DNA of 64,000 nucleotides from Gammaproteobacteria bacterium (GTDB lineage Bacteria > Pseudomonadota > Gammaproteobacteria > Enterobacterales > Alteromonadaceae): assembly GCA_018222985.1 (NCBI GenBank), contig JAAEZG010000005.1, forward strand, positions 62,001 to 126,000. Reading direction: 5' to 3'. Position 1 is the first letter of the stretch. Every line of letters starts with the position of its first letter. This document shows, in pieces, positions 1 through 64,000 of this stretch. Under the pieces are notes generated by a model, which saw only the letters and a program-made list of their open reading frames with translations, searched no databases and was not told where the DNA came from. The translations under genes and the position numbers were made by a program.

Positions 1-336
1 AAACACCATGCCAACTTGACGGCGCAGCTCAGCCACGTCGACATTTTTGTCGTAAATATTTTTGTCGTGCAAACGAATTTCACCGTTTACCTTACAAATT
101 TCGACCAAGTCGTTCATACGGTTAATGCAACGCAACAACGTTGACTTACCGCAACCCGAAGGACCGATAAACGCAGTGACACGATTTTTCGGAATGTTCA
201 TCGAAATATCGTGCAATGCTTGCGCATCCCCATAATGTAAGTTGAGGTTGCGAATTTCTAACGCGGTTTGCTCTGGCGTTAAGTTTGCTAAATCTAATGA
301 TTCGACATTGCTAGTGTTCGGAGTAACCGAAATCAT
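1..336 (-). CDS. pstB: Phosphate ABC transporter ATP-binding protein PstB (N-terminal part)
   Basis: The first 112 codons of PstB, the ATPase that powers high-affinity phosphate import through PstC/PstA; the rest lies beyond the left edge. The Walker A motif GPSGCGKST is at residues 58-66, followed by the PstB-typical [11 protein letters not shown]. The ATG at 336 is 12 bases after the pstA stop, so it is co-transcribed with pstCA. A roughly 25-residue tail precedes the conserved [12 protein letters not shown] strand. Identity is certain from the motif context; C-terminal features (signature motif, Walker B) cannot be seen. Confidence 0.95.
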
Positions 337-347
337 AATGTTTAACC

Positions 348-2003
348 TTAATGTTCAAGAGAGCGATATTTTTCACGTAAATGGTTACGCACGCCAATGG
401 CGGTTAGGTTTAACCCAACAATCACGGTAACCAGCAAGAATGAGGTGGCGTACACTAACGGTCGCGCGGCCTCAACGTTCGGGCTTTGGAAACCAACATC
501 ATAAATGTGGAAGCCCAAGTGCATAAATTTGCGATCTAAGTGGAAGTACGGGAAGTTTCCGTCCACCGGGAGCATGGGCGCTGACTTCACGACCCCCACC
601 AACATAAGCGGTGCAACTTCACCGGCCGCACGCGCAACGGCAAGAATCAAGCCAGTCATAATAGCTGGCGACGCCATCGGCAAAATAATGCGCCACAAGG
701 TTTCAGCTTTGGTGGCACCTAAGGCCAGGCTGCCTTCACGCAAAGTGCTAGGAATACGCGATAAACCTTCTTCAGTAGACACAATAACCACCGGCAGCGT
801 CAAAATAGCGAGCGTAATGGCTGACCACATAACACCCGGCGTACCAAAGGTTGGGCTTGGCAAGGCTTCTGGATAGAAAATTTGGTCGAGCGTGCCGCCC
901 ACCATGTAAACAAAGAAGCCAAGACCAAATACGCCGTACACAATAGACGGTACACCGGCTAGGTTAATCACCGCAATGCGAATTAAGCGTGTAATCGCAT
1001 TTTTACCGGCATATTCGTGCAGATAAACCGCAGCAATAACCCCAAATGGCGTCACAATGACCGACATTAACAGCACCATAAATACGGTACCAAAAATAGC
1101 TGGGAATACGCCGCCTTCGGTATTGGCCTCGCGAGGGTCTTCGGAGACAAACTTGCCAATTTGCACAAAGAAGTGGCCTAGCTTGCTAAGTACCCCCATG
1201 TCATTTGGGAAGGTTGCGTCTAACACACGGTACATGGGTACAGTTACTTCCATACCACGCATGTCACGCATAACCACGCTGTCGCGGCTAGCCGCTTCAC
1301 GATAGGCAAAGAGCTCTTTTTCAAGTTCTTTGTATTGTGCGTTCAGCGCTTCTTCTTCCGCTGCTAAGCGCTGCTTTTCAGCCTCGGTTAGGTTGCCTTC
1401 AAGATCTAACGCTCGGGCTTCTAAGCGCAACTGATTCAGCTGATAGTTAATGGCACCAATTTCGCCTTGCTGCAAATCAGACGCTTGCTCATTCAATTCA
1501 ACCGCGCGCTCAATGCGTTCAAATAACACGTCGCGCACGTTTTCAGGCGTTGCTACCGACTCACCGTTTTCGAGTACATCAACGACGTAACCATAAAAGT
1601 TACCGTCTTTTGAGCGTTCAAGTACGGCTAGGTCAGCAGGCGTTTCGTCGCGAATAATTTGCGGCTCCATCACCCACATAAAATCAAGTGGCACGAATTC
1701 GCGGTTACCTACTTTAAATAACTGACGCTCTAGAAACTCACCGTCAAAACCCTCAAGGGTAACGCCAGATTCCTGCAAACGGCGAATAGGTACTTCTTCG
1801 CGGTCGTACACTTCACCAATAATGACGCGTGTTGAACCGTCATTTGCTTGTACTTCAACCTCGTGAATGGCTGCTGGCCAAAAAAATGACAAACCACGCC
1901 ATGCAATTAAGGCTAACAACCCAAGCACAGCAATTAAGCTGACACTTACCGCGCCCGCAGTAAGCCAAATATAAGGTTTTCCTGACTTAAACCATTTATT
2001 CAT
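348..2003 (-). CDS. pstA: Phosphate ABC transporter permease PstA, long form
   Basis: Inner-membrane permease half of the Pst phosphate importer. The protein is about 551 aa, far longer than the roughly 300 aa of E. coli PstA. One N-terminal membrane segment (about residues 12-35) is followed by a large periplasmic insertion to about residue 270 that contains a Glu/Gln/Ala-rich coiled coil. The usual six-helix permease domain then carries the EAA loop ([19 protein letters not shown]). A GTG 12 bases upstream is also in frame, but the ATG at 2003 has AGGA five bases before it, so I chose that. It starts 15 bases after the pstC stop and is followed by pstB. Long PstA/PstC forms are known in Pseudomonas and marine gammaproteobacteria. 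Confidence 0.93.
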
Positions 2004-2017
2004 GGACATCCTCACGC

Positions 2018-4261
2018 TTACATCGAGCTATATTTGTCGCGCAGACGCTGACGGACAAGTTCAGCGACGGTATTAAACGCGAAAGTGAAAACAAACAGGA
2101 CAAAGGCCGCTAAGAACAGAATGCGATAGTGCGAACTACCCACTTCTGACTCTGGCATTTCTACCGCAATGTTGGCAGACAGCGTGCGCATGCCTTCAAA
2201 AATATTCCAGTCCATAATCGGTGTGTTACCGGTGGCCATCAATACAATCATGGTCTCGCCAACAGCACGACCTAAGCCCATCATGACGGCCGAGAAAATA
2301 CCTGGGCTGGCCGTTAACAACACCACCTTGGTTAAGGTTTGCCAAGTGGTTGCGCCAAGCGCCAACGAGCCATTGGATAAGTGCTTCGGCACACTAAACA
2401 CCGCATCTTCTGCAATTGAGAAAATAGTCGGGATAACCGCAAAGCCCATGGCAATACCAACAACTAGCGAGTTACGTTGGTCAAAGGTAATGCCCAGCTC
2501 GTTGGTAATATATTGACGCACGTTGCCGTCAAACAATACTTGCTCTACCCACGGTGACATTTCAAACGACAGCCAACCAACGAAAGCCACAATAGGAAGC
2601 AAAATCAGAGCGGCACGGCCGTCGGTAAAGCGATTGCGCCAGTTTTTTGGCAGCACGCCGCTAACTGCAGCAATACCAATAATTGAAAGCGGCACAAGAA
2701 CAATAGTGGCAACAATACCGGGCAAGTATTCTTCAATGAGTGGCGCTAACCACAAACCTGCTAAGAAGCCCAAAATTACCGTTGGCAAGGCTTCCATAAT
2801 TTCTACGGTTGGCTTCACCACTTTGCGTACGCCTGGCGACATAAAGTAAGCGGTATAAACCGCTGCGGCTAAGCCAATAGGTACAGCGAACAACATTGCG
2901 TAAGCGGCGGCTTTGATGGTACCGAACGAAATTGGCACTAAACTAAACTTAGGTTCAAAGTCGTCTGAGCCTGAGGTTGATTGCCATACGTACTGCGGCT
3001 CTGGGTAACCTTCGTACCACACTTCTTGCCAAATACCGCTCCAGGTTACTTCTGGGTGCTCGTTTTCTAATTTGAACGAATGCAGCTCGTTACCACTTTG
3101 CATGAGTAACGTATTGGCACGTGGGTCAATAACTACGCGTTCTGCTTTCACGTGATCAATATGCGAGAAATAAAGGTCGGCTTCAGAAGTGGTGTGAAAC
3201 ACCCCAACTTCGCCAGTTTCTGACACGGTATAGAAAGTACGACGATAATATTCAGCAACAATGTCTTTAATGGCTGAATTGCCCGCTTGGAACTCACGAA
3301 TATACTGGTACTGACGACCGTTTTCGCCCGCCACTTCAAACCATTGCGTCACTCGACCATTGGCATGGCCAAATAACACCGAGCTTGCGCCAGCTAGCAG
3401 CTGCATGCTAGTAATGTCACCATAGCGGCGGCGGTCGATACTCAGTAACTGCCGTTCACTCAGTTCGCCAGTGCGCGACACACCGTAAACGTAAAAACGA
3501 TTACCTTGGCGCACAAACACTTGGGTTAAGTCTGGCGTTACCACAACATTATCAACCGGCCCTGTAATAGGCAGCTCTGCGAATTTTGACTTAAGTTCCA
3601 CCGTGCCCGTTAAGAAGCTGCGGCTAGCCTGCAGAAAATTCACAATCACTTGGTTGTCGGCTGTAATCGCAGCAAACAACTGTGACTCACCTTTATATTC
3701 GTAGGCTAACTGGGTAAGCGGGCGCTGCTGTGGGTCAACTTGAATGAGCTCACCGTCATTGGCAAAACCAACGACAGGCGTGGTTAAACGACGTCCGTTT
3801 TTAAATTGTGACCGAAACTTCGGTTCAACAATGCGTACTTGGCCATCGGCAACAGCGTAAGCATAGCGCTTGTTTTGCGGCTGAGTTTTGGTAAATGCCG
3901 TCGGGTTGTTAGCAACTTGTTCAGTGAGCAGCACTTGGCCTGGTTGCCAGTCGGTGCCTGGCTTTTGCTTCAATGCAAAAAAGCTCAACTCGCCGGTGTT
4001 CGAGAAGCGATAGCCAATTTCAGACTGCTCCTCCATACCCATCGCGACGGTGTGACCTTGACCAGGCACAGCAAATGACTGCTGATGCTCAATCTCAACA
4101 CCACGAAAAATAGGTTCAACCACATATAACAAGTAAAAGAAAATCAGTAGCAGTGCCATTAATACTAAGCCGCCGCCAAGAGTTACCCCCCAGCGAGCAG
4201 CTTTGTCTTTAACTAATCGCACATTACTGGCTCCCAACTCTGCACGTTGTGATGCCGCCAT
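2018..4261 (-). CDS. pstC: Phosphate ABC transporter permease PstC, long form
   Basis: Partner permease of PstA, 747 aa against about 320 aa in E. coli. A cytoplasmic start and one membrane helix (about residues 25-48) lead into a periplasmic insertion of roughly 380 residues rich in short beta-strand and turn repeats (VADGQVRIVEP, VFGHANGRVTQWF-type), suggestive of a beta-propeller. The canonical permease domain begins near residue 445 and has the EAA loop [18 protein letters not shown] near residue 640. The start has GAGG five bases upstream. A PhoB-type promoter lies directly upstream, so pstCAB has its own promoter separate from pstS, from which it is split by asnA/asnC. Confidence 0.93.
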   Translation of the reverse strand: MAASQRAELGASNVRLVKDKAARWGVTLGGGLVLMALLLIFFYLLYVVEPIFRGVEIEHQQSFAVPGQGHTVAMGMEEQSEIGYRFSNTGELSFFALKQKPGTDWQPGQVLLTEQVANNPTAFTKTQPQNKRYAYAVADGQVRIVEPKFRSQFKNGRRLTTPVVGFANDGELIQVDPQQRPLTQLAYEYKGESQLFAAITADNQVIVNFLQASRSFLTGTVELKSKFAELPITGPVDNVVVTPDLTQVFVRQGNRFYVYGVSRTGELSERQLLSIDRRRYGDITSMQLLAGASSVLFGHANGRVTQWFEVAGENGRQYQYIREFQAGNSAIKDIVAEYYRRTFYTVSETGEVGVFHTTSEADLYFSHIDHVKAERVVIDPRANTLLMQSGNELHSFKLENEHPEVTWSGIWQEVWYEGYPEPQYVWQSTSGSDDFEPKFSLVPISFGTIKAAAYAMLFAVPIGLAAAVYTAYFMSPGVRKVVKPTVEIMEALPTVILGFLAGLWLAPLIEEYLPGIVATIVLVPLSIIGIAAVSGVLPKNWRNRFTDGRAALILLPIVAFVGWLSFEMSPWVEQVLFDGNVRQYITNELGITFDQRNSLVVGIAMGFAVIPTIFSIAEDAVFSVPKHLSNGSLALGATTWQTLTKVVLLTASPGIFSAVMMGLGRAVGETMIVLMATGNTPIMDWNIFEGMRTLSANIAVEMPESEVGSSHYRILFLAAFVLFVFTFAFNTVAELVRQRLRDKYSSM

Positions 4262-4311
4262 TGCTGCCTCTTCAAGTTTAAAAATGATCTAACATGAATT
4301 TACTGCAGCAG

Positions 4312-4376
4312 AGTATAGACGCATTCTATGACAGTATTGTTACAGTGCTGTCACATTGCTGACATTTTTCTGTCAT
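4312..4376 (-). promoter_or_regulatory. Pho box array and -10 for pstCAB
   Basis: Reading on the minus strand, CTGTAAC-AATA-CTGTCAT (4345-4328) is followed by exactly 10 bases and then TATACT (4317-4312). This matches the known PhoB promoter layout, in which the box replaces the -35. Further TGACAG/TGTCAG half-sites continue in an 11-nt register to 4376, reaching into the last codons of asnA. Seen directly; PhoB binding is inferred. Confidence 0.8.
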
Positions 4377-5368
4377 GCAACGGCTTGTTGCGGGCTCAAT
4401 TTTGACCGTTGCGGCCACGACAGCTGGGGCGCTTGGGTGGCAGAAATGTGTGCCAACTGCAGCACCCACATGGCAACCCGTGACTGACCTATGCCACCAC
4501 CAATGCACTCTGGCAGCTCGCCATGAAGGAGTTGCTGGTGCCAAGGTTGTTGCAGCAGGCCATAACTTTTGTGCAGTGCAACTTGACGCTTTAGGGCGTC
4601 ACTGTTTACGCGAATTCCCATCGATGATAACTCAAGCGCGTCGTTAATCGGAGCGTGCCAAACCAATAAGTCGCCATTGAGGCCTGCCAAGCATTGGCCA
4701 CTGGCTGGGTGCTCAACTGGCGTGCTCCAATCATCATAATCAGCGGCACGGGCATCGTGTGGTGTGCCGTCTGTAAGTTCGCCGCCAATACCCATAAGAA
4801 ATACGGCTTTATGCAGCTTGGTAATTTCGTGCTCGCGTTGTTTGGGCGATAATTGTGGAAACATTTGGCGCAGCTGCTCTGCATGAATAAATACCACTTC
4901 TGATGCTAATTGACCGTCAGCTTCCGGTGAAAACTGCAGGTATAACGCACGCAGGGCCTGATAAATGTCACGCACCGTGGCTTTCAGCGTGTCTAATGAA
5001 CGCTCGGTTGGTTGAATAACACGTTCCCAGTCCCATTGTTCAACAAGCACAGAATGACGTTCGGTCAGTTGCTCTTCGTCAGCACGGATAGCTTTCATTT
5101 GCGCCACAATACCTTCGCCCGGTTGGCAACCATAATACGCTAGCACGCTGCGCTTCCACTTCGCCAACGAGTGCACAATTTCATAATCGCGCTGCTCGGC
5201 CCGAATGTGCACGGCAACCGCTCGCTCAGTACCACTAAGGTTATCTTGCACGCCGGAGTCTTTCGGCACCATCAGCGGTGCTTGCACTTCAGCTAACTGC
5301 AGTGTTTCGCAAAGCAGCTCGGTGAATTGTTGTTTTAGTCTCGCGACATCTTGTTGTTGTTTTAGCAT
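4373..5368 (-). CDS. asnA: Aspartate--ammonia ligase (asparagine synthetase A)
   Basis: Makes asparagine from aspartate, ammonia and ATP in the cytoplasm. At 331 aa it matches E. coli AsnA (330 aa) in length and in its diagnostic stretches: VQDNLSGTERAV, EIVHSLAKWKR, VEQWDWERV, DYDDWSTP, ELSSMGIRV and the C-terminal IGGGIGQSR. The ATG at 5368 has GGAG nine bases upstream. It is divergent from asnC, its usual regulator. The gene pair sits inside what is usually a contiguous pstSCAB region. Its 3' end overlaps the pstC Pho box array. Confidence 0.96.
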   Translation of the reverse strand: MLKQQQDVARLKQQFTELLCETLQLAEVQAPLMVPKDSGVQDNLSGTERAVAVHIRAEQRDYEIVHSLAKWKRSVLAYYGCQPGEGIVAQMKAIRADEEQLTERHSVLVEQWDWERVIQPTERSLDTLKATVRDIYQALRALYLQFSPEADGQLASEVVFIHAEQLRQMFPQLSPKQREHEITKLHKAVFLMGIGGELTDGTPHDARAADYDDWSTPVEHPASGQCLAGLNGDLLVWHAPINDALELSSMGIRVNSDALKRQVALHKSYGLLQQPWHQQLLHGELPECIGGGIGQSRVAMWVLQLAHISATQAPQLSWPQRSKLSPQQAVA

Positions 5369-5384
5369 GTTTGAAATCTCCGAG

Positions 5385-5455
5385 GTTCGTTGTTCGTGCG
5401 CTTCGCTGTTCGTTGTTCGTAGCCCGGCGTTCTACGCCGGGTAGCGCATCGCGCT
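5385..5455. repeat. REP-like hairpin element with flanking direct repeats in the asnA leader
   Basis: Two exact copies of GTTCGTTGTTCGT (5385-5397 and 5408-5420) run into GTAG and a perfect stem CCCGGCGT-TCT-ACGCCGGG (5423-5441), followed by a second small stem AGCGC-ATC-GCGCT (5443-5455). A GTAG foot followed by a GC-rich palindrome resembles REP sequences mobilised by RAYT transposases. It could equally be a leader structure of asnA, whose start is 17 bases away. Copy number elsewhere cannot be seen here. Confidence 0.5.
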
Positions 5456-5604
5456 GTGATTGTTATTCAACAAAGTAAACCCTAACAACAGATATATTCA
5501 ATACCATTTAACTAATAAATCAATACGTGATAAATTAACCAACAATATTTGGCTTCTTGATGAATAAAATCTAAAATAAGCGTGGATTTTGGTGGGGGAA
5601 TTAA

Positions 5605-6051
5605 ATGATCGATAATTTAGACAAAGCGATAATCAGCACGTTACAAGACAACGCGCGCATCTCTTATGCAGAAATAGCCAAGCAACACAGCGTTAGTCCT
5701 GCCACTATTCACGTACGTGTTGAAAAATTAAGGCAGGCGGGAATTATTACCGGCACCCATGTGCATGTTGATCCGCGCAAGCTTGGCTACGATGTGTGCT
5801 GCTTTATTGGCATTAACTTAGCCCGCGCCGGCGACTACCCGAGTGCTCTTGCGCAACTTAACGCCCTACCTGAAGTTGTGGAAGCCCACTACACCACGGG
5901 CCAATACAGTATTTTTATTAAAGTGATGGTGCGCTCAATTGATGATTTGCAAAATTTGCTCATCAACAAAATTCAGCCCATTGAGGAAATTCAGGCCACT
6001 GAAACATTAATTTCATTACAGCAGCCAATTATGCGGCAAATTCAAGTTTAA
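5605..6051 (+). CDS. asnC: Lrp/AsnC-family regulator AsnC
   Basis: A 148-aa transcriptional regulator; in E. coli AsnC activates asnA and responds to asparagine. The N-terminal winged helix-turn-helix spans about residues 4-60 (LDKAIISTLQDNARISYAEIAKQ, then SPATIHVRVEKLRQAGII). The C-terminal RAM/AsnC ligand-binding domain spans about 65-145. The divergent position next to asnA supports AsnC over other Lrp paralogues. A G-rich Shine-Dalgarno (GGTGGGGG) precedes the ATG. Confidence 0.92.
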   Translation: MIDNLDKAIISTLQDNARISYAEIAKQHSVSPATIHVRVEKLRQAGIITGTHVHVDPRKLGYDVCCFIGINLARAGDYPSALAQLNALPEVVEAHYTTGQYSIFIKVMVRSIDDLQNLLINKIQPIEEIQATETLISLQQPIMRQIQV

Positions 6052-6087
6052 AAAAAACGCCCTCGTAACTGTTAAGTCACGAGGGCG
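6050..6087 (-). terminator. Rho-independent terminator of pstS
   Basis: A perfect 9-bp stem CGCCCTCGT/ACGAGGGCG (6058-6066 and 6079-6087). On the minus strand it is followed by a run of eight U (A-run at 6050-6057), giving a strong terminator just after pstS. On the plus strand (asnC) the downstream U-tract is weak, so termination there is less certain. Confidence 0.85.
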
Positions 6088-6112
6088 CTCTGAGCTGTTT
6101 AAGCGGTCTGAA

Positions 6113-7108
6113 TTAGTTCAAGCCAAGCTTCTTCAGCTCTTGCTCAACAACCACACGTGGAACTGGAATGTAGCCGTCTTTATCAACAATTTCTTGACCA
6201 GTTTTTGATAAAACCATTTTCAAGAACTCAGCAGTTGCTGGATCTAGCGGCTTATTTGGATGCTTGTTCACATAAACGTATAAGAAACGTGATAGTGGGT
6301 ACTTACCAGCCAAAGCATTTTCAGTGGTTGCATCAACGTACTCAGCGCCTTCTTCTACGGCTAGTGGTACGGTTTTAACACCAGAAGTCATGTAACCAAT
6401 ACCAGAGTAACCAATAGAGTTCAAAGACGTTGATACAGACTGTACGACTGACGCTGAACCTGGTTGCTCGTTTACGTTGTTGCGGAAGTCACCGTCACAT
6501 AGAGCGACTTCTTTAAAGTAACCGTAGGTGCCAGAAACCGAGTTACGACCATAAATTTGTAAGTCGCGGTTGCCCCAGCTACCCGTCAAACCTAAGTCAC
6601 CCCAGCGGCGAACTTCTTCAGTAGCGCCACACAAGCGAGTGCTTGAGAAAATAGCGTCCACTTCGGCAATAGTTAAGCCTTCAATCGGGTTATCTTTGTG
6701 CGCAAATACCGCTAATGCGTCAATGGCTACACGCACTTGGGTTGGCTTATAGCCGTGACGCTTTTCGAAAGCTTCAATTTCTTTTGCTTTCATCGCGCGG
6801 CTCATTGGCCCAAAGTTAGATGTACCTTCAGTTAATGCAGGTGGCGCAGTTGAAGAGCCAGCCGCTTGAATTTGCATATTCACGTTCGGGTACAAACGCT
6901 TAAATTCTTCAGACCAAAAAGTCATCATGTTGGCTAGCGTATCTGAGCCTACAGAAGACAGGTTGCCCGATAAACCGCTGACTTTTTCATACTCTGGTAA
7001 GTCGTCAGTCGCTTTTTGTGCAACGGCTGAAAAGCTTAGTAAACTTGCAACGGCTGCGGTAGCTAAAGTTGCGGTAAAACGTTTCGCTGTGATTGTCTTG
7101 TTTGTCAT
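6113..7108 (-). CDS. pstS: Periplasmic phosphate-binding protein PstS
   Basis: Captures phosphate in the periplasm and delivers it to PstCA. About 331 aa, with a signal peptide of about 30 residues ([20 protein letters not shown]). Phosphate-binding motifs seen are [24 protein letters not shown] and [10 protein letters not shown]. An in-frame TTG at 7120 is not favoured: the ATG at 7108 has GGAG six bases upstream. It stands alone between asnC and phoR, with its own Pho promoter and terminator, and would be expressed separately from pstCAB. Confidence 0.96.
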
Positions 7109-7170
7109 GAGAAACTCCAATCGTAAGTGAGCTTGGCCGAAGCCAGTCGATTAATCATTAACTGGAGCTA

Positions 7171-7204
7171 AGTTTAGTGTGTCAATGTGACAGTATTGTG
7201 ACAT
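7171..7204 (-). promoter_or_regulatory. Pho box and -10 for pstS
   Basis: On the minus strand ATGTCAC-AATA-CTGTCAC (7204-7187) is followed by exactly 10 bases and then TAAACT (7176-7171). Two further GTCA-containing elements lie upstream to about 7222 with irregular 9-nt spacing. Because pstS is the classic PhoB target, this site serves as a local reference for the other boxes in the window. Confidence 0.88.
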
Positions 7205-7265
7205 TTGTGACGATTCTGACATTTTTATTGCAGTCATATTTAACGCGTTGATTGCAAAGCGCTCG

Positions 7266-8567
7266 CTAGTCGCGAATAACGAGCTCTTCGGAAATTCGAA
7301 ATGAAAACTTCGAGCCGCGACCAACAACCGAATCAATGTTCAAACGACTATGGTGGTGTTCTAGTGCCTGCTGGACAATCGCCAAGCCAAGCCCTGAACC
7401 ACCTTTTTTACTGTTGCGGTCTTTATCTACGCGATAAAAACGTTCGGTTAAACGGCCAACGTGCTCAGCCGGAATGCCAGGTCCGTTATCCTGTACCGAA
7501 AACTCAACGTCACCGCCAACCGCCATTTTCCAGGTCACTTTAATATTGCCGCCCGCTTGCGTGTAGTGAATTGCGTTTGCGACTAAATTAGAAATAGCAC
7601 TGCGCATTTCGTCTTCAATACCATGTATTTTTATCGGTGCAATATCAAAACGAATGGTGTGTTGTTTATCGTGATTTAAGCGTTGCGCATCTTGCTCCAC
7701 AGCGGCAATAAGTTTGGGTATATCAGCAACACGGTCAAAAATATCCGTACGATGCACATCCATGCGCGACAAGCTAAGTAGCTGATCAACTAGATTTCGC
7801 ATGCGATCGCTCTGTGCTTGCATGTCGGTTACCGCTTTTTTCATCATAGTTGGCGGCAAGTCAGCTGGCTCATCAAGCATTTCTAAATAACCTTGCAATA
7901 CTGTTAATGGCGTTTTCAATTCGTGTGACACGTTAGCTACAAAGTCTTTGCGCATTTGTTCAAGCTGCTTCAACTGAGTGACATCGCGCGCCATCAATAA
8001 AAACTGATCATCGCTATATGGCATCACCCGAATTTCAAGTTCAATGTCTTCACGCACAGGCGAAGGCAAGTGAATATCTTCACTGAAGTCAGCTTGCTGC
8101 AAGTAAGCAATAAATTCGGGGTAACGAATTAGGTTCGATAACCGAATTCCGGTGTCCGCAGGCCATTTTAAGCCAAAATAAAACTGGCCCAACTTGTTGC
8201 ACCAAATAAGGCTGCCGTCTTTGCGAAACACAATCGCGGCATCGGGAATAGCTTCTGAGGCTTCACGAAAGCGGCGCAACAAACGCGCCAAGGCGCGGCG
8301 TCGTTGTTGACTGCGGCGCTGGGTGCGATAAATACCGTCGTAAATATAACTCCAACTACCAGGCGCACTCGGCGGAAGCATGGTGCGGCGGTGCCAAAGC
8401 CAGTCGACTAATTTGTACTGGTAGTAATAATGCCAAGCGGCAAGCGCTGTTAAGGCGATGGCCAACGTTGCCCAAAAGTAGCCAAACAGCCAGCCGACAA
8501 AGCCCACTGGCAGAATAAACCACAGTAGGCCTTTAAGAATAAATAAAACAGAATAACGACGGTCCAT
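7266..8567 (-). CDS. phoR: Phosphate regulon sensor histidine kinase PhoR
   Basis: Inner-membrane kinase that phosphorylates PhoB under phosphate limitation. At 433 aa it is the same size as E. coli PhoR. There are two N-terminal membrane helices (about residues 8-47) with almost no periplasmic loop. A PAS domain (about 105-195) precedes the H-box FVANVSHELKTPL, with phospho-acceptor His215. The ATPase domain includes the N-box NAIHYTQ and G-boxes DNGPGIP and GGSGLGLAI. It begins 18 bases after phoB ends, so the two form an operon. Confidence 0.96.
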   Translation of the reverse strand: MDRRYSVLFILKGLLWFILPVGFVGWLFGYFWATLAIALTALAAWHYYYQYKLVDWLWHRRTMLPPSAPGSWSYIYDGIYRTQRRSQQRRRALARLLRRFREASEAIPDAAIVFRKDGSLIWCNKLGQFYFGLKWPADTGIRLSNLIRYPEFIAYLQQADFSEDIHLPSPVREDIELEIRVMPYSDDQFLLMARDVTQLKQLEQMRKDFVANVSHELKTPLTVLQGYLEMLDEPADLPPTMMKKAVTDMQAQSDRMRNLVDQLLSLSRMDVHRTDIFDRVADIPKLIAAVEQDAQRLNHDKQHTIRFDIAPIKIHGIEDEMRSAISNLVANAIHYTQAGGNIKVTWKMAVGGDVEFSVQDNGPGIPAEHVGRLTERFYRVDKDRNSKKGGSGLGLAIVQQALEHHHSRLNIDSVVGRGSKFSFRISEELVIRD

Positions 8568-8585
8568 GTTTAACGCCCGTCGTTA

Positions 8586-9272
8586 TTAATTCTTTGAGAA
8601 GCGATAACCCACGCCACGAACGGTTTGCACCAAGCGGTCATGGCCGTGAACTTCCAATGCTTTACGCAACCGACGAATATGTACATCAACGGTACGGTCT
8701 TCAACATAAACATTGGTACCCCAAACGTGGTCTAGCAACTGCTCTCGACTATACACGCGATCGGGGTGTGTCATAAAGAAGTGCAGTAATTTAAATTCCG
8801 TTGGGCCCATGTCTAAACGGTCATTAAATGCCGTAACACGATGCGACACTGGGTCTAAACGCAAACCTTCAATTTCTAACGGCTCGTCAAGCGCGGTTGG
8901 AGCCACACGACGAAACACCGCGCGCATACGAGCCATCAGTTCTTTTGGCGAAAATGGCTTGGTCATGTAATCATCGGCGCCGACTTCTAAACCGCGTACT
9001 TTGTCTTCTTCTTCGCCACGCGCCGTTAGCATAATAATGGGTATAGAACGGGTGAAATCATCGCCTTTTAGCTTTTTGGCAAGTTGAATGCCTGAGCCAC
9101 CTGGAATCATCCAATCGAGTAGGATCATATCGGGGAATGGCTCAACCACTTTTTCTAGGGCTGCTTGGTAATCACCTGCTTCAATAGCTTGATAGCCGTG
9201 CTGTTCCATGACGAAGCTAAGCATTTCGCGAATTGGCGCTTCATCTTCAACAATCAGTATCTTTCTGGACAT
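8586..9272 (-). CDS. phoB: Phosphate regulon response regulator PhoB
   Basis: OmpR/PhoB-type activator of the Pho regulon. Receiver domain residues 1-120 have phospho-acceptor Asp53 and Lys105, the same numbering as E. coli. The winged-helix DNA-binding domain contains [15 protein letters not shown] and the recognition segment [19 protein letters not shown], nearly identical to E. coli PhoB. The recognition helix should therefore read the standard CTGTCAT-type box. An in-frame GTG lies nine bases upstream, but the ATG at 9272 has a better-spaced AGGTG. It has its own upstream Pho box, implying autoregulation. Confidence 0.97.
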
Positions 9273-9304
9273 CTGCGTCACCTAATTTGTTTTTGGCACG
9301 GCTG

Positions 9305-9338
9305 ATTATCACGATACTTTATGACACTTTTATGAAAA
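9305..9338 (-). promoter_or_regulatory. Pho box and -10 for phoBR
   Basis: On the minus strand TTTTCAT-AAAA-GTGTCAT (9338-9321) is followed by exactly 10 bases and then GATAAT (9310-9305). This implies positive autoregulation of phoBR, as known in E. coli. Confidence 0.8.
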
Positions 9339-9356
9339 CGACCAAATTTGTGTCAT

Positions 9357-10553
9357 TTATTTTAACTGAATGTCTATCCAAACAAGACGATGGTCAGACG
9401 AAGCCTTACGATTTTGCACCAATTCAGCCTTCGGCTCGCCAGCTATCGGCCAAAAAACCCCGCTTTGAATGAGCGAAATTCCCGCCTTCGATGGCAGCAC
9501 GTAGTCGGCACGCTTGCGCCACCCAGCTGTATGTTCCGCGGCTAACGGATTATCTGGCGTATGCAGCATACCGCCGCGGCTAGTGGGCGGGTTCAGTGCA
9601 TTAATTAGCGGGTGGTTCAGTAGCTGCTGAATAGCACCCGGAACGTTATCCTTGCCATCAACAGCAGCGTTGAGATCACCGGCTATGACAAAAGCAGCGT
9701 GCTCAGGCAAACCGCCCTTTTCGCCCTTATCATCATAAATATAGTCACTTAAATGCGGCTGAATGTAATCTGCCCAAAAGCGTATCTCATCAAAATTGCG
9801 GCGGCCATTACGGTTTTCTTTGCCATCAAACACCGGCGGCGTTGGGTGGCTAACTAACAGGTTTAGTTGGTGGCCTTTCACGTCAATGGGCACATCCCAA
9901 TGCGACTTTGAACTGAGTGGGAATTCTTGCCACGCCTGTTGGCTATAAAAGGGTTCGCTGGTACCTGGTTTCAACGGAGCCAGTGCTCCAGGCATGTCTT
10001 TCCATTTGAAATGTTGGAATGTGCGCACGTCCTCATGTTGTATCGGGTATTGCGACAATACCACCATGCCGTATTGCCCCGAATATAAGCCGTACCCCCA
10101 AGCATCATTGCCCGTGCCCGATGCCACACCATCGCCGCTTAAATCGTATGGGCTAGGCACACCGGTGTTCACTGGTGCAATAAATACATAAGGATAATCA
10201 ATGGGCGACTCGCCATTCTGACTTACTTGCAGATAGTCGCGCTTAAAAACGTCAATACCCTGCGCTGGGTCAATATAGTCAAACTCATTGAGAACTAGCA
10301 CGTCTGGGCGCGTGTGTTGAATAATTTCAGCGATGGCTTGAATTTGTGGGTGCTGCGAAGCAAGTGCAGAACTTAAAGCTTGTGCTCCGCGCTCCGGAAT
10401 TGCTTCGTAAGCCAAATAATTACTTGCATCCATGCTGACATTGAAGGTGGCAACGCGTAATGCCACCGGTTCAGAAATTTTTTCTTTGGGCATATCGCAC
10501 CCTAGTAAATAAAACGCAAGAACAGAGCAGACAAGGGCTGTATAGTATTTCAT
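9357..10553 (-). CDS. Endonuclease/exonuclease/phosphatase (EEP) family lipoprotein
   Basis: A 398-aa predicted lipoprotein: a short hydrophobic signal ends in the lipobox LLGC, so it is anchored in the periplasm or on the surface. EEP-fold catalytic motifs occur in order: ATFNVS (about residue 35), LNEFDY with the metal-binding Glu (about 92), AGDLNA (about 297) and the C-terminal SDHRLVWID. The family cleaves phosphodiester or phosphomonoester bonds in nucleic acids, phospholipids or inositol phosphates; the substrate cannot be told here. It lies directly beyond phoB and shares an upstream region holding Pho boxes with the receptor at 10771. A role in releasing phosphate from organic polymers is an inference. 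Confidence 0.8.
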   Translation of the reverse strand: MKYYTALVCSVLAFYLLGCDMPKEKISEPVALRVATFNVSMDASNYLAYEAIPERGAQALSSALASQHPQIQAIAEIIQHTRPDVLVLNEFDYIDPAQGIDVFKRDYLQVSQNGESPIDYPYVFIAPVNTGVPSPYDLSGDGVASGTGNDAWGYGLYSGQYGMVVLSQYPIQHEDVRTFQHFKWKDMPGALAPLKPGTSEPFYSQQAWQEFPLSSKSHWDVPIDVKGHQLNLLVSHPTPPVFDGKENRNGRRNFDEIRFWADYIQPHLSDYIYDDKGEKGGLPEHAAFVIAGDLNAAVDGKDNVPGAIQQLLNHPLINALNPPTSRGGMLHTPDNPLAAEHTAGWRKRADYVLPSKAGISLIQSGVFWPIAGEPKAELVQNRKASSDHRLVWIDIQLK

Positions 10554-10649
10554 CGAAACGGCGAGTCCTTAAAACGGCATGCTATGACTGGCCGAAAGCA
10601 TAAAGGTTCAATTTAACCGATGCAATTCAAATAAAAATTGCGTAAAATA

Positions 10650-10712
10650 TTGTCATATTTTTGACACAGGGACGTGATAATTTCATCCGTCAATTTGTCA
10701 TCAAGGCGTCAA
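10650..10712 (+). promoter_or_regulatory. Two Pho boxes upstream of the first Oar-like receptor
   Basis: TTGTCAT-ATTT-TTGACAC (10650-10667) is followed by 10 bases and then TAATTT (10678-10683). A second 7-4-7 element, TTGTCAT-CAAG-GCGTCAA, is at 10695-10712. The -10 is weaker than at pstS. The array is partly symmetric and could also act on the divergent lipoprotein gene. Identified by repeat spacing only. Confidence 0.65.
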
Positions 10713-10770
10713 CACTGCGGTATCGCCTTGGCTCGATTTTTATTACAACCAACCAACCCAGGAAATAAAG

Positions 10771-13700
10771 ATGAGTACATCTCTGCGATTAACGCGCACC
10801 GCGAGTGCCATCGCAGTTGCCTTAGGCTTGGCCTCTGCAACTGCAGTAGCACAAGATACCTCAGCAGCAATGCGTGGTTCTATTGTCGGTCCACAAGGTA
10901 ACGGCGCAGCCAATACCAAAGTTGTCATTGAGCATATGCCTTCAGGCAGCCGCTTAGAAGTGACAACCGACGATTCTGGTTCATTCATTGCAAGTGGTCT
11001 TCGTGTTGGCGGTCCTTACCGCGTAACTATCGACTCAGACGTATACCGTGACGCCGAATACCAAGAAGTATTCTTAAAACTTGGCGAAACTTACCGTTTG
11101 AATGCACAGCTTGAAGATGCGAACGTTGAACGCATTAGTGTTACTGGCAGTGCGATTAACTATGCAGCCTTGAACAATGGTTCATCAAGCTCATTCGGCG
11201 AAGAACAAATTGCATCACTGCCTACTTACGGCCGTGACTTAAAAGAAATCGTTCGTTTGAACCCATTAGCCACTCAGCTTGGCGATGGCGACCAGTTGGT
11301 TGTTGCGGGTAACAACCCGAAATACAACTCAATCACTGTTGACGGTATCGGCCAGAACGATGACTTCGGTTTGAACAGCAACGGTTACCCAACTCAAGGT
11401 TCACCCATTTCAATTGACGCTATTGCCCAGTTGAACGTAGACGTTATGCCTTTCAACGCGAAAGACAGCAACTTTACTGGTGCAAAAATCAATGCGGTAA
11501 CCAAGTCAGGTACTAACGAATTCGAATCATCAGTATTCTATCAGTACACAAGCGACAGCTTAGCTGGCACCCCAAGCGAGTCAATTTATGACGCAGGCGC
11601 TGGCGTACCGAACGTTGATTACTCTGAAAAAACTTTCGGTGTTGGCGTTGGCGGCCCAATCATTAAAGATACGTTGTTCTTCTATGTAAACTATGAAAAA
11701 TCAGAAGAAACTAACGCACCGTACCGCGGCCCTATCGGTTCAAACGCGTCTAACATTGCTGAAATTGACCCAGTATTGTTAAAGCAAATCACTGACATTG
11801 CTAAAGACACCTACGGCTTAACCGACGCACAAATCGGTGACTGGAACGTTCCAGCAGTAGAAGACGACGAGAAGTTATTGGTGAAGTTAGATTGGAACAT
11901 CAGCAACGAACACCGCGCTGCGTTCACTTATCAAAACACCAAAGGCAACTCAATTCGTGGCCACTACGGTAGTGAAGACTCATTAGCGTTGTCATCTAAC
12001 TGGTACAACAACGAGCAAACATTGAACGCGTATGCAGTTCAATTCTACTCAAACTGGAGCTCAAACTTCTCAAGCGACATTAAATTGTCGTACAAAGACG
12101 TTGAAGCGAAGCAAGACCCATTAGCGGGTCGTACCATGGGTGAAGTTACCGTTGAATTTGACCGCGGCCGTAAGTCAGTATCTTTTGGTCCGGACTACTC
12201 GCGTCATGCTAACGCTGGTGAAAACTCAACGTTAGAATTCCAAGCAAACGGTGAATACTTGCTTGGTGAACACGCATTAAGCTTTGGTTACATGTACTCT
12301 TCTACCGATATCTACAACCTATTTGTACAAAACGCGTTAGGTTCGTGGACGTTCGGTAGCGTAGAAGACTTTGCCGCAAAAAACATTGGCCGGTACGGTT
12401 CGTTCTATTACGCAGGTAGCTTAACTGGCGACATTAACGATGCCGCAGCTAACTTCACACAAGGTCAACAAGCTATCTATCTACAAGATACTTGGGCACC
12501 AACGTGGGATCTTGAGTTAACTTTCGGCGTTCGTTATGAGCGTATTTTCGCGAAAGACAAACCAACCTATAACCCATTGTTCGCAGAGCGTTACGGTTTT
12601 GCTAACACTGAGAACTTAGACGGTAAAGACTTAATTCTTCCGCGCTTTGGTTTCAAATATCAGTTAAACGACGATACTCAACTACGTGGTGGTTTCGGCC
12701 GTTACGGCGGTGGTCGTCCTAACGTTTGGGTTTCAAACTCTTACACCAACAGCGGTATGGCATTCGCGCAGTTTGACGAAAACAGCTTGCCTACTTCAGC
12801 TTACGGTGAAAACGTTGACCCAACTCAAGTACCACAGATCGTTAAAGACAGCTTGACTCAAGACGGTTACGTAAACGCTATTGACCCTGACTTTAACTTG
12901 CCAACTGACTGGCGTGCGAGCTTAGCGGTTGACTTCACTAGCTTTGAAATTCCGTTCTTGGGCCAAGACTGGTTTGCTAGCGCAGAATATATCTACAGCC
13001 GTCGTAAAGATGACGTGCAGTGGGTCGATTTAGCTCGTCGTCCGTTATTGGACACTGAAGGCAACATTCGTTACACCGCAGACGGTGGTCGTATTATTTA
13101 TGTGGTTGATGACCCGTTAGATAACTACGAACCAGGTGGTGTTGGTGACGACAACAACGTTAACCGTTACGACTTAATGTTAACCAACGGCAACGGTGGT
13201 AACAGCCGCATCTTTACTTTCACTGTAGGTAAAGCATGGGACAACGGTTTAAGCTTGCGTACTAGCTACACCAACCAAGACATTCAAGAAGCGGTCGCTG
13301 GTAGTTCAAGTACTGCAACGTCTAACTTCCGTTACCCAGTAGCTGTTGACCCGAACAATGTTCAACCTGGTACTGCATCGTACATGGTAGAGCACCGTTT
13401 CATGGCTGACATCACTTACAACACTGAGTTGTTTAGTGGTTACAAGTCAACCTTCGGCTTGTTCTGGGAACGTTACTCAGGTCGTCCATGGGGTTACGTT
13501 GCTGACACGTACCTAAGCACGCGTGACGGCGGTCCATTTAACCGCTTCGGTGACCAAGACCAATTCGGTAACACCGGTCGTTACTTGCCATATATTCCAA
13601 CTGGCGCTGACGATGCTGCGGTTGTATACGCTGATGGCTTTACTTACGAGCAGTTGTTAGAAGTATTACAAGCAACAGGTCTTGACAAGTATGCCGGTGG

Positions 13701-14043
13701 CTATGCGCCACGTAACACCCGTCGTGCTCCTTGGACAACTAACTTGGACTTCAAATTCTCGCAAGAGATTCCAGGTTTCGTTGAAGGTCACAAAGGTGAG
13801 GTTTACATCAACATCCGTAACTTGATTGCTATCTTTGATAAAGATGCAGGCCAGAAACACGTATTACCATACGGTGATAACGTGCGTCAGGTTATCAAGA
13901 CAAGCTTAGACGACCAAGGTCGTTACGTGTATAGCGGTGTTGGTTACGACTACAGTTCAGGTCGTGGCAACTTAGCACCGACTCGCTACCAGCCAGAGCG
14001 TTCTACTTGGCAGGCGAAAATTGGTGTTCGCTACCGCTTCTAA
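10771..14043 (+). CDS. Oar-like TonB-dependent receptor with carboxypeptidase-regulatory N-domain (paralogue 1)
   Basis: An outer-membrane protein of 1090 aa. A signal peptide (about 1-28, ending TAVAQ) is followed by a CarboxypepD_reg-like domain (about 30-115). A linker VERISVTGSAI resembles those that carry the TonB box. A plug (about 125-240, ending KINAVTKSGTNEF) leads to a long beta-barrel ending in the aromatic-terminal strand GVRYRF. AGGA precedes the ATG. Two Pho boxes lie upstream and a strong terminator follows. It is a clear paralogue of the protein at 14251. Codons are strongly biased to AAC, GGT, CGT and TAC, suggesting high expression. The substrate is unknown; the Pho context suggests phosphorus-containing molecules. 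Confidence 0.88.
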   Translation: MSTSLRLTRTASAIAVALGLASATAVAQDTSAAMRGSIVGPQGNGAANTKVVIEHMPSGSRLEVTTDDSGSFIASGLRVGGPYRVTIDSDVYRDAEYQEVFLKLGETYRLNAQLEDANVERISVTGSAINYAALNNGSSSSFGEEQIASLPTYGRDLKEIVRLNPLATQLGDGDQLVVAGNNPKYNSITVDGIGQNDDFGLNSNGYPTQGSPISIDAIAQLNVDVMPFNAKDSNFTGAKINAVTKSGTNEFESSVFYQYTSDSLAGTPSESIYDAGAGVPNVDYSEKTFGVGVGGPIIKDTLFFYVNYEKSEETNAPYRGPIGSNASNIAEIDPVLLKQITDIAKDTYGLTDAQIGDWNVPAVEDDEKLLVKLDWNISNEHRAAFTYQNTKGNSIRGHYGSEDSLALSSNWYNNEQTLNAYAVQFYSNWSSNFSSDIKLSYKDVEAKQDPLAGRTMGEVTVEFDRGRKSVSFGPDYSRHANAGENSTLEFQANGEYLLGEHALSFGYMYSSTDIYNLFVQNALGSWTFGSVEDFAAKNIGRYGSFYYAGSLTGDINDAAANFTQGQQAIYLQDTWAPTWDLELTFGVRYERIFAKDKPTYNPLFAERYGFANTENLDGKDLILPRFGFKYQLNDDTQLRGGFGRYGGGRPNVWVSNSYTNSGMAFAQFDENSLPTSAYGENVDPTQVPQIVKDSLTQDGYVNAIDPDFNLPTDWRASLAVDFTSFEIPFLGQDWFASAEYIYSRRKDDVQWVDLARRPLLDTEGNIRYTADGGRIIYVVDDPLDNYEPGGVGDDNNVNRYDLMLTNGNGGNSRIFTFTVGKAWDNGLSLRTSYTNQDIQEAVAGSSSTATSNFRYPVAVDPNNVQPGTASYMVEHRFMADITYNTELFSGYKSTFGLFWERYSGRPWGYVADTYLSTRDGGPFNRFGDQDQFGNTGRYLPYIPTGADDAAVVYADGFTYEQLLEVLQATGLDKYAGGYAPRNTRRAPWTTNLDFKFSQEIPGFVEGHKGEVYINIRNLIAIFDKDAGQKHVLPYGDNVRQVIKTSLDDQGRYVYSGVGYDYSSGRGNLAPTRYQPERSTWQAKIGVRYRF

Positions 14044-14070
14044 TCGAAGCTGTTACATAACGCCTATCAA

Positions 14071-14098
14071 GCCCTCGCATTTGCGGGGGCTTTTTTTT
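14071..14098 (+). terminator. Rho-independent terminator after receptor 1
   Basis: Stem GCCCTCGC/GCGGGGGC (14071-14078 and 14083-14090, one G-U pair) with a 4-base loop, followed by eight T. It separates the two receptor genes into distinct transcripts. Confidence 0.92.
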
Positions 14099-14158
14099 GC
14101 CCTTTCTATTCAAGTCGTTTAAAAATTAGCCAAAACAAAATTCCAAACTATAATTCGC

Positions 14159-14192
14159 ATGACACCAAATTGTCACAAACAGTACTTAAACT
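14159..14192 (+). promoter_or_regulatory. Pho box and -10 for the second Oar-like receptor
   Basis: ATGACAC-CAAA-TTGTCAC (14159-14176) is followed by exactly 10 bases and then TAAACT (14187-14192), the same -10 hexamer and spacing as at pstS. The predicted transcript start near 14199 leaves a leader of about 50 bases before the ATG at 14251. Confidence 0.78.
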
Positions 14193-14250
14193 TTCGTTCC
14201 TAAAGACAATAAAAAGCTGTGTTCCACTACAATCCAAGGAAAACAACGTC

Positions 14251-17200
14251 ATGTTCCAAAGTAAACCAAATCGTATTGCCGCAGCCATTGCTATTGCGAT
14301 CGGTCTGTCATCAACCGCAATAGCACAAGAAACATCATCAAGTATTCGCGGTGTGGTCACCAATCAAGCAACCGGTGAAGCGATTAGTAATGCCACTGTT
14401 ACGTTACGGGACGAACGTACCGGCACCAGCACCAACATTACTGCAAACCAAAACGGACTTTTCTCGGCCCGTGGTTTGGCCGTTGGTGGCCCTTATACAC
14501 TGACGGTCACCGATGCTTCGGGAAATACTGAGGTGATTGAAAATGTGTATTTAACCTTGGGTGAAACTGAAAACGTCAGTGTTCAGGTGGCTCAGCAAGA
14601 CGTCGAGCGTATTCAAGTGAGCGGTCGTCAATTAACCATGACCTCTGGTGCAAGTGGCCCCACTGCCACCTTCAACTTGAGCGACTTGCAAAACCAGCCA
14701 AGTGCTAACCGCGATATTAAAGACGTGGTACAAATTGACCCTCGTATTTACATTAACGAAACCAACGCACGCGACATTCAGTGCGGCGGCGCAAACCCGC
14801 GCTTTAATAGTTTGACGGTGGACGGTGTACGAACCAACGACAACTTCGGTTTAAATTCAAGTGGTTACCCAACCGAACGCATGCCTTTTAGTTACGACGC
14901 TATTGAACAAGTTGCTGTTGAGCTAGCGCCGTTTGACGTTCAATATGGCGGTTTTACCGCCTGTAACATTAACGCCGTCACCAAATCTGGCGAAAACGAA
15001 CTGTTCGGTAGTGTTTTCTTCGACTACACCAACGACTCGCTATCAGGAGACGAGCTTGAAGGTGACTCCATTAATGTTGGTGCCTTTAATGAACGCCGCT
15101 ATGGTTTTAATGGCGGCGGCGCATTGATTAAAGATCAGCTTTTTGCCTTCGTTGCCTATGAAAAGTTAGAGGGCGCAGACACCTTTGATCGTGGTCCAGA
15201 AGACGGCAGCGTGGCAACACCCGTTATTGGTGTTACGCAGGCCGACCTAGACCGGATAGCCGATATAGCTCGGAATATCTACGAGTTCGAACCTGGCAAT
15301 TTTCCTGCAAGCATTCCAGTTGAAGACGAAAAGTTCTTGGCCAAACTGGATTGGTACATTAGCGACGAACATCGTGCATCGTTTACGTATAACTACAACG
15401 ATGGTTTCTCTATTGCCGAGTCAGATGGTGATGACAACGAGCTTGAGTTCTCCAATCACTTTTATGAGCGCGGCGCTAAGTTTCAGTCCTACGTTGGTCA
15501 ATTGTACTCAGACTGGACCTATAATTTCTCAACCGAGTTGCGTGCTGGTTTCTCGAAGCTTGATGCGCGCGTTAACCCACTGGGCGGCACCGAAGTTGGT
15601 GAAGTTCAAATTAGCCACAACGGCAACACAATTTATTTAGGCGCCGATGACTCACGTCATGCCAATAAATTGAAATATGACACCACGTTCTTAAAGCTTT
15701 CCGGTACTTACTTGTTAGATGACCATACCTTTACCTTTGGTTATGAACAAGAAACCTATGACGTGTATAACTTGTTTATTCAAGAAGCACAGGGCGAGTT
15801 CCGATTTGCCTCAATTGATGCGTTTGAAGCGGGTGATGTCAGCCGTATTATTTATGAAAATGCCGCCGGTACTAATAACCCGCAAGATGGCGCTGGCCAA
15901 TTCGAGTACTCTGTTAACACCTTATATGCTCAAGACGAGTACTACTTTATTGACCAGGATTTAACCTTAACGCTTGGTTTACGGTATGACTGGTACACCA
16001 CCAGTGACGAGCCTGCGTTGAATCAAAATTTCACCGATACCTATGGTTTTGCGAACACCGCAACGCTTGATGGCGAAGGTTTGATACAACCACGTTTGGG
16101 GGTAAATTGGGTTGTTGATGACCAACTTGAAGTGCGCGGTGGTATAGGCTTGTACTCAGGTGGTAACCCCAATGTTTGGTTGTCTAACAACTACTCAAAC
16201 AACGGAACCAAGCTTTACGAAGCGAACCGATTCAACGTGAATTTGTTTAATTTAATCCACGACGGTTCAGGCAGACCTATTATCGACATTCCTCAAGAAA
16301 TGGTTGATGAGGTTCTGGCAGCAAGTGGTTCTGGCCCTGTCAATGCGTTAGATCCGAACTTCAAGCTTCCCAAAGAATGGAAGTTTGCCTTAGGTGCAAC
16401 TTATGTGTTTGAAAACGACTATGTGTTCATGGCCGATTTTTTACACACCCGTAAAGAAGACGCAGCCATTATTCGCGACCTTCGTCGTCAACAAACCGGC
16501 ACCGCTCCTGATGGTCGACCAATTTACAGCGGCAGTGGTGCAGACGCGTTCATGCTGACTAACGTGAACGGTGACTCGGGCGATCAAACAAGCATTAGCT
16601 TTGCTCTTTCTAAGTCGCATGACTTTGGCTTAGACTGGTCACTTGCGTATGCTTGGAACAAAGCCGAAGACGTCAACCCAATGACGAGTTCAGTTGCATA
16701 TTCAAACTACACGAACTTAGCAACAGCGGACATTCAAAACCCTGGCGTTGCTACGTCAAACTATGAAATTCCGCACCGCTTCACATTCCGTGCAAGCTAT
16801 ACCACTGAATTTGTTACTGGCTATGACTCTATCTTTAGCTTGTTTGCCTCGGCCAACAAAGGGCGTCCGTATAGCTTTACCATGAACGCACCGGTTGGCG
16901 ATATTACTCGTAATCGCCAACTGTTGTATGTGCCAACCGGAGTGAATGATCCGAACGTGGTTTGGGGTCCTAACTTAACAACCGCGCAAATTGACCAGTT
17001 CTTCGCCTTTATTAAAGACTATGGCTTGGACAAATATGCCGGTGGTATTGCACCACGAAACGAGTTCTATAGTGACTGGTGGCATAAAGTCGACTTTAAG
17101 TTCGAGCAGGAGCTACCTGGTTTTGCCGACGGTCATAAATCGAGCTTGTACTTTGTGGTTGATAACCTAACCAACTTGCTCAATGACGACTGGGGTGTTC

Positions 17201-17367
17201 TGTACGAAACCAGCTTCCCGCGCACAGTGTCGCTTGCCAACGTTAGCATTACCGACCAAAACCAGTGGCAGTTTGACTCGTTCACCAACCGCCTTACTTC
17301 GGTTCAAGGTCGCTCTGGTGCGCCGTCGTTGTGGAGTATTCGCTTAGGCTTCCAGTACGACTTCTAA
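14251..17367 (+). CDS. Oar-like TonB-dependent receptor with carboxypeptidase-regulatory N-domain (paralogue 2)
   Basis: About 1038 aa, homologous along its length to the receptor at 10771. Signal peptide MFQSKPNRIAAAIAIAIGLS to TAIAQ, then a CarboxypepD_reg-like domain (about 28-110), the linker VERIQVSGR, a plug ending NINAVTKSGENEL, and a barrel ending GFQYDF. The open frame extends upstream to a TTG at 14170, but that codon lies inside the Pho box; the ATG at 14251 has AAGGA upstream and begins a proper signal peptide. Unlike paralogue 1, its plug has two cysteines (IQCGG and TACNI), which may form a disulphide. The ligand is unknown. Confidence 0.87.
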   Translation: MFQSKPNRIAAAIAIAIGLSSTAIAQETSSSIRGVVTNQATGEAISNATVTLRDERTGTSTNITANQNGLFSARGLAVGGPYTLTVTDASGNTEVIENVYLTLGETENVSVQVAQQDVERIQVSGRQLTMTSGASGPTATFNLSDLQNQPSANRDIKDVVQIDPRIYINETNARDIQCGGANPRFNSLTVDGVRTNDNFGLNSSGYPTERMPFSYDAIEQVAVELAPFDVQYGGFTACNINAVTKSGENELFGSVFFDYTNDSLSGDELEGDSINVGAFNERRYGFNGGGALIKDQLFAFVAYEKLEGADTFDRGPEDGSVATPVIGVTQADLDRIADIARNIYEFEPGNFPASIPVEDEKFLAKLDWYISDEHRASFTYNYNDGFSIAESDGDDNELEFSNHFYERGAKFQSYVGQLYSDWTYNFSTELRAGFSKLDARVNPLGGTEVGEVQISHNGNTIYLGADDSRHANKLKYDTTFLKLSGTYLLDDHTFTFGYEQETYDVYNLFIQEAQGEFRFASIDAFEAGDVSRIIYENAAGTNNPQDGAGQFEYSVNTLYAQDEYYFIDQDLTLTLGLRYDWYTTSDEPALNQNFTDTYGFANTATLDGEGLIQPRLGVNWVVDDQLEVRGGIGLYSGGNPNVWLSNNYSNNGTKLYEANRFNVNLFNLIHDGSGRPIIDIPQEMVDEVLAASGSGPVNALDPNFKLPKEWKFALGATYVFENDYVFMADFLHTRKEDAAIIRDLRRQQTGTAPDGRPIYSGSGADAFMLTNVNGDSGDQTSISFALSKSHDFGLDWSLAYAWNKAEDVNPMTSSVAYSNYTNLATADIQNPGVATSNYEIPHRFTFRASYTTEFVTGYDSIFSLFASANKGRPYSFTMNAPVGDITRNRQLLYVPTGVNDPNVVWGPNLTTAQIDQFFAFIKDYGLDKYAGGIAPRNEFYSDWWHKVDFKFEQELPGFADGHKSSLYFVVDNLTNLLNDDWGVLYETSFPRTVSLANVSITDQNQWQFDSFTNRLTSVQGRSGAPSLWSIRLGFQYDF

Positions 17368-17394
17368 GCCTCAATTCAAGCACAACAGTAAGCC

Positions 17395-17424
17395 AAGCCC
17401 CCGTTCACACGGGGGCTTTTTTTT
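17395..17424 (+). terminator. Rho-independent terminator after receptor 2
   Basis: A perfect stem AAGCCCCCGT/ACGGGGGCTT with loop TCAC (17395-17418), followed by further T residues. tadA starts 65 bases later. Confidence 0.92.
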
Positions 17425-17489
17425 AGCGCCAATTTAAATTTCTAGTTACAATGGCAGCTTGTGAATTGCCAATGACGATTAGGAACACT

Positions 17490-17945
17490 ATGGAACAAAG
17501 CCAGCATGAGTTTTTTATGCGCCGCGCACTTGAGCTTGCGTCTGTGGCGGAACAACACAATGAGGTGCCCGTTGGTGCGGTGCTGGTGCTCAATGGCAAA
17601 ATCATTGGGGAAGGTTTTAACCAGGTCATCACATTAAATGACCCCTCAGCGCATGCCGAAGCGCAAGCCATTCGGGCGGCAGGCGCTGCCATTGGCAACT
17701 ATCGATTAGTTGATACCACGTTATACGTTACGCTCGAGCCATGTGCCATGTGTGCAGGCTTAATAACCCATGCCCGAGTAAAAACCCTAGTGTTCGGCGC
17801 TACCGACCCACGTACTGGAGCCACAGGCACGGCTATTGAAGTCATAAACCACCCCAGCATGAACCATCAGGTTGAGGTTATTGGCGGCATATTAGCCGAC
17901 GAATGCGGCGATATTTTACGCCAGTTTTTTCGCAAACGACGCTAA
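17490..17945 (+). CDS. tadA: tRNA-specific adenosine deaminase TadA
   Basis: Deaminates A34 to inosine in tRNA-Arg(ACG); essential for decoding CGN codons. The protein is 151 aa. Zinc site: His55 and Glu57 in SAHAEAQAI, and Cys85/Cys88 in LEPCAMCAG. In-frame ATGs at 17451 and 17472 are less likely; the ATG at 17490 has AGGA five bases upstream and gives an N-terminus like that of E. coli TadA (MRRALELA). It is convergent with purL across a shared terminator, a neighbourhood also seen in enterobacteria. Confidence 0.95.
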   Translation: MEQSQHEFFMRRALELASVAEQHNEVPVGAVLVLNGKIIGEGFNQVITLNDPSAHAEAQAIRAAGAAIGNYRLVDTTLYVTLEPCAMCAGLITHARVKTLVFGATDPRTGATGTAIEVINHPSMNHQVEVIGGILADECGDILRQFFRKRR

Positions 17946-17981
17946 CAAGCCGGCTCTGATAATAACCCAGGATTCATAACA

Positions 17982-18009
17982 AAAAGCCCAGCGGTTACGC
18001 TGGGCTTTT
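17982..18009. terminator. Bidirectional terminator between tadA and purL
   Basis: Perfect 9-bp stem AGCCCAGCG/CGCTGGGCT with loop GTTA, flanked by A-rich sequence on the left and TTTT on the right. It can end both the plus-strand tadA and the minus-strand purL transcripts. Confidence 0.9.
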
Positions 18010-18024
18010 GCTATTTCGGCTCAT

Positions 18025-21000
18025 TTAGCCAAGATAAACACGCGCGTTGCGGAACATGCGCATCCATGGGCTATCTTCGCCCCACTCGTCTGGGTGCCAG
18101 CTATTCGCCACGGTACGGAACACACGCTCTGGGTGCGGCATCATAATCGATACCCGACCGTCTTTAGTGGTTAAGCCGGTAATACCTTCAGGCGAGCCAT
18201 TCGGGTTGGCAGGGTAGCTAGCGGCAATGTCACCACGGTTATTGATATAACGCATAGTCACTAAGCCTTCTGCATTCACGGTAGCTAAGTCATTGCCTTT
18301 GAATTCAGCGCGGCCTTCGCCATGTGACACAGCGATTGGCATGCGTGAACCGGCCATGCCTTCAAAGAACAGAGAGTTGTTCTTTTGCACTTCAACCAAA
18401 CTGAACCGCGCTTCAAAGCGCTCTGAACGGTTAGTCACAAAGTGTGGCCACGCTTCCGCCCCCGGAATTAACTCTTTGAGGTTGGAGAGCATTTGGCAGC
18501 CGTTACAAACGCCTAACGCAAAGGTTTTATTTCGTTCAAAGAACGCAGCAAACTCATCGCGGGCACGATTATTGAACAAAATTGATTTTGCCCAACCTTC
18601 GCCGGCACCAAGTACGTCACCGTAGGAGAAGCCACCACAGGCAACCAAGCCATTGAATTTTTCCAAGCTAACACGGCCGCTCAAGATATCGCTCATGTGC
18701 ACATCAATTGCCGCAAAACCAGCTCGGTCAAAGGCTGCCGCCATTTCCACATGCGAGTTCACGCCTTGTTCGCGCAACACCGCAACCAATGGGTCTCGTC
18801 CAGTGTTGATATATGGCGCGGCAATGTCTTCGCTAACATCAAAACTTAAGTCAGCAAATAAGCCCGGATCATTGAGGTTCTGTTTCGCTTCAAACTCTTC
18901 GTCTGCGCATTCTGGGTTATCACGTAAACGCTGCATTTGGTGCGTCGTTTCAGCCCAAATTGCGCGGTAGTGGCTACGCAGATGCGACAGTACTTCTTCG
19001 CCATTACGATTAAAGCGCACCACGTCTTCACGTACGGGGCGACCGATAACGTGAACACAGTCTTCTAAGCCATGTGCTTTGTATGCTTCAAGTACAGCAT
19101 CGAGCTCCTCAACGCTAACTTGTACCACGGCGCCTAGCTCTTCGCTAAACAATGCAGCTAAGTCGTCTTCACCTAAGGTATCAAGCGCAACTTCCACCCC
19201 ACAATGACCAGCAAAGGCCATTTCCGCGACCGTCGTGAATAAACCGCCGTCGGAACGGTCATGGTAGGCCAACAGTTTTTTCTCGTGAATAAGCTGTTGA
19301 GTGGCATCAAAGAAGCCTTTTAATAACTCTGGGCTATCCACATCTGGGGTTAGATCGCCTAACTGGCGATAAACCTGCGCCAGCGACGAGCCACCTAAAC
19401 GGTTTTGCCCACGGCCTAAGTCAATTAAAACAAGTTTGCTGTCACCTTTATCCATGCGCAGCTGAGGCGTCATTGTGCGACGTACATCACGCACGCGGCC
19501 AAATGCCGTAATGACCAAACTCAATGGCGCAGTGACTGATTTGTCACCTTGCTGGTCTTGCCACTGGGTTTTCATCGACATCGAATCTTTACCCACAGGA
19601 ATAGTGATTCCAAGCGCCGGACACAGCTCTTCACCAACGGCTTTAACCGCTTCGTATAGGCCAGCGTCTTCACCTGGGTGACCTGCCGCAGCCATCCAGT
19701 TCGCTGAAAGCTTAACGAATTTTAAATCACCAATATCTGCCGCAGCTAGGTTAGTGAGTGACTCACCCACCGCCATGCGTGCTGACGCTGCAAAGTTCAA
19801 CAATGCCAACGGCGTACGTTCGCCCATTGCCATAGCTTCACCCGCATAGGTGTCGTAGCTAGCCGCGGTTACCGCAACATCAGCTACTGGTATTTGCCAC
19901 GGGCCAACCATTTGGTCACGCGCCACTAAACCGGTAACCGTGCGGTCGCCAATAGTAATCAAGAAGGTTTTTTCTGCAATGGATGGCAAGCGCAACAAAC
20001 GCTTCGCCGCTTCATTCAGCTTAATCTCATCACGAACTAATGCTTCGCCGTCGGCACGTTGTGACTTCACATCACGGTGCATTTTAGGTGGCTTACCAAG
20101 CAGCACATTCAGTGGCAAATCAATCGGTTTGTCACCAAAGTGCTCGTCGGTCATGGTTAAGTGTTCAGCTTCGGTGGCCTCGCCAATCACTGCAAACGGC
20201 GCACGCTCTCGCTTACAAATCTCTTCAAATACGTCCATGCGCTCTGGCGCTATCGCCATTACGTAACGTTCTTGTGACTCGTTACACCAAATTTCCAGTG
20301 GCGACATGCCCGGCTCGTCGTTAGGTACTTTACGCAGTTCAAATTTGCCACCACGGCCACCGTCACCCACAAGTTCTGGCATGGCGTTTGACAAACCACC
20401 CGCGCCCACGTCGTGAATAAAGGCAATTGGGTTTTTCTCGCCCAATTGCCAACAGCGGTCAATAACTTCTTGGCAACGACGTTCCATTTCAGGGTTATCG
20501 CGCTGCACCGAGGCAAAGTCTAAGTCTTCACTCGACGTACCTGAGGCCATAGAAGATGCCGCACCGCCACCTAAACCGATATTCATCGCTGGGCCGCCTA
20601 ATACCACTAACTTGGCGCCTACCGGAATTTCGCCTTTTTCAACGTGCTGCTCGCGAATGTTCCCCATACCGCCAGCAATCATAATTGGCTTGTGGTAACC
20701 ACGAATTTCTTCGCCGTTGTGGCTGTTTATTTTTTCTTCGTAAGTACGGAAGTAACCGGTCAGCGCTGGGCGGCCAAATTCATTATTAAATGCAGCGCCA
20801 CCTAACGGGCCTTCAAGCATAATATCTAACGCGGTGACAATACGATCTGGCTTGCCAAAGTCTTCTTCCCATGGCTGTTCAAAGCCTGGAATACGTAAGT
20901 TAGACACGCTAAAACCGACCAAGCCAGCTTTTGGCTTCGACCCGCGACCTGTGGCCCCCTCGTCACGAATTTCGCCACCAGAGCCGGTTGCGGCACCAGG

Positions 21001-21921
21001 ATAAGGCGAAATAGCGGTAGGATGGTTATGCGTTTCCACTTTCATGAGAATATGCACAGGCTCATGAAAATAGCTGTACTCACCGGCAGCATTGCTGCCC
21101 GCCGGGTATGGATAAAAACGCCCAGCTTCTGAGCCCACCATAACTGCAGCGTTGTCTTTATAGGCCGACAACACGTTGTCTGGAGTAACTTCGAAGGTGT
21201 TCTTGATCATTTTGAACAACGACTTCAGCTGTTCTTTGCCGTCTATAGTCCAGTCGGCATTAAAGATTTTATGACGGCAGTGCTCAGAGTTTGCCTGAGC
21301 AAACATATACAGTTCGATATCGTTTGGATTGCGCTCAAGCGCAGTGAAATTGTCATACAAATAATCAATTTCATCATCGGCAAGCGCTAGCCCCATTTCA
21401 ATGTTTGCACGCTGCAATGCTTCGCGGCCGCCGCTTAAAATATCGATACTTGCTAACGGCGCTGGTTCCGATTCTTTAAATAACACCGAGGCCTGCTCCA
21501 GACTGCCCAGTACCATTTCGGTCATGCGATCGTGCAACAGCGCTGCGGCTTGCTGCATTTGCGCAGCGCTAAGCTCACCCGTTAAGTAATAAGCAATGCC
21601 ACGTTCAATACGGTGAATTTGGGTTAACCCGCAATTATGTGCAATGTCGGTAGCTTTCGATGACCAAGGCGAAATTGTGCCCTGACGTGGAACGACAACC
21701 ACTAATTGCCCTTGCGGAACATGTGGCGCGAGCGCTGGACCATAAGTGAGCAATTTCGCTAGCACCTGATTCGCTTCGCTATCTAGCGACTGCTCAACAT
21801 CAACAAAGTGCATAAACTCAGCATAGAGTTCGCTAACAGGCAATTCTGCTGCACGCAGACGTTGTAGCAACTTTTCAGTACGAAAATCAGACAAAGCGGG
21901 AGCACCGCGTACTATTTCCAC
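18025..21921 (-). CDS. purL: Phosphoribosylformylglycinamidine synthase PurL
   Basis: Fourth step of purine synthesis: FGAR, glutamine and ATP give FGAM. At about 1298 aa it is the single-chain form typical of gammaproteobacteria. It has an N-terminal PurS-like region, two PurM-like halves (for example [23 protein letters not shown], split by HNHPTA) and a C-terminal glutamine amidotransferase with nucleophile GVCNGCQML and a late HPER motif. A TTG at 21927 is also in frame. GGAG is 8 bases from the GTG at 21921 but only 2 from the TTG, and [11 protein letters not shown] matches the E. coli N-terminus, so GTG is preferred. Confidence 0.96.
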
Positions 21922-21963
21922 AGACAAGTCTCCAAAATTTTAGGGGGCTATTAATCTTGTTTT

Positions 21964-22086
21964 TCAGTCTTGCTTTTCAGTTAAGCGAAACCATTTTTGT
22001 CGTCGTTCGGTTTGCAAATGGCGTTGTTTGCGTAACCAAGCGCGACGGCGCTCAGGTGATACTAATCGACGGCTGCTTTTGCGCAT
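21964..22086 (-). CDS. Small highly basic hypothetical protein (40 aa) between mltF and purL
   Basis: A 41-codon frame starting with ATG two bases after the mltF stop (TGA-AC-ATG), with GGAG seven bases upstream inside the end of mltF. The product begins MRKSSRRLVSPERRRAWLRK; 15 of its 40 residues are Arg or Lys, with two Trp and no obvious membrane segment. The placement suggests translational coupling to mltF. I recognise no family. It could be a nucleic-acid- or ribosome-associated microprotein, or a chance frame; the Shine-Dalgarno and tight spacing favour a real gene. Confidence 0.5.
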   Translation of the reverse strand: MRKSSRRLVSPERRRAWLRKQRHLQTERRQKWFRLTEKQD

Positions 22087-22088
22087 GT

Positions 22089-23489
22089 TCAGGCTCCGTC
22101 ACCACTCCCTTTGGGAATTGTGATCGTCATTGGTTTTGCTGGAATGCGTCCTCGCTCATCAAGCCAAACCAAAGTGTCATAGTAGCGACGTATGTTCCCT
22201 ACGTATCGCACCGGTTCATCACCACGAGCAAACCCAAAACGGGTTTGGCGATAAAACTTTTTCTGTCGTAATAAAGGTAGTCGTTTTCGCACATCTATCC
22301 AACGATCGGCATCACCGCCTTGCTGTTGCGTTAATATACGTGCGTCTTCTAAATGCCCATAGCCAATATTATACGCGGCTAAGGCAAACCAAATACGGTC
22401 TGGTTCTTGGATTCGCGCTGGAATACGCTGCAGCATGCGCTCAAAATAACGGGCACCGCCTTCAATGCTTTGAGCAGGGTTTAACCGGCTGGTCACCCCC
22501 ATAGCTTTTGCCGTTGGCAGGGTTAACATCATCATACCGCGCACCCCGGTAGGCGAAACCGCCCGCGGGTTCCAATGGCTTTCTTGATAGCTTATTGCCG
22601 CTAATAAACGCCAGTCTAAGCTGCCCGCGTGTTGCTCAAATAACTCTCGGTATTTAGGTAATACAGATTGTACCGCGTTGATAAATAAACTGGTGTCGAC
22701 ATAGTTGAATGAGCTGACATGGCCAAAGTGTTGGTCAAGTAGCTGGGTTAACTGTCCCGACTCACGCAAGTCGCCAAAGTAACGAATAACCTCGGCATAT
22801 AGCGAACTATCTACTTGCTGATTCAACATCCAAGCGATATCTACGTTATCTCGAACCGTGAATGCGACACTTAAATTTGGGAAATAACGACGTTGTATAT
22901 CTAAGGTATTACTGTCGGCAATGGTGTAGGCAATATCGCCGTCAATCACTTGCTGTAGCAAGCCGGCGGTGTCTTGTTCATCAGTTGCACGCCACTGTAG
23001 GTCTGGATACTCTGCGGCAATACTCAGTAGCCAATCATGGTGACTTGACCCTTCTACTACCACCAATTCAGCGTCAAGTTCGTCTAAGCTGCGAGGCCGA
23101 TTACGCGACCCCTGCCGAAATACCACACGCTGCTCAACTTCTAAATATGGGGGGCCAAAACGGAATCGTTGCGCACGCGGTTCGGTGCGGTCCAAGCCGG
23201 CGGCTAACAGGTCAACTTCTCGCGTTGCGAGTAAATTCATCAGATTTTTGACGTTGTAGCGTGAAACCATTTCTAGCTCCACGCCCAATTCATCAGCGAA
23301 GTTTTTAGCTAGTACATATTCAATGCCGGCTTCGCCTTCAGCATCTAGGTAATAACTGGTTGGGCCCAATAGCGTGCCGACACGCAGCACGCCGCGCGCT
23401 TTAATCGCGTCAAGCTCACTAGGCTGCGGCGCTGGTGCGCAGCCTAGTAACAAACCTAATGCTAAAAAGCTTACCAACCAGCGCAGCAC
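22089..23489 (-). CDS. mltF: Membrane-bound lytic murein transglycosylase F
   Basis: Lipoprotein that cleaves peptidoglycan with 1,6-anhydro ring formation. The lipobox LLGC ends a short signal. Residues about 30-265 form an SBP_bac_3-like periplasmic binding module (RGVLRVGTLLGPTSYY). Residues about 285-430 form the SLT catalytic domain with catalytic Glu in ISYQESHWNP, then GVRGMMMLT and ALAAYNIGYGHL. 466 aa. The start is a GTG three bases after the guaA stop. It sits in a compact run with guaBA upstream and purL downstream. Confidence 0.94.
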   Translation of the reverse strand: MLRWLVSFLALGLLLGCAPAPQPSELDAIKARGVLRVGTLLGPTSYYLDAEGEAGIEYVLAKNFADELGVELEMVSRYNVKNLMNLLATREVDLLAAGLDRTEPRAQRFRFGPPYLEVEQRVVFRQGSRNRPRSLDELDAELVVVEGSSHHDWLLSIAAEYPDLQWRATDEQDTAGLLQQVIDGDIAYTIADSNTLDIQRRYFPNLSVAFTVRDNVDIAWMLNQQVDSSLYAEVIRYFGDLRESGQLTQLLDQHFGHVSSFNYVDTSLFINAVQSVLPKYRELFEQHAGSLDWRLLAAISYQESHWNPRAVSPTGVRGMMMLTLPTAKAMGVTSRLNPAQSIEGGARYFERMLQRIPARIQEPDRIWFALAAYNIGYGHLEDARILTQQQGGDADRWIDVRKRLPLLRQKKFYRQTRFGFARGDEPVRYVGNIRRYYDTLVWLDERGRIPAKPMTITIPKGSGDGA

Positions 23490-23492
23490 GCG

Positions 23493-25067
23493 TTATTCCC
23501 ATTCAATGGTGGCAGGTGGCTTACCCGAAATATCGTACACAACCCGCGAAATACCATCGATTTCGTTGATAATGCGGTTCGATACTTTCTCAAGTAGCTC
23601 ATACGGCAAATGTGCCCAACGTGCTGTCATAAAATCGATGGTTTCAACTGCACGCAGCGCAATCACCCAATCATATTTACGCGCATCACCCATAACACCT
23701 ACCGAGCGCACCGGCAAAAATACCGCAAACGCTTGGCTAACATCATGGTAAATACCGGCATGACGTAGCTCGCTGATAAAAATATGATCAGCGCGGCGCA
23801 GTAGGTCACAGTACTCTTTTTTCACTTCGGCCAATACCCGCACACCAAGCCCTGGCCCTGGGAATGGGTGGCGATAAAGCATGTCATACGGCAAGCCTAA
23901 CTCGAGGCCAATTTTACGTACTTCGTCTTTGAATAGCTCTCGCAGAGGCTCAACCAGACTTAACTTCATGTCTTCTGGCAGGCCACCAACGTTGTGGTGC
24001 GATTTAATCACATGTGCTTTGCCGGTTTTAGAGCCTGCCGATTCAATAACGTCAGGATAAATAGTGCCCTGCGCTAAGAACGACACATCTTTAATACGGC
24101 TTGCTTGCTCGTCGAATATTTCAATAAACACGCGGCCAATAATTTTACGCTTGGCTTCTGGGTCTTGCTCGCCAGCGAGGGCATCAAGAAAGCGGTTTTC
24201 AGCATCGACATGAACAATATTCAAACCATAGTGATCGCCGAACATTTCCATGACTTGCTCAGCTTCTTGCCAACGCAATAAGCCGTTATCAACAAATACG
24301 CAGGTAAGCTGTTCGCCAATGGCCCGGTGTAACAACATCGCGGTTACGGAACTGTCCACCCCGCCAGATAACCCCAACACAACTTTATTGCTGCCCACTT
24401 GCTCACGAATACGCGCAACCGCGTCATCAATAATGTGTGCTGGTGTCCAATTGCACTCGCATTCACAAATTTCGACCACAAAGTGCTCTAGCATGCGCAT
24501 GCCTTGACGCGTATGGGTAACTTCTGGGTGGAACTGCACCCCGTAAAAATCACGCTTGTCATCGGCCATTGCGGCAATTGGGCAAGTTGGCGTTTGCGCG
24601 ACAATGTCGAAACCTTCGGGCGCTTCAATCACTTTATCGCCGTGGCTCATCCACACATCAATAACGGGGTTGCCGCTTTCATGCACGCTGTCTTCAATGT
24701 GATGAAACAGTGGGCATGGTGCAATGCGCTCAACTTGCGCATAGCCGAACTCACGCTCTAATGAGCCTTGAACTTTACCGCCAAGCTGCTCGGCCATGGT
24801 TTGCATGCCGTAGCAAATACCAAATACCGGTACGCCTGCTTCAAACACGTATTCAGGAGCACGCGGTGAATTTGCCTCGGTGACCGACTCAGGGCCGCCT
24901 GACAAAATAATGCCGTTTGGCTTAAAGTTTTTGATATCGTCGGCGCTAACGTCCCACGCCCATAACTCACAATAAACCCCAAGTTCACGAATGCGGCGCG
25001 CAATTAACTGGGTGTATTGCGAACCAAAATCTAAAATCAATATACGATGTGCATGAATATCTTGCAT
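23493..25067 (-). CDS. guaA: GMP synthase (glutamine-hydrolysing)
   Basis: Converts XMP to GMP. 524 aa, standard length. The N-terminal class I glutamine amidotransferase has catalytic Cys85 in GICYGMQ and the His/Glu motif FHPEV. The ATP pyrophosphatase P-loop is [10 protein letters not shown] (about residue 230). The C-terminal dimerisation domain ends in PPATIEWE, the conserved GuaA tail. It starts six bases after the guaB stop; the guaBA operon is conserved. Confidence 0.98.
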
Positions 25068-25073
25068 GTTGGC

Positions 25074-26543
25074 TTAACCCATTCGATAGTTTGGAGCTTC
25101 TTTGGTGATTTGCACATCGTGCACGTGCGACTCGCCCATACCCGCAGCTGTTACTTTGACAAACTGTGGTTTGGTACGCATTTCTTTCATGGTGGCGCAA
25201 CCTGTTAAACCCATGGCTGAACGTAAACCGCCCATTTGTTGGTGAATAATAGTCGCAATTGGGCCTTTATAAGCCACACGGCCTTCAATACCCTCAGGAA
25301 CTAACTTTTCAGCTTCATTCGAAGCTTGGAAGTAACGGTCTGACGAGCCATGACGCTGGTTCATGGCGCCAATGCTGCCCATGCCGCGGTATGACTTATA
25401 ATAACGACCTTGATACAGCTCGACTTCGCCTGGTGACTCTTCGGTTCCGGCTAGCATACTACCAACCATGACGCAGTCTGCTCCAGCGGCAATGGCTTTG
25501 GCGATATCGCCCGAGAAGCGGATTCCACCGTCAGCGATCACTGGAATGTTTGTACCTTTTAGCGCATCCACAGCGTCGCTAATTGCAGTAATTTGCGGTA
25601 CACCGCAACCAGTCACAATTCGCGTGGTACAAATTGAGCCTGGGCCAATACCTACCTTCACCGCATCCACACCGGCATCGGCAAGAGCCTTGGCTCCGGC
25701 ACCCGTGGCAACGTTACCAGCAATAATTTGTAGGTCTGGGTAGGTTTTACGAGCCCAAGTAACACGGTCGATAACGCCTTGCGAATGGCCGTGTGAGGTA
25801 TCAATCAACAAGACGTCAACACCCGCTTCAACGAGAGCTTCAACCCGCTCTTCAGTGCCAGGGCCAACACCCACGGCAGCACCGACGCGCAAACGGCCAA
25901 GTTCGTCTTTACAAGCATTTGGTTTATTTTCGGCTTTGGTGAAATCTTTGAGGGTAATCATGCCGCGCAAATGAAACGCGTCATCAACCACCAGAATTTT
26001 CTCAATGCGGTGTTGGTGCATTAAATTGAGAATCTCGTCGCTCTTGGCGTTCTCTTTTACGGTAACCAGCTTTTCTTTAGGTGTCATAATTGAGCTAACT
26101 AAACGCTGATCATCACGCTCTGCGCGGGTGTCACGGCCGGTGATAATACCGACTAACTCGCCAGACTTCTCAACCACCGGAAAGCCGTGAAAGCCGTGCT
26201 CTACCGCTAATGCGCGAATTTCGCCTAAGCTGGTGTCTGGGCTTACGGTAATTGGGTCTGACACCATACCGCTTTCATATTTTTTGACTTTGCGCACATG
26301 CGCGGCTTGTTCCGCAATGGTCATGTTTTTATGCACAAAACCAAGCCCGCCTTCCTGTGCGAGGGCAATTGCTAATGCTGCTTCGGTTACCGTATCCATG
26401 GCGGCTGAAACCATTGGAATATTTAATTCAATTCCACGGGTTAAGCGCGTGCGCAAATCGGCAGTATGGGGTAAAACAGTTGAATGACCAGGGACGAGCA
26501 AAACGTCGTCAAAGGTAAGGGCTTCTTGAGCAATTCGTAGCAT
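25074..26543 (-). CDS. guaB: Inosine-5'-monophosphate dehydrogenase
   Basis: Oxidises IMP to XMP, the first committed step to GMP. 489 aa. A TIM barrel is interrupted by a pair of CBS domains (about residues 90-205). The active-site loop [13 protein letters not shown] has the catalytic Cys, and the flap region contains YKSYRGMGS. It is divergent from xseA, the arrangement seen in many gammaproteobacteria. An imperfect PurR-like half-site (CGCAAACG at 26589-26596) lies upstream but is too weak to call as an operator. Confidence 0.98.
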
Positions 26544-26641
26544 GGCAACATCTCACTGGCTGACTTAATGTTGCGGGCAGATTTTACTCGCAAACGGCTT
26601 TTCAGTAAACTGTTTTTTCAACTTTGGCTTGAGGTTTTCGC

Positions 26642-27967
26642 ATGCAACAACCCCACATTTTTACGGTTTACGGACTAAACACCGAGGTACGACAGGTACT
26701 TGAGCAAGGCTTTGGCTCAATTTGGCTGGTTGGCGAAATTTCAAACTTTGCCTCGCCGAGCTCTGGTCACTGGTATTTTACCCTGAAAGACGAGCGTGCG
26801 CAGATTCGCGCGGCCATGTTCCGCAATGCTAATCAACGGGTGCGCATTCGCCCACAACACGGCATGCAAGTTTTGGTGCGCGCTAAATTAACCGTGTATG
26901 AGCCGCGGGGTGACTACCAACTAATAATTGAGCACATGGAAGACGCCGGCGCTGGCTTGTTACAGCAAAAATACGAACAGCTCAAAGCCAAGTTACAAGG
27001 CGAAGGGCTATTTGACCCAGCGCACAAGCAACCGCTGCCGGAGTCGATCAAAAAAGTTGGGGTAATTACTTCGCCCACCGGCGCTGCGGTGCGCGACATT
27101 CTTGCCGTACTCAAACGCCGAGACCCCAGCGTTGAGGTAATTATTTACCCTAGTGCCATGCAAGGCCAAGCTGCCACCGGTGAGTTACTGCATATGTTGC
27201 AACGGGCTATAAGCCGTAATGAAGTCGACGCATTGATCATGGCGCGTGGCGGCGGTTCTTTGGAAGATTTGTGGTGTTTTAATGACGAGCAGCTAGCGTA
27301 TGCATTGCACAGCTGCCCTATTCCAACCATTTCGGCAGTTGGTCATGAAGTAGACTTTACTATTTGTGACTTTGTTGCAGATGTGCGCGCGCCAACTCCC
27401 TCTGCGGCCGCCGAATTAGTCAGCCGCGATCAACGCGAAACCTTGCAGCGCATTAGCAATTTAGCTCACCGTGTAGAACAGGCATGGGCGCGCTATTTTC
27501 GCCAATATCAACAACACCAGCAGCATTTGGCGGTGCGTTTGCAACAGCAGCATCCACAGCGTCAACTGCAGCAAAATAATCAGCGTTTAGATGAACTCAG
27601 TGCGCGTGTGCAGCTAGCGATGCGCCGTTTGTTGCAACAACAGCAACGCCAACAAACACAGTTGGCAAGCCGACTAAGCACGGTTCATCCTGAGCGCCGT
27701 TTAGCGCCATTGCAGCAACAGCAACAACAATTAAAGCAACGTTTGCAGTTGGCTATGTCACAATTGCTAAAGCAGCAACGACAACGCTTTCAGTCGCTCA
27801 GCCAAGGTCTACACATGGTCAGCCCGTTACAGACTATCGAGCGTGGCTACGCAGTGGTGCGTAAAGCCGACGGTGCCGTTGTGCGCAACCCCGCTGAACT
27901 GGCAACGGGGGAGGCATTTCAGGTGAAAGTTGCAGCTGGTGACTTTAAGGCAGTAAAAACTGAATAA
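26642..27967 (+). CDS. xseA: Exodeoxyribonuclease VII large subunit
   Basis: Catalytic and scaffold subunit of ExoVII, which degrades single-stranded DNA; works with XseB (encoded at 44923). 441 aa. N-terminal OB-fold (about 5-100, [10 protein letters not shown]), then the catalytic domain with [26 protein letters not shown] and [20 protein letters not shown] (split for length: [19 protein letters not shown]). A very Gln-rich coiled coil follows (about 280-390), then the conserved ERGYAVVR segment. GAGG lies seven bases before the ATG. Its last 23 bases overlap the convergent AEC permease gene. Confidence 0.97.
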
Positions 27968-28871
27968 ACGCGTACCACAACGGTAAGGTGACAAAGCACA
28001 ACAGCACGCCGTAGCCAACAATGGCTGCGGATAAAGTGGGCGCTAACCCGGCCATAATTGCTAAAGCACCGGCCGAAATCATGGCGGGCATAGCCGCTTC
28101 CATTATCGTCACTTGCACAGCCAATTGCTCTAACCCAAACCAATACAGTACGGCCAGCGCAATAACTGGGGTTGCTACCAGCTTTAAACCTAAAGCCCAA
28201 TACAACGGACCACGGTCTTCTTGAGGTAAACGAAACTTCAATTGGTACCCCACCGCGACCATAATTACCGGGACAAGGGTAATTGCGAGTGAATCAACAA
28301 ATTGGCTCATGGCCGCCGGATAATCGAAACCGCGTAGTAACAACGCAACCACTAACGCAACAAACGGCGGGAATTTAGCAATCCGCAACGCGATAGCGCC
28401 CGCGCTAGGACGCTGGGTATCAGTACCTGGCTCATGACTGTAAATGGCAGCAATAATAGTGGCGTATATAGACAGAATGAAGAACGAGCCGAGCTGGTCA
28501 TACAACAATGCATACGGAATGCCTTCTGGACCAAAAAACGCTTCCACCATAGGAAAACCAACAAACGACGTATTTCCCAGTGGAACCACAATCAACATAG
28601 CGCCTGTGGTCCAGCGTGACCATTTGAGCCACTTGCTTAATGCCAGCAATACCGGCACCGTCAGCGCCAGCAGCAACCATGGCATTAGCGCCGGGTACAG
28701 CAGCTCTTTGCCAAAGGTTAAGCTTGGAATTTTTTGTAACACAACAGCCGGCAAAGCCACGTAAATAACGTAGGCGTTGAGTATTTGCCCGGTGTTTTGA
28801 GGAAATTGCCGGCTACGTTGTAACAACAAACCAATGACAACGTAACCGGCAATAAAAATGAAGTTGGCCAT
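27945..28871 (-). CDS. AEC (auxin efflux carrier) family permease
   Basis: A 308-aa integral membrane protein with about ten hydrophobic segments in two five-helix halves, as in the AEC/bile-acid fold. Family-like sequence includes [16 protein letters not shown] near the N-terminus, [15 protein letters not shown] in the middle, and [19 protein letters not shown] near the end. Bacterial AEC members export malate or other organic anions; the substrate cannot be assigned. The 3' end overlaps xseA by 23 bases. It follows the porin gene on the same strand at 64 bases, with no clear terminator between, so Pho-promoter read-through is possible. Confidence 0.85.
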
Positions 28872-28935
28872 TTTGTCCGTGCGTCCATTCCTGTTGGGAA
28901 ATTAGAAGGTGCAAAACGGCCTTAGTTTACCTTGC

Positions 28936-29880
28936 TTAGAACTTATGTTCGATACCTAGTGCAACATAACGCTGATTCACATCGATAGTGTCCAAATTAC
29001 GCCCAGTATACCAAGTGTAAACTTTGGTATTGCTGCCTAATTTGTAATCCACACCTGCAGCAATCGAGTCTTGCTCTCCATCAACGCTAAAGTCCATCAT
29101 TTGGTATTGCACTTTAAACGTGAAGTTCTGATACGGATATTTAACGCTGGCTACATAGCCGTCAGCTTCGGCGGTGCCATCTACTTGCTCTTGCTGCTGC
29201 CACATAAGACCAACTACTGCATCGGCAAGTTTGGTGTAACCCACTAGTCGCTCAACATCATAACCTTCAACTTCGCGGTCAATTGCAGCGCCTAAATAAA
29301 ATGAGGTATCGTCTAGGCCTTCGTCACCGTAGCTAATTGCTGTTGAGATACCATCGTTTACTGCTGGGTCGTCACTGGCAATATAGGTTGCCCCAAAACG
29401 GAACTGATTAAATGACGGTGAATAATAACTAACTGTATCGCTGGTGCGGTTTTCGCCTTCAAACAAGGCTTTTACGTCGGCCTCGTAATCGTTGAATAAA
29501 TCAATGTCGCCTTGCACGGTTTTCAGTACAGTGTCACGGCGGCCAATGGTCACTTCACCGAAGCTGCCTTTTAAACCAATGTACTGATTACGCGAACGAA
29601 GATTGTCTGAACCGCCCAAGTCAGCAAGGTCTACTTCCCATTCAAGTTGGTAGATAACTTCCAAGTCATCGTTAAGTTTAGCGCCGCCTTTTATCCCAAA
29701 GCGCGACGCGTTTGAGACCACATCAGTTTGCGAACCGTTGCCATCGTCGAGGTCGTTGCTTTGCAGTGACACATTGATTTTGCCGTAAATATCCCACGAA
29801 ATCGGCTCGTCGTTGGCGACTGCTGCATGAGATGCAACCGCTAATGTTAGTGCACTTAATGCCATTGGAAGTTTGTTCAT
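28936..29880 (-). CDS. Outer-membrane porin with Pho-type promoter
   Basis: A 314-aa general porin of the Gram-negative type. Signal peptide 1-22 (ALTLAVASHAAVA), then alternating amphipathic strands starting ISWDIYGKINVSLQ and containing SRFGIKGG, YQLEWEVDL and RNQYIGLKGSFGEVTIGRRDT, ending in the C-terminal strand VALGIEHKF. Many acidic residues lie in the loops. The large Pho-like array upstream suggests induction under phosphate starvation, comparable in role to PhoE or OprP, but sequence alone does not show anion selectivity. GGGGCTAGG precedes the ATG. Confidence 0.88.
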   Translation of the reverse strand: MNKLPMALSALTLAVASHAAVANDEPISWDIYGKINVSLQSNDLDDGNGSQTDVVSNASRFGIKGGAKLNDDLEVIYQLEWEVDLADLGGSDNLRSRNQYIGLKGSFGEVTIGRRDTVLKTVQGDIDLFNDYEADVKALFEGENRTSDTVSYYSPSFNQFRFGATYIASDDPAVNDGISTAISYGDEGLDDTSFYLGAAIDREVEGYDVERLVGYTKLADAVVGLMWQQQEQVDGTAEADGYVASVKYPYQNFTFKVQYQMMDFSVDGEQDSIAAGVDYKLGSNTKVYTWYTGRNLDTIDVNQRYVALGIEHKF

Positions 29881-29921
29881 AACCTAGCCCCACCAGAAAT
29901 TGGTTATCAGAAATATGTATA

Positions 29922-29939
29922 GCACGCAAATTTGCGTGC
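29922..29939. promoter_or_regulatory. 18-bp perfect palindrome in the porin leader
   Basis: GCACGCAAATTTGCGTGC is a perfect 9+9 palindrome 42 bases upstream of the porin ATG and downstream of the predicted Pho -10. It may be an operator for a dimeric regulator or form a small RNA stem-loop in the leader. Confidence 0.5.
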
Positions 29940-29964
29940 CGTACACATAGTTATCTGGGCGGGT

Positions 29965-30060
29965 ATGTTATGTCAGAAATATGACAGTTTCATGACTATA
30001 TGAAAGTTTTTTGTCTTTTTTATGACGTCTGCATGTCGTTTTAATGTCGCTATGATGACG
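29965..30060 (-). promoter_or_regulatory. Extended Pho-like half-site array and -10 for the porin
   Basis: On the minus strand TAGTCAT-GAAA-CTGTCAT (29998-29981) is followed by exactly 10 bases and TAACAT (29970-29965). An overlapping alternative is CTGTCAT-ATTT-CTGACAT. Upstream, six successive elements (CGTCAT, CGACAT, CGACAT, CGTCAT, AGACAA, TTTCAT) repeat with an exact 11-nt period from 30060 to 29995, beginning in the stop-codon region of the TPR gene. PhoB binding is inferred. Confidence 0.7.
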
Positions 30061-31321
30061 ATTGCATGTCAGCACGCAGTTCTTGTAAACGTGATTGCTG
30101 CTCTTGCTCTGCTTTAGCGTAACGCTCCCACTGACTAGCAGATTGTTTCGCTTCATCAAACTGCTTCGCCACAGCAAAGGCTTGTAGCGCTGCGTTGAAG
30201 TTTTCTAAGTTCAATTCAGCCATGCCAATCACTAAATGCATTGCACCAGGTTGCGTCAAGCCGCCTTTTTCAAGCGCCGCTCGCGCTGCATTAATTGCTT
30301 CTTGATTGCGCTCGGCATTCAATAGCAAGGTTGCACGTTGGGCATCAAACTCGCCGTTGTCACTTAAACTTGCAGCTTGTTGCAGTGCACTATTGGCTTT
30401 ATCGGTTTCACGTGCAGCAACCCAGGCTTGGGCCAACAGTTTGTAGTTACGCAAATTAGCTTCCACTGCACCGGTTGTCAGTGCTTTTTCCATAACTTGC
30501 CCAGCTTTAAATGGCACGTCATTGAAAAAGTATGTTTGCGCTAGGTTGAGTAAGTCTTGGCTGTTGGTTAAAAAGCCCTGCTGAAACGCAGTTTCAAGCA
30601 TAGCTAATTGCTTGGTTTCTTGTCCCAACTGACCAAATACACCGGCTAGTTGCACCCAATACTCTGGTTTATTGTAGTAACGCACCATCGCTTCAAGTAC
30701 CTCGGCAACCTGCGCCGTTTGTCCAAGCTCAAAATAAATTGCACGCTGCAGTACCAACCAATTTTCTTCCGGAATTTGGCGCTTATCTTGCACCGTTTTA
30801 ATGGCTTTACTTATCGGTGCCAAGGCCGCTTGATAGTCACCTTTTTGATACAGCGCTTGGGCTTTTAACACCCATGCTTTTTGCTGTTGTTCTGCTGGCA
30901 CCAATTGTTCCCATTGCGCTAAGAAATCTAACGCTTGTTCAAATTCACCTTGGCCCAAAGCAAGCTGCGCTAAACTAAACAATGTAGTCTGTTCTAGTGC
31001 TTCTGGAATTGCTTCTTCTTTGACGACTTTGGCGAAATAGGTTATCGCTTTAGCAATATTGTCTTGGCCGTAATACATGTAACCATAGAAGTTCCAGAGC
31101 ATGGCTCGCTCATAGCTATTCATGCTACTCAATTTGCTTTCCACGTTGGCAAGAACCTCTAGGCCCGCTTTCAAGTCACCATCATCGGCAAGCTGCTGAG
31201 CGCGTGCAAGTTGACTGTATACTTGCTCACGCAACGCTGGAGTTTTCTTACGCTCAGCACCAACCACGGGGCTGGACACCACAATACTGATAATTGCAGC
31301 AACAATGAGTAAATAACGCAT
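30050..31321 (-). CDS. TPR-repeat periplasmic protein of the TonB2 cluster
   Basis: 423 aa with a signal peptide (about 1-22, ending VVGA) and tetratricopeptide-like helix pairs through most of the length (for example LKAGLEVLANVE, YGYMYYGQDNIAKAITYFAK, ALYQKGDYQAALAPISKAI, LNLENFNAALQAFAVAKQF). It is the last gene of the run DUF3450-ttpC-exbB-exbD-tonB-TPR. A TPR protein in this position is a recurrent part of TtpC-type TonB systems, probably as a periplasmic scaffold; its exact role is not established here. GGAG precedes the ATG, 40 bases after tonB. Confidence 0.85.
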   Translation of the reverse strand: MRYLLIVAAIISIVVSSPVVGAERKKTPALREQVYSQLARAQQLADDGDLKAGLEVLANVESKLSSMNSYERAMLWNFYGYMYYGQDNIAKAITYFAKVVKEEAIPEALEQTTLFSLAQLALGQGEFEQALDFLAQWEQLVPAEQQQKAWVLKAQALYQKGDYQAALAPISKAIKTVQDKRQIPEENWLVLQRAIYFELGQTAQVAEVLEAMVRYYNKPEYWVQLAGVFGQLGQETKQLAMLETAFQQGFLTNSQDLLNLAQTYFFNDVPFKAGQVMEKALTTGAVEANLRNYKLLAQAWVAARETDKANSALQQAASLSDNGEFDAQRATLLLNAERNQEAINAARAALEKGGLTQPGAMHLVIGMAELNLENFNAALQAFAVAKQFDEAKQSASQWERYAKAEQEQQSRLQELRADMQSSS

Positions 31322-31361
31322 ATGCTTTCTCCTAACCCTCTGCTTTGCTAACCGTGTTGTG

Positions 31362-31970
31362 TTAACCGTCTATGGCAAAGGTTAACCGATTTTGTACACC
31401 TTCAACTTCAACCGGCTCGCCGTTGACAACACGAGGTTTGTATTTAAATTTCAGTACCGCGTCCATGGCAGCTTGATCAAAAATAGATTCGGGCTGCGCT
31501 TCAATGACATAAGGATCACGCACGGTACCTTGTTTGGTTACCGTAAAGCCCACCACTACATAACCTTCAATACCGCGCTGCAATGCTCGTCGCGGATAAA
31601 CCGCCTGTACTTTTACAATGGGTATGTACTCACCATCGCTGGTATCAAGACCAATACCGCCTGACAAACTAGTATCGGCTTGTATATCGGCAGAAAAATC
31701 AAACCCGGCGGCGTCTGCTTCTGCTGCGTCATTTTGCATCTGTGGTTGCGGCATATCCGGCGGTGGCTGCTCTGGTTCAGGCGGACGCTGTGGTTTGCGT
31801 TCCTTCTGCTGCACCACCTCTTCCGGCTTTACCCGAACGAAATCAAGCACACTGCCTTTCGGCGGTTCCGACATGGCGCCCTCACCGCCGGCAATCAGCG
31901 ACTGCATCAGGTAAAACAGCCCTGCTGTAATGGCAAACGCGGCAATAAGTGCGAGCAATAAACGTTTCAT
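31362..31970 (-). CDS. tonB: TonB-type energy transducer (TonB2)
   Basis: A short 202-aa TonB. One N-terminal anchor (about 5-30) is followed by a Pro/Glu/Lys-rich periplasmic linker (about 55-80). The C-terminal TonB domain (about 115-200) has YPRRALQRGIEGYVVVGFTV and FKYKPRVVNGEPV, which are characteristic. It couples the proton-motive force from ExbB/ExbD to outer-membrane receptors. The stop of exbD is two bases upstream. The cluster carries a Pho-type promoter, so the obvious candidate clients are the two Pho-box receptors at 10771 and 14251. Confidence 0.93.
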   Translation of the reverse strand: MKRLLLALIAAFAITAGLFYLMQSLIAGGEGAMSEPPKGSVLDFVRVKPEEVVQQKERKPQRPPEPEQPPPDMPQPQMQNDAAEADAAGFDFSADIQADTSLSGGIGLDTSDGEYIPIVKVQAVYPRRALQRGIEGYVVVGFTVTKQGTVRDPYVIEAQPESIFDQAAMDAVLKFKYKPRVVNGEPVEVEGVQNRLTFAIDG

Positions 31971-31972
31971 AA

Positions 31973-32380
31973 CTAGTCTTCTTGCGTTGCAATTGAGACA
32001 TCAAACACACCTGCCGCTCGCGCTGCATCCATCACTTTAATCAGCGTTTCTGTGGTGGCTTTTTTGTCGGCTTGAATAACCACCGAACCCTGCGGGTTTT
32101 CGGCATACAAGCGTTCAATGTTGGCTTGCACCGCACGCGCGTCCACTTGACGTTTGTTAATCCAAATTTCGCCACTGTCGCTAATGGCAACCAAAATATT
32201 GGCGCGGTCTTTTTGTACTGCGGTGGCTGCCTCTGGGCGGTTCACGTCAATACCTGACTCTTTCACAAAAGACGCGGTAACAATAAAGAAAATCAACATA
32301 ATAAACACCACGTCTAACATGGGGGTCATATCAATTTGCGCTTCTTCTTCGTCAACTAAATTTGCAAAATGCTGTTTCAT
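31973..32380 (-). CDS. exbD: ExbD/TolR-family proton-channel subunit
   Basis: 135 aa with a single membrane segment containing the essential Asp (Asp23 in MTPMLDVVFIMLIFF), then a periplasmic domain. It works with ExbB to harvest the proton gradient for TonB. It lies between exbB (12 bases upstream) and tonB (2 bases downstream). It is the TonB2-type short ExbD beginning MKQHFANLVDEEEAQIDMTP. Confidence 0.95.
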   Translation of the reverse strand: MKQHFANLVDEEEAQIDMTPMLDVVFIMLIFFIVTASFVKESGIDVNRPEAATAVQKDRANILVAISDSGEIWINKRQVDARAVQANIERLYAENPQGSVVIQADKKATTETLIKVMDAARAAGVFDVSIATQED

Positions 32381-32392
32381 CGCGCTTTACCT

Positions 32393-32944
32393 TTATGATT
32401 TAGCAAGCTGCTGCTCGCCGGAGTGATCAAGTAGCAAACGGTCTTCTAGCTTCAACCGTTCTCGTTTTGCGGTACGCTGTAACCATGTGGTCGCAAACAC
32501 GCCAGATAACGCACCGACCATGCCTGCCATGGTTGGAATAGTTGCCTTAGAAACCCCCGCCGCCATAGAGCGAGCGTTACCGGTGCCGGCTACGGCCATC
32601 ACGTCAAACACTTCAATCATGCCGGTAACGGTACCCATAAGACCTAACAGCGGACACAAGGCCACCATAGCTTGCAAAATAGGCAGATTGCCGCCTAGCG
32701 CTAAGGACACGCGCGAGATCATTGCGCCACGTATTTGCTCGGCTTGCCACGACGACCTGTCAGCGCGGTTATTCCAACTGCTAAGCGCGGCTTTGGTTGC
32801 CTGACGGTGACCACGGAGGTAATAAAAAATCCGCTCAAGAATCATCAGCCACATGACAAATATGAGCACTCCGATAACCAGCAGCACGTTGCCGCCGGTT
32901 TCGATGAAGTCTTGAATGGCATTGCTGAATTCAAGCAGAAACAT
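32393..32944 (-). CDS. exbB: ExbB/TolQ-family proton-channel subunit
   Basis: 183 aa, the short TonB2-type ExbB. One N-terminal helix (about 18-38) precedes the MotA/TolQ/ExbB domain with two helices. Diagnostic sequence is CPLLGLMGTVTGMIEVFDVMA and a GVSKATIPTMAGMVGALSGVF segment. It begins two bases after the stop of the larger ExbB-like gene, indicating tight co-translation. Confidence 0.95.
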   Translation of the reverse strand: MFLLEFSNAIQDFIETGGNVLLVIGVLIFVMWLMILERIFYYLRGHRQATKAALSSWNNRADRSSWQAEQIRGAMISRVSLALGGNLPILQAMVALCPLLGLMGTVTGMIEVFDVMAVAGTGNARSMAAGVSKATIPTMAGMVGALSGVFATTWLQRTAKRERLKLEDRLLLDHSGEQQLAKS

Positions 32945-32946
32945 AA

Positions 32947-34314
32947 TTAGTGACTCCGCTCAGAGCGCTCCGCAATAATGCCCGAGGCTTGTTCTTGCAA
33001 AATATGAACAATATGGCGGCTACGCGTATTTAGCGTGGCAAACAATAAGGTCATAGGAATAGCGACCACCAAACCAAGTACCGTGGTCACCAGGGCTTGA
33101 GAAATACCACCGGCCATGAGTTTCGGGTCGCCGGTACCAAATAACGTGATAGCTTGGAAGGTATTAATCATACCGGTTACCGTACCTAACAGACCCATAA
33201 GTGGGGCGACCACCGAGATAATCTTAATAAAGGTTAAGTTACGTTGAATTTTCGGTACTTCACGCAAAATAGCTTCGCTAAGTTTCAGCTCCAGCGTTTC
33301 GGTATCAACGTCTGGGTACTTGCGCTGCACGGCCATCACGCGACCTAACGGGTTGTTGTCATTTGGCTGGTCTTGCTTCATTTGACGCTTCACTTTGCCG
33401 CCCATAAGCGTCAGCGTAATAAAGCGTTCTAGCGCGATGATGAGGCCAATCGCTCCCAAGGCCAAAATGATGTACCCCACGGTACCGCCTTGATCGATGC
33501 GTTCACCTAAGTCGGGCGCTTGTACAAGTAGGCCAAGAATTGAGCCACCGGTTGGGTCCATGGCAAATTTAACTGGGTTGCTAGCGGCATTTTCTAGTGC
33601 GCTTACCGTGTCCAAGTAACGACCACTAGGCTGACGAATTAACTCAGCGACAGTGTCTGTGCCCGGCACCAATTCCAAATAACGACCGTCGGCAACCATG
33701 TTAAACGTGCCAACTCTAGTTACTTGCGTATTGGCTTTTTCACCGTTAGCCAAAGTCACTTCGGTATTGAACTGACTTACCTTGCCCGACTCCGTCATTT
33801 CTTGCAGTAACGCCAACCAAACCGATTCAATTTCAGCAATTGACGCTAGTTTTGAACTGCTACCCATTTTTTGCGCCAGCGCACTTAACTGCTCGCTGCG
33901 GCCCGGATATTCCACCGATACAAACGATGTTTGCAGTTTGCTGCTAGTGTCTCCAGCAACTTGCTGCAGCACCCCGAACAACTCTCGTAACGAACCCATG
34001 CGCTGGGTTAAGGTGTCGGTGACTGCCGCCAGCTCAGTTTCGTTTTTCTCAAATTGCGTTTCCAAGGTTTCACTGAGCTTTTCCAAACGATCACGTTCGG
34101 CAATAGCGTCACGCAAAATACGCGCTTGCTCATTTGCTTCAGCGCGAAAGCGCGCTTCACGCTGCTTATTTTCTTCGGTTTGCTCAAACTGACCTTGCTG
34201 CAATTGTTGCAGTAACTGATCTAAATTAATTGGCTCTTGCATAGCTGCATTTGCGCTAGAGCCCACTAGCAACACGGCAACAGCTAAAATACTGGTTAAA
34301 AGTTGCTTTAACAT
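32947..34314 (-). CDS. ttpC: TtpC-like MotA/TolQ/ExbB protein with periplasmic coiled-coil domain
   Basis: 455 aa. Signal or anchor (about 1-24), then a long periplasmic coiled coil (about 30-110, REARFRAEANEQARILRDAI), a periplasmic domain to about 265, and a C-terminal ExbB-like channel domain with APLMGLLGTVTGMINTFQAI. This architecture matches TtpC, the fourth component needed by TonB2 systems of Vibrio. It starts two bases after the DUF3450 gene. The symbol follows Vibrio usage and rests on architecture and gene order. Confidence 0.85.
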   Translation of the reverse strand: MLKQLLTSILAVAVLLVGSSANAAMQEPINLDQLLQQLQQGQFEQTEENKQREARFRAEANEQARILRDAIAERDRLEKLSETLETQFEKNETELAAVTDTLTQRMGSLRELFGVLQQVAGDTSSKLQTSFVSVEYPGRSEQLSALAQKMGSSSKLASIAEIESVWLALLQEMTESGKVSQFNTEVTLANGEKANTQVTRVGTFNMVADGRYLELVPGTDTVAELIRQPSGRYLDTVSALENAASNPVKFAMDPTGGSILGLLVQAPDLGERIDQGGTVGYIILALGAIGLIIALERFITLTLMGGKVKRQMKQDQPNDNNPLGRVMAVQRKYPDVDTETLELKLSEAILREVPKIQRNLTFIKIISVVAPLMGLLGTVTGMINTFQAITLFGTGDPKLMAGGISQALVTTVLGLVVAIPMTLLFATLNTRSRHIVHILQEQASGIIAERSERSH

Positions 34315-34316
34315 GG

Positions 34317-35105
34317 TTATTCTCCGGTGCTAGAGGTTGAAGTGAATACTGGCAACATCAGCAAATCTGGCGCTAACTGTTTACGCGCCACACGAATTGC
34401 CTCTTGTACATTGCTGGCGTAGCTTGAATCTAAAGCTTGCCACTCACGTTGGTCTTGATTCCACACGCCCATGCTCGAGCCATCACGAGTTTTGTAGAGC
34501 AGTACCGTACGCCCCATGCGTAAGAACTCAACGTCTTGTGGCTGCCCGGCAACCGTCATTTCACCGTTGTAGGCTTCAATGTTACGACCGTAATCAGCTT
34601 CTATCTGAAACGCTTCCATAACCCGGCGAAACTTCTCTGACACATCAACGTCGGCGCGGTCCATAAGCTCTCGCAAATTAGCTACGCGTTCAGTGCGCTC
34701 TTCGGGTAAAAACGGCACATCTAGCTGTACGAACTTATCTAGACTGTCAATCATGCGCAGCATCAACGGGGTAATTTGACGCTCAACAACACTCACTTCA
34801 TCAATCGATGCGTTGAGCTCGTCTTTCTCTGAAATCTGAGCATTGATTTGCTTTTGCAGCTGCTGGGTATAAACCTCTAGGCCTTGAATTTGGCGAGTGA
34901 TTTGCTTGTATTGCTGAATTCGCTCTTGCGTTGAGTCAGCAATTTTTTCAACTGTAAGCTGTGATGATTTAGCCGCGCTGTTTATCTTATTTGCAGCATC
35001 AACAACAGGCTCTAATGAGCTTTCTTGCGCAGCAAGCGAATAAGAGAAAAGCGGCGCGCTGCAGAGCGCGAATAGAACCACCGAAGAAATTAAGGAATGC
35101 TTCAT
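34317..35105 (-). CDS. DUF3450 periplasmic coiled-coil protein, first gene of the TonB2 operon
   Basis: 262 aa with a signal peptide (about 1-25, ending SLAAQ), a coiled coil (about 45-105, rich in Gln, Glu and Lys: QQYKQITRQIQGLEVYTQQL-type) and a C-terminal globular region with LRMGRTVLLYKTRDGSSMGVWN. DUF3450 proteins are consistently encoded beside TtpC-type ExbB/ExbD/TonB genes; the molecular role is unknown. It heads the operon. A triple Pho-type repeat and a 10-bp inverted repeat lie upstream. AAGG is seven bases from the ATG. Confidence 0.85.
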   Translation of the reverse strand: MKHSLISSVVLFALCSAPLFSYSLAAQESSLEPVVDAANKINSAAKSSQLTVEKIADSTQERIQQYKQITRQIQGLEVYTQQLQKQINAQISEKDELNASIDEVSVVERQITPLMLRMIDSLDKFVQLDVPFLPEERTERVANLRELMDRADVDVSEKFRRVMEAFQIEADYGRNIEAYNGEMTVAGQPQDVEFLRMGRTVLLYKTRDGSSMGVWNQDQREWQALDSSYASNVQEAIRVARKQLAPDLLMLPVFTSTSSTGE

Positions 35106-35113
35106 AACAATAC

Positions 35114-35144
35114 CTTGCGCATCTAATGAATGTTGATGCGCAAG
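35114..35144. promoter_or_regulatory. 10-bp inverted repeat overlapping the TonB2 operon promoter
   Basis: CTTGCGCATC (35114-35123) and GATGCGCAAG (35135-35144) form a perfect inverted repeat with 11-base spacing. It overlaps the predicted -10 (35147-35142), the start region and the base of the Shine-Dalgarno. This placement fits a repressor operator better than an RNA hairpin, because the predicted start would exclude most of the 5' arm. Confidence 0.5.
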
Positions 35145-35186
35145 ATACTGCAGTTATGTGACAGCTTGGTGACTGAAAAATGTCAG
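35142..35186 (-). promoter_or_regulatory. Triple Pho box and -10 for the TonB2 operon
   Basis: On the minus strand CTGACAT-TTTT-CAGTCAC-CAAG-CTGTCAC (35186-35158) gives three half-sites in exact 11-nt register. It is followed by exactly 10 bases and TATCTT (35147-35142). Geometry matches the pstS, pstC and phoB promoters in this window. It abuts the stop codon of the upstream channel gene. Confidence 0.78.
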
Positions 35187-36449
35187 TTATGTGTCAATAT
35201 GACGGTTTTGTTTGATTTGTGTGACCATTTCGCGCATATCCACGCCACTTGGATGCTGGAAAACGCGCAGCCCAAACTCGGGAAGTATCGATATAAGATG
35301 ATCAAAAATATCGGACTGAATGCCTTCGTACTCCACCCATTCTGTGGTTGTCGTAAAACAATACACTTCTAACGGTAAACCGTCAGCCGTAGGGTTCAAC
35401 TGACGCACCATTAAGGTCATATCTTGGTGCACGCGTGGGTGGCTTTGTAAGTACTCACGCACGTAAGCTCGAAACGTACCAATATTGCTAATACGGCGAG
35501 TGTTGACCGGCTCTTTGCCCTCGTCTTTTAACTTTTGGTTCCACTCGTCTATTTCTTTTTGCTTGCTCGCTAGATAGTCCTTAAGCAAGCGAAACCGATT
35601 GAGCTTTTCGCGCTCGTCATCTGCCAAAAAGTGCACACTGTTTTGGTCAAGCATAATACTACGCTTAACACGACGTCCGCCCGACTCTTGCATGCCCCGC
35701 CAGTTTTTAAATGGGTCGGAAATAAAACGTTTGGTCGGAATGGTCGATATGGTTTTATCCCAGTTTTGCACTTTGACGGTGTGTAATGCGATATCAATCA
35801 CATCGCCGTCAACACTTAGGTTTGGCATTTCAACCCAATCGCCAACGCGAATGATGTCGTTCGAGGTAATCTGCACACTCGCCACCAACGACAGCAGCGT
35901 GTCTTGAAACACCAACATAAGCACCGCTGCCATAGCGCCTAAGCCTGACAACAAAATCACCGGTGACTTATCAATAAGTGCTGCCACCACCAAAATGGTC
36001 GCGACCGCATAAATCGCAATTTTTACAACTTGAATATAACCCTTAATGGGCTTCTCATGCGCATCAGGTTGACGTTCGTATACGGTATTGACGACGGTTA
36101 AAACACCGCTAATGGCACGGCCGATGGTGAGAATAATAAACGCCGTACAAACGTTGTTCACCACTACCACGACTTCTTCGGGTAAGTTAGGCACAGAACT
36201 AATGCCATAGGTGATCACTAATGCAGGGACGACATTCGCTAGCCGCGCAATAATATTGCGCTCAAACAATTGTTTGTCATGCCCTGCTGGCGTGTACGAA
36301 ATAACCGTTAACACCCCACGCATGAGAATTTTCTTAACCACAAAATTAGCTATCCATGCTCCAAGCAATAACAGCGCAAGCTTCACGATAGTGTCCATAT
36401 CGGGGTGTTCTGACAGCAATTTCTGCCACTGTTCAAATTGTTCTTGCAT
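35187..36449 (-). CDS. ybdG: MscS-family mechanosensitive channel, YbdG/MscM type
   Basis: About 420 aa; inner-membrane channel that protects against osmotic downshock. Several N-terminal helices precede the pore-lining MscS core (LLSGLGAMAAVLMLVFQDTLLSLVA, split) and the beta domain VGDWVEMPNLSVDGDVIDI. The YbdG-specific segments FKNWRGMQESGGRRVKRSI, NIGTFRAYVREYLQSHPR and DMTLMVRQL match E. coli YbdG closely. The frame extends to a GTG at 36509, but the ATG at 36449 aligns with the E. coli start (MQ-); neither has a strong Shine-Dalgarno, so the start is uncertain. Confidence 0.88.
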   Translation of the reverse strand: MQEQFEQWQKLLSEHPDMDTIVKLALLLLGAWIANFVVKKILMRGVLTVISYTPAGHDKQLFERNIIARLANVVPALVITYGISSVPNLPEEVVVVVNNVCTAFIILTIGRAISGVLTVVNTVYERQPDAHEKPIKGYIQVVKIAIYAVATILVVAALIDKSPVILLSGLGAMAAVLMLVFQDTLLSLVASVQITSNDIIRVGDWVEMPNLSVDGDVIDIALHTVKVQNWDKTISTIPTKRFISDPFKNWRGMQESGGRRVKRSIMLDQNSVHFLADDEREKLNRFRLLKDYLASKQKEIDEWNQKLKDEGKEPVNTRRISNIGTFRAYVREYLQSHPRVHQDMTLMVRQLNPTADGLPLEVYCFTTTTEWVEYEGIQSDIFDHLISILPEFGLRVFQHPSGVDMREMVTQIKQNRHIDT

Positions 36450-36583
36450 AGGTGTCTTTGGTTTCCATATTTTGCACAACGCGGCTTTTAACATAGCGGA
36501 ATTATGCACTATTCACAACGCCGTAAATATTGCGCAACGCGCTAAATTCCAGTACCTTGTTTGAAAGCTTTCAAGGACCCCGC

Positions 36584-38314
36584 ATGGCAACGTCGAGTAT
36601 TTCAAAATCGCTGCTTACTAATGTACTTTCAGTGTACTTCGTATTGACACTGGTAGTGACGTCAGTGCAGGTGGTCGGTGAATACTACGATACCAAAAAA
36701 ATGTTGGTGCAAGAGCTCAACAACCAGCAAAGTACCTTTAGCCATTCCCTAGCCCGCTCGCTGTGGGAATATAATACCCCCCAAATTGACGCCATTGCCG
36801 ACGGGCTGATTAACATACCCGCTATTGCTGGTTTGGTGATTCGCGATGATACCGGGCGCATTGTCAGTCAACTTGGGCGTACGCCGCCGTTACGCACCTT
36901 TCCTTCAGTTGCCGCAGACAGCTACGAATTGCCCGAACGTGACGGTGTTTTCGGTTACTACGCCAAATTGGTTTTTGAATTTTCTGGCAATTCCACCCAA
37001 GTAGGCGACGTAACCCTGTATACAACCCGGGATATTGCCATTGAGCGTATCAAGGTAAGTTTATATTTTATTATTGGCTCAGCGATTATCAAAAGTACGT
37101 TTTTGATCATGCTGTTCAGTTTTGCCTTTCACCGCATGCTTAACCGCCCCATGCGTGATCTTATTGGGCAAATAAAGAACTTCCGGTTAGATGACCTAGA
37201 GCATTCGAAGCTTCATTTACGCAACCTAAGAAGCACCGAATTTGTCTTGCTTGAACAGGCCTATAACCAGCTTGTTGAAAACTTAAAAGAATACCAACAA
37301 AACCTTGAAAAAACACAAAAGCAATTGCTCCATGCCAACCAAAAACTGGATGAGCACAATAATATTCTTGAACAAGAAGTGGCTCGTAAAACCAGTAGCT
37401 TAAGCCGTGTATTGGTGGATATTGAGCGGCAAAAAAATGACCTAGAAGTGCGCCAAGAATCGTTAGAAAACGAAATTCGCCAGCGCCGCATAATTGAATC
37501 TGATTTACGTGAAATTAATACCCGTTTACAAGAGTCTTTAAGTGCTCTTGAACGTGCACAAGATCAATTAATTGAATCGGAAAAAATGGCGTCATTGGGT
37601 GGTTTAGTTGCGGGTATGACCCACGACGTAAACACCCCCATTGGTATTTCGGTAACCGCGGCAACCTACATTCGTGATCAACTTGTTGAAGCCGAGCAAG
37701 CACTCACCAACAAAAAGCTCACGCAAGCCCAATTGAAAAAAGTATTTAAATTGAGCAAAGAGTCGCTCGACCTGTTAGAAAGCAACTTAGCGCGTGCGTC
37801 TGACCTTATTAGTAGCTTCAAACAAGTCGCGGTTGATCAAACCTCTGAAGCGATTCGCGACATAAATATCAAACAATATATTCAAGGCGTTATTCAAACC
37901 TTAAAGCCGCGCTTTAAACCACTGAAACCGAACATTGAAGTGCATTGTGCGGACGATATCGATGTGCGTTGCCCAGCAGGTGCAGTGGCGCAAATTTTCA
38001 CAAACTTAATTATTAACTCATTGATTCATGGCTTTGAAAACAAGCAGGATGGGGAAATTAAAATAAGCATTGAGCGTGATGATAACCGTCTGCTCGTTAC
38101 CTATTCGGACAACGGTAAAGGTTTGGACAAAAAGCAATTAGAACAGCTGTTCGACCCCTTCTTTACCACCAAAGTGCAGCAAGGCGGTAGCGGCCTTGGC
38201 ACGCATATCATTCGCAATTTGGTGACCCAAACACTTAACGGCACCATTGACGCGCAAAGTGAACCTGGCCAAGGCCTAACCTACCGTATGGCTCTAGCCA
38301 TCACATTTATTTAG
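36584..38314 (+). CDS. Orphan membrane sensor histidine kinase
   Basis: About 576 aa. Two membrane helices (about 10-32 and 165-188) flank a periplasmic sensor domain. A long coiled coil follows (about 225-330, including LLHANQKLDEHNNILEQEVA). The phospho-acceptor is His347 in the unusual H-box GMTHDVNTPIGIS. The ATPase domain has the N-box NSLIHGFE and DNGKGLD, GGSGLGTHI. AAGGA precedes the ATG at 36584; an upstream TTG is not needed. No response regulator is adjacent, so the output is unknown. rdgC starts 11 bases downstream. Confidence 0.88.
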   Translation: MATSSISKSLLTNVLSVYFVLTLVVTSVQVVGEYYDTKKMLVQELNNQQSTFSHSLARSLWEYNTPQIDAIADGLINIPAIAGLVIRDDTGRIVSQLGRTPPLRTFPSVAADSYELPERDGVFGYYAKLVFEFSGNSTQVGDVTLYTTRDIAIERIKVSLYFIIGSAIIKSTFLIMLFSFAFHRMLNRPMRDLIGQIKNFRLDDLEHSKLHLRNLRSTEFVLLEQAYNQLVENLKEYQQNLEKTQKQLLHANQKLDEHNNILEQEVARKTSSLSRVLVDIERQKNDLEVRQESLENEIRQRRIIESDLREINTRLQESLSALERAQDQLIESEKMASLGGLVAGMTHDVNTPIGISVTAATYIRDQLVEAEQALTNKKLTQAQLKKVFKLSKESLDLLESNLARASDLISSFKQVAVDQTSEAIRDINIKQYIQGVIQTLKPRFKPLKPNIEVHCADDIDVRCPAGAVAQIFTNLIINSLIHGFENKQDGEIKISIERDDNRLLVTYSDNGKGLDKKQLEQLFDPFFTTKVQQGGSGLGTHIIRNLVTQTLNGTIDAQSEPGQGLTYRMALAITFI

Positions 38315-38325
38315 GGAATTTTTTC

Positions 38326-39225
38326 ATGTGGTTTAAAAACTTGCGTATTTATACGCTGGCAGAAGATTTTGTAGTACCTGAAAATATTGAACAACGCCTG
38401 CAAGATAACGCTTTTCGCCCTTGCGGCCGCCAAGAGCTGGCAAGCTTTGGTTGGGCGTCACCGTTTGGTGCACACAGCGAAGTGCTGTCGCACCAAGTCG
38501 GCTCGAGCTATTTGTTTTGTGCACGCAAAGAAGAGAAAGTACTACCAGCTGCTGTGGTTAACGCAGAGCTTGACGAGGCCGTTCTGCAAATTGAAGCCGA
38601 ACAAGGTCGTAAAGTTGGTGGCAAAGAAAAACAAAATTTAAAAGAAGACATTGTGCACCGCCTGATGCCGCAAGCGTTCACCCGCTTTCGTTCAACTTGG
38701 GGCATGCTAGACACCGAATTAAACATTGTCGTGGTTGACGCCTCAGCGGCTAATCGTGCCGAAGACTTTTTAGGCATGCTACGCAGCAGCTTCAGTTCAC
38801 TTCCGGTTAAGCCGCTATTTAGCGAAAACCCATCCGAATTGTATTTTACTCAATGGCTAAAAGCCGGTCGCGCGCCTGGGCAGTTTGAATTGGGTGACGA
38901 GGTTGAGTTGCGTGATGGCGCTGAGGACGGCGGTATTGTTCGCCTGCGTCAACATGCATTGACAGGTACAGAGATAGAAACCCATTTAGAACACGGTAAA
39001 CAAGCAACCAAAATAGGGCTAAACTGGAACGAACGCGTTTCGTTTGTACTTGAGCACGACTTAGCGGTAAAGCGCTTTAAACCCACAGATATTCTGTTGG
39101 ATGATCAAGACAAGCTAGTCGATGCCACACCGGAACAAAAAATTGATGCTGATTTCGCCCTACTTGCCGGCGAAATTCACGCGTTTTATCCTCAACTTGT
39201 TGGTTTGTTTACCGAGTCAAATTAG
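38326..39225 (+). CDS. rdgC: Recombination-associated protein RdgC
   Basis: 299 aa, close to E. coli RdgC (303 aa). It is a ring-shaped nucleoid-associated DNA-binding protein that limits RecA activity. The N-terminus MWFKNLRIYTL and the segments RPCGRQELASFGWASPFG, KEKQNLKEDIVHRLMPQAF and LHEHGKQATKIGLNW-type (here LEHGKQATKIGLNW) are family-specific. It lies 11 bases after the kinase gene and 17 bases before the M49 peptidase gene, so all three may be co-transcribed. Confidence 0.96.
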   Translation: MWFKNLRIYTLAEDFVVPENIEQRLQDNAFRPCGRQELASFGWASPFGAHSEVLSHQVGSSYLFCARKEEKVLPAAVVNAELDEAVLQIEAEQGRKVGGKEKQNLKEDIVHRLMPQAFTRFRSTWGMLDTELNIVVVDASAANRAEDFLGMLRSSFSSLPVKPLFSENPSELYFTQWLKAGRAPGQFELGDEVELRDGAEDGGIVRLRQHALTGTEIETHLEHGKQATKIGLNWNERVSFVLEHDLAVKRFKPTDILLDDQDKLVDATPEQKIDADFALLAGEIHAFYPQLVGLFTESN

Positions 39226-39242
39226 AACCATAAGGATTACTC

Positions 39243-40916
39243 ATGAACAACGCATTAAAAACAACGCTGTCTGCTGCTGCACTTAGCCTTATTTTGGCTG
39301 GCTGTGGCCAAGAGCCAGCGCCGGTTGAATCTGCACAGGTGGAATTAGCACCAACCAGCTTAGTGGCCAGTGCTGAATCGCGCCTTGATATTTATCACCC
39401 AGTCAACTTAACCGCAGACCTTAGCCACCTTTCTGATCGCCAACGCCATGTTATTGAGCTATTAATTGAGGCGTCTGAGATCATGGATAATTTGTTTTGG
39501 CACCAAGCCTACGGAGCAAGCAAGAATAGCTTGCTAAGCCGCATTGATGATGAGCGCGTGGCTAAATTTGCTGAAATCAACTACGGCCCGTGGGATCGCC
39601 TCAATAACAACAAGCCATTTCTAACTGGCTTTGACGAAAAGCCGGCCGGCGCCAATTTCTACCCTGCGGATATGACCAAAGCCGAGTTTGAGCAAGCTGA
39701 CTTTCCTGGCAAAGTCGACCTTTACACATTAGTGCGCCGTAACGAGCAAGGCGAGCTATACGCTATTCCTTATAACGAAGCGTATCGCAGCGAGCTCGAG
39801 CGTGCTGCTGCACTGTTGCGCGAAGCGTCAGAGTTTGCCGAAGACGAAGGGTTTAAAAAATACCTCAGCATGCGAGCTGACGCGTTCTTAAGCAATCAAT
39901 ATCAGCCATCTGACTTTGCCTGGATGGACATGACCAACAACGAAATTGACGTGGTTATTGGCCCTATCGAAAGTTACGAAGATCAGCTTTACGGCTACCG
40001 CGCTGGATTTGAATCATATGTATTAATTAAAGACATGGCCTGGAGCGAAAAGCTCGCTGTGTATGCACAACATTTGCCTGAACTACAACAGAATCTGCCG
40101 GTTGCCGATGCGTATAAAGCTGAAGTGCCTGGTTCTGGCGCGCAACTGAACGCCTATGATGTGGTTTATTACGCTGGGCACTCAAACGCCGGTAGCAAAA
40201 CCATAGCGATTAACCTACCTAACGATGAAGAAGTGCAGTTGCAAAAAGGGACTCGTCGCTTACAGCTGAAAAATGCGATGCGCGCAAAGTTTGATGCCAT
40301 TTTGGTCCCTATTGCTGACGAGCTGATTGTGCCGGAACAACGCCAGCACATTACCTTTGATGCGTTTTTTGCCAACACCATGTTCCATGAAGTGGCTCAC
40401 GGTTTAGGTATTAAAAACCTAGTCGGTAAAGAAGGCACCGTACGCGAAGCGCTGAAGGAGCATGCTTCTGCGTTGGAAGAAGGCAAAGCCGATATTTTAG
40501 GTTTGTACATGGTCACGCAATTGCTTGAAGCTGGCGTTATTACCGAGGGCGTATTAGAAGATTACTACACCACCTTCTTGGCGGGAATTTTCCGTTCAGT
40601 GCGTTTCGGCGCTTCCAGCGCGCACGGTAAAGCAAACATGATTCGTTTCAACTACTTTGAGCAAGCCGGTGCGTTTTCGCGCAATGAAGCAGGCCAATAC
40701 TCAGTGAATATGGATGCCATGCGCGCCGCCATGAATAGTCTGTCAGAGAAAATTCTGACTCTGCAAGGCGATGGCGACTACCAAGGCGTAGGCGAGTTAT
40801 TTGACACTATGGGTAATATTGGGCCTGAGTTACAGGCCGACCTAGACCGCCTATCAGCAGCCGATATTCCAGTCGATATTACTTTCCGCCAAGGTAAAGA
40901 CGTACTGGGTATATAA
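39243..40916 (+). CDS. M49-family (dipeptidyl-peptidase III-like) zinc peptidase lipoprotein
   Basis: 557 aa with an N-terminal lipoprotein signal (lipobox LAGC at about residues 18-21), so it is extracytoplasmic. A zinc-peptidase site FHEVAHGLG (about residue 380) and, about 55 residues on, EEGKADILGLY supply the metal ligands expected of family M49 (EExKAD motif). The first motif is HExxH rather than the HExxxH of classical dipeptidyl-peptidase III, as in some bacterial members. It may trim peptides in the periplasm; true substrates are unknown. Its stop is one base from the convergent yfiC stop. Confidence 0.8.
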   Translation: MNNALKTTLSAAALSLILAGCGQEPAPVESAQVELAPTSLVASAESRLDIYHPVNLTADLSHLSDRQRHVIELLIEASEIMDNLFWHQAYGASKNSLLSRIDDERVAKFAEINYGPWDRLNNNKPFLTGFDEKPAGANFYPADMTKAEFEQADFPGKVDLYTLVRRNEQGELYAIPYNEAYRSELERAAALLREASEFAEDEGFKKYLSMRADAFLSNQYQPSDFAWMDMTNNEIDVVIGPIESYEDQLYGYRAGFESYVLIKDMAWSEKLAVYAQHLPELQQNLPVADAYKAEVPGSGAQLNAYDVVYYAGHSNAGSKTIAINLPNDEEVQLQKGTRRLQLKNAMRAKFDAILVPIADELIVPEQRQHITFDAFFANTMFHEVAHGLGIKNLVGKEGTVREALKEHASALEEGKADILGLYMVTQLLEAGVITEGVLEDYYTTFLAGIFRSVRFGASSAHGKANMIRFNYFEQAGAFSRNEAGQYSVNMDAMRAAMNSLSEKILTLQGDGDYQGVGELFDTMGNIGPELQADLDRLSAADIPVDITFRQGKDVLGI

Positions 40917-40917
40917 G

Positions 40918-41643
40918 CTAATTGTCCGTACCCCTTAAATAAAATGCACCGGTGTATTGCAAAAATGCATCGGTGTATTTGTTCTCTTCTCGTATTGTTA
41001 GTTCTTCAAGCTCCAATTCTTGTTCACAACCTTGCCTGGTTAACTCAAGTAGCACCAAGTAAGGTTGCCGCTGTGGCACACTGCGTACGTTACAATGTCG
41101 AATGATCGCTAACGGCGTTTGCATGGCATGCGTGGCGTCAACAATGCTTGCTAATGCCTGTTGCGGGGCGACCAATGCAATACGCCCATTCGGCGCCAGT
41201 AATTGCACTGCGCGCGCCAACCACGGTTGCCATATTTCTTGTGCCGCTCCCTGCCGGGCTAATTGCCGTTGACTGTTGGCACTGTTCAAGTGCGCGGCGA
41301 AGTATGGCGGGTTCATAATGACCAAGTCATAGCAGTAACTTGGTTCCACAAACTTCAATACGTCGGCTTGCTGCACCATCACTTTGCTTGGCCACGGTGA
41401 ATTATCCACATTTTCGATGGCTTGCTGTGCTGCCGCCCCGTCATACTCATACGCGTCGATATGGGCAGTATCATGGGTTCTTTGCGCTAGCATTAACGAC
41501 AAAATACCGCAGCCACAACCAAAGTCAGCAGCATAACTTACCCCGTCGGTACGCACCCAACCACCTAACAACAAACTATCGGTGCTAACTTTCATCGCAC
41601 AACGATCATCTTTCAGGTAAAATTGCCGACATTGAAAGCCCAT
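40918..41643 (-). CDS. yfiC: tRNA1(Val) A37 N6-methyltransferase
   Basis: 241 aa, Rossmann-fold methyltransferase that makes m6A37 in tRNA-Val. It has the SAM-binding motif DFGCGCGILSLMLA (about residues 40-53) and the N6-adenine catalytic motif NPPYF (about 112). The N-terminus FQCRQFYLKDDRCAMKVSTDS, split as FQCRQFYLKDDR and MKVSTDSLLLG, is typical. It is divergent from srmB, the same pairing as in E. coli, with about 47 bases between the two starts. Confidence 0.95.
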   Translation of the reverse strand: MGFQCRQFYLKDDRCAMKVSTDSLLLGGWVRTDGVSYAADFGCGCGILSLMLAQRTHDTAHIDAYEYDGAAAQQAIENVDNSPWPSKVMVQQADVLKFVEPSYCYDLVIMNPPYFAAHLNSANSQRQLARQGAAQEIWQPWLARAVQLLAPNGRIALVAPQQALASIVDATHAMQTPLAIIRHCNVRSVPQRQPYLVLLELTRQGCEQELELEELTIREENKYTDAFLQYTGAFYLRGTDN

Positions 41644-41690
41644 AGGCTATTTGTCCTTTTGTGACAGTGCATTTTAAACAGGAAATAAGC

Positions 41691-42893
41691 ATGACACCCG
41701 ATTGGGAACAACTTGAACTCGATGACGAACTTATCGATGTTCTTCGCGCAGCGGAACTTAACAAACCCGCCAAAGTACAGCAAGCGGTTATTCCCGCAGC
41801 GCTTGAAGGCCATGACTTATTAGTCAACTCACCAACCGGTACGGGCAAAACGTTGGCATTTTTGTTGCCGGCGCTTCAGCATTTATTGGATTTCCCGCGT
41901 CGTCAGCCTGGTTCAGCGCGCGTGCTTATCTTAGCGCCAACCCGTGAGTTAGCCCAGCAAATTGCTGAGCAAGCGGATGCGTTTGGTGAAACCACAGAGC
42001 TGAAAACCGTGCTCATTACTGGCGGTGTGAATTACGGCTCACAACACGAAGCCTTACAAGCAAACCATGATATTTTGGTGGCAACGCCGGGGCGCTTGCT
42101 CGATCTTATTGGCGCTGACCAATACGAGCTCGAAAAAGTGGAATGGCTGATCATTGATGAAGCCGACCGCATGCTGGATATGGGCTTTAGTAGCGCGGTG
42201 AAGCAATTAGTCAACGAAGCTCGCAATTTGCAGCAAACTTTGCTGTTCTCTGCCACGCTTGATAGCACCGGTGTGCAACGCTTCTCAGGCGACATTCAAA
42301 AAGAGCCGCAAGCTATCACGATTGATCCGCCAAAACGTGAACGCGGCAAAATTTTGCAACGCTGGTACCAAGCAGACACGGCTGAGCATAAATTCAAGTT
42401 GCTTGAGCGCCTGCTCGGCCAATACCCTGGCCGTCGTGTCATTTTTGTGCGCACTCGTGAGCGGGTTGAAGAACTCGCCAGTAAATTGCAAGCAGTTGGC
42501 GTTAAAACCATGACGCTGCGCGGTGATATGCCGCAAGCCGATCGCCAGCGCATTATTGCGCGTATGGAAAAGTTTTCTGACAGCACATTAATTGCAACTG
42601 ATGTTGCCGCACGCGGCATCGATATTGAAGATATTGAGCTGGTGGTCAACTATGACATGCCAAAGCAAGCCGATATTTACTTACACCGCATTGGCCGCAC
42701 CGGTCGTGCTGGTAAAACAGGCCAAGCTATTGCCTTAGTTGAAGCCCACGACGCAGAACTACTCGGTCGTATTGAGCGCTACACTAAAACGAAAATTGAA
42801 CGCCGCGTCATCGACGACTTGCGCCCGCAATTTAAGTTTCCAACACCTGGAAAGTCGAAGAAAAAGAAAGCGAAGAAGAAAAAATCGAAGTAG
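41691..42893 (+). CDS. srmB: ATP-dependent RNA helicase SrmB
   Basis: DEAD-box helicase acting early in 50S ribosome assembly. About 400 aa. The Q-motif region is followed by motif I SPTGTGKT, PTREL, motif II DEAD (LIIDEADRML), SAT (LLFSATL) and motif VI HRIGRTGRAG. The tail is lysine-rich (KSKKKKAKKKKSK), typical of RNA-binding extensions but shorter than in E. coli. AGGA precedes the ATG at 41691; an upstream in-frame codon at 41661 is unlikely. Its stop lies in a hairpin shared with the convergent VanZ gene. Confidence 0.92.
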   Translation: MTPDWEQLELDDELIDVLRAAELNKPAKVQQAVIPAALEGHDLLVNSPTGTGKTLAFLLPALQHLLDFPRRQPGSARVLILAPTRELAQQIAEQADAFGETTELKTVLITGGVNYGSQHEALQANHDILVATPGRLLDLIGADQYELEKVEWLIIDEADRMLDMGFSSAVKQLVNEARNLQQTLLFSATLDSTGVQRFSGDIQKEPQAITIDPPKRERGKILQRWYQADTAEHKFKLLERLLGQYPGRRVIFVRTRERVEELASKLQAVGVKTMTLRGDMPQADRQRIIARMEKFSDSTLIATDVAARGIDIEDIELVVNYDMPKQADIYLHRIGRTGRAGKTGQAIALVEAHDAELLGRIERYTKTKIERRVIDDLRPQFKFPTPGKSKKKKAKKKKSK

Positions 42894-42910
42894 TTCGCTA
42901 CTTCGATTTT
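42881..42910. terminator. Bidirectional terminator built into both srmB and vanZ-like stop regions
   Basis: A perfect 13-bp stem AAAATCGAAGTAG / CTACTTCGATTTT with loop TTCG (42881-42910), flanked by A-rich and T-rich tracts. The stem encodes the last residues and stop codons of both convergent genes. A very stable UUCG-type loop is present. Confidence 0.93.
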
Positions 42911-43263
42911 TTTTGTTGTCGCTTGCGCCATTGAAAACGCGCAAAAACATATGTGTAGTAACTTGCGGCGCCCGCTGCATCAGCAATTAAATCGCCAACG
43001 CTTGATGATCGATAAGGCAACATGTCTTGGACCCACTCAATCACGAACCCGTAGCCTATCAACAACAATAATGCGGCCCAGATTGGAATTGGGAAAGCTC
43101 GGTGAAAGGTCAACGCCAAGATAAAAAACGCCGCAAAATGTACCACTTTATCTAAATGCTCAAAACGTGGCACTGTGCCGGTAGAAATTTGCATTAAAAA
43201 CGCAATTGTCGAACCGACAAGAACCACTAAAAACACTAATCGCGCGACATTTCTCGGCGTCAT
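42898..43263 (-). CDS. VanZ-like small membrane protein
   Basis: 121 aa with about four hydrophobic segments (about 7-27, 38-55, 62-80 and 90-108). The motif HLDKVVHFAAFFILALTF and a later DLIADAAGAASYY match the VanZ-like family. Family function is largely unknown apart from a link with teicoplanin resistance in enterococci; no such role is implied here. It follows thiI's upstream neighbour region on the minus strand, nine bases from the thiI stop, and ends in a basic tail QWRKRQQKKSK. Confidence 0.8.
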   Translation of the reverse strand: MTPRNVARLVFLVVLVGSTIAFLMQISTGTVPRFEHLDKVVHFAAFFILALTFHRAFPIPIWAALLLLIGYGFVIEWVQDMLPYRSSSVGDLIADAAGAASYYTYVFARFQWRKRQQKKSK

Positions 43264-43272
43264 GAATAATCC

Positions 43273-44796
43273 TTATTCAGTGGCGGCTACTGCTGATGGC
43301 TGATAAACCGCCACGTTGTTATAACCTTGTTCTTGTAAATATAAAGCTTGTAACTTGCTCATTACGCCTTTTTCGCAATACAGCAAATAGGTCTTGTTTG
43401 GATCAAGTTCGGCAAACGCTGTCGCTAATTTGAAAAATGGTATATGGCGCACAGTGACAGCCGCGTTCGGCGCATTAAATGCTTTACGTTCCACTTCATC
43501 GCTGCTGCGAATATCAATAATTTCATGCTGCTCTGGCTGTACCGCAGCAACAGTATCTAACTTAATGACGCGCGCCTCGGTGGTCTCACCAATTTGGCTT
43601 ACATCTTCCACGCGTGATTGGCGAACAACGTGTTCCAACAGCGCCTTGTCTAGCAATTGCTCTGCTTCAGCCAACACGTCACGTTGTGCTTTTACCGTTG
43701 GCTTGTTGGAAATAACGCCGCAGTATTCTGGCATGCTTCGGGCAAAATCCGCAGTACCAATTTGTTGCGCAATGTTAATGATTTCTTGCTTATCCATAGT
43801 AATCAACGGACGTAACACTAACTTATTGGTCGCTTCGTCAATAACACTGAGGTTACTTAACGTTTGGCTCGACACTTGCCCTAGCGCCTCGCCGGTAACA
43901 ACAGCTGCAGTGTGTAACTTATCGGCAACCATTTCTGCAGCGCGCAACATTTGGCGTTTCAATACAACGCCCATTAAGCCGTTATCAATTTTGGTTAAGA
44001 TTTCTTCCACCACCGGCGCGAAATCAACACTAATAAACTTCAACGGGTGCGAGCTTGCATACTGCTGCCACAGGTAATACGCAGTTTGCCGTACTCCTGT
44101 TTCGTGCTGTGCCCCGCCCAAATTAAAAAAGCAAAAATGCACACGCGCACCACGTCGTAGCATTTGAAAACTGGCCACGCTGGAGTCAAACCCGCCTGAC
44201 AGTAGACTCAGCACGGTTTCTTGGGTGGGTAACGGAAATCCGCCCAAGCCTTGTTGCTTGTCACCAAAGACACGCACCGTGTCATGGTCTATCTCAACGC
44301 GCACTTCAACATCTGGTCGGCGTAAGTCAACGCGGGTACCTTCGCAGTGTTTTAAAATACCGCCGCCTAAGTAGCGCTCAAGATCAAGTGACCGAAACGG
44401 ATGTGTTCCCTTGCGCTTGACTCGGACGGCAAATTTACGCCCGCCAATACTTGGCTGCCAAAGGTTCAAAACTTGCGCCATGATAGGCTCAAAGTCGGTT
44501 GGCTCACCCTCGGGCAACGGTAACTCATACGAGCGACTAAACCATGAAATACCCGGAATTCGCTGCAGCAACTCACTGACAAATTCAGCGCTTTTAGGCG
44601 CAAGTTCACTGTGAGCTTCGCCACTTAGTTCTGGGACAATCACTTCTATTCGATCCCAACACCAAATAACCTTGGCGTTTACTTCATTGCGGCGCAAGAT
44701 ACTTTTCAGATTATTTACCAGTACCTTACCGTAGCGTTTACGAACGCCTTTACTTTTAATGGTGATTTCTGCGTGGAGTCGAACAATAAATTTCAT
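43273..44796 (-). CDS. thiI: tRNA 4-thiouridine synthase / thiamine sulfurtransferase ThiI
   Basis: About 507 aa. It transfers sulphur to tRNA U8 and to ThiS for thiazole synthesis. Domains: N-terminal ferredoxin-like, THUMP (about 60-165), the PP-loop pyrophosphatase SLLSGGFDSSVAS (about 185), and a C-terminal rhodanese domain with active-site Cys474 in LYCEKGVMSK. The partner Cys in PEYCGVISNK is also present. The frame extends to 44901, but MKFIVRLHAEITIKSKGVR at 44796 is the conserved start. It is divergent from xseB-ispA-dxs; Dxs also supplies the thiazole pathway. Confidence 0.95.
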   Translation of the reverse strand: MKFIVRLHAEITIKSKGVRKRYGKVLVNNLKSILRRNEVNAKVIWCWDRIEVIVPELSGEAHSELAPKSAEFVSELLQRIPGISWFSRSYELPLPEGEPTDFEPIMAQVLNLWQPSIGGRKFAVRVKRKGTHPFRSLDLERYLGGGILKHCEGTRVDLRRPDVEVRVEIDHDTVRVFGDKQQGLGGFPLPTQETVLSLLSGGFDSSVASFQMLRRGARVHFCFFNLGGAQHETGVRQTAYYLWQQYASSHPLKFISVDFAPVVEEILTKIDNGLMGVVLKRQMLRAAEMVADKLHTAAVVTGEALGQVSSQTLSNLSVIDEATNKLVLRPLITMDKQEIINIAQQIGTADFARSMPEYCGVISNKPTVKAQRDVLAEAEQLLDKALLEHVVRQSRVEDVSQIGETTEARVIKLDTVAAVQPEQHEIIDIRSSDEVERKAFNAPNAAVTVRHIPFFKLATAFAELDPNKTYLLYCEKGVMSKLQALYLQEQGYNNVAVYQPSAVAATE

Positions 44797-44922
44797 GAGA
44801 TTTTTTGCGGCCGTTAGTGTTACATCGTATTTAAACGCGGCATTATACCTGATTTGACCGCGCTGCGGAATCAAGGTAACTTGTCCGCCATATCTCGGCA
44901 CCGTACTGGATACACGACCCCT

Positions 44923-45165
44923 ATGAGCGATTTATCTTTTGAACAAGCTATGCAACAACTCGAACGCATTGTGGTGCAGTTGGAGCAAGGTGAATTACCG
45001 CTAGAAAAGGCGCTTGAACAATTTGAAGAAGCGGTTAAGTTATCGCGACTTAGCCAACAAAAACTGCAACAAGCTGAACAGAAAGTTAGTCAATTGCTAC
45101 AGCAACAAAATGGCGAGCAGCTCGGCACTTTCCAAGCCAACAATACGGGTGAGGACGAAGCGTGA
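44923..45165 (+). CDS. xseB: Exodeoxyribonuclease VII small subunit
   Basis: 80 aa, helical partner of XseA. It begins [20 protein letters not shown], then [20 protein letters not shown], the two-helix hairpin typical of XseB. The frame is open further upstream, but the ATG at 44923 matches the family start. The stop overlaps the ispA GTG (GTGA), giving translational coupling. Confidence 0.94.
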
Positions 45166-46073
45166 GCTCAACTGCGCCGGTAACCACGTCAATAAACGCA
45201 TTGCTCAATGACTCTAAAGAACACATCAATGCGTTACTAGAGCGCATATTGGAGCAACGCAAAGCCGTCGCGCCGCGTTTGAATGAGGCCATGCGCTACG
45301 CGCTGGTACTTGGTGGTAAACGCGTTCGCCCCTTTTTAACGCTGCAAGTTGGTCAGCTTTGTGGAGCAAGCGAAACCAGTCTGAACCATGCCGCGGCCGC
45401 TATTGAATGTGTGCACGCCTACTCGCTTATTCACGACGACTTGCCGGCTATGGATAACGACACTTTACGTCGTGGCCAACCGACCTGTCACATTGCGTTT
45501 GACGAAGCGACTGCCATTCTTGCCGGTGATTCATTGCAAACTTTAGCGTTTGAGTTAATTAGTCGCCCCGATGCGACACTCAACCCGCGGCGCCAATTAG
45601 AAATGATTCATGTGCTTGCAGAGGCAAGTGGTGATCGCGGCATGTGCGGCGGCCAAGCACTCGACTTAGCCGCGACAGGTCAGCAACTACCTGAGTCCGA
45701 GTTAGCACAGGTGCACATTCATAAAACCGGTGCACTTATTCGTGCTGCGGTTCAGCTAGGTGTGCTATCCGGCCATGATAGCGCCCAAGCGCATCGCGCC
45801 AATTTCGACGCTTTTGCCCATTATCTCGGGCTCGCATTTCAAGTACGTGACGATATTCTTGATGTGATTGGCGAAACCTCAGCCCTTGGCAAAACCCAAG
45901 GCAGCGATATCAACGCCAACAAAGCGACTTATGTGAGTTTGCTGGGGCTTGATGGCGCACAGCAACGCTTACACGATTTACATCATAAAGCGCTTCATGC
46001 CTTAGCCAAAATTCCTTACAATACGGAAACACTGGAAGCTTTCGCAGATCATCTGCTGAATCGGGATCATTAA
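45162..46073 (+). CDS. ispA: Farnesyl diphosphate synthase
   Basis: Condenses IPP with DMAPP/GPP to C15 farnesyl diphosphate. 303 aa. It has the first Asp-rich motif DDLPAMDND, the GGKRVRPFL substrate motif and the second Asp-rich motif [10 protein letters not shown]. The start is a GTG overlapping the xseB stop by four bases. dxs follows after three bases, forming the conserved xseB-ispA-dxs operon. Confidence 0.96.
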
Positions 46074-46076
46074 TAC

Positions 46077-47957
46077 ATGTCGTCAAACCGTAGTCACTCA
46101 ACGTCTTCGCCTGCATTGCTAGAGGCCATTCATACACCTGCAGACTTGCGCTTGTTAAACGAGCGGCAGCTACCGCAGGTTTGTGCCGAAGTACGTGAGT
46201 TCCTGCTTAATTCGGTTAGCCAAAGTAGTGGGCACTTGGCGTCAGGCCTTGGTACTGTAGAGCTAACGGTGGCCTTGCACTATGTTTATGCAACGCCATA
46301 TGACCAATTGGTTTGGGATGTGGGCCATCAGGCCTACCCACATAAAATTTTGACCGGTCGTAAAGAACAACTGCACAGCATTCGCCAAAAAGACGGCTTG
46401 CACCCTTTCCCATGGCGCCCAGAAAGTGAGTACGACACCCTAAGTGTTGGTCACTCTAGCACTTCTATTAGTGCCGCTCTTGGTATGGCGATTGCAGCCG
46501 AGCGTAACAATACCCAACAAAAAGTAGTGTCTATTATTGGCGACGGCGCCATTACGGCGGGCATGGCCTTTGAAGCGCTTAATCATGCCGGTGACATAAA
46601 GCCTGACATGTTAGTTATTCTGAATGACAACGATATGTCCATTTCAGAAAACGTTGGCGCGCTAAACAACCACTTAGCACGCGTGCTTTCGGGCAAGGTA
46701 TATACTTCCATTCGTGAAAGCGGCAAAAAGCTTCTGCAGGGCATGCCGGGTATTTCACACATTGCTAGCCGTGCCGAAGAGCACGTTAAAGGCATGGTGG
46801 CCCCTGGCACTATTTTTGAAGAGCTTGGTTTTAACTACATTGGCCCAATTGATGGCCATGATGTGAACTTGCTGGTTGATACGCTGCGCAACATGCGTAG
46901 CCTTAAGGGCCCGCAGTTTTTGCATGTTGTTACACGCAAAGGTAAAGGCTACGCGCCGGCTGAAAAAGACCCAATTGGCTACCATGGCGTGCCAAAATTT
47001 GACCCAAGCCAAACCTCGCTGCCAAGTAAAAAACCAACGACCCCTTCTTACTCTCAGGTATTTGGCGACTGGCTGTGCGACATGGCTGCGCAAGATGACA
47101 AGCTGATGGCGGTTACTCCAGCTATGCGTGAAGGCTCAGGCATGGTTGAGTTTTCCCAAAAGTACCCAGCGCAATATTTTGACGTCGCCATTGCTGAACA
47201 ACATGCTGTAACTTTTGGCGCCGGCTTGGCGATTGGTGGTTACCACCCAGTGGTCGCTATTTACTCCACCTTTTTGCAGCGTGGCTATGATCAACTGATT
47301 CACGACGTCGCTTTGCAAGAACTTCCCGTATTATTTGCGATAGACCGTGCAGGTATTGTCGGTGCCGACGGCCCGACGCACCAAGGCGCATTCGATATCA
47401 GCTTTATGCGCTGCATACCAAACATGGTTATTATGGTGCCAAGCGATGAAAACGAATGTCGCAATATGCTTTATACCGGCCATATGCATCAAGGCCCTGC
47501 TGCAGTTCGTTACCCACGTGGCAATGGTACTGGGGTGGCGCTAGACGAAACAATGCAAGCCTTACCGATAGGCAAAGGCCGAATGACACGCCAGGGTAAA
47601 AAGGTTGCGATTTTAAACTTCGGTACCTTATTACAAGACGTAGAAGCTTGTGCTGAGAAACTTGATGCTTCGGTTGCTGATATGCGTTTCGTTAAACCGC
47701 TTGATGAGGCACTGGTCAGCGAACTGGCGGCTAGCCATGACTTATTAGTAACCGTTGAAGAAAATGCCATAGCAGGTGGTGCAGGCAGCGCTGTGAGTGA
47801 ATATTTGGCAGCACAAGCACTTTCCACTCCGGTATTGCACATTGGTTTGCCTGATGTGTTTATTAAACACGGTAGCCAAGAAGAAATTCGCGCTGAATTG
47901 AAGCTTGATGCGGCCGGGCTAGAACAACAAATTAAAGCCCGCATGCAGCAGATGTAA
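46077..47957 (+). CDS. dxs: 1-deoxy-D-xylulose-5-phosphate synthase
   Basis: First step of the MEP isoprenoid pathway and source of DXP for thiamine and pyridoxal. 626 aa. The thiamine-diphosphate motif [18 protein letters not shown] is followed by LNDNDMSIS; the catalytic Glu lies in [13 protein letters not shown]. The C-terminal transketolase domain is complete. The last 39 bases overlap the convergent pgpA gene. Confidence 0.97.
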
Positions 47958-48395
47958 AACGATGGCGCTGGCCGCTCCGGCCAGCAAGTCATCAACCATG
48001 ATCCCTGCGCCACCTTTTAAATTTTTATCACACCAGCCAATTGGGCCCGGTTTATAAATATCGAAAAATCGGAACAATACAAACGCCCCAACTACGTTGT
48101 ACCAGGTGAAAGGTAGCGCGATCATGGCAATCATAAAACCCGCAATTTCATCCCATACAATGGCTGGATGGTCATGCACACCAAGGGCTTTTGCGGTATA
48201 GCCGCAAAGCCATAATCCACAGATACTAGCGAGTGCCGTTACGGCCACATAAGTGGTTAGCGAGAAGTAGTGTTGTAGCAAAAAAACGATAGGAATAGCT
48301 GCTAAGGTACCAAATGTGCCCGGCGCCTTTGGCATAAGTCCGCTGCCAAATCCAAATGCAAACAAGTGCACGGGGTTAAGCAGCATTTTTTTCAT
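47919..48395 (-). CDS. pgpA: Phosphatidylglycerophosphatase A
   Basis: Dephosphorylates phosphatidylglycerol phosphate in the inner membrane. 158 aa. [45 protein letters not shown] and [12 protein letters not shown] are PgpA motifs with the metal-binding acidic residues. Its ATG overlaps the thiL stop (ATGA). The C-terminal 12 or so codons run antisense to the end of dxs. Confidence 0.95.
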
Positions 48396-49384
48396 TGGCT
48401 TAGCTCGGTTTTACGAAAATGCTCAAAACCAGCGAGACCTTCGGGTAGCTCCCACGCTTCGTCACCAAAGCGCAATTGCACAAGTTCTGGTTCATTGGTA
48501 ATTCGGCCAATACAAACCGGTTTGCTCGGACTATGAGCAGTCACCGTGTCAAACAACCCACGTTGTGCTTCGGGCACGGTAAACAGTAGTTCGTAATCAT
48601 CACCGCTGGTTAATGCATAAGTAATGGCTTGCTCAGCACTTAAACTTTCGGTAACCGCGAGCGACAACGGCAGTTCGTCAACACTAATACGAGCACCAAC
48701 ATGCGATGCTTTTAAGATATGCCCTACGTCAGCCAATAAGCCATCTGATACATCAATGGCGCTACTGGCTATGCCGCGTAACGACTGCCCAAGTGCAACC
48801 CGTGCTGATGGGAAATAAAGACGCTCGGTTAAACGGCGTTCGTAATCGGGGTTGAGTTTTTGCCGATGCTGACGCGCAGCTAAGGCGAGACCGGCGTCGC
48901 CTAGGGTACCGCTGACATAAAGCCAATCTCCGGGCTTCGCACCACCGCGACGAATCGCTTTACCTTTAGGAACAAACCCGTGCGCAGTTACAGTAATAGA
49001 TAACGGCCCTTGAGTTGTGTCACCACCAATAAGCTGGCAATTGTAGTACTCACAAATTTCGCGCAAGCCGTGCGCAAATCCAGTGAGCCATTCGTCATTA
49101 ATTTCTGGCAGGGTCAGAGCGAGACTAATCCAAGCTGGCTCCGCCCCCATTGCCGCTAAGTCACTCAAATTAACGGCAATAATCTTATGGCCAATGGCGC
49201 GCGCGGGTGTGTCTTGATCGAAGTGTATACCTTGCACCATGGTGTCGGTGACAACCACTAAGTCAGACTTTTCAGGCACACTAGCTACTGCGCCGTCATC
49301 ACCAATGCCAACGGTTACATCGTCCCGTTGCGGCAGACGATGAGTAAAGTAGGTTTCGATGAGATCGAATTCGCCAAAGGCCAT
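48392..49384 (-). CDS. thiL: Thiamine-monophosphate kinase
   Basis: Phosphorylates TMP to the active cofactor thiamine diphosphate. 330 aa of the PurM/AIRS-like fold. Visible motifs are GIGDDGAV (Mg/ATP site), VNLSDLAAMGAEP, GGDTTQGPLSITVTA and AIDVSDGLLADVGHI. It lies 10 bases after nusB and overlaps pgpA by four bases in the conserved ribH-nusB-thiL-pgpA order. Confidence 0.97.
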   Translation of the reverse strand: MAFGEFDLIETYFTHRLPQRDDVTVGIGDDGAVASVPEKSDLVVVTDTMVQGIHFDQDTPARAIGHKIIAVNLSDLAAMGAEPAWISLALTLPEINDEWLTGFAHGLREICEYYNCQLIGGDTTQGPLSITVTAHGFVPKGKAIRRGGAKPGDWLYVSGTLGDAGLALAARQHRQKLNPDYERRLTERLYFPSARVALGQSLRGIASSAIDVSDGLLADVGHILKASHVGARISVDELPLSLAVTESLSAEQAITYALTSGDDYELLFTVPEAQRGLFDTVTAHSPSKPVCIGRITNEPELVQLRFGDEAWELPEGLAGFEHFRKTELSQ

Positions 49385-49394
49385 GTTGGGTTAC

Positions 49395-49814
49395 TTATTT
49401 ACGCGCTGGACGCAGTGAATCAATGGCTTTATCAAGTACACCGTTAACAAACCGGTGGCTATCGTCAGCACCAAATGACTTCGCTAGTTCAATCGCTTCG
49501 TTAATGGCAACTTTATACGGTACGTCTAAACGTTCACGTAGCTCATAGGCCGCTAAGCGCAGAACCGCACGTTCAACTTGGTCCAGATCTTTCAGCGGGC
49601 GATCGAGAAACGGCTCTAACGCTTCGTCAAGCATTGACGACTGGCCAGCAACACCGCGTACTAACGCTAAAAAGTAGTCGACGTCGACTTTACTGGTATC
49701 GTTGTCGGTCAAAAACTGGGCTTCAATATCACTCATGCTATTTTGTGACAATTGCCATGAGTAAATCGCCTGTACGGCGAGCTTACGTGCCTTGCGGCGT
49801 GCAGCTGGTTTCAT
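49395..49814 (-). CDS. nusB: Transcription antitermination factor NusB
   Basis: 139 aa, all-helical RNA-binding protein that with NusE binds boxA for rRNA antitermination. [15 protein letters not shown] at the start, then [20 protein letters not shown] and [26 protein letters not shown] (split as [14 protein letters not shown]), are typical. It lies 12 bases after ribH. Confidence 0.97.
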
Positions 49815-49826
49815 TGATAAACTCTC

Positions 49827-50291
49827 TTAAATTTGGCTCAGTACATTAACCATTTCAAGCGCACTTAGCGCCGCTTCTGAACCTTTATTACCGGCCTTGG
49901 TGCCACTACGTTCAATGGCTTGCTCAATGCTGTCGGTGGTAATAATACCAAAGGCAACTGGCACTTCATGCTCTAAGGCAACACGGCCCAAGCCACTGTT
50001 GCTTTCACCGGCAACAAAGTCAAAGTGTGGCGTACCACCACGAATAACCGCACCAATGGCGATAATCGCGTCATATTTGCCCGACTTTGCCAGTAGCTTA
50101 GCCGTTAACGGAATTTCATACGCACCAGGCACACGCACCACGGTGATATCGTCACTGCTCACTTGGCCATAATGCTTTAACGTCGTTAACGCGCCGTCCA
50201 ATAAGCTATCAACCACAAAGTGGTTAAACCGCGAGACGACAATCGCAAATTTCTTACCGGGAGCGGCAATTCCGCCTTCAATTACGTTCAT
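49827..50291 (-). CDS. ribH: 6,7-dimethyl-8-ribityllumazine synthase
   Basis: Penultimate step of riboflavin synthesis. 154 aa. [11 protein letters not shown] at the start, [28 protein letters not shown] (with the catalytic His) and the C-terminal GNKGSEAA are family motifs. The frame extends to 50330, but the ATG at 50291 has AAGGA upstream. The other rib genes (ribD, ribE, ribBA) that often precede ribH are not in this window. Confidence 0.97.
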
Positions 50292-50341
50292 GGTTGAATC
50301 CTTTTCTAAAAATCGGCGCGATAATAGCACAATTTTGCCAA

Positions 50342-50947
50342 TCAGGCATGTTCTGGATGTTTTCCGACCGCATGAGCCAGTGCTGCTTTAACTCGAGCGA
50401 GCTCAGCATCAATGTCGCCGTTAATCATTAGCGGCGTGGTAATGTCCACTACTTTACGTGAGAAATCGAGCGCAACCGGCACGACCGGTACTTGAGCGGC
50501 TTTTGCGATGTGCAGAAAGCCTTTCTTCCATTCGGCTACTTTTTTGCGAGTACCCTCTGGTGAGAGCGCTAAAATAAGTTGTTCACGTTGTTCAAATTGC
50601 TCAACCATTTGTTCAACAACACCCGCTGCAGCCCGGCGGTCAACCGGTATGCCGCCTAGCCAGCGTAATAAGCCGTTCACTGGGAATCGAAATATGGTGT
50701 GCTTACCGAGATAGCTTAAGTTAAGCCCTAGCGCGAGCATAACAAACACGCCAATAAAAAAGTCCCAGTTCGACGTGTGTGGCGCCACTGGAATAATGGC
50801 CTTGCGTACGTTGGGCAACTCGCCTTCAATACGCCAGCCACCAAGCAGGCGCAAACCGACGCGCCCAACCCAACGGCTAAAGGCATTGCCACGGAGCGGA
50901 AAATCGCCGACTAATTCCGGCGGAATCATGTTCTGATGGTTTGTCAT
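50342..50947 (-). CDS. Lysophospholipid acyltransferase (PlsC-like) family protein
   Basis: 201 aa. Acyltransferase block I is APHTSNWD (an H-x4-D motif), block II region includes [21 protein letters not shown] (split: GKHTIFRFP), and block III is LSPEGTRKK. These indicate transfer of an acyl chain to a lysophospholipid or related alcohol at the inner membrane. The start overlaps the DUF3014 stop by one base (TAATG). The precise substrate is not assignable. Confidence 0.82.
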
Positions 50948-51789
50948 TATTGCTGCAGGGCTTGTTGTAATTCTTCAAGCTTCAATTTTACGCGGCGAAT
51001 GTTATCAGGCCCCATTCGCAACATTTGCTTTTGCGCAGCCGGCAAGGCTTCAAGCGTCGGGTCGGCATAACGATACATCACCGAGTCGTCATTTAACTCA
51101 ATGACCGTACCTACTGAAGGGGTTGCTAACAAAACGTCAATAGCGTCAAGCAACACATTTTCAGGGTTTTCATCTGGATAGCCAACTTCGGCGAGCGCTG
51201 ATTGGCTTAGCGGTTTATAGCGGGTAAAGAGCTCAGCCAACACCGTGCTGTCTAAACTAACAAACCAGTCCACAATGGTGTTGTAGCGATCGTAGCTGCG
51301 TGGGTCGATATACACTTTGCCATTTTGCTCAAGTACGCGGAATTGCCCTTTTGGAGGTTCAATAACGGCTTTATCGCGAATCACCACACCTTGGCGCAAG
51401 TTATCCACAAACACCACGGTATCGCGAATAATCTGCTCACCTTGAATAGGCGCGATATTTTGCTCTTGGGCTTTAAGCTCGTCGATGACTGCCACCGAGC
51501 TGTCGCTTAATGTCGGTAATGGCTTGGTCGGTTCTGGCTCAGGTACTGGTACCGGTTCTGGCTCTAATTCAACCGTTTCACTTACTTCAGGGACAACTGG
51601 CTCAGGCTCTTGCACGACTGGTTGCGTTACTTCCGGTACAACCGGCTGCGGCTGAGGCTCTGCAGATTGCTGTTGTGCTAACCAAAACACCACCACGACG
51701 GCTATCGCTAGCACCACAATTGCACTCACAATAAGCTTTAACTTATTGGTGCTATTTGCGGGTGCTTGTTGTTGCCCAAAGTCGTTCAT
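50947..51789 (-). CDS. DUF3014 single-pass membrane protein
   Basis: 280 aa. A short cytoplasmic N-terminus precedes one membrane helix (about 18-40, KLIVSAIVVLAIAVVVVFWL). A Pro/Glu/Val-rich spacer follows (about 45-95, repeated PEP, PVV and EPE units), then a periplasmic domain (about 100-280) with the DUF3014-like IDPRSYDRYNTIVDWF and a segment VIELNDDSVMYRYADPTLE. Function is unknown. It is coupled to the downstream acyltransferase gene. Confidence 0.75.
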   Translation of the reverse strand: MNDFGQQQAPANSTNKLKLIVSAIVVLAIAVVVVFWLAQQQSAEPQPQPVVPEVTQPVVQEPEPVVPEVSETVELEPEPVPVPEPEPTKPLPTLSDSSVAVIDELKAQEQNIAPIQGEQIIRDTVVFVDNLRQGVVIRDKAVIEPPKGQFRVLEQNGKVYIDPRSYDRYNTIVDWFVSLDSTVLAELFTRYKPLSQSALAEVGYPDENPENVLLDAIDVLLATPSVGTVIELNDDSVMYRYADPTLEALPAAQKQMLRMGPDNIRRVKLKLEELQQALQQ

Positions 51790-51809
51790 TCGGTTCTCCT
51801 TTTACCTAA

Positions 51810-52589
51810 CTACTGATCACGTTCTGCGCGATAAAACACCAATTCGTTTTCGCTCGACTCATCGGCATTGAACCGATATCCAGCGGCATTAAATTGGCGC
51901 AAGTCGCTCACCGTCTTGGGCTGTTCGCTCATGATGAAACGAGCCATCATGCCACGTGCTTTCTTAGCCCAAAAACTGATGACTTTAAACTGACCATTTT
52001 TCTCATCCTTGAAAACTGGTGTCACAATGCGAGCATTTAAGCGCTTAGGCTGAACACTCGAAAAGTACTCCTGCGAAGCGAGATTAACCACCACTTCTGA
52101 ATTAATCGCTGCTAAATCTTCATTCAGCATGTCGGTTATTTCGTCGCGCCAAAACTCGTAAAGATTATGGCCGCGTGCGGTATCTAGCTTGGTGCCCATT
52201 TCTAAGCGATAGGGCTGCATCAAATCTAATGGCCTTAATACACCATATAGACCTGATAATATCCGTAAATGTTCCTGAGCATATGCAATTGCTTCGTCAG
52301 AAAGTTTTTCAGCGGCTAGCCCAGAATACACATCACCATCAAACGCATAAATCGCCGGGCGTGCATTGTCAGATGAAAATGGCGTGTGCCACTCGGCGAA
52401 CCGAGCGGCATTCAAACCGGCTAATTTATCGCTAATTTTCATGAGCTGGCTAAGCTGCTGAGGCGACAGCGCTTGGCATCTATCCACCAACTCTTGGGCG
52501 CGCTCTAACATGCGTGGCTGGCTATATTGCTCAGTCGGCAAAGGGCTATCGTAGTCCAAGTTTTTCGCTGGTGAAATGACAACTAGCAT
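51810..52589 (-). CDS. yaaA: Peroxide-stress protein YaaA (DUF328/UPF0246)
   Basis: 259 aa. MLVVISPAKNLDYDSPLPT, LAGLNAARFAEWHTPF, RPAIYAFDGDVYSGL and SGLYGVLRPLDLMQPYRLEM are YaaA hallmarks. In E. coli YaaA limits intracellular iron damage under hydrogen peroxide and binds DNA. GGAGATAAGCG precedes the ATG. It stands between secF and the DUF3014 gene. Confidence 0.95.
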   Translation of the reverse strand: MLVVISPAKNLDYDSPLPTEQYSQPRMLERAQELVDRCQALSPQQLSQLMKISDKLAGLNAARFAEWHTPFSSDNARPAIYAFDGDVYSGLAAEKLSDEAIAYAQEHLRILSGLYGVLRPLDLMQPYRLEMGTKLDTARGHNLYEFWRDEITDMLNEDLAAINSEVVVNLASQEYFSSVQPKRLNARIVTPVFKDEKNGQFKVISFWAKKARGMMARFIMSEQPKTVSDLRQFNAAGYRFNADESSENELVFYRAERDQ

Positions 52590-52627
52590 CGCTTATCTCC
52601 ATGAACGTTTGTTTGCTTTATGGCAAC

Positions 52628-53575
52628 TTATGGCAACGGCTCGAGGTCTTCGCCTTCTTTCTCGATTTCCGGCGGCATTAAGTCTTCACGACTTACGCCC
52701 AAGGCAAATGCCAACGAGCTAGCAATATAAATTGATGAATAAGTACCAATAATGACACCAAACAACAATGCTGTTGCGAAACCGTGAATTAGCTGACCAC
52801 CCAAGAAGAACAACGCCAGTAATACCAGAATTGTCGTTAATGAGGTGATGACCGTACGGCTCATCGTATCCGTTAAGGCACCATCAATGGTCTCTTGTGC
52901 CGTGTATTTATGATACTTACGGAAGTTTTCCCGAATTCGGTCACAAACAACCACGGTGTCGTTTATGGAGTAACCAATAACCGCAAGCAATGCAGCAAGT
53001 ACGGTGAGGTCAAATTCAAGCCCCAAGAACGAGAACAAGCCGAGCGTTAAAATAACGTCGTGCGCCAACGCACCCACGGCACCTAGGGCTAAACGCCACT
53101 CAAAGCGTAGCGCAATATAAACCAAAATACATAGCAATGCGGTGAGCATGGCTAAACCGCCCTGCTCGGTCAGTTCGTCACCCACTTGTGGGCCAACAAA
53201 CTCAATACGACGCATTTCAACTTGGCCCTCGCTGCTTTGTCGTAGCAGGCTAAGTATTTGATTACCGAGCTCTTGGGCTTTTACACCTTCTTGCGGCTCA
53301 ATACGAATGAGCACGTCTTGCTGGGTACCAAAGTTTTGTACAACAGCGCCACCAAAACCATTGGTATCTAAGGTGTCACGAATTGCTGGCAAATCAGCCG
53401 AGTTTTCGTAACCAACTTCAATAACGGTTCCGCCAGTGAAGTCTAGCCCCCAGTTCAACTGGTTAACACTCAAACTGACAATTGAGGCAATGACCAAAAC
53501 AGCGCTTAACACCCATGCGCCAAATCGAAAGCGCATGAATGGCAGGGTTTTATCGGTTTTTATAATCTCGTGCAT
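52628..53575 (-). CDS. secF: Protein translocase subunit SecF
   Basis: 315 aa, six-helix inner-membrane protein that with SecD uses the proton gradient to complete protein export. LNWGLDFTGGTVIEV follows helix 1, and YSINDTVVVCDRIREN is the conserved helix 4-5 region. The open frame extends to 53683, overlapping secD, but the ATG at 53575 (MHEIIK) has GGAG close upstream and lies 11 bases after the secD stop. Confidence 0.97.
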   Translation of the reverse strand: MHEIIKTDKTLPFMRFRFGAWVLSAVLVIASIVSLSVNQLNWGLDFTGGTVIEVGYENSADLPAIRDTLDTNGFGGAVVQNFGTQQDVLIRIEPQEGVKAQELGNQILSLLRQSSEGQVEMRRIEFVGPQVGDELTEQGGLAMLTALLCILVYIALRFEWRLALGAVGALAHDVILTLGLFSFLGLEFDLTVLAALLAVIGYSINDTVVVCDRIRENFRKYHKYTAQETIDGALTDTMSRTVITSLTTILVLLALFFLGGQLIHGFATALLFGVIIGTYSSIYIASSLAFALGVSREDLMPPEIEKEGEDLEPLP

Positions 53576-53585
53576 AACTCTCCCC

Positions 53586-55433
53586 TTATACCGACAACTT
53601 ATCGATGCGCTTGCCACCCCACACAGCATTAATAACTGCACGGGTACCGACAATTGCGGTAAACATCGAGGTGATAATGCCAATTGCTAAAGTAACCGCG
53701 AAACCTTTCACTGGGCCGGTACCAATAGCAAACAAAATAATGGCGACTATTAACGTGGTCACGTTGGCGTCCATAATGGTTGAGAACGCACTGTCATAAC
53801 CATGATGAATAGCTTGTTGCGGGCTACGTTTGGCTTTAATTTCTTCGCGTATGCGCTCAAATATCAACACGTTCGCATCAACAGCCATACCAACGGTTAA
53901 GACAATACCCGCCATGCCCGGTAAGGTTAAGGTTGCCCCCGGAATCATCGACATCACGCCAATAATGAGCACTAGATTTGCTGTCAATGCCAGGTTTGCC
54001 ACCAAGCCGAACTTCTTGTAGTAAATCACCATAAAGATGACAACCAGCAAAAAGCCCCAAATAATCGCTTGCGTACCTAGCTCGATATTCTCTTTACCCA
54101 AGCTTGGCCCCAAAGTGCGTTCTTCGACAATTTGAATAGGCGCAATTAACGCACCGGCACGCAATAGCAGCGCTAAATTTTGTGCTTCTTGTTGCGAGTT
54201 AATACCCGTAATACGGAAGTTATTACCTAAGCGCGACTGAATGGTCGCCACGTTAATTACTTCGGCATTGCGCTCAAAAATAATGCGATCATTTTCGTCA
54301 CGCTCACCGGTTGCTTTAAACTCAATGAACAACGTCGCCATAGGCTTGCCAACGTTGTCGCGCGTCGCCAATGACATTTTGTCGCCGCCAGCACCGTCAA
54401 GCGAGATACTTACCTGTGGACGTTGATTCTCATCAAAACCTGACGTGGCATTGACAATATGATCACCGGTAAGAATAACATCTTCTTTTAACAGCGTATT
54501 ACCGCCGTTTCGGTTCGGAAATAATTCTGAGCCAAAAGGCACTCGGCCTTGCTCTGCTTCATACACGCTGTTTTCGTCATCAACCATGCGAAACTCAAGC
54601 GTTGCTGTAGCGCCCAAAATTTCTTTCGCACGCGCAGTGTCTTGAACACCAGGTAGCTGCACCACAATACGGTCTGCACCTTGGCGTTGAACCACCGGCT
54701 CAGCAACACCAAGCTCGTTGACTCGATTACGCAAAATCGTGACGTTTTGTGAAATTGCATAGTCTTGAGTTTCTTTTAACTTGGCCTCGGTCATGCGTAA
54801 ACGCAGTGTACGAGTCGCTTCGTCTTCAAGAAGGGTGTAGCCCGGATAACGGTTATTTAAGTAACTCTCGGCGGCGGCGTAGTCTTCGTCTGTGCGCAAC
54901 TGAACAACTACATCACTTTCATCACGACGAATACTGGTGGAACGAATACGCTCTTCACGTAATTCACCGCGCACCGTATCGCGCATTTGATCTTGAATTT
55001 TGCGGGTTGCTTCGGCCATGTCCACTTCCATTAGGAAATGAACACCACCACGCAAGTCAAGGCCTAGCTTCATTGGCGTGCCGCCAATATCAGCAAGCCA
55101 ATCTGGCGTTGCTGGGGCCAAGTTCAACGCCACAATGTAATTGGTGCCTAAAGCTCTCAGCAAAGCGTCACGCGCTTGTAGCTGCTCGGCGTCAGAGTTG
55201 ACCCGAACTAATATCTGGCCTTCTTCTAACACCACACCTTTGGGTTGAATTGCGATATCTTCAAGCGTTTGCTCAACCGTACCCAAGGTTTGAGTGTCTA
55301 CGGTTGCGTTACGGCTAGCCGAAATCTGCACTGCATAATCTTCACCATAAATATTTGGCAACGCATACAGCGTGGCCACCGCCAAAATGACGATGACCAT
55401 CAGATTTTTCCACAGCGGAAACTTATTTAACAC
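53586..55433 (-). CDS. secD: Protein translocase subunit SecD
   Basis: 615 aa. N-terminal helix ([20 protein letters not shown]), periplasmic P1 region with [15 protein letters not shown], and a C-terminal six-helix domain with [16 protein letters not shown]. The start codon is GTG with AAGGA six bases upstream. It is in the order yajC-secD-secF as in most proteobacteria. Confidence 0.97.
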
Positions 55434-55452
55434 GTTAAATCCTTATCTCTTA

Positions 55453-55788
55453 TTACAGAGATTTCATCGTACCCTTAGGCAAAACTGCAGTAACTGCTGA
55501 TTTTTGTACAGTAACTTCCATACCTTCAGCAACCGCGATAACCATAAAGTCTTTGTCTTCTGAGATTTTAGTAATGCGACCAACAAAGCCACCATTCATT
55601 AAAACCTCATCGCCTTTGCTAATGCTCGAAACTAATTCTTTGTGTGCTTTGACGCGTTTTGCTTGTGGACGGTAGATCATGAAATAGAAGATCAAGCCGA
55701 ACATAACCAGCATGAAAATAAGTTCCATGCCGCCACCTTGAGGTGCGCCAGCTTCTTGTGCGTATGCTGTTGGAATTAAGAAATCCAT
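55453..55788 (-). CDS. yajC: Preprotein translocase subunit YajC
   Basis: 111 aa. One membrane helix (about 22-40, LIFMLVMFGLIFYFMIYRPQ) followed by a cytoplasmic domain with SISKGDEVLMNGGFVGRI. It accompanies SecDF. AAGGGG precedes the ATG. The tgt/queA genes that usually precede yajC are absent; upstream is the divergent TRIC gene. The 224-base intergenic stretch 55789-56012 shows no gene and no convincing strong promoter. Confidence 0.95.
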   Translation of the reverse strand: MDFLIPTAYAQEAGAPQGGGMELIFMLVMFGLIFYFMIYRPQAKRVKAHKELVSSISKGDEVLMNGGFVGRITKISEDKDFMVIAVAEGMEVTVQKSAVTAVLPKGTMKSL

Positions 55789-56012
55789 GTGTATCCCCTT
55801 ACTGTATTTTTAAGTTATTGAGGTTAAAGATGGGGCCCAATTTAAAGCAAACAAGCCCTTTTCTCCAATTTTTAATGAATGGCAGGCATTCTAACGAATT
55901 TCTGCTTAAATAGGGAGAAAATTGACGTACACTGAATGCGTGCAAAACATAACCGATGTATACCAATAGCTGAACCTGTTAACTTAACTGCAAACGGAAC
56001 CATAACAACACG

Positions 56013-56639
56013 ATGGAATTGGCAACTTTATTTTATTGGATTGATCACCTTGGTGTTGCCGTATTCGCGGTATCTGGCACCCTGTTGGCCTTTCGTAAAA
56101 ATATGGATGGTTTTGGTGTCATTGTCCTAGCGACAGTCACGGCGATTGGCGGCGGAACAACCCGCGATCTTATTCTTGATATGCCGGTGTTTTGGGTTTA
56201 CGACCCCAATTACTTATATACCGTCGCTTTAGCGGCGTTAGTGACGATTTTGTGGCTACGCTACAAAGATTATATTCATCAGAAAACGTTGCTGTTGGCC
56301 GATGCTATCGGTATCGGTTTTTTTACGGTGATGGGTGCCCTCAAAGCGCTTGAAGCGGGCTTTTCACCGTTAATTTGTATTATTATGGGCACTATGACTG
56401 CCTGCTTTGGCGGTATGCTACGTGACGTGTTAGCGCGCGATATTCCCATGGTGTTGAGAGGCGAACTGTACGCGACGGCCTGTTTGATTGGCGGCTCTGT
56501 ATTTGTATTGATTGCCCCCTTTTCGCAGCTAGCGGCTATTTTCATCGGCGGTGTCACCACGTTGTTGCTGCGCTTAGGCGCGCTGCGCTGGCAGTGGTCG
56601 TTGATCGTGTTTCACGAACACCACGATGGGCACCGGTAG
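56013..56639 (+). CDS. TRIC-family (UPF0126) cation channel protein
   Basis: 208 aa with about seven hydrophobic segments in two repeated halves. Each half carries the family Gly-rich motif: AIGGGTTRDLIL (about residue 50) and CFGGMLRDVLARDIP (about 135). Bacterial TRIC proteins are trimeric cation channels. No strong Shine-Dalgarno is seen before the ATG. Its stop is three bases before the large kinase gene, so they are probably co-transcribed; a functional link is not established. Confidence 0.88.
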   Translation: MELATLFYWIDHLGVAVFAVSGTLLAFRKNMDGFGVIVLATVTAIGGGTTRDLILDMPVFWVYDPNYLYTVALAALVTILWLRYKDYIHQKTLLLADAIGIGFFTVMGALKALEAGFSPLICIIMGTMTACFGGMLRDVLARDIPMVLRGELYATACLIGGSVFVLIAPFSQLAAIFIGGVTTLLLRLGALRWQWSLIVFHEHHDGHR

Positions 56640-56642
56640 TTT

Positions 56643-59600
56643 ATGCTAAGCACCGGTACGGCAATTATTCTAGCCATTGCCTACATTGCTGTTTTATATA
56701 GCATTGCCTACCGTGGCGAGCGCAAGCCCCCCAATCAAGTCAAACCTTACCGTTATGCCTTAGCGCAAGGTATTCACTGTACCACCTGGGCCTTTTACGG
56801 CACCATTACTCAGTCTGCCTTTTACGGTTGGTCGGTGGCACCAACATACGTAGGCGCCATGGCGGTATTTTTATTTGCTCACCGCATTCAAATGCGCCTG
56901 CTGCACGTTTGTAAGCAACAAAATCTTACCTCAATTGCCGACGTTATTAGTCATCGTTACGGCAAATCGCCGAGCTTAGCTGTCGCTGTAGCCTTAATTG
57001 CGTTAGTGGGCATTGTGCCCTATATCGCATTGCAACTGCGTGCCATTACCGGCAGTTTTGCAACGGTAACTGGGCTTGCTGATAAGCCGGTACCTTGGTT
57101 TGGTGACGTAGCTGCGCTGGTTGCCCTAGCCATGATGATGTTTGCCATTTTATTTGGTACCCGGCGCATGAGCCTAGCAGAGCAACATTCTGGGTTGATG
57201 GATGCGGTGGCATTTGAGTCCGTGGTTAAGCTACTGGCCTTTATGGCCGTTGGTATTTTCATCAGTTATGAGATGTTCGACGGCGTTGCCGACATATTTT
57301 TACAGGCCGCACAATCGAATTTAGTTAGCCCAGTACTTGAAGGCCAAGCGAGCGGTGGATTTGTCTACTTAACCCACATTCTGCTTGGTGCTATTTCGAT
57401 GTTTTGCTTACCGCGGCAATTTCATGTCAGTTATATCGAAAACACCGACCCCGAAGAATTGCGCACGGCTCGCTGGGCGTTCCCGCTGTACCTTTTTGCT
57501 ATTAATTTATTTATTCTGCCCATCGCCCTTGCCGGCTTGCTATTAGTACCCGAAGCGGCACGCTCTGACGCATTTATGTTGGTTATTCTGCAGCAATCTG
57601 ATTCCGCGCTAATGACCATAGTCGCCTTTATTGGCGGGCTCGCTTCCGCCACGAGTATGGTAATCATAGCGACCCTAGCTTTGAGTATTATGATGTCGAA
57701 TGACGTCGTCATGCCCTTATGGCTGCGCAACACACGGCGCAAATTACGGAACGTAAGTTTTACTCCGAAACGCATTCTGCGCATTCGCCGCACCACCATT
57801 TCACTCATTATTATTCTGGCTTTCGGTTTTCATAAGTTAACCGAAAGCACCTTACCATTAGTTAATGCTGGGTTGTTATCCTTGGCATTGTTGGCCCAAT
57901 TAGCGCCAGCGCTGTTAGGCGGGTTAGTATGGCAGCGCGGCAATAAGCTAGGCGCAAGTTTGGGCATTTTGGTTGGCACTAGCTTATGGGTTTGGGTGTT
58001 ATTTTTGCCGTCGATTCAACTGAATCGTGGACTATCTGACCTACAGTTAAGCCATGGCGTACTACTTAGCCTTGGTGCCAATTTGGCGCTTTATATGTTG
58101 GCTTCATGGCTAAAACCAGTCAGTGACTTAGAACAGCAGCAGCGCCGATTATTTACCGACCCCACCGGCGGGCACCCAGAGCTTTACCAGCACCAACCCA
58201 TTAGCTGGGGTCGCCTTAGACAGCTGTTAGCACGTTTTTTTGACTCGCTAGAATTAGAGCGTCTAAGTGAACGTTTGCATCAAGATCTGTCAACGGCGCC
58301 GGCTGACGAATTAGTGCCTAGCGCGCTGTTAGCCCGTGTCGAGCGCGAGCTTTCAGCGGTTATTGGTAGTGCCGCCAGCCGCATTTTATTGGATACCGTA
58401 ACCCAACAACCGAGTGTTCCTATTGCTCAAGTAGTTACTTGGGCAACCGAAGCCTCACAATTGTACAAATTTAATCGCGAGCTGTTACAAGCCTCGGTTG
58501 AGAATATTCCACAAGGTATTAGTGTTATCGATCAAGACCTACGGCTGGTTGCGTGGAATAGGCGCTATGTCGAAGTGTTTCAATATCCACCGGGCTTTTT
58601 ACAAGCCGGCATGCCGGTTGCTGATTTATTACGTTACAACGCCGAACGCGGGCTGATTCAAGCACATGTGACGGCCGATATAGAAGATGAAGTCGCCAAA
58701 CGGCTTGATTACCTACGCCAAGGTAGCGCCTACCGCTATCAGCGCCAGCAAGGCGAACACGTTATTGAATTGCAAGGTGCACCAATGCCGGGTGGCGGCT
58801 TTGTCACCACCTACACCGATATTACCGACTTAGTGCAAGCGCAGCGCGCGCTTGAGCGCGCCAATGCCGAGCTGGAGCAACGTGTGGTTGAACGCACCTC
58901 AGAGTTGGTTGCGGCAAAACAAGCCGAAGAGCAAGCCCATAAAAGTAAAACCCGCTTTTTTGCCGCCGTTAGCCACGACCTCATGCAGCCTTTCAACGCG
59001 GCAACATTATTTTGTGACATGCTCACCCAGCGCTTGCGAGACGAACCTGCGCAATTGGCGCGGCAAATTCAGCAGTCATTAGCAAATGCTGAAGAACTAC
59101 TCACCATGTTGCTTGAAATGACACGCTTAGAAGCGGGCAATTTACCGGTTAATTATCAGCAGGTGAGTTTGCATGAGGTTATTCAGCCGTTGGTCGACAG
59201 TCAACGCATTATTGCCGCTGAAAAGAACGTGCATATTGATTACGTACCGACGCGCTTAACCCTGAAAACCGATCGCAAAATGATCAGCCGTATCATCCAA
59301 AACCTGCTCTCAAATGCTGTGCGCTATACCGAGCATGGAAAAGTGCTGATTGGTGTGCGACGCACAGGGCATGGCGCCCAATTGCACATTATTGATACTG
59401 GCTGTGGCATACCAAGCGACCAAAAAGATAAAATTTTCAGAGAGTTTCACCAAGTTGAGCAAGCAGGAGAGAACCCGGGCCTAGGCCTTGGGCTTGCCAT
59501 TGTTGAGCGCATGTGCCGCCTGCTGAACATCCCTATTGCGTTAAAGTCTGAGGTTGGGCACGGCACCACATTTAGCCTCACCTTTGCTCAAGTTGGTTGG

Positions 59601-60020
59601 CAACAACAGCTCGCGAAACCCCGCCGCACTGTCGCTAGTTCTAGTGATAATTTCTTGAAGCACTGCATCATCTGGTTACTCGACAACGACGCTGCGGTTT
59701 TACAGGCAATGACGCAGTTACTTGAAAGCTGGGGGGCGCAGGTACATAGCGCGGCAAATCGCGAACAGCTGCCGTGGCAATCCAAATGCCCTGACCTGCT
59801 GGTTTTCGATTATCACCTTGATCAACAAGATACCGGCATTGATGTGCTGCGTGCCGTGCGACGCGCATTCGGCAATGACCATATACCGGCAATTATTAAT
59901 TCAGCAGACCCCGATGAGACCGTCCGTGAACAAGTGATAAGCGAACAGGCGTTATTTATTCCGAAACCAATTAAAGTGGCGGCCCTGAAACGCCTGATTA
60001 AACGTCTGCTTCGTGGTTAA
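56643..60020 (+). CDS. crbS: Hybrid sensor kinase with sodium/solute symporter domain (CrbS/MxtR-like)
   Basis: 1125 aa. Residues about 1-500 form an SLC5-type symporter domain with about 12-13 helices. A linker helix region (about 505-610), a PAS domain (about 620-735; IPQGISVIDQDLRLVAWN) and a coiled coil follow. The H-box is SHDLMQPFNAA with His778; the ATPase domain has NAVRYTEHG, DTGCGIP and LGLGLAIVERM. A C-terminal receiver has Asp1056 in LVFDYHLD. The architecture matches CrbS of Vibrio and MxtR of Pseudomonas, which control acetate use. The symbol is by architecture and the convergent LuxR-type regulator. Confidence 0.82.
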   Translation: MLSTGTAIILAIAYIAVLYSIAYRGERKPPNQVKPYRYALAQGIHCTTWAFYGTITQSAFYGWSVAPTYVGAMAVFLFAHRIQMRLLHVCKQQNLTSIADVISHRYGKSPSLAVAVALIALVGIVPYIALQLRAITGSFATVTGLADKPVPWFGDVAALVALAMMMFAILFGTRRMSLAEQHSGLMDAVAFESVVKLLAFMAVGIFISYEMFDGVADIFLQAAQSNLVSPVLEGQASGGFVYLTHILLGAISMFCLPRQFHVSYIENTDPEELRTARWAFPLYLFAINLFILPIALAGLLLVPEAARSDAFMLVILQQSDSALMTIVAFIGGLASATSMVIIATLALSIMMSNDVVMPLWLRNTRRKLRNVSFTPKRILRIRRTTISLIIILAFGFHKLTESTLPLVNAGLLSLALLAQLAPALLGGLVWQRGNKLGASLGILVGTSLWVWVLFLPSIQLNRGLSDLQLSHGVLLSLGANLALYMLASWLKPVSDLEQQQRRLFTDPTGGHPELYQHQPISWGRLRQLLARFFDSLELERLSERLHQDLSTAPADELVPSALLARVERELSAVIGSAASRILLDTVTQQPSVPIAQVVTWATEASQLYKFNRELLQASVENIPQGISVIDQDLRLVAWNRRYVEVFQYPPGFLQAGMPVADLLRYNAERGLIQAHVTADIEDEVAKRLDYLRQGSAYRYQRQQGEHVIELQGAPMPGGGFVTTYTDITDLVQAQRALERANAELEQRVVERTSELVAAKQAEEQAHKSKTRFFAAVSHDLMQPFNAATLFCDMLTQRLRDEPAQLARQIQQSLANAEELLTMLLEMTRLEAGNLPVNYQQVSLHEVIQPLVDSQRIIAAEKNVHIDYVPTRLTLKTDRKMISRIIQNLLSNAVRYTEHGKVLIGVRRTGHGAQLHIIDTGCGIPSDQKDKIFREFHQVEQAGENPGLGLGLAIVERMCRLLNIPIALKSEVGHGTTFSLTFAQVGWQQQLAKPRRTVASSSDNFLKHCIIWLLDNDAAVLQAMTQLLESWGAQVHSAANREQLPWQSKCPDLLVFDYHLDQQDTGIDVLRAVRRAFGNDHIPAIINSADPDETVREQVISEQALFIPKPIKVAALKRLIKRLLRG

Positions 60021-60696
60021 ATTCGTTGGCATTGAGCATTTGCTTAAACACAATGCCTGCTTGCGTGCGGTTAATGACATTGAGCTTACGTAAAATGGCC
60101 GATACATGCTGTTTAATAGTGGTTTCTTGCACGTTGAGTTCGTAAGCAATTTGCTTATTAAGCAGACCATCCGCTAAGCACTCTAAAACTCTAAACTGCT
60201 GTGGTGTTAACTGTTCTAAACGGCTAGCAAATTCAACATGTTCATCGGCAATGTCGGCTTCAATGTCATCACGCAAATACTCGGGTAACCAGGTATCGCC
60301 AGCCAGTACCGTATGCACCGCTTGTTGCAGCTGTGCTAATGGCATCGATTTTGGAATATAGGCACTAGCGCCAAAGGCCATCGCCTGACGAATGGTTTGT
60401 ACTTGCTCGTTCGCCGACACCACCACCACCAAAATATCAGGGAAGCGGCTACGCAACGACGTCAGCCCTGTAAGTCCGCGATTACCGGGCATCGTCAGGT
60501 CAAGCAATACTAGTTCAATTTGAGGTTCACGCTGTATTAATTCCAGCAGTTGCTCAAACGAGGCAACTTCAAGAATGGGAGCATCGAGGGTTTCGCCTAA
60601 AGCTTGCTTTAAAGCGGCTCGAAATAATGGATGATCATCGGCAATAACTGCACGCGCCATAACTAAACCTGACTCAGTAGAAATCGATTGACTCAT
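59998..60696 (-). CDS. crbR: LuxR/NarL-type response regulator (CrbR/ErdR-like)
   Basis: 232 aa. Receiver domain with phospho-acceptor Asp66 in LVLLDLTMPG and Lys in YIPKSM; C-terminal LuxR helix-turn-helix (about 165-225; LTPQQFRVLECLADGLLNKQ, then VQETTIKQHVSAILRKLNV). A second possible start is M13 (60660), which has CAGG upstream and gives the usual receiver N-terminus; the longer form is kept with doubt. Its 3' end overlaps the kinase gene by 23 bases. Likely partner of the adjacent kinase. Confidence 0.85.
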   Translation of the reverse strand: MSQSISTESGLVMARAVIADDHPLFRAALKQALGETLDAPILEVASFEQLLELIQREPQIELVLLDLTMPGNRGLTGLTSLRSRFPDILVVVVSANEQVQTIRQAMAFGASAYIPKSMPLAQLQQAVHTVLAGDTWLPEYLRDDIEADIADEHVEFASRLEQLTPQQFRVLECLADGLLNKQIAYELNVQETTIKQHVSAILRKLNVINRTQAGIVFKQMLNANEFNHEADV

Positions 60697-60712
60697 GCTA
60701 GCGCGTCCAACA

Positions 60713-60756
60713 GAAAAAGTCAGTGGTTACCTGTAATGAACAACAGGTAACCACTG
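60713..60756 (-). terminator. Rho-independent terminator after TonB receptor 3
   Basis: A perfect 14-bp stem CAGTGGTTACCTGT / ACAGGTAACCACTG (60721-60734 and 60743-60756) with an 8-base loop. On the minus strand it is followed by ACTTTTTC. It isolates the receptor from the regulator gene. Confidence 0.88.
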
Positions 60757-60763
60757 AGTGGGG

Positions 60764-62995
60764 TTAGAACTTATACCCCACAGCCAGGGAAACAGTACGT
60801 GGGTCGCCATAGTAACCAACCACAGCGTCATCGCCGAAGGTTGGGCCAAAGTTGTAACCACCTACGCGATACTCTTCGTCAGTGAGGTTTTTACCGTGTA
60901 ACCCAACCGACCAAGTACTGTTGTTGGAGTACCAAACAACACTTGTGTTTAATAGGCCATAGCCTTCTTGATCTAATAACGACGGTGCTTCAAACATTTG
61001 CGTATCGTCACGATAAGCATAGTTACCCGACCAAACGATCTGGCCAAACGAAGTGTCAAATGTCTGGTTAAAGCCCAAGTTATAGGTTAGTTCAGGCGTG
61101 TTCTGAAATGACCAAGCGTCTGTTACGTCGGTTGTTTCATCGGTTGCTGGCTCTGTATAAACCACCGAGTCAAATTCGGCGTCAATATAGCCCAACATGG
61201 CTGTAATATTTAGGCTGTCGGTTGCCGCAAATACGGTCTCAAATTCAAAGCCTTTCACCGTTGATTGACCGGCATTGAGCACTTGCGAAGAAATACCCGC
61301 TGGCACGACTCGTTGCACCGTAACCTGCATGTCTTGATAGTCGGAGTAGAACACGGCGGTGTTCAGGCGCATACGACCATCAAGTAATTCGGTTTTCATA
61401 CCAAATTCAACGGTATCCACAATTTCTGGATCATAAGGTTCATTAATGGTTGGGTTTAACGACTGATCAGCACGCATGTCTACGCCACCAGACTTAAAGC
61501 CATTGCTATAACTACCATAAACCATCACGTCTTCAGAAACTTTGTAGTTCAAGGCAACGTGTGGTGAGAACTTGCTCCAGTCAGCCTTGGTGGTGAACTC
61601 AGAGTTCACGGCAAATGGCGTACCGTAATCGGCATCGGGGTCGCGGTTAATATAATGCACGCCCAAATACGTATAGCGGAACACATCAGCTTCTTTTTCG
61701 TCTTTGGTAACACGACCACCTAGGGTTAAAGTTAAATCATCCGATAACGCGTAGTTGCCCTGGCCATAGAGCGCCAAGCTTGTGGTATCTACGCAGCCAC
61801 CGTTATCAACCGTCACACCACCCAAAGCAGCTAAGTACATAGGTAGAACCGTACCAAATACGCCGCAGGCTTCGCCGTCATAAAAATACACACCGCCGAC
61901 GAAATCAAAGTCTTTGTTGTTCGAGTAGCTAACTTGGAATTCCTGAGTTAATTGCTCGTCTTCATAAATGGCTGGCACCATGAAAATCGGCTCGCCAGTC
62001 GAGTTAAAGTCAATGTTGGTGTTGGTGTAACCTTCACGACCTGCCGTGATTGATTTGAACGCCCAGTCGGCATTGATATTCCAGTTGTAGGTTAGTGACC
62101 AACCTTCGGTTTCAACGGTGTTATCAACAGGCATCGCGGTGTTTGAATTATAAACATCGTCGTAAGGTTCTTGGCCTGTGACCGCGCTAGTTAATAAGCG
62201 ATAACCACCTTTTGAATTTGAGCTGTCATCGGTATTGTCATATGAGAACTTCAAATCCATATCGTTATTGATTAGCCATTTGGCTGATAACCGATAGGTC
62301 AGCACATCTTTGTTATAGTTTTCATCGCCGGTATTCACATACTCACCGAAGCCATCGCGATTCAATGACGCAACGGCAGCGCCGACAAAGAAGTTATCCG
62401 TCAATGCTGTTTGGCCTGATATTTTGATGTCGCGCTGATTGTAGCTACCCACGGTGCCTTGCACTGACAGCTCGTTATAACCGGTAAGCTCTTTGGTGAC
62501 ATATTTTAGTGCGCCACCAATAGTGTTTTTCCCATAGAGTGTGCCTTGTGGGCCGCGAAGTACTTCAATACGTTCAATATCAAAAACTTCCAACACCGCA
62601 CCTTGCGGACGTGCAACATAAACATCATCAATATAAACACCAACACCAGGCTCAAAGCCCCACAGCGGATCTTGTTGGCCAACGCCGCGAATATAAGCGG
62701 TAAGGGTTGAGTTTGTACCGCGGCTTACTTGAATGGTGGCATTCGGTATGCGTTGTTGCAGTTCCGTAATATCTTCCACGCCAACCGCTTCTAAGTCGCC
62801 AGCGCCAAACGAAGAAACAGAAACTGGCACGTCTTGAATACTTTCTGTTTTGCGGCGCGCTGTAACTTCAATGCGCTCCAAGCCTTTTAAGTCTTCACTG
62901 TTGCCGGTGTCATCTTGCTGCGCATAAGCTGGCATCGCCATTACCGAAGCAATGGTTGCGGCCAATAATGAGCGGCGAAACATGGGTTGATTCAT
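60764..62995 (-). CDS. TonB-dependent receptor (third)
   Basis: 743 aa. Signal peptide (about 1-25, ending PAYAQ), a TonB-box-like LERIEVTARRKTESIQDVPV, a plug domain (about 50-160; VYIDDVYVARPQGAVLEVFD, IERIEVLRGPQGTLYGKNT) and a beta-barrel ending LAVGYKF. It resembles the FecA/CirA-like receptors of marine bacteria that import siderophores, vitamins or sugars; no ligand can be assigned. GGGAG is nine bases from the ATG. It is not preceded by a Pho box. It lies between the CrbR-like regulator and a divergent GntP permease. Confidence 0.92.
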   Translation of the reverse strand: MNQPMFRRSLLAATIASVMAMPAYAQQDDTGNSEDLKGLERIEVTARRKTESIQDVPVSVSSFGAGDLEAVGVEDITELQQRIPNATIQVSRGTNSTLTAYIRGVGQQDPLWGFEPGVGVYIDDVYVARPQGAVLEVFDIERIEVLRGPQGTLYGKNTIGGALKYVTKELTGYNELSVQGTVGSYNQRDIKISGQTALTDNFFVGAAVASLNRDGFGEYVNTGDENYNKDVLTYRLSAKWLINNDMDLKFSYDNTDDSSNSKGGYRLLTSAVTGQEPYDDVYNSNTAMPVDNTVETEGWSLTYNWNINADWAFKSITAGREGYTNTNIDFNSTGEPIFMVPAIYEDEQLTQEFQVSYSNNKDFDFVGGVYFYDGEACGVFGTVLPMYLAALGGVTVDNGGCVDTTSLALYGQGNYALSDDLTLTLGGRVTKDEKEADVFRYTYLGVHYINRDPDADYGTPFAVNSEFTTKADWSKFSPHVALNYKVSEDVMVYGSYSNGFKSGGVDMRADQSLNPTINEPYDPEIVDTVEFGMKTELLDGRMRLNTAVFYSDYQDMQVTVQRVVPAGISSQVLNAGQSTVKGFEFETVFAATDSLNITAMLGYIDAEFDSVVYTEPATDETTDVTDAWSFQNTPELTYNLGFNQTFDTSFGQIVWSGNYAYRDDTQMFEAPSLLDQEGYGLLNTSVVWYSNNSTWSVGLHGKNLTDEEYRVGGYNFGPTFGDDAVVGYYGDPRTVSLAVGYKF

Positions 62996-63064
62996 GATGT
63001 CAATCTCCCGAGATGGTTAAGTTGTTGTATCTGTATAGTTTTGTTGTTATCTCTGTTGCACTTA

Positions 63065-63098
63065 CTGCTAGATACTCTGCTAGATAATCTGCTAGAAA
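63065..63098. repeat. Three tandem 12-bp repeats between receptor 3 and the permease
   Basis: CTGCTAGATA occurs at 63065-63074 and 63077-63086, with CTGCTAGAAA at 63089-63098, spaced exactly 12 bases apart. They lie in the 279-base divergent intergenic region (62996-63274), about 70 bases from the receptor start. They may be regulator binding sites or a simple tandem duplication. Confidence 0.6.
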
Positions 63099-63274
63099 AG
63101 TTGCAACGAAAGCGATTCTGTTGTCATGGCTTATGTACCCTAGCTGAAAGTTTTGCGTTTGTATTCTGTACGTTAGTACTATGTAAAAAAATATAGGATT
63201 CACGCATGATACAACCAGCAATTCGGCGCTTCGGGTCATGGCACATCTGAAACGAACCGGTAAAGAGGTAATGC

Positions 63275-64000
63275 ATGTTAAGCATGATTGGTCTTGTGGG
63301 TGGGCTTGCCCTGCTTATTATTCTGACGTTACGCGGAATGAATTTATTTATCAGTGCGCCTTTATGCGCCGTTATTGTTGCGTTATGTAGCAATGTGCCC
63401 TTATTTCAAGGGGATATCAACTTTGTTAGTGCCTACATGGATGGCTTTGCAGCATTTGTTGCCGCTTGGTTTTTCATGTTTTTGCTGGGCTCCATTTTCG
63501 GCAAGTTTATGGAAGACACGGGCGCAGCCGATAGCGTCGCCAAATGGATTATTAACAAACTAGGCCGCAAACAAGCCATGCTCGCTGTGGTATTGGCTTG
63601 CGCTATTCTTACCTACGGCGGCGTTAGCGTTTTTGTGGTGGCTTTTTCAGTGTATCCAATGGCTCTTTCGCTATTTAAAGATGCCAACCTACCACGACGC
63701 TTTATTCCTGCAGCCCTCGCCTTCGGCTCGGTAACCTTTACCATGACCTCGGCAGGCTCGCCAGAAATTCAAAACTGGATACCTATTCAATATTTAGGAA
63801 CCTCACCCTATGCCGCTTGGGAAGTCAGCTTATTCGTTGCCGTACTCATGGCGCTATTTGGCTATTGGTGGCTTAACCGCCTAATTCGCAAAGCTGTTGC
63901 TAATGGTGAAAGCTTTGAAACGCGTGCTGATGACCCTAAAAATCGCGAGCGTGAATTACCATCGCCTATTAGCGGGCTTATTCCGCTCATTGTGGTACTG
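63275..64000 (+). CDS. GntP-type organic-anion permease (N-terminal part)
   Basis: An open frame of 242 codons running off the window end. It begins MLSMIGLVGGLALLIILTLR and continues with multiple hydrophobic segments, including FMFLLGSIFGKFMEDTGAAD, LTYGGVSVFVVAF and FGSVTFTMTSAGSPEIQNW. These resemble GntP-family H+ symporters for gluconate and related acids. AGAGG lies six bases before the ATG. It is divergent from receptor 3 and near the CrbS/CrbR-like pair, so an uptake pathway for an organic acid is plausible. Confidence 0.75.
   Translation, partial: MLSMIGLVGGLALLIILTLRGMNLFISAPLCAVIVALCSNVPLFQGDINFVSAYMDGFAAFVAAWFFMFLLGSIFGKFMEDTGAADSVAKWIINKLGRKQAMLAVVLACAILTYGGVSVFVVAFSVYPMALSLFKDANLPRRFIPAALAFGSVTFTMTSAGSPEIQNWIPIQYLGTSPYAAWEVSLFVAVLMALFGYWWLNRLIRKAVANGESFETRADDPKNRERELPSPISGLIPLIVVL

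Follow-up and report, generated by a model that had tools for sequence, protein, structure and literature searches.

The six-gene ttpB-ttpC-exbB-exbD-tonB-ttpD operon on the minus strand of the window (the whole stretch of 64,000 nucleotides that was analysed) probably has a PhoB-dependent promoter in which an array of half-sites stands in for the -35 element and an RNA stem acts as an insulator, a combined reading to which we give a probability of about 0.65. Taken separately, the control of this promoter by PhoB is predicted from the sequence with high confidence. The stem between the -10 box and the Shine-Dalgarno region of ttpB, which was absent from the initial annotation, is likely the most original part of the analysis.

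The first gene of the operon, ttpB-like (34317-35105), encodes a DUF3450 protein (Pfam PF11932, E 4.5e-88) and takes its name from V. vulnificus TtpB2. It is followed by a ttpC-like gene for a MotA/TolQ/ExbB protein (32947-34314; PF01618, weak PF11932), exbB (32393-32944; PF01618, E 1.6e-20), exbD (31973-32380; PF02472, E 3.9e-33), tonB (31362-31970; PF03544, E 4.9e-20) and a ttpD-like gene for a TPR protein (30050-31321; Pfam TPR families), the order in Pfam terms being DUF3450, MotA/ExbB, ExbB, ExbD, TonB_C, TPR. The N-terminal part of the ttpC-like protein weakly matches DUF3450 (E 5.7e-4, under Pfam's cut-off), and ttpB and ttpC look as if they shared a periplasmic module. An mscS-family gene (35187-36509, assigned by Pfam) lies in tandem upstream, its stop codon being 81 nt away from the ATG of ttpB, and a porin gene (28936-29880) lies downstream, both on the minus strand like the operon. 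The window also has pstS, pstC and genes for a PhoB-like regulator, a kinase and an Exo_endo_phos protein, as well as two receptors in which CarboxypepD_reg and plug domains are found; pst, phoB and phoR are presumed names, given on the basis of Pfam and gene order. Pho-box-like sites are also seen ahead of both CarboxypepD_reg TonB receptor genes, at 10650-10690 (plus strand), with 8-10 nt between the site of this first receptor and a -10-like hexamer, and at 14148-14192 (plus strand).

The pho box of the E. coli type is made of 7-bp direct repeats with 4-bp spacers, and takes the place of the -35 element. At the ttpB promoter, the initial annotation had described three half-sites in 11-nt register, then a 10-nt gap, TATCTT and 36 nt before the DUF3450 start, and every letter and coordinate of this description matches on re-reading of the minus strand: CTGACAT (35186-35180) is followed by the spacer TTTT, CAGTCAC (35175-35169) by the spacer CAAG, and CTGTCAC (35164-35158) by the 10 nt ATAACTGCAG, after which the -10-like hexamer TATCTT (35142-35147) lies 36 nt 5' of the ATG at 35105. 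The array is longer than these three, with a fourth half-site, TTGACAC (35197-35191), one 11-nt step further upstream. The PhoB-type array of four half-sites thus covers 35158-35197, and the leader reads TTGACAC-ATAA-CTGACAT-TTTT-CAGTCAC-CAAG-CTGTCAC-ATAACTGCAG-TATCTT, 36 nt, ATG. The array extends into the end of mscS, whose stop codon TAA is at 35189-35187; the spacers ATAA and TTTT are AT-rich and CAAG is not. The E. coli-type box differs in being a single box of two repeats, whereas four half-sites and a -10 hexamer overlapping an RNA stem are found here.

Such arrays hardly arise by chance, as judged from 20 dinucleotide shuffles of the window. Five three-half-site arrays scoring at least 16/21 are present in the 64-kb window, versus 0.05 per shuffle, and they are confined to three places, namely the ttpB site, the porin promoter and, on both strands, the promoter region of pstC. 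At a threshold of at least 17/21, three arrays (pstC region on the plus strand, porin, ttpB site) compare with 0.0 in shuffles, and for four half-sites at a threshold of at least 21/28 the numbers are four and 0.0, the ttpB site and the plus strand of the pstC region each contributing two registers. The distance of 10 nt from array to hexamer is common to the ttpB promoter, the Pho promoter of pstC used as the reference site (4312-4356, minus strand) and the Pho promoter of the porin gene (29965-30009, minus strand), the latter consisting of three half-sites, 10 nt and a -10 hexamer. As side observations, the second array of the pstC region has four half-sites (plus strand 4326-4387, 23/28) and points antisense into an asnA-like gene, and a CTGTCA-type half-site lies 10 nt before a -10-like hexamer in the porin leaders (L066-L089) of 24/24 genomes with a porin match, the weakest porin array being that of G014.

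Conservation upstream of DUF3450 orthologues, the check named in the initial annotation, was found throughout the genus, with a match to an independent matrix at p <= 0.01 in 25/25 Pseudidiomarina leaders. Among the 26 Pseudidiomarina genomes searched, the orthologue was found in 25 and a second, paralogous match also in 25 (G020 being the exception), and the leaders of these 25 paralogues were all retrieved for comparison. The three-half-site score exceeds shuffles at p <= 0.004, and the four-half-site score at p <= 0.001, in each of the 25 orthologous leaders, which all carry a -10-like hexamer (TATCTT, TATCGT, TATTGT or TAAAGT) exactly 10 nt after the proximal half-site. By the same plain half-site counts, paralogue leaders stand out in 1/25 cases with three half-sites (p < 0.01) and in 3/25 with four (p <= 0.01).

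The independent matrix was built from 42 sites of pstC and porin leaders (21 each, of the 24 found for each; pstC was not found in G012), with no TonB2 site among them and with six near-duplicates omitted from the 48 pstC/porin sites. At a shuffle p <= 0.01 it recognizes 25/25 leaders in Pseudidiomarina, 12/12 in Idiomarina and 44/44 in Alteromonadaceae (44 of 45 leaders scored, L196 being omitted with 316 nt upstream only). The loci of these last two groups were drawn from the 80 best of 346 relatives and thus do not sample the whole family. Further genomes of the order that have a close orthologue gave 14 leaders, of which 12 pass and the other two, L228 being one of them, have p = 0.012; G218 of this set appears identical to L183 of the 44, so that the two sets are not fully separate. 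By contrast, 0/25 paralogous TonB leaders pass at p <= 0.01, with scores of -14.5 to -2.2 compared with 6.3 to 17.9 for the orthologous leaders, and neither does any of the 15 leaders of a more distant DUF3450 group, several of which have coding sequence close upstream. The paralogous TonB leader (L034-L038, L090-L109) is itself strikingly conserved, reading TTGATTAAACTC...CGTCACTCAAATAACTGG...TCAAATTGGTTGGGAACT in most cases, without a matrix-level Pho or Fur box.

Within the window, the matrix ranks its sites, best first, as pstC, porin, pstS, pstC shifted, phoB, the site of the second receptor (14148-14192) in sixth place and the ttpB site; pstC and porin stand at the top by construction, since both served in training, and the other rows were not trained on. 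When a sequence model of the training sites was searched against the 2.44-Mb genome, six matches reached E <= 10, every one of them in the Pho island on contig C10, the ttpB site being the fifth of the six with E = 1.2, which is not significant alone (150/621 candidates scored). One genome, G014, is without the TonB2 operon: mscS lies there directly beside the porin gene (L134, G014:C5:27000-39000), and pst, phoB and the first receptor are kept. This is a clean loss.

The initial annotation had also assigned this operon to the Pho response rather than to the iron response, and had noticed no Fur-like box. The best match to the Fur consensus is indeed never above shuffles in the orthologous leaders (0/25 at p <= 0.05), and in silico the matrix conservation, the contrast with the paralogue and the absent Fur box speak for the Pho side. 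The paralogous TonB operon gave the same Fur count, with 0/25 leaders above shuffles at p <= 0.05; on these two counts, iron control was rejected for either TonB operon. The broader statement, that energisation of outer-membrane import becomes part of the Pho response, is retained as a prediction for one of the two TonB systems and not for energisation as such. Two TonB_C matches were found in the assembly, which is 94% complete, the second lying on contig C2 near a paralogous DUF3450 gene. The narrower wording is more exact, since the operon of this second TonB gene is a paralogous one that lacks a Pho box.

It is very unlikely, by our estimate, that the array is a chance occurrence or the site of another OmpR-family regulator, with the operon being iron-responsive or constitutive. 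We infer PhoB binding from the array, which leaves some room for another protein; the V. vulnificus TonB2 operon, with the same gene order, is described as Fur-controlled in the part of the source consulted (PMC6957404), and four half-sites reach p <= 0.01 in those 3/25 paralogue leaders as well. The matrix results, with conservation over three groups, argue against this explanation, and so do the layout in common with pstC and the count of 0/25 leaders with a Fur box above shuffles. Under PhoB control, the operon would be made in phosphate shortage together with pst, phoB, the general porin and the receptor genes carrying similar boxes.

The second feature of this promoter is the predicted stem of 13 bp, with an energy of -19.1 kcal/mol and a z of -6.07 versus shuffles, which was also found as an inverted repeat. 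Its 5' arm, TATCTTGCGCATC (35135-35147, minus strand), consists of the -10 hexamer and the 7 nt leading to the predicted transcription start, and its 3' arm, GATGCGCAAGGTA (35111-35123, minus strand), holds the Shine-Dalgarno AAGG at 35116-35113. In E. coli promoters, transcription starts about seven bases after the -10 hexamer. In the longer RNA, the predicted pairing reaches the start codon. By sequence and predicted fold, the layout is of the T4 gene e type, with the -10 in the 5' strand and the ribosome-binding site in the 3' strand. No known RNA family accounts for the stem: the Rfam search of the window at 29000-37000 gave two matches, both under their family thresholds. A terminator was rejected too, since no T-run follows the stem and the gap between mscS and ttpB gave no hit in the terminator scans.

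An arm-to-arm test (z < -2) detects the pairing in 24/25 TonB2 leaders of Pseudidiomarina. Among the other Pho leaders of this genus, it is found in 7/24 for porin and 2/24 for pstC, and in none of the 22 phoB and 15 TBDR1 leaders; a stem general to all Pho promoters was rejected, as it is rare or unseen in the pstC, phoB and TBDR1 leaders. Outside Pseudidiomarina, 2/51 TonB2 leaders are positive (Idiomarina 1/12, Alteromonadaceae 1/39). These counts are without the leaders missing the search pattern, namely 3/25 for phoB, 10/25 for TBDR1 and 6/45 for Alteromonadaceae.

The alignment of 24 leaders, 17 of them distinct (G015, whose leader is 73 nt, was left out), provides further support for the stem. 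In the predicted register, 91.2% of the cells are paired, versus 22.9-57.3% with the partner slid, and four stem pairs show changes on both sides (11 cells), versus 0-2 when slid. A shuffle control was also exceeded; the slid control is the better one, because related sequences can exceed shuffles without any structure. On the ttpB tree, parsimony gives columns 10 and 32 as the best covarying pair, with four changes on the left and two on the right, and columns 13 and 29 have more changes (5 and 3) with poorer pairing. The arms vary together between genomes, as GCGCATC/GATGCGC, GCACA/TGTGC and GCAG/CTGC, and as CCCTAT/ATAGGG in G015. The pairing is not perfect everywhere: one pair between the -10 and the Shine-Dalgarno sequence is broken in 3/17 distinct sequences (G001, G006, G016), the inner two stem pairs fail in 5/17 and 7/17, and a C-C mismatch (or bulge) occurs in the stem of three genomes. 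The third -10 base pairs its Shine-Dalgarno base as U-G in 16/17 distinct sequences.

How such a stem could act follows from where a transcript begins. A transcript from mscS would contain both arms, so that the Shine-Dalgarno region of ttpB would be paired with the -10 sequence and ttpB left untranslated, whereas a transcript starting some 7-8 nt after TATCTT would be without the 5' arm and its ribosome-binding site would be freer. The genes ttpB, ttpC, exbB, exbD and tonB are spaced 2-12 nt apart, so a blocked ttpB could also damp the later genes through coupling or polarity. On this model, the stem may well insulate ttpB against read-through transcripts, a proposal held with somewhat less assurance than the promoter reading as a whole. 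The stricter proposal, that the -10/start region of a PhoB promoter pairs with the ribosome-binding site in such a way that only transcripts born there can be translated, that compensatory mutation has kept this pairing genus-wide and that the seven porin leaders have a similar one, seems to us evenly poised.

The predicted accessibility of the Shine-Dalgarno sequence (taken as the 4-nt AGGT/AGGG) points in the same direction. In the window, openness is 0.00 in the long RNA versus 0.44 in the RNA with the Pho start. In all 24 Pseudidiomarina genomes computed, openness does not exceed 0.26 in the long RNA and is higher in the short RNA, the difference being larger than 0.1 in 23 of them, and a difference of this size is seen elsewhere in 1/12 Idiomarina and 1/38 Alteromonadaceae leaders; G023 and 7/45 Alteromonadaceae leaders are without a value. 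Openness is nevertheless a weak guide to translation, since its predicted values are modest in the Pho-start RNA (0.21-0.56) and since 13/38 Alteromonadaceae leaders fall below 0.1 in both RNAs.

The gene neighbourhood supplies a presumed source of read-through, namely mscS, which in 24/25 Pseudidiomarina loci lies in tandem and has its stop codon 71-122 nt upstream of the ATG; the terminator scan found no terminator between mscS and ttpB in these 24. In all 12 Idiomarina loci, a histidine kinase gene in divergent orientation lies upstream. In Alteromonadaceae, a same-strand reading frame of more than 700 codons lies upstream in 40/45 loci, corresponding to a TonB receptor in the one case shown (L171), and a terminator-like site is found upstream in 24/44. 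This pattern of neighbours and terminators fits a proposed lock that keeps out read-through, comparable to that of T4 gene e. Three loci contradict a strict rule by which the stem would accompany a tandem mscS and no other arrangement: in G001 mscS is in tandem and the stem is nonetheless poor (z -0.26), G015 keeps a stem of unrelated sequence (arm-to-arm z -3.57, whole-leader fold z -0.51) despite a receptor-like gene and a terminator upstream, and the stem is present (z -4.0) in L167, an Idiomarina locus with the divergent neighbour. Many Alteromonadaceae leaders (L168-L214) have, after the predicted start and ahead of the ribosome-binding site, a small variable hairpin followed by a T-rich stretch, attenuator-like (as in L208 and L213).

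Two other explanations of the inverted repeat have to be weighed. The promoter could be a plain Pho promoter and the repeat a DNA operator placed over the -10 region for another regulator, and the arms do straddle the predicted start, a usual position for an operator. An operator would be expected to keep its letters, however, whereas the letters of the arms co-vary between genomes, and G-U pairs, which suit an RNA helix and break DNA symmetry, are common; this explanation is unlikely. The Pho start could alternatively be located upstream of TATCTT, in which case every transcript would carry the stem and something would have to open it, as in an RNA switch. The strength and good conservation of the stem would suit such a device, as would its presence in one Idiomarina with a divergent neighbour, and read-through from mscS is presumed. 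Array and TATCTT are 10 nt apart, just as the corresponding elements are at pstC and porin, which puts the predicted start inside the 5' arm or at its end and counts against the switch. The leader moreover contains no sigma-70 promoter-like pair, the two pairs found in the 1.8 kb scanned being both inside mscS, and no Rfam family is above threshold at 29000-37000. The switch is thus improbable as well, and the stem as an insulator of a PhoB-dependent promoter is preferred.

In the parts of the literature that were found, TonB2-type systems are treated as iron systems. The Pho version recurs in Pseudidiomarina, Idiomarina, Alteromonas and relatives, which would imply a second Ton motor built when phosphorus is scarce. 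This motor would presumably import large phosphorus-containing molecules via TonB receptors, and the receptor genes in question sit beside pst and carry similar boxes. A Pho-type TonB2 system would give a direct handle on organic phosphorus feeding by these marine bacteria. The hairpin, if the proposal is true, would be a compact means to make an operon deaf to the read-through of its neighbour. In the open-licence literature, as far as its consulted parts go, no paper was found that describes a TonB2-type operon of Alteromonadales under Pho control, or a Pho promoter that encodes a lock of the ribosome-binding site, and the parts seen of PMC9040609, PMC3400609, PMC2996285 and PMC5343134 hold nothing on this subject.

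A PhoB-linked TonB operon as such is already known in Pseudomonas aeruginosa, according to the sections consulted of two papers on the PUMA3 system (PMC4971064, PMC7035377). The exbB2-exbD2-tonB4 genes are expressed there from the phdA promoter upon phosphate starvation, with a pho box, and this promoter requires both the ECF sigma factor VreI and PhoB and has separate -35 and -10 elements. Both systems thus comprise a phosphate-starvation TonB/ExbB/ExbD set adjoining a putative porin gene, the one here being predicted; ttpB, ttpC and ttpD are not named, and a hairpin is not described, in those sections. The closest counterpart in gene content is the V. vulnificus TonB2 operon, ttpB2-ttpC2-exbB2-exbD2-tonB2-ttpD2, which has the same six gene kinds in the same order, DUF3450 first and TPR last. 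As far as the part of the report consulted shows, it carries a putative Fur box and is induced under iron limitation (PMC6957404), in contrast to the Pho array and the absence of a Fur box at the ttpB operon here. The Vibrio TonB3 system, also a six-gene set, is described in the same part of that source as not regulated by iron limitation (PMC6957404), and differs in that a receptor gene heads its operon.

For the stem, the comparison is with gene e of phage T4, for which the promoter-strand lock is documented in the part of the source available (PMC3014915). In T4, the ribosome-binding site is covered by an RNA helix whose 5' strand is specified by the promoter itself; the block on longer transcripts is about 100-fold, and transcripts from the late promoter, which are without the 5' strand, are well translated (PMC3014915). 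The setting differs, with a late phage promoter on one side and, as predicted from sequence, a PhoB-type promoter of a chromosomal operon on the other.
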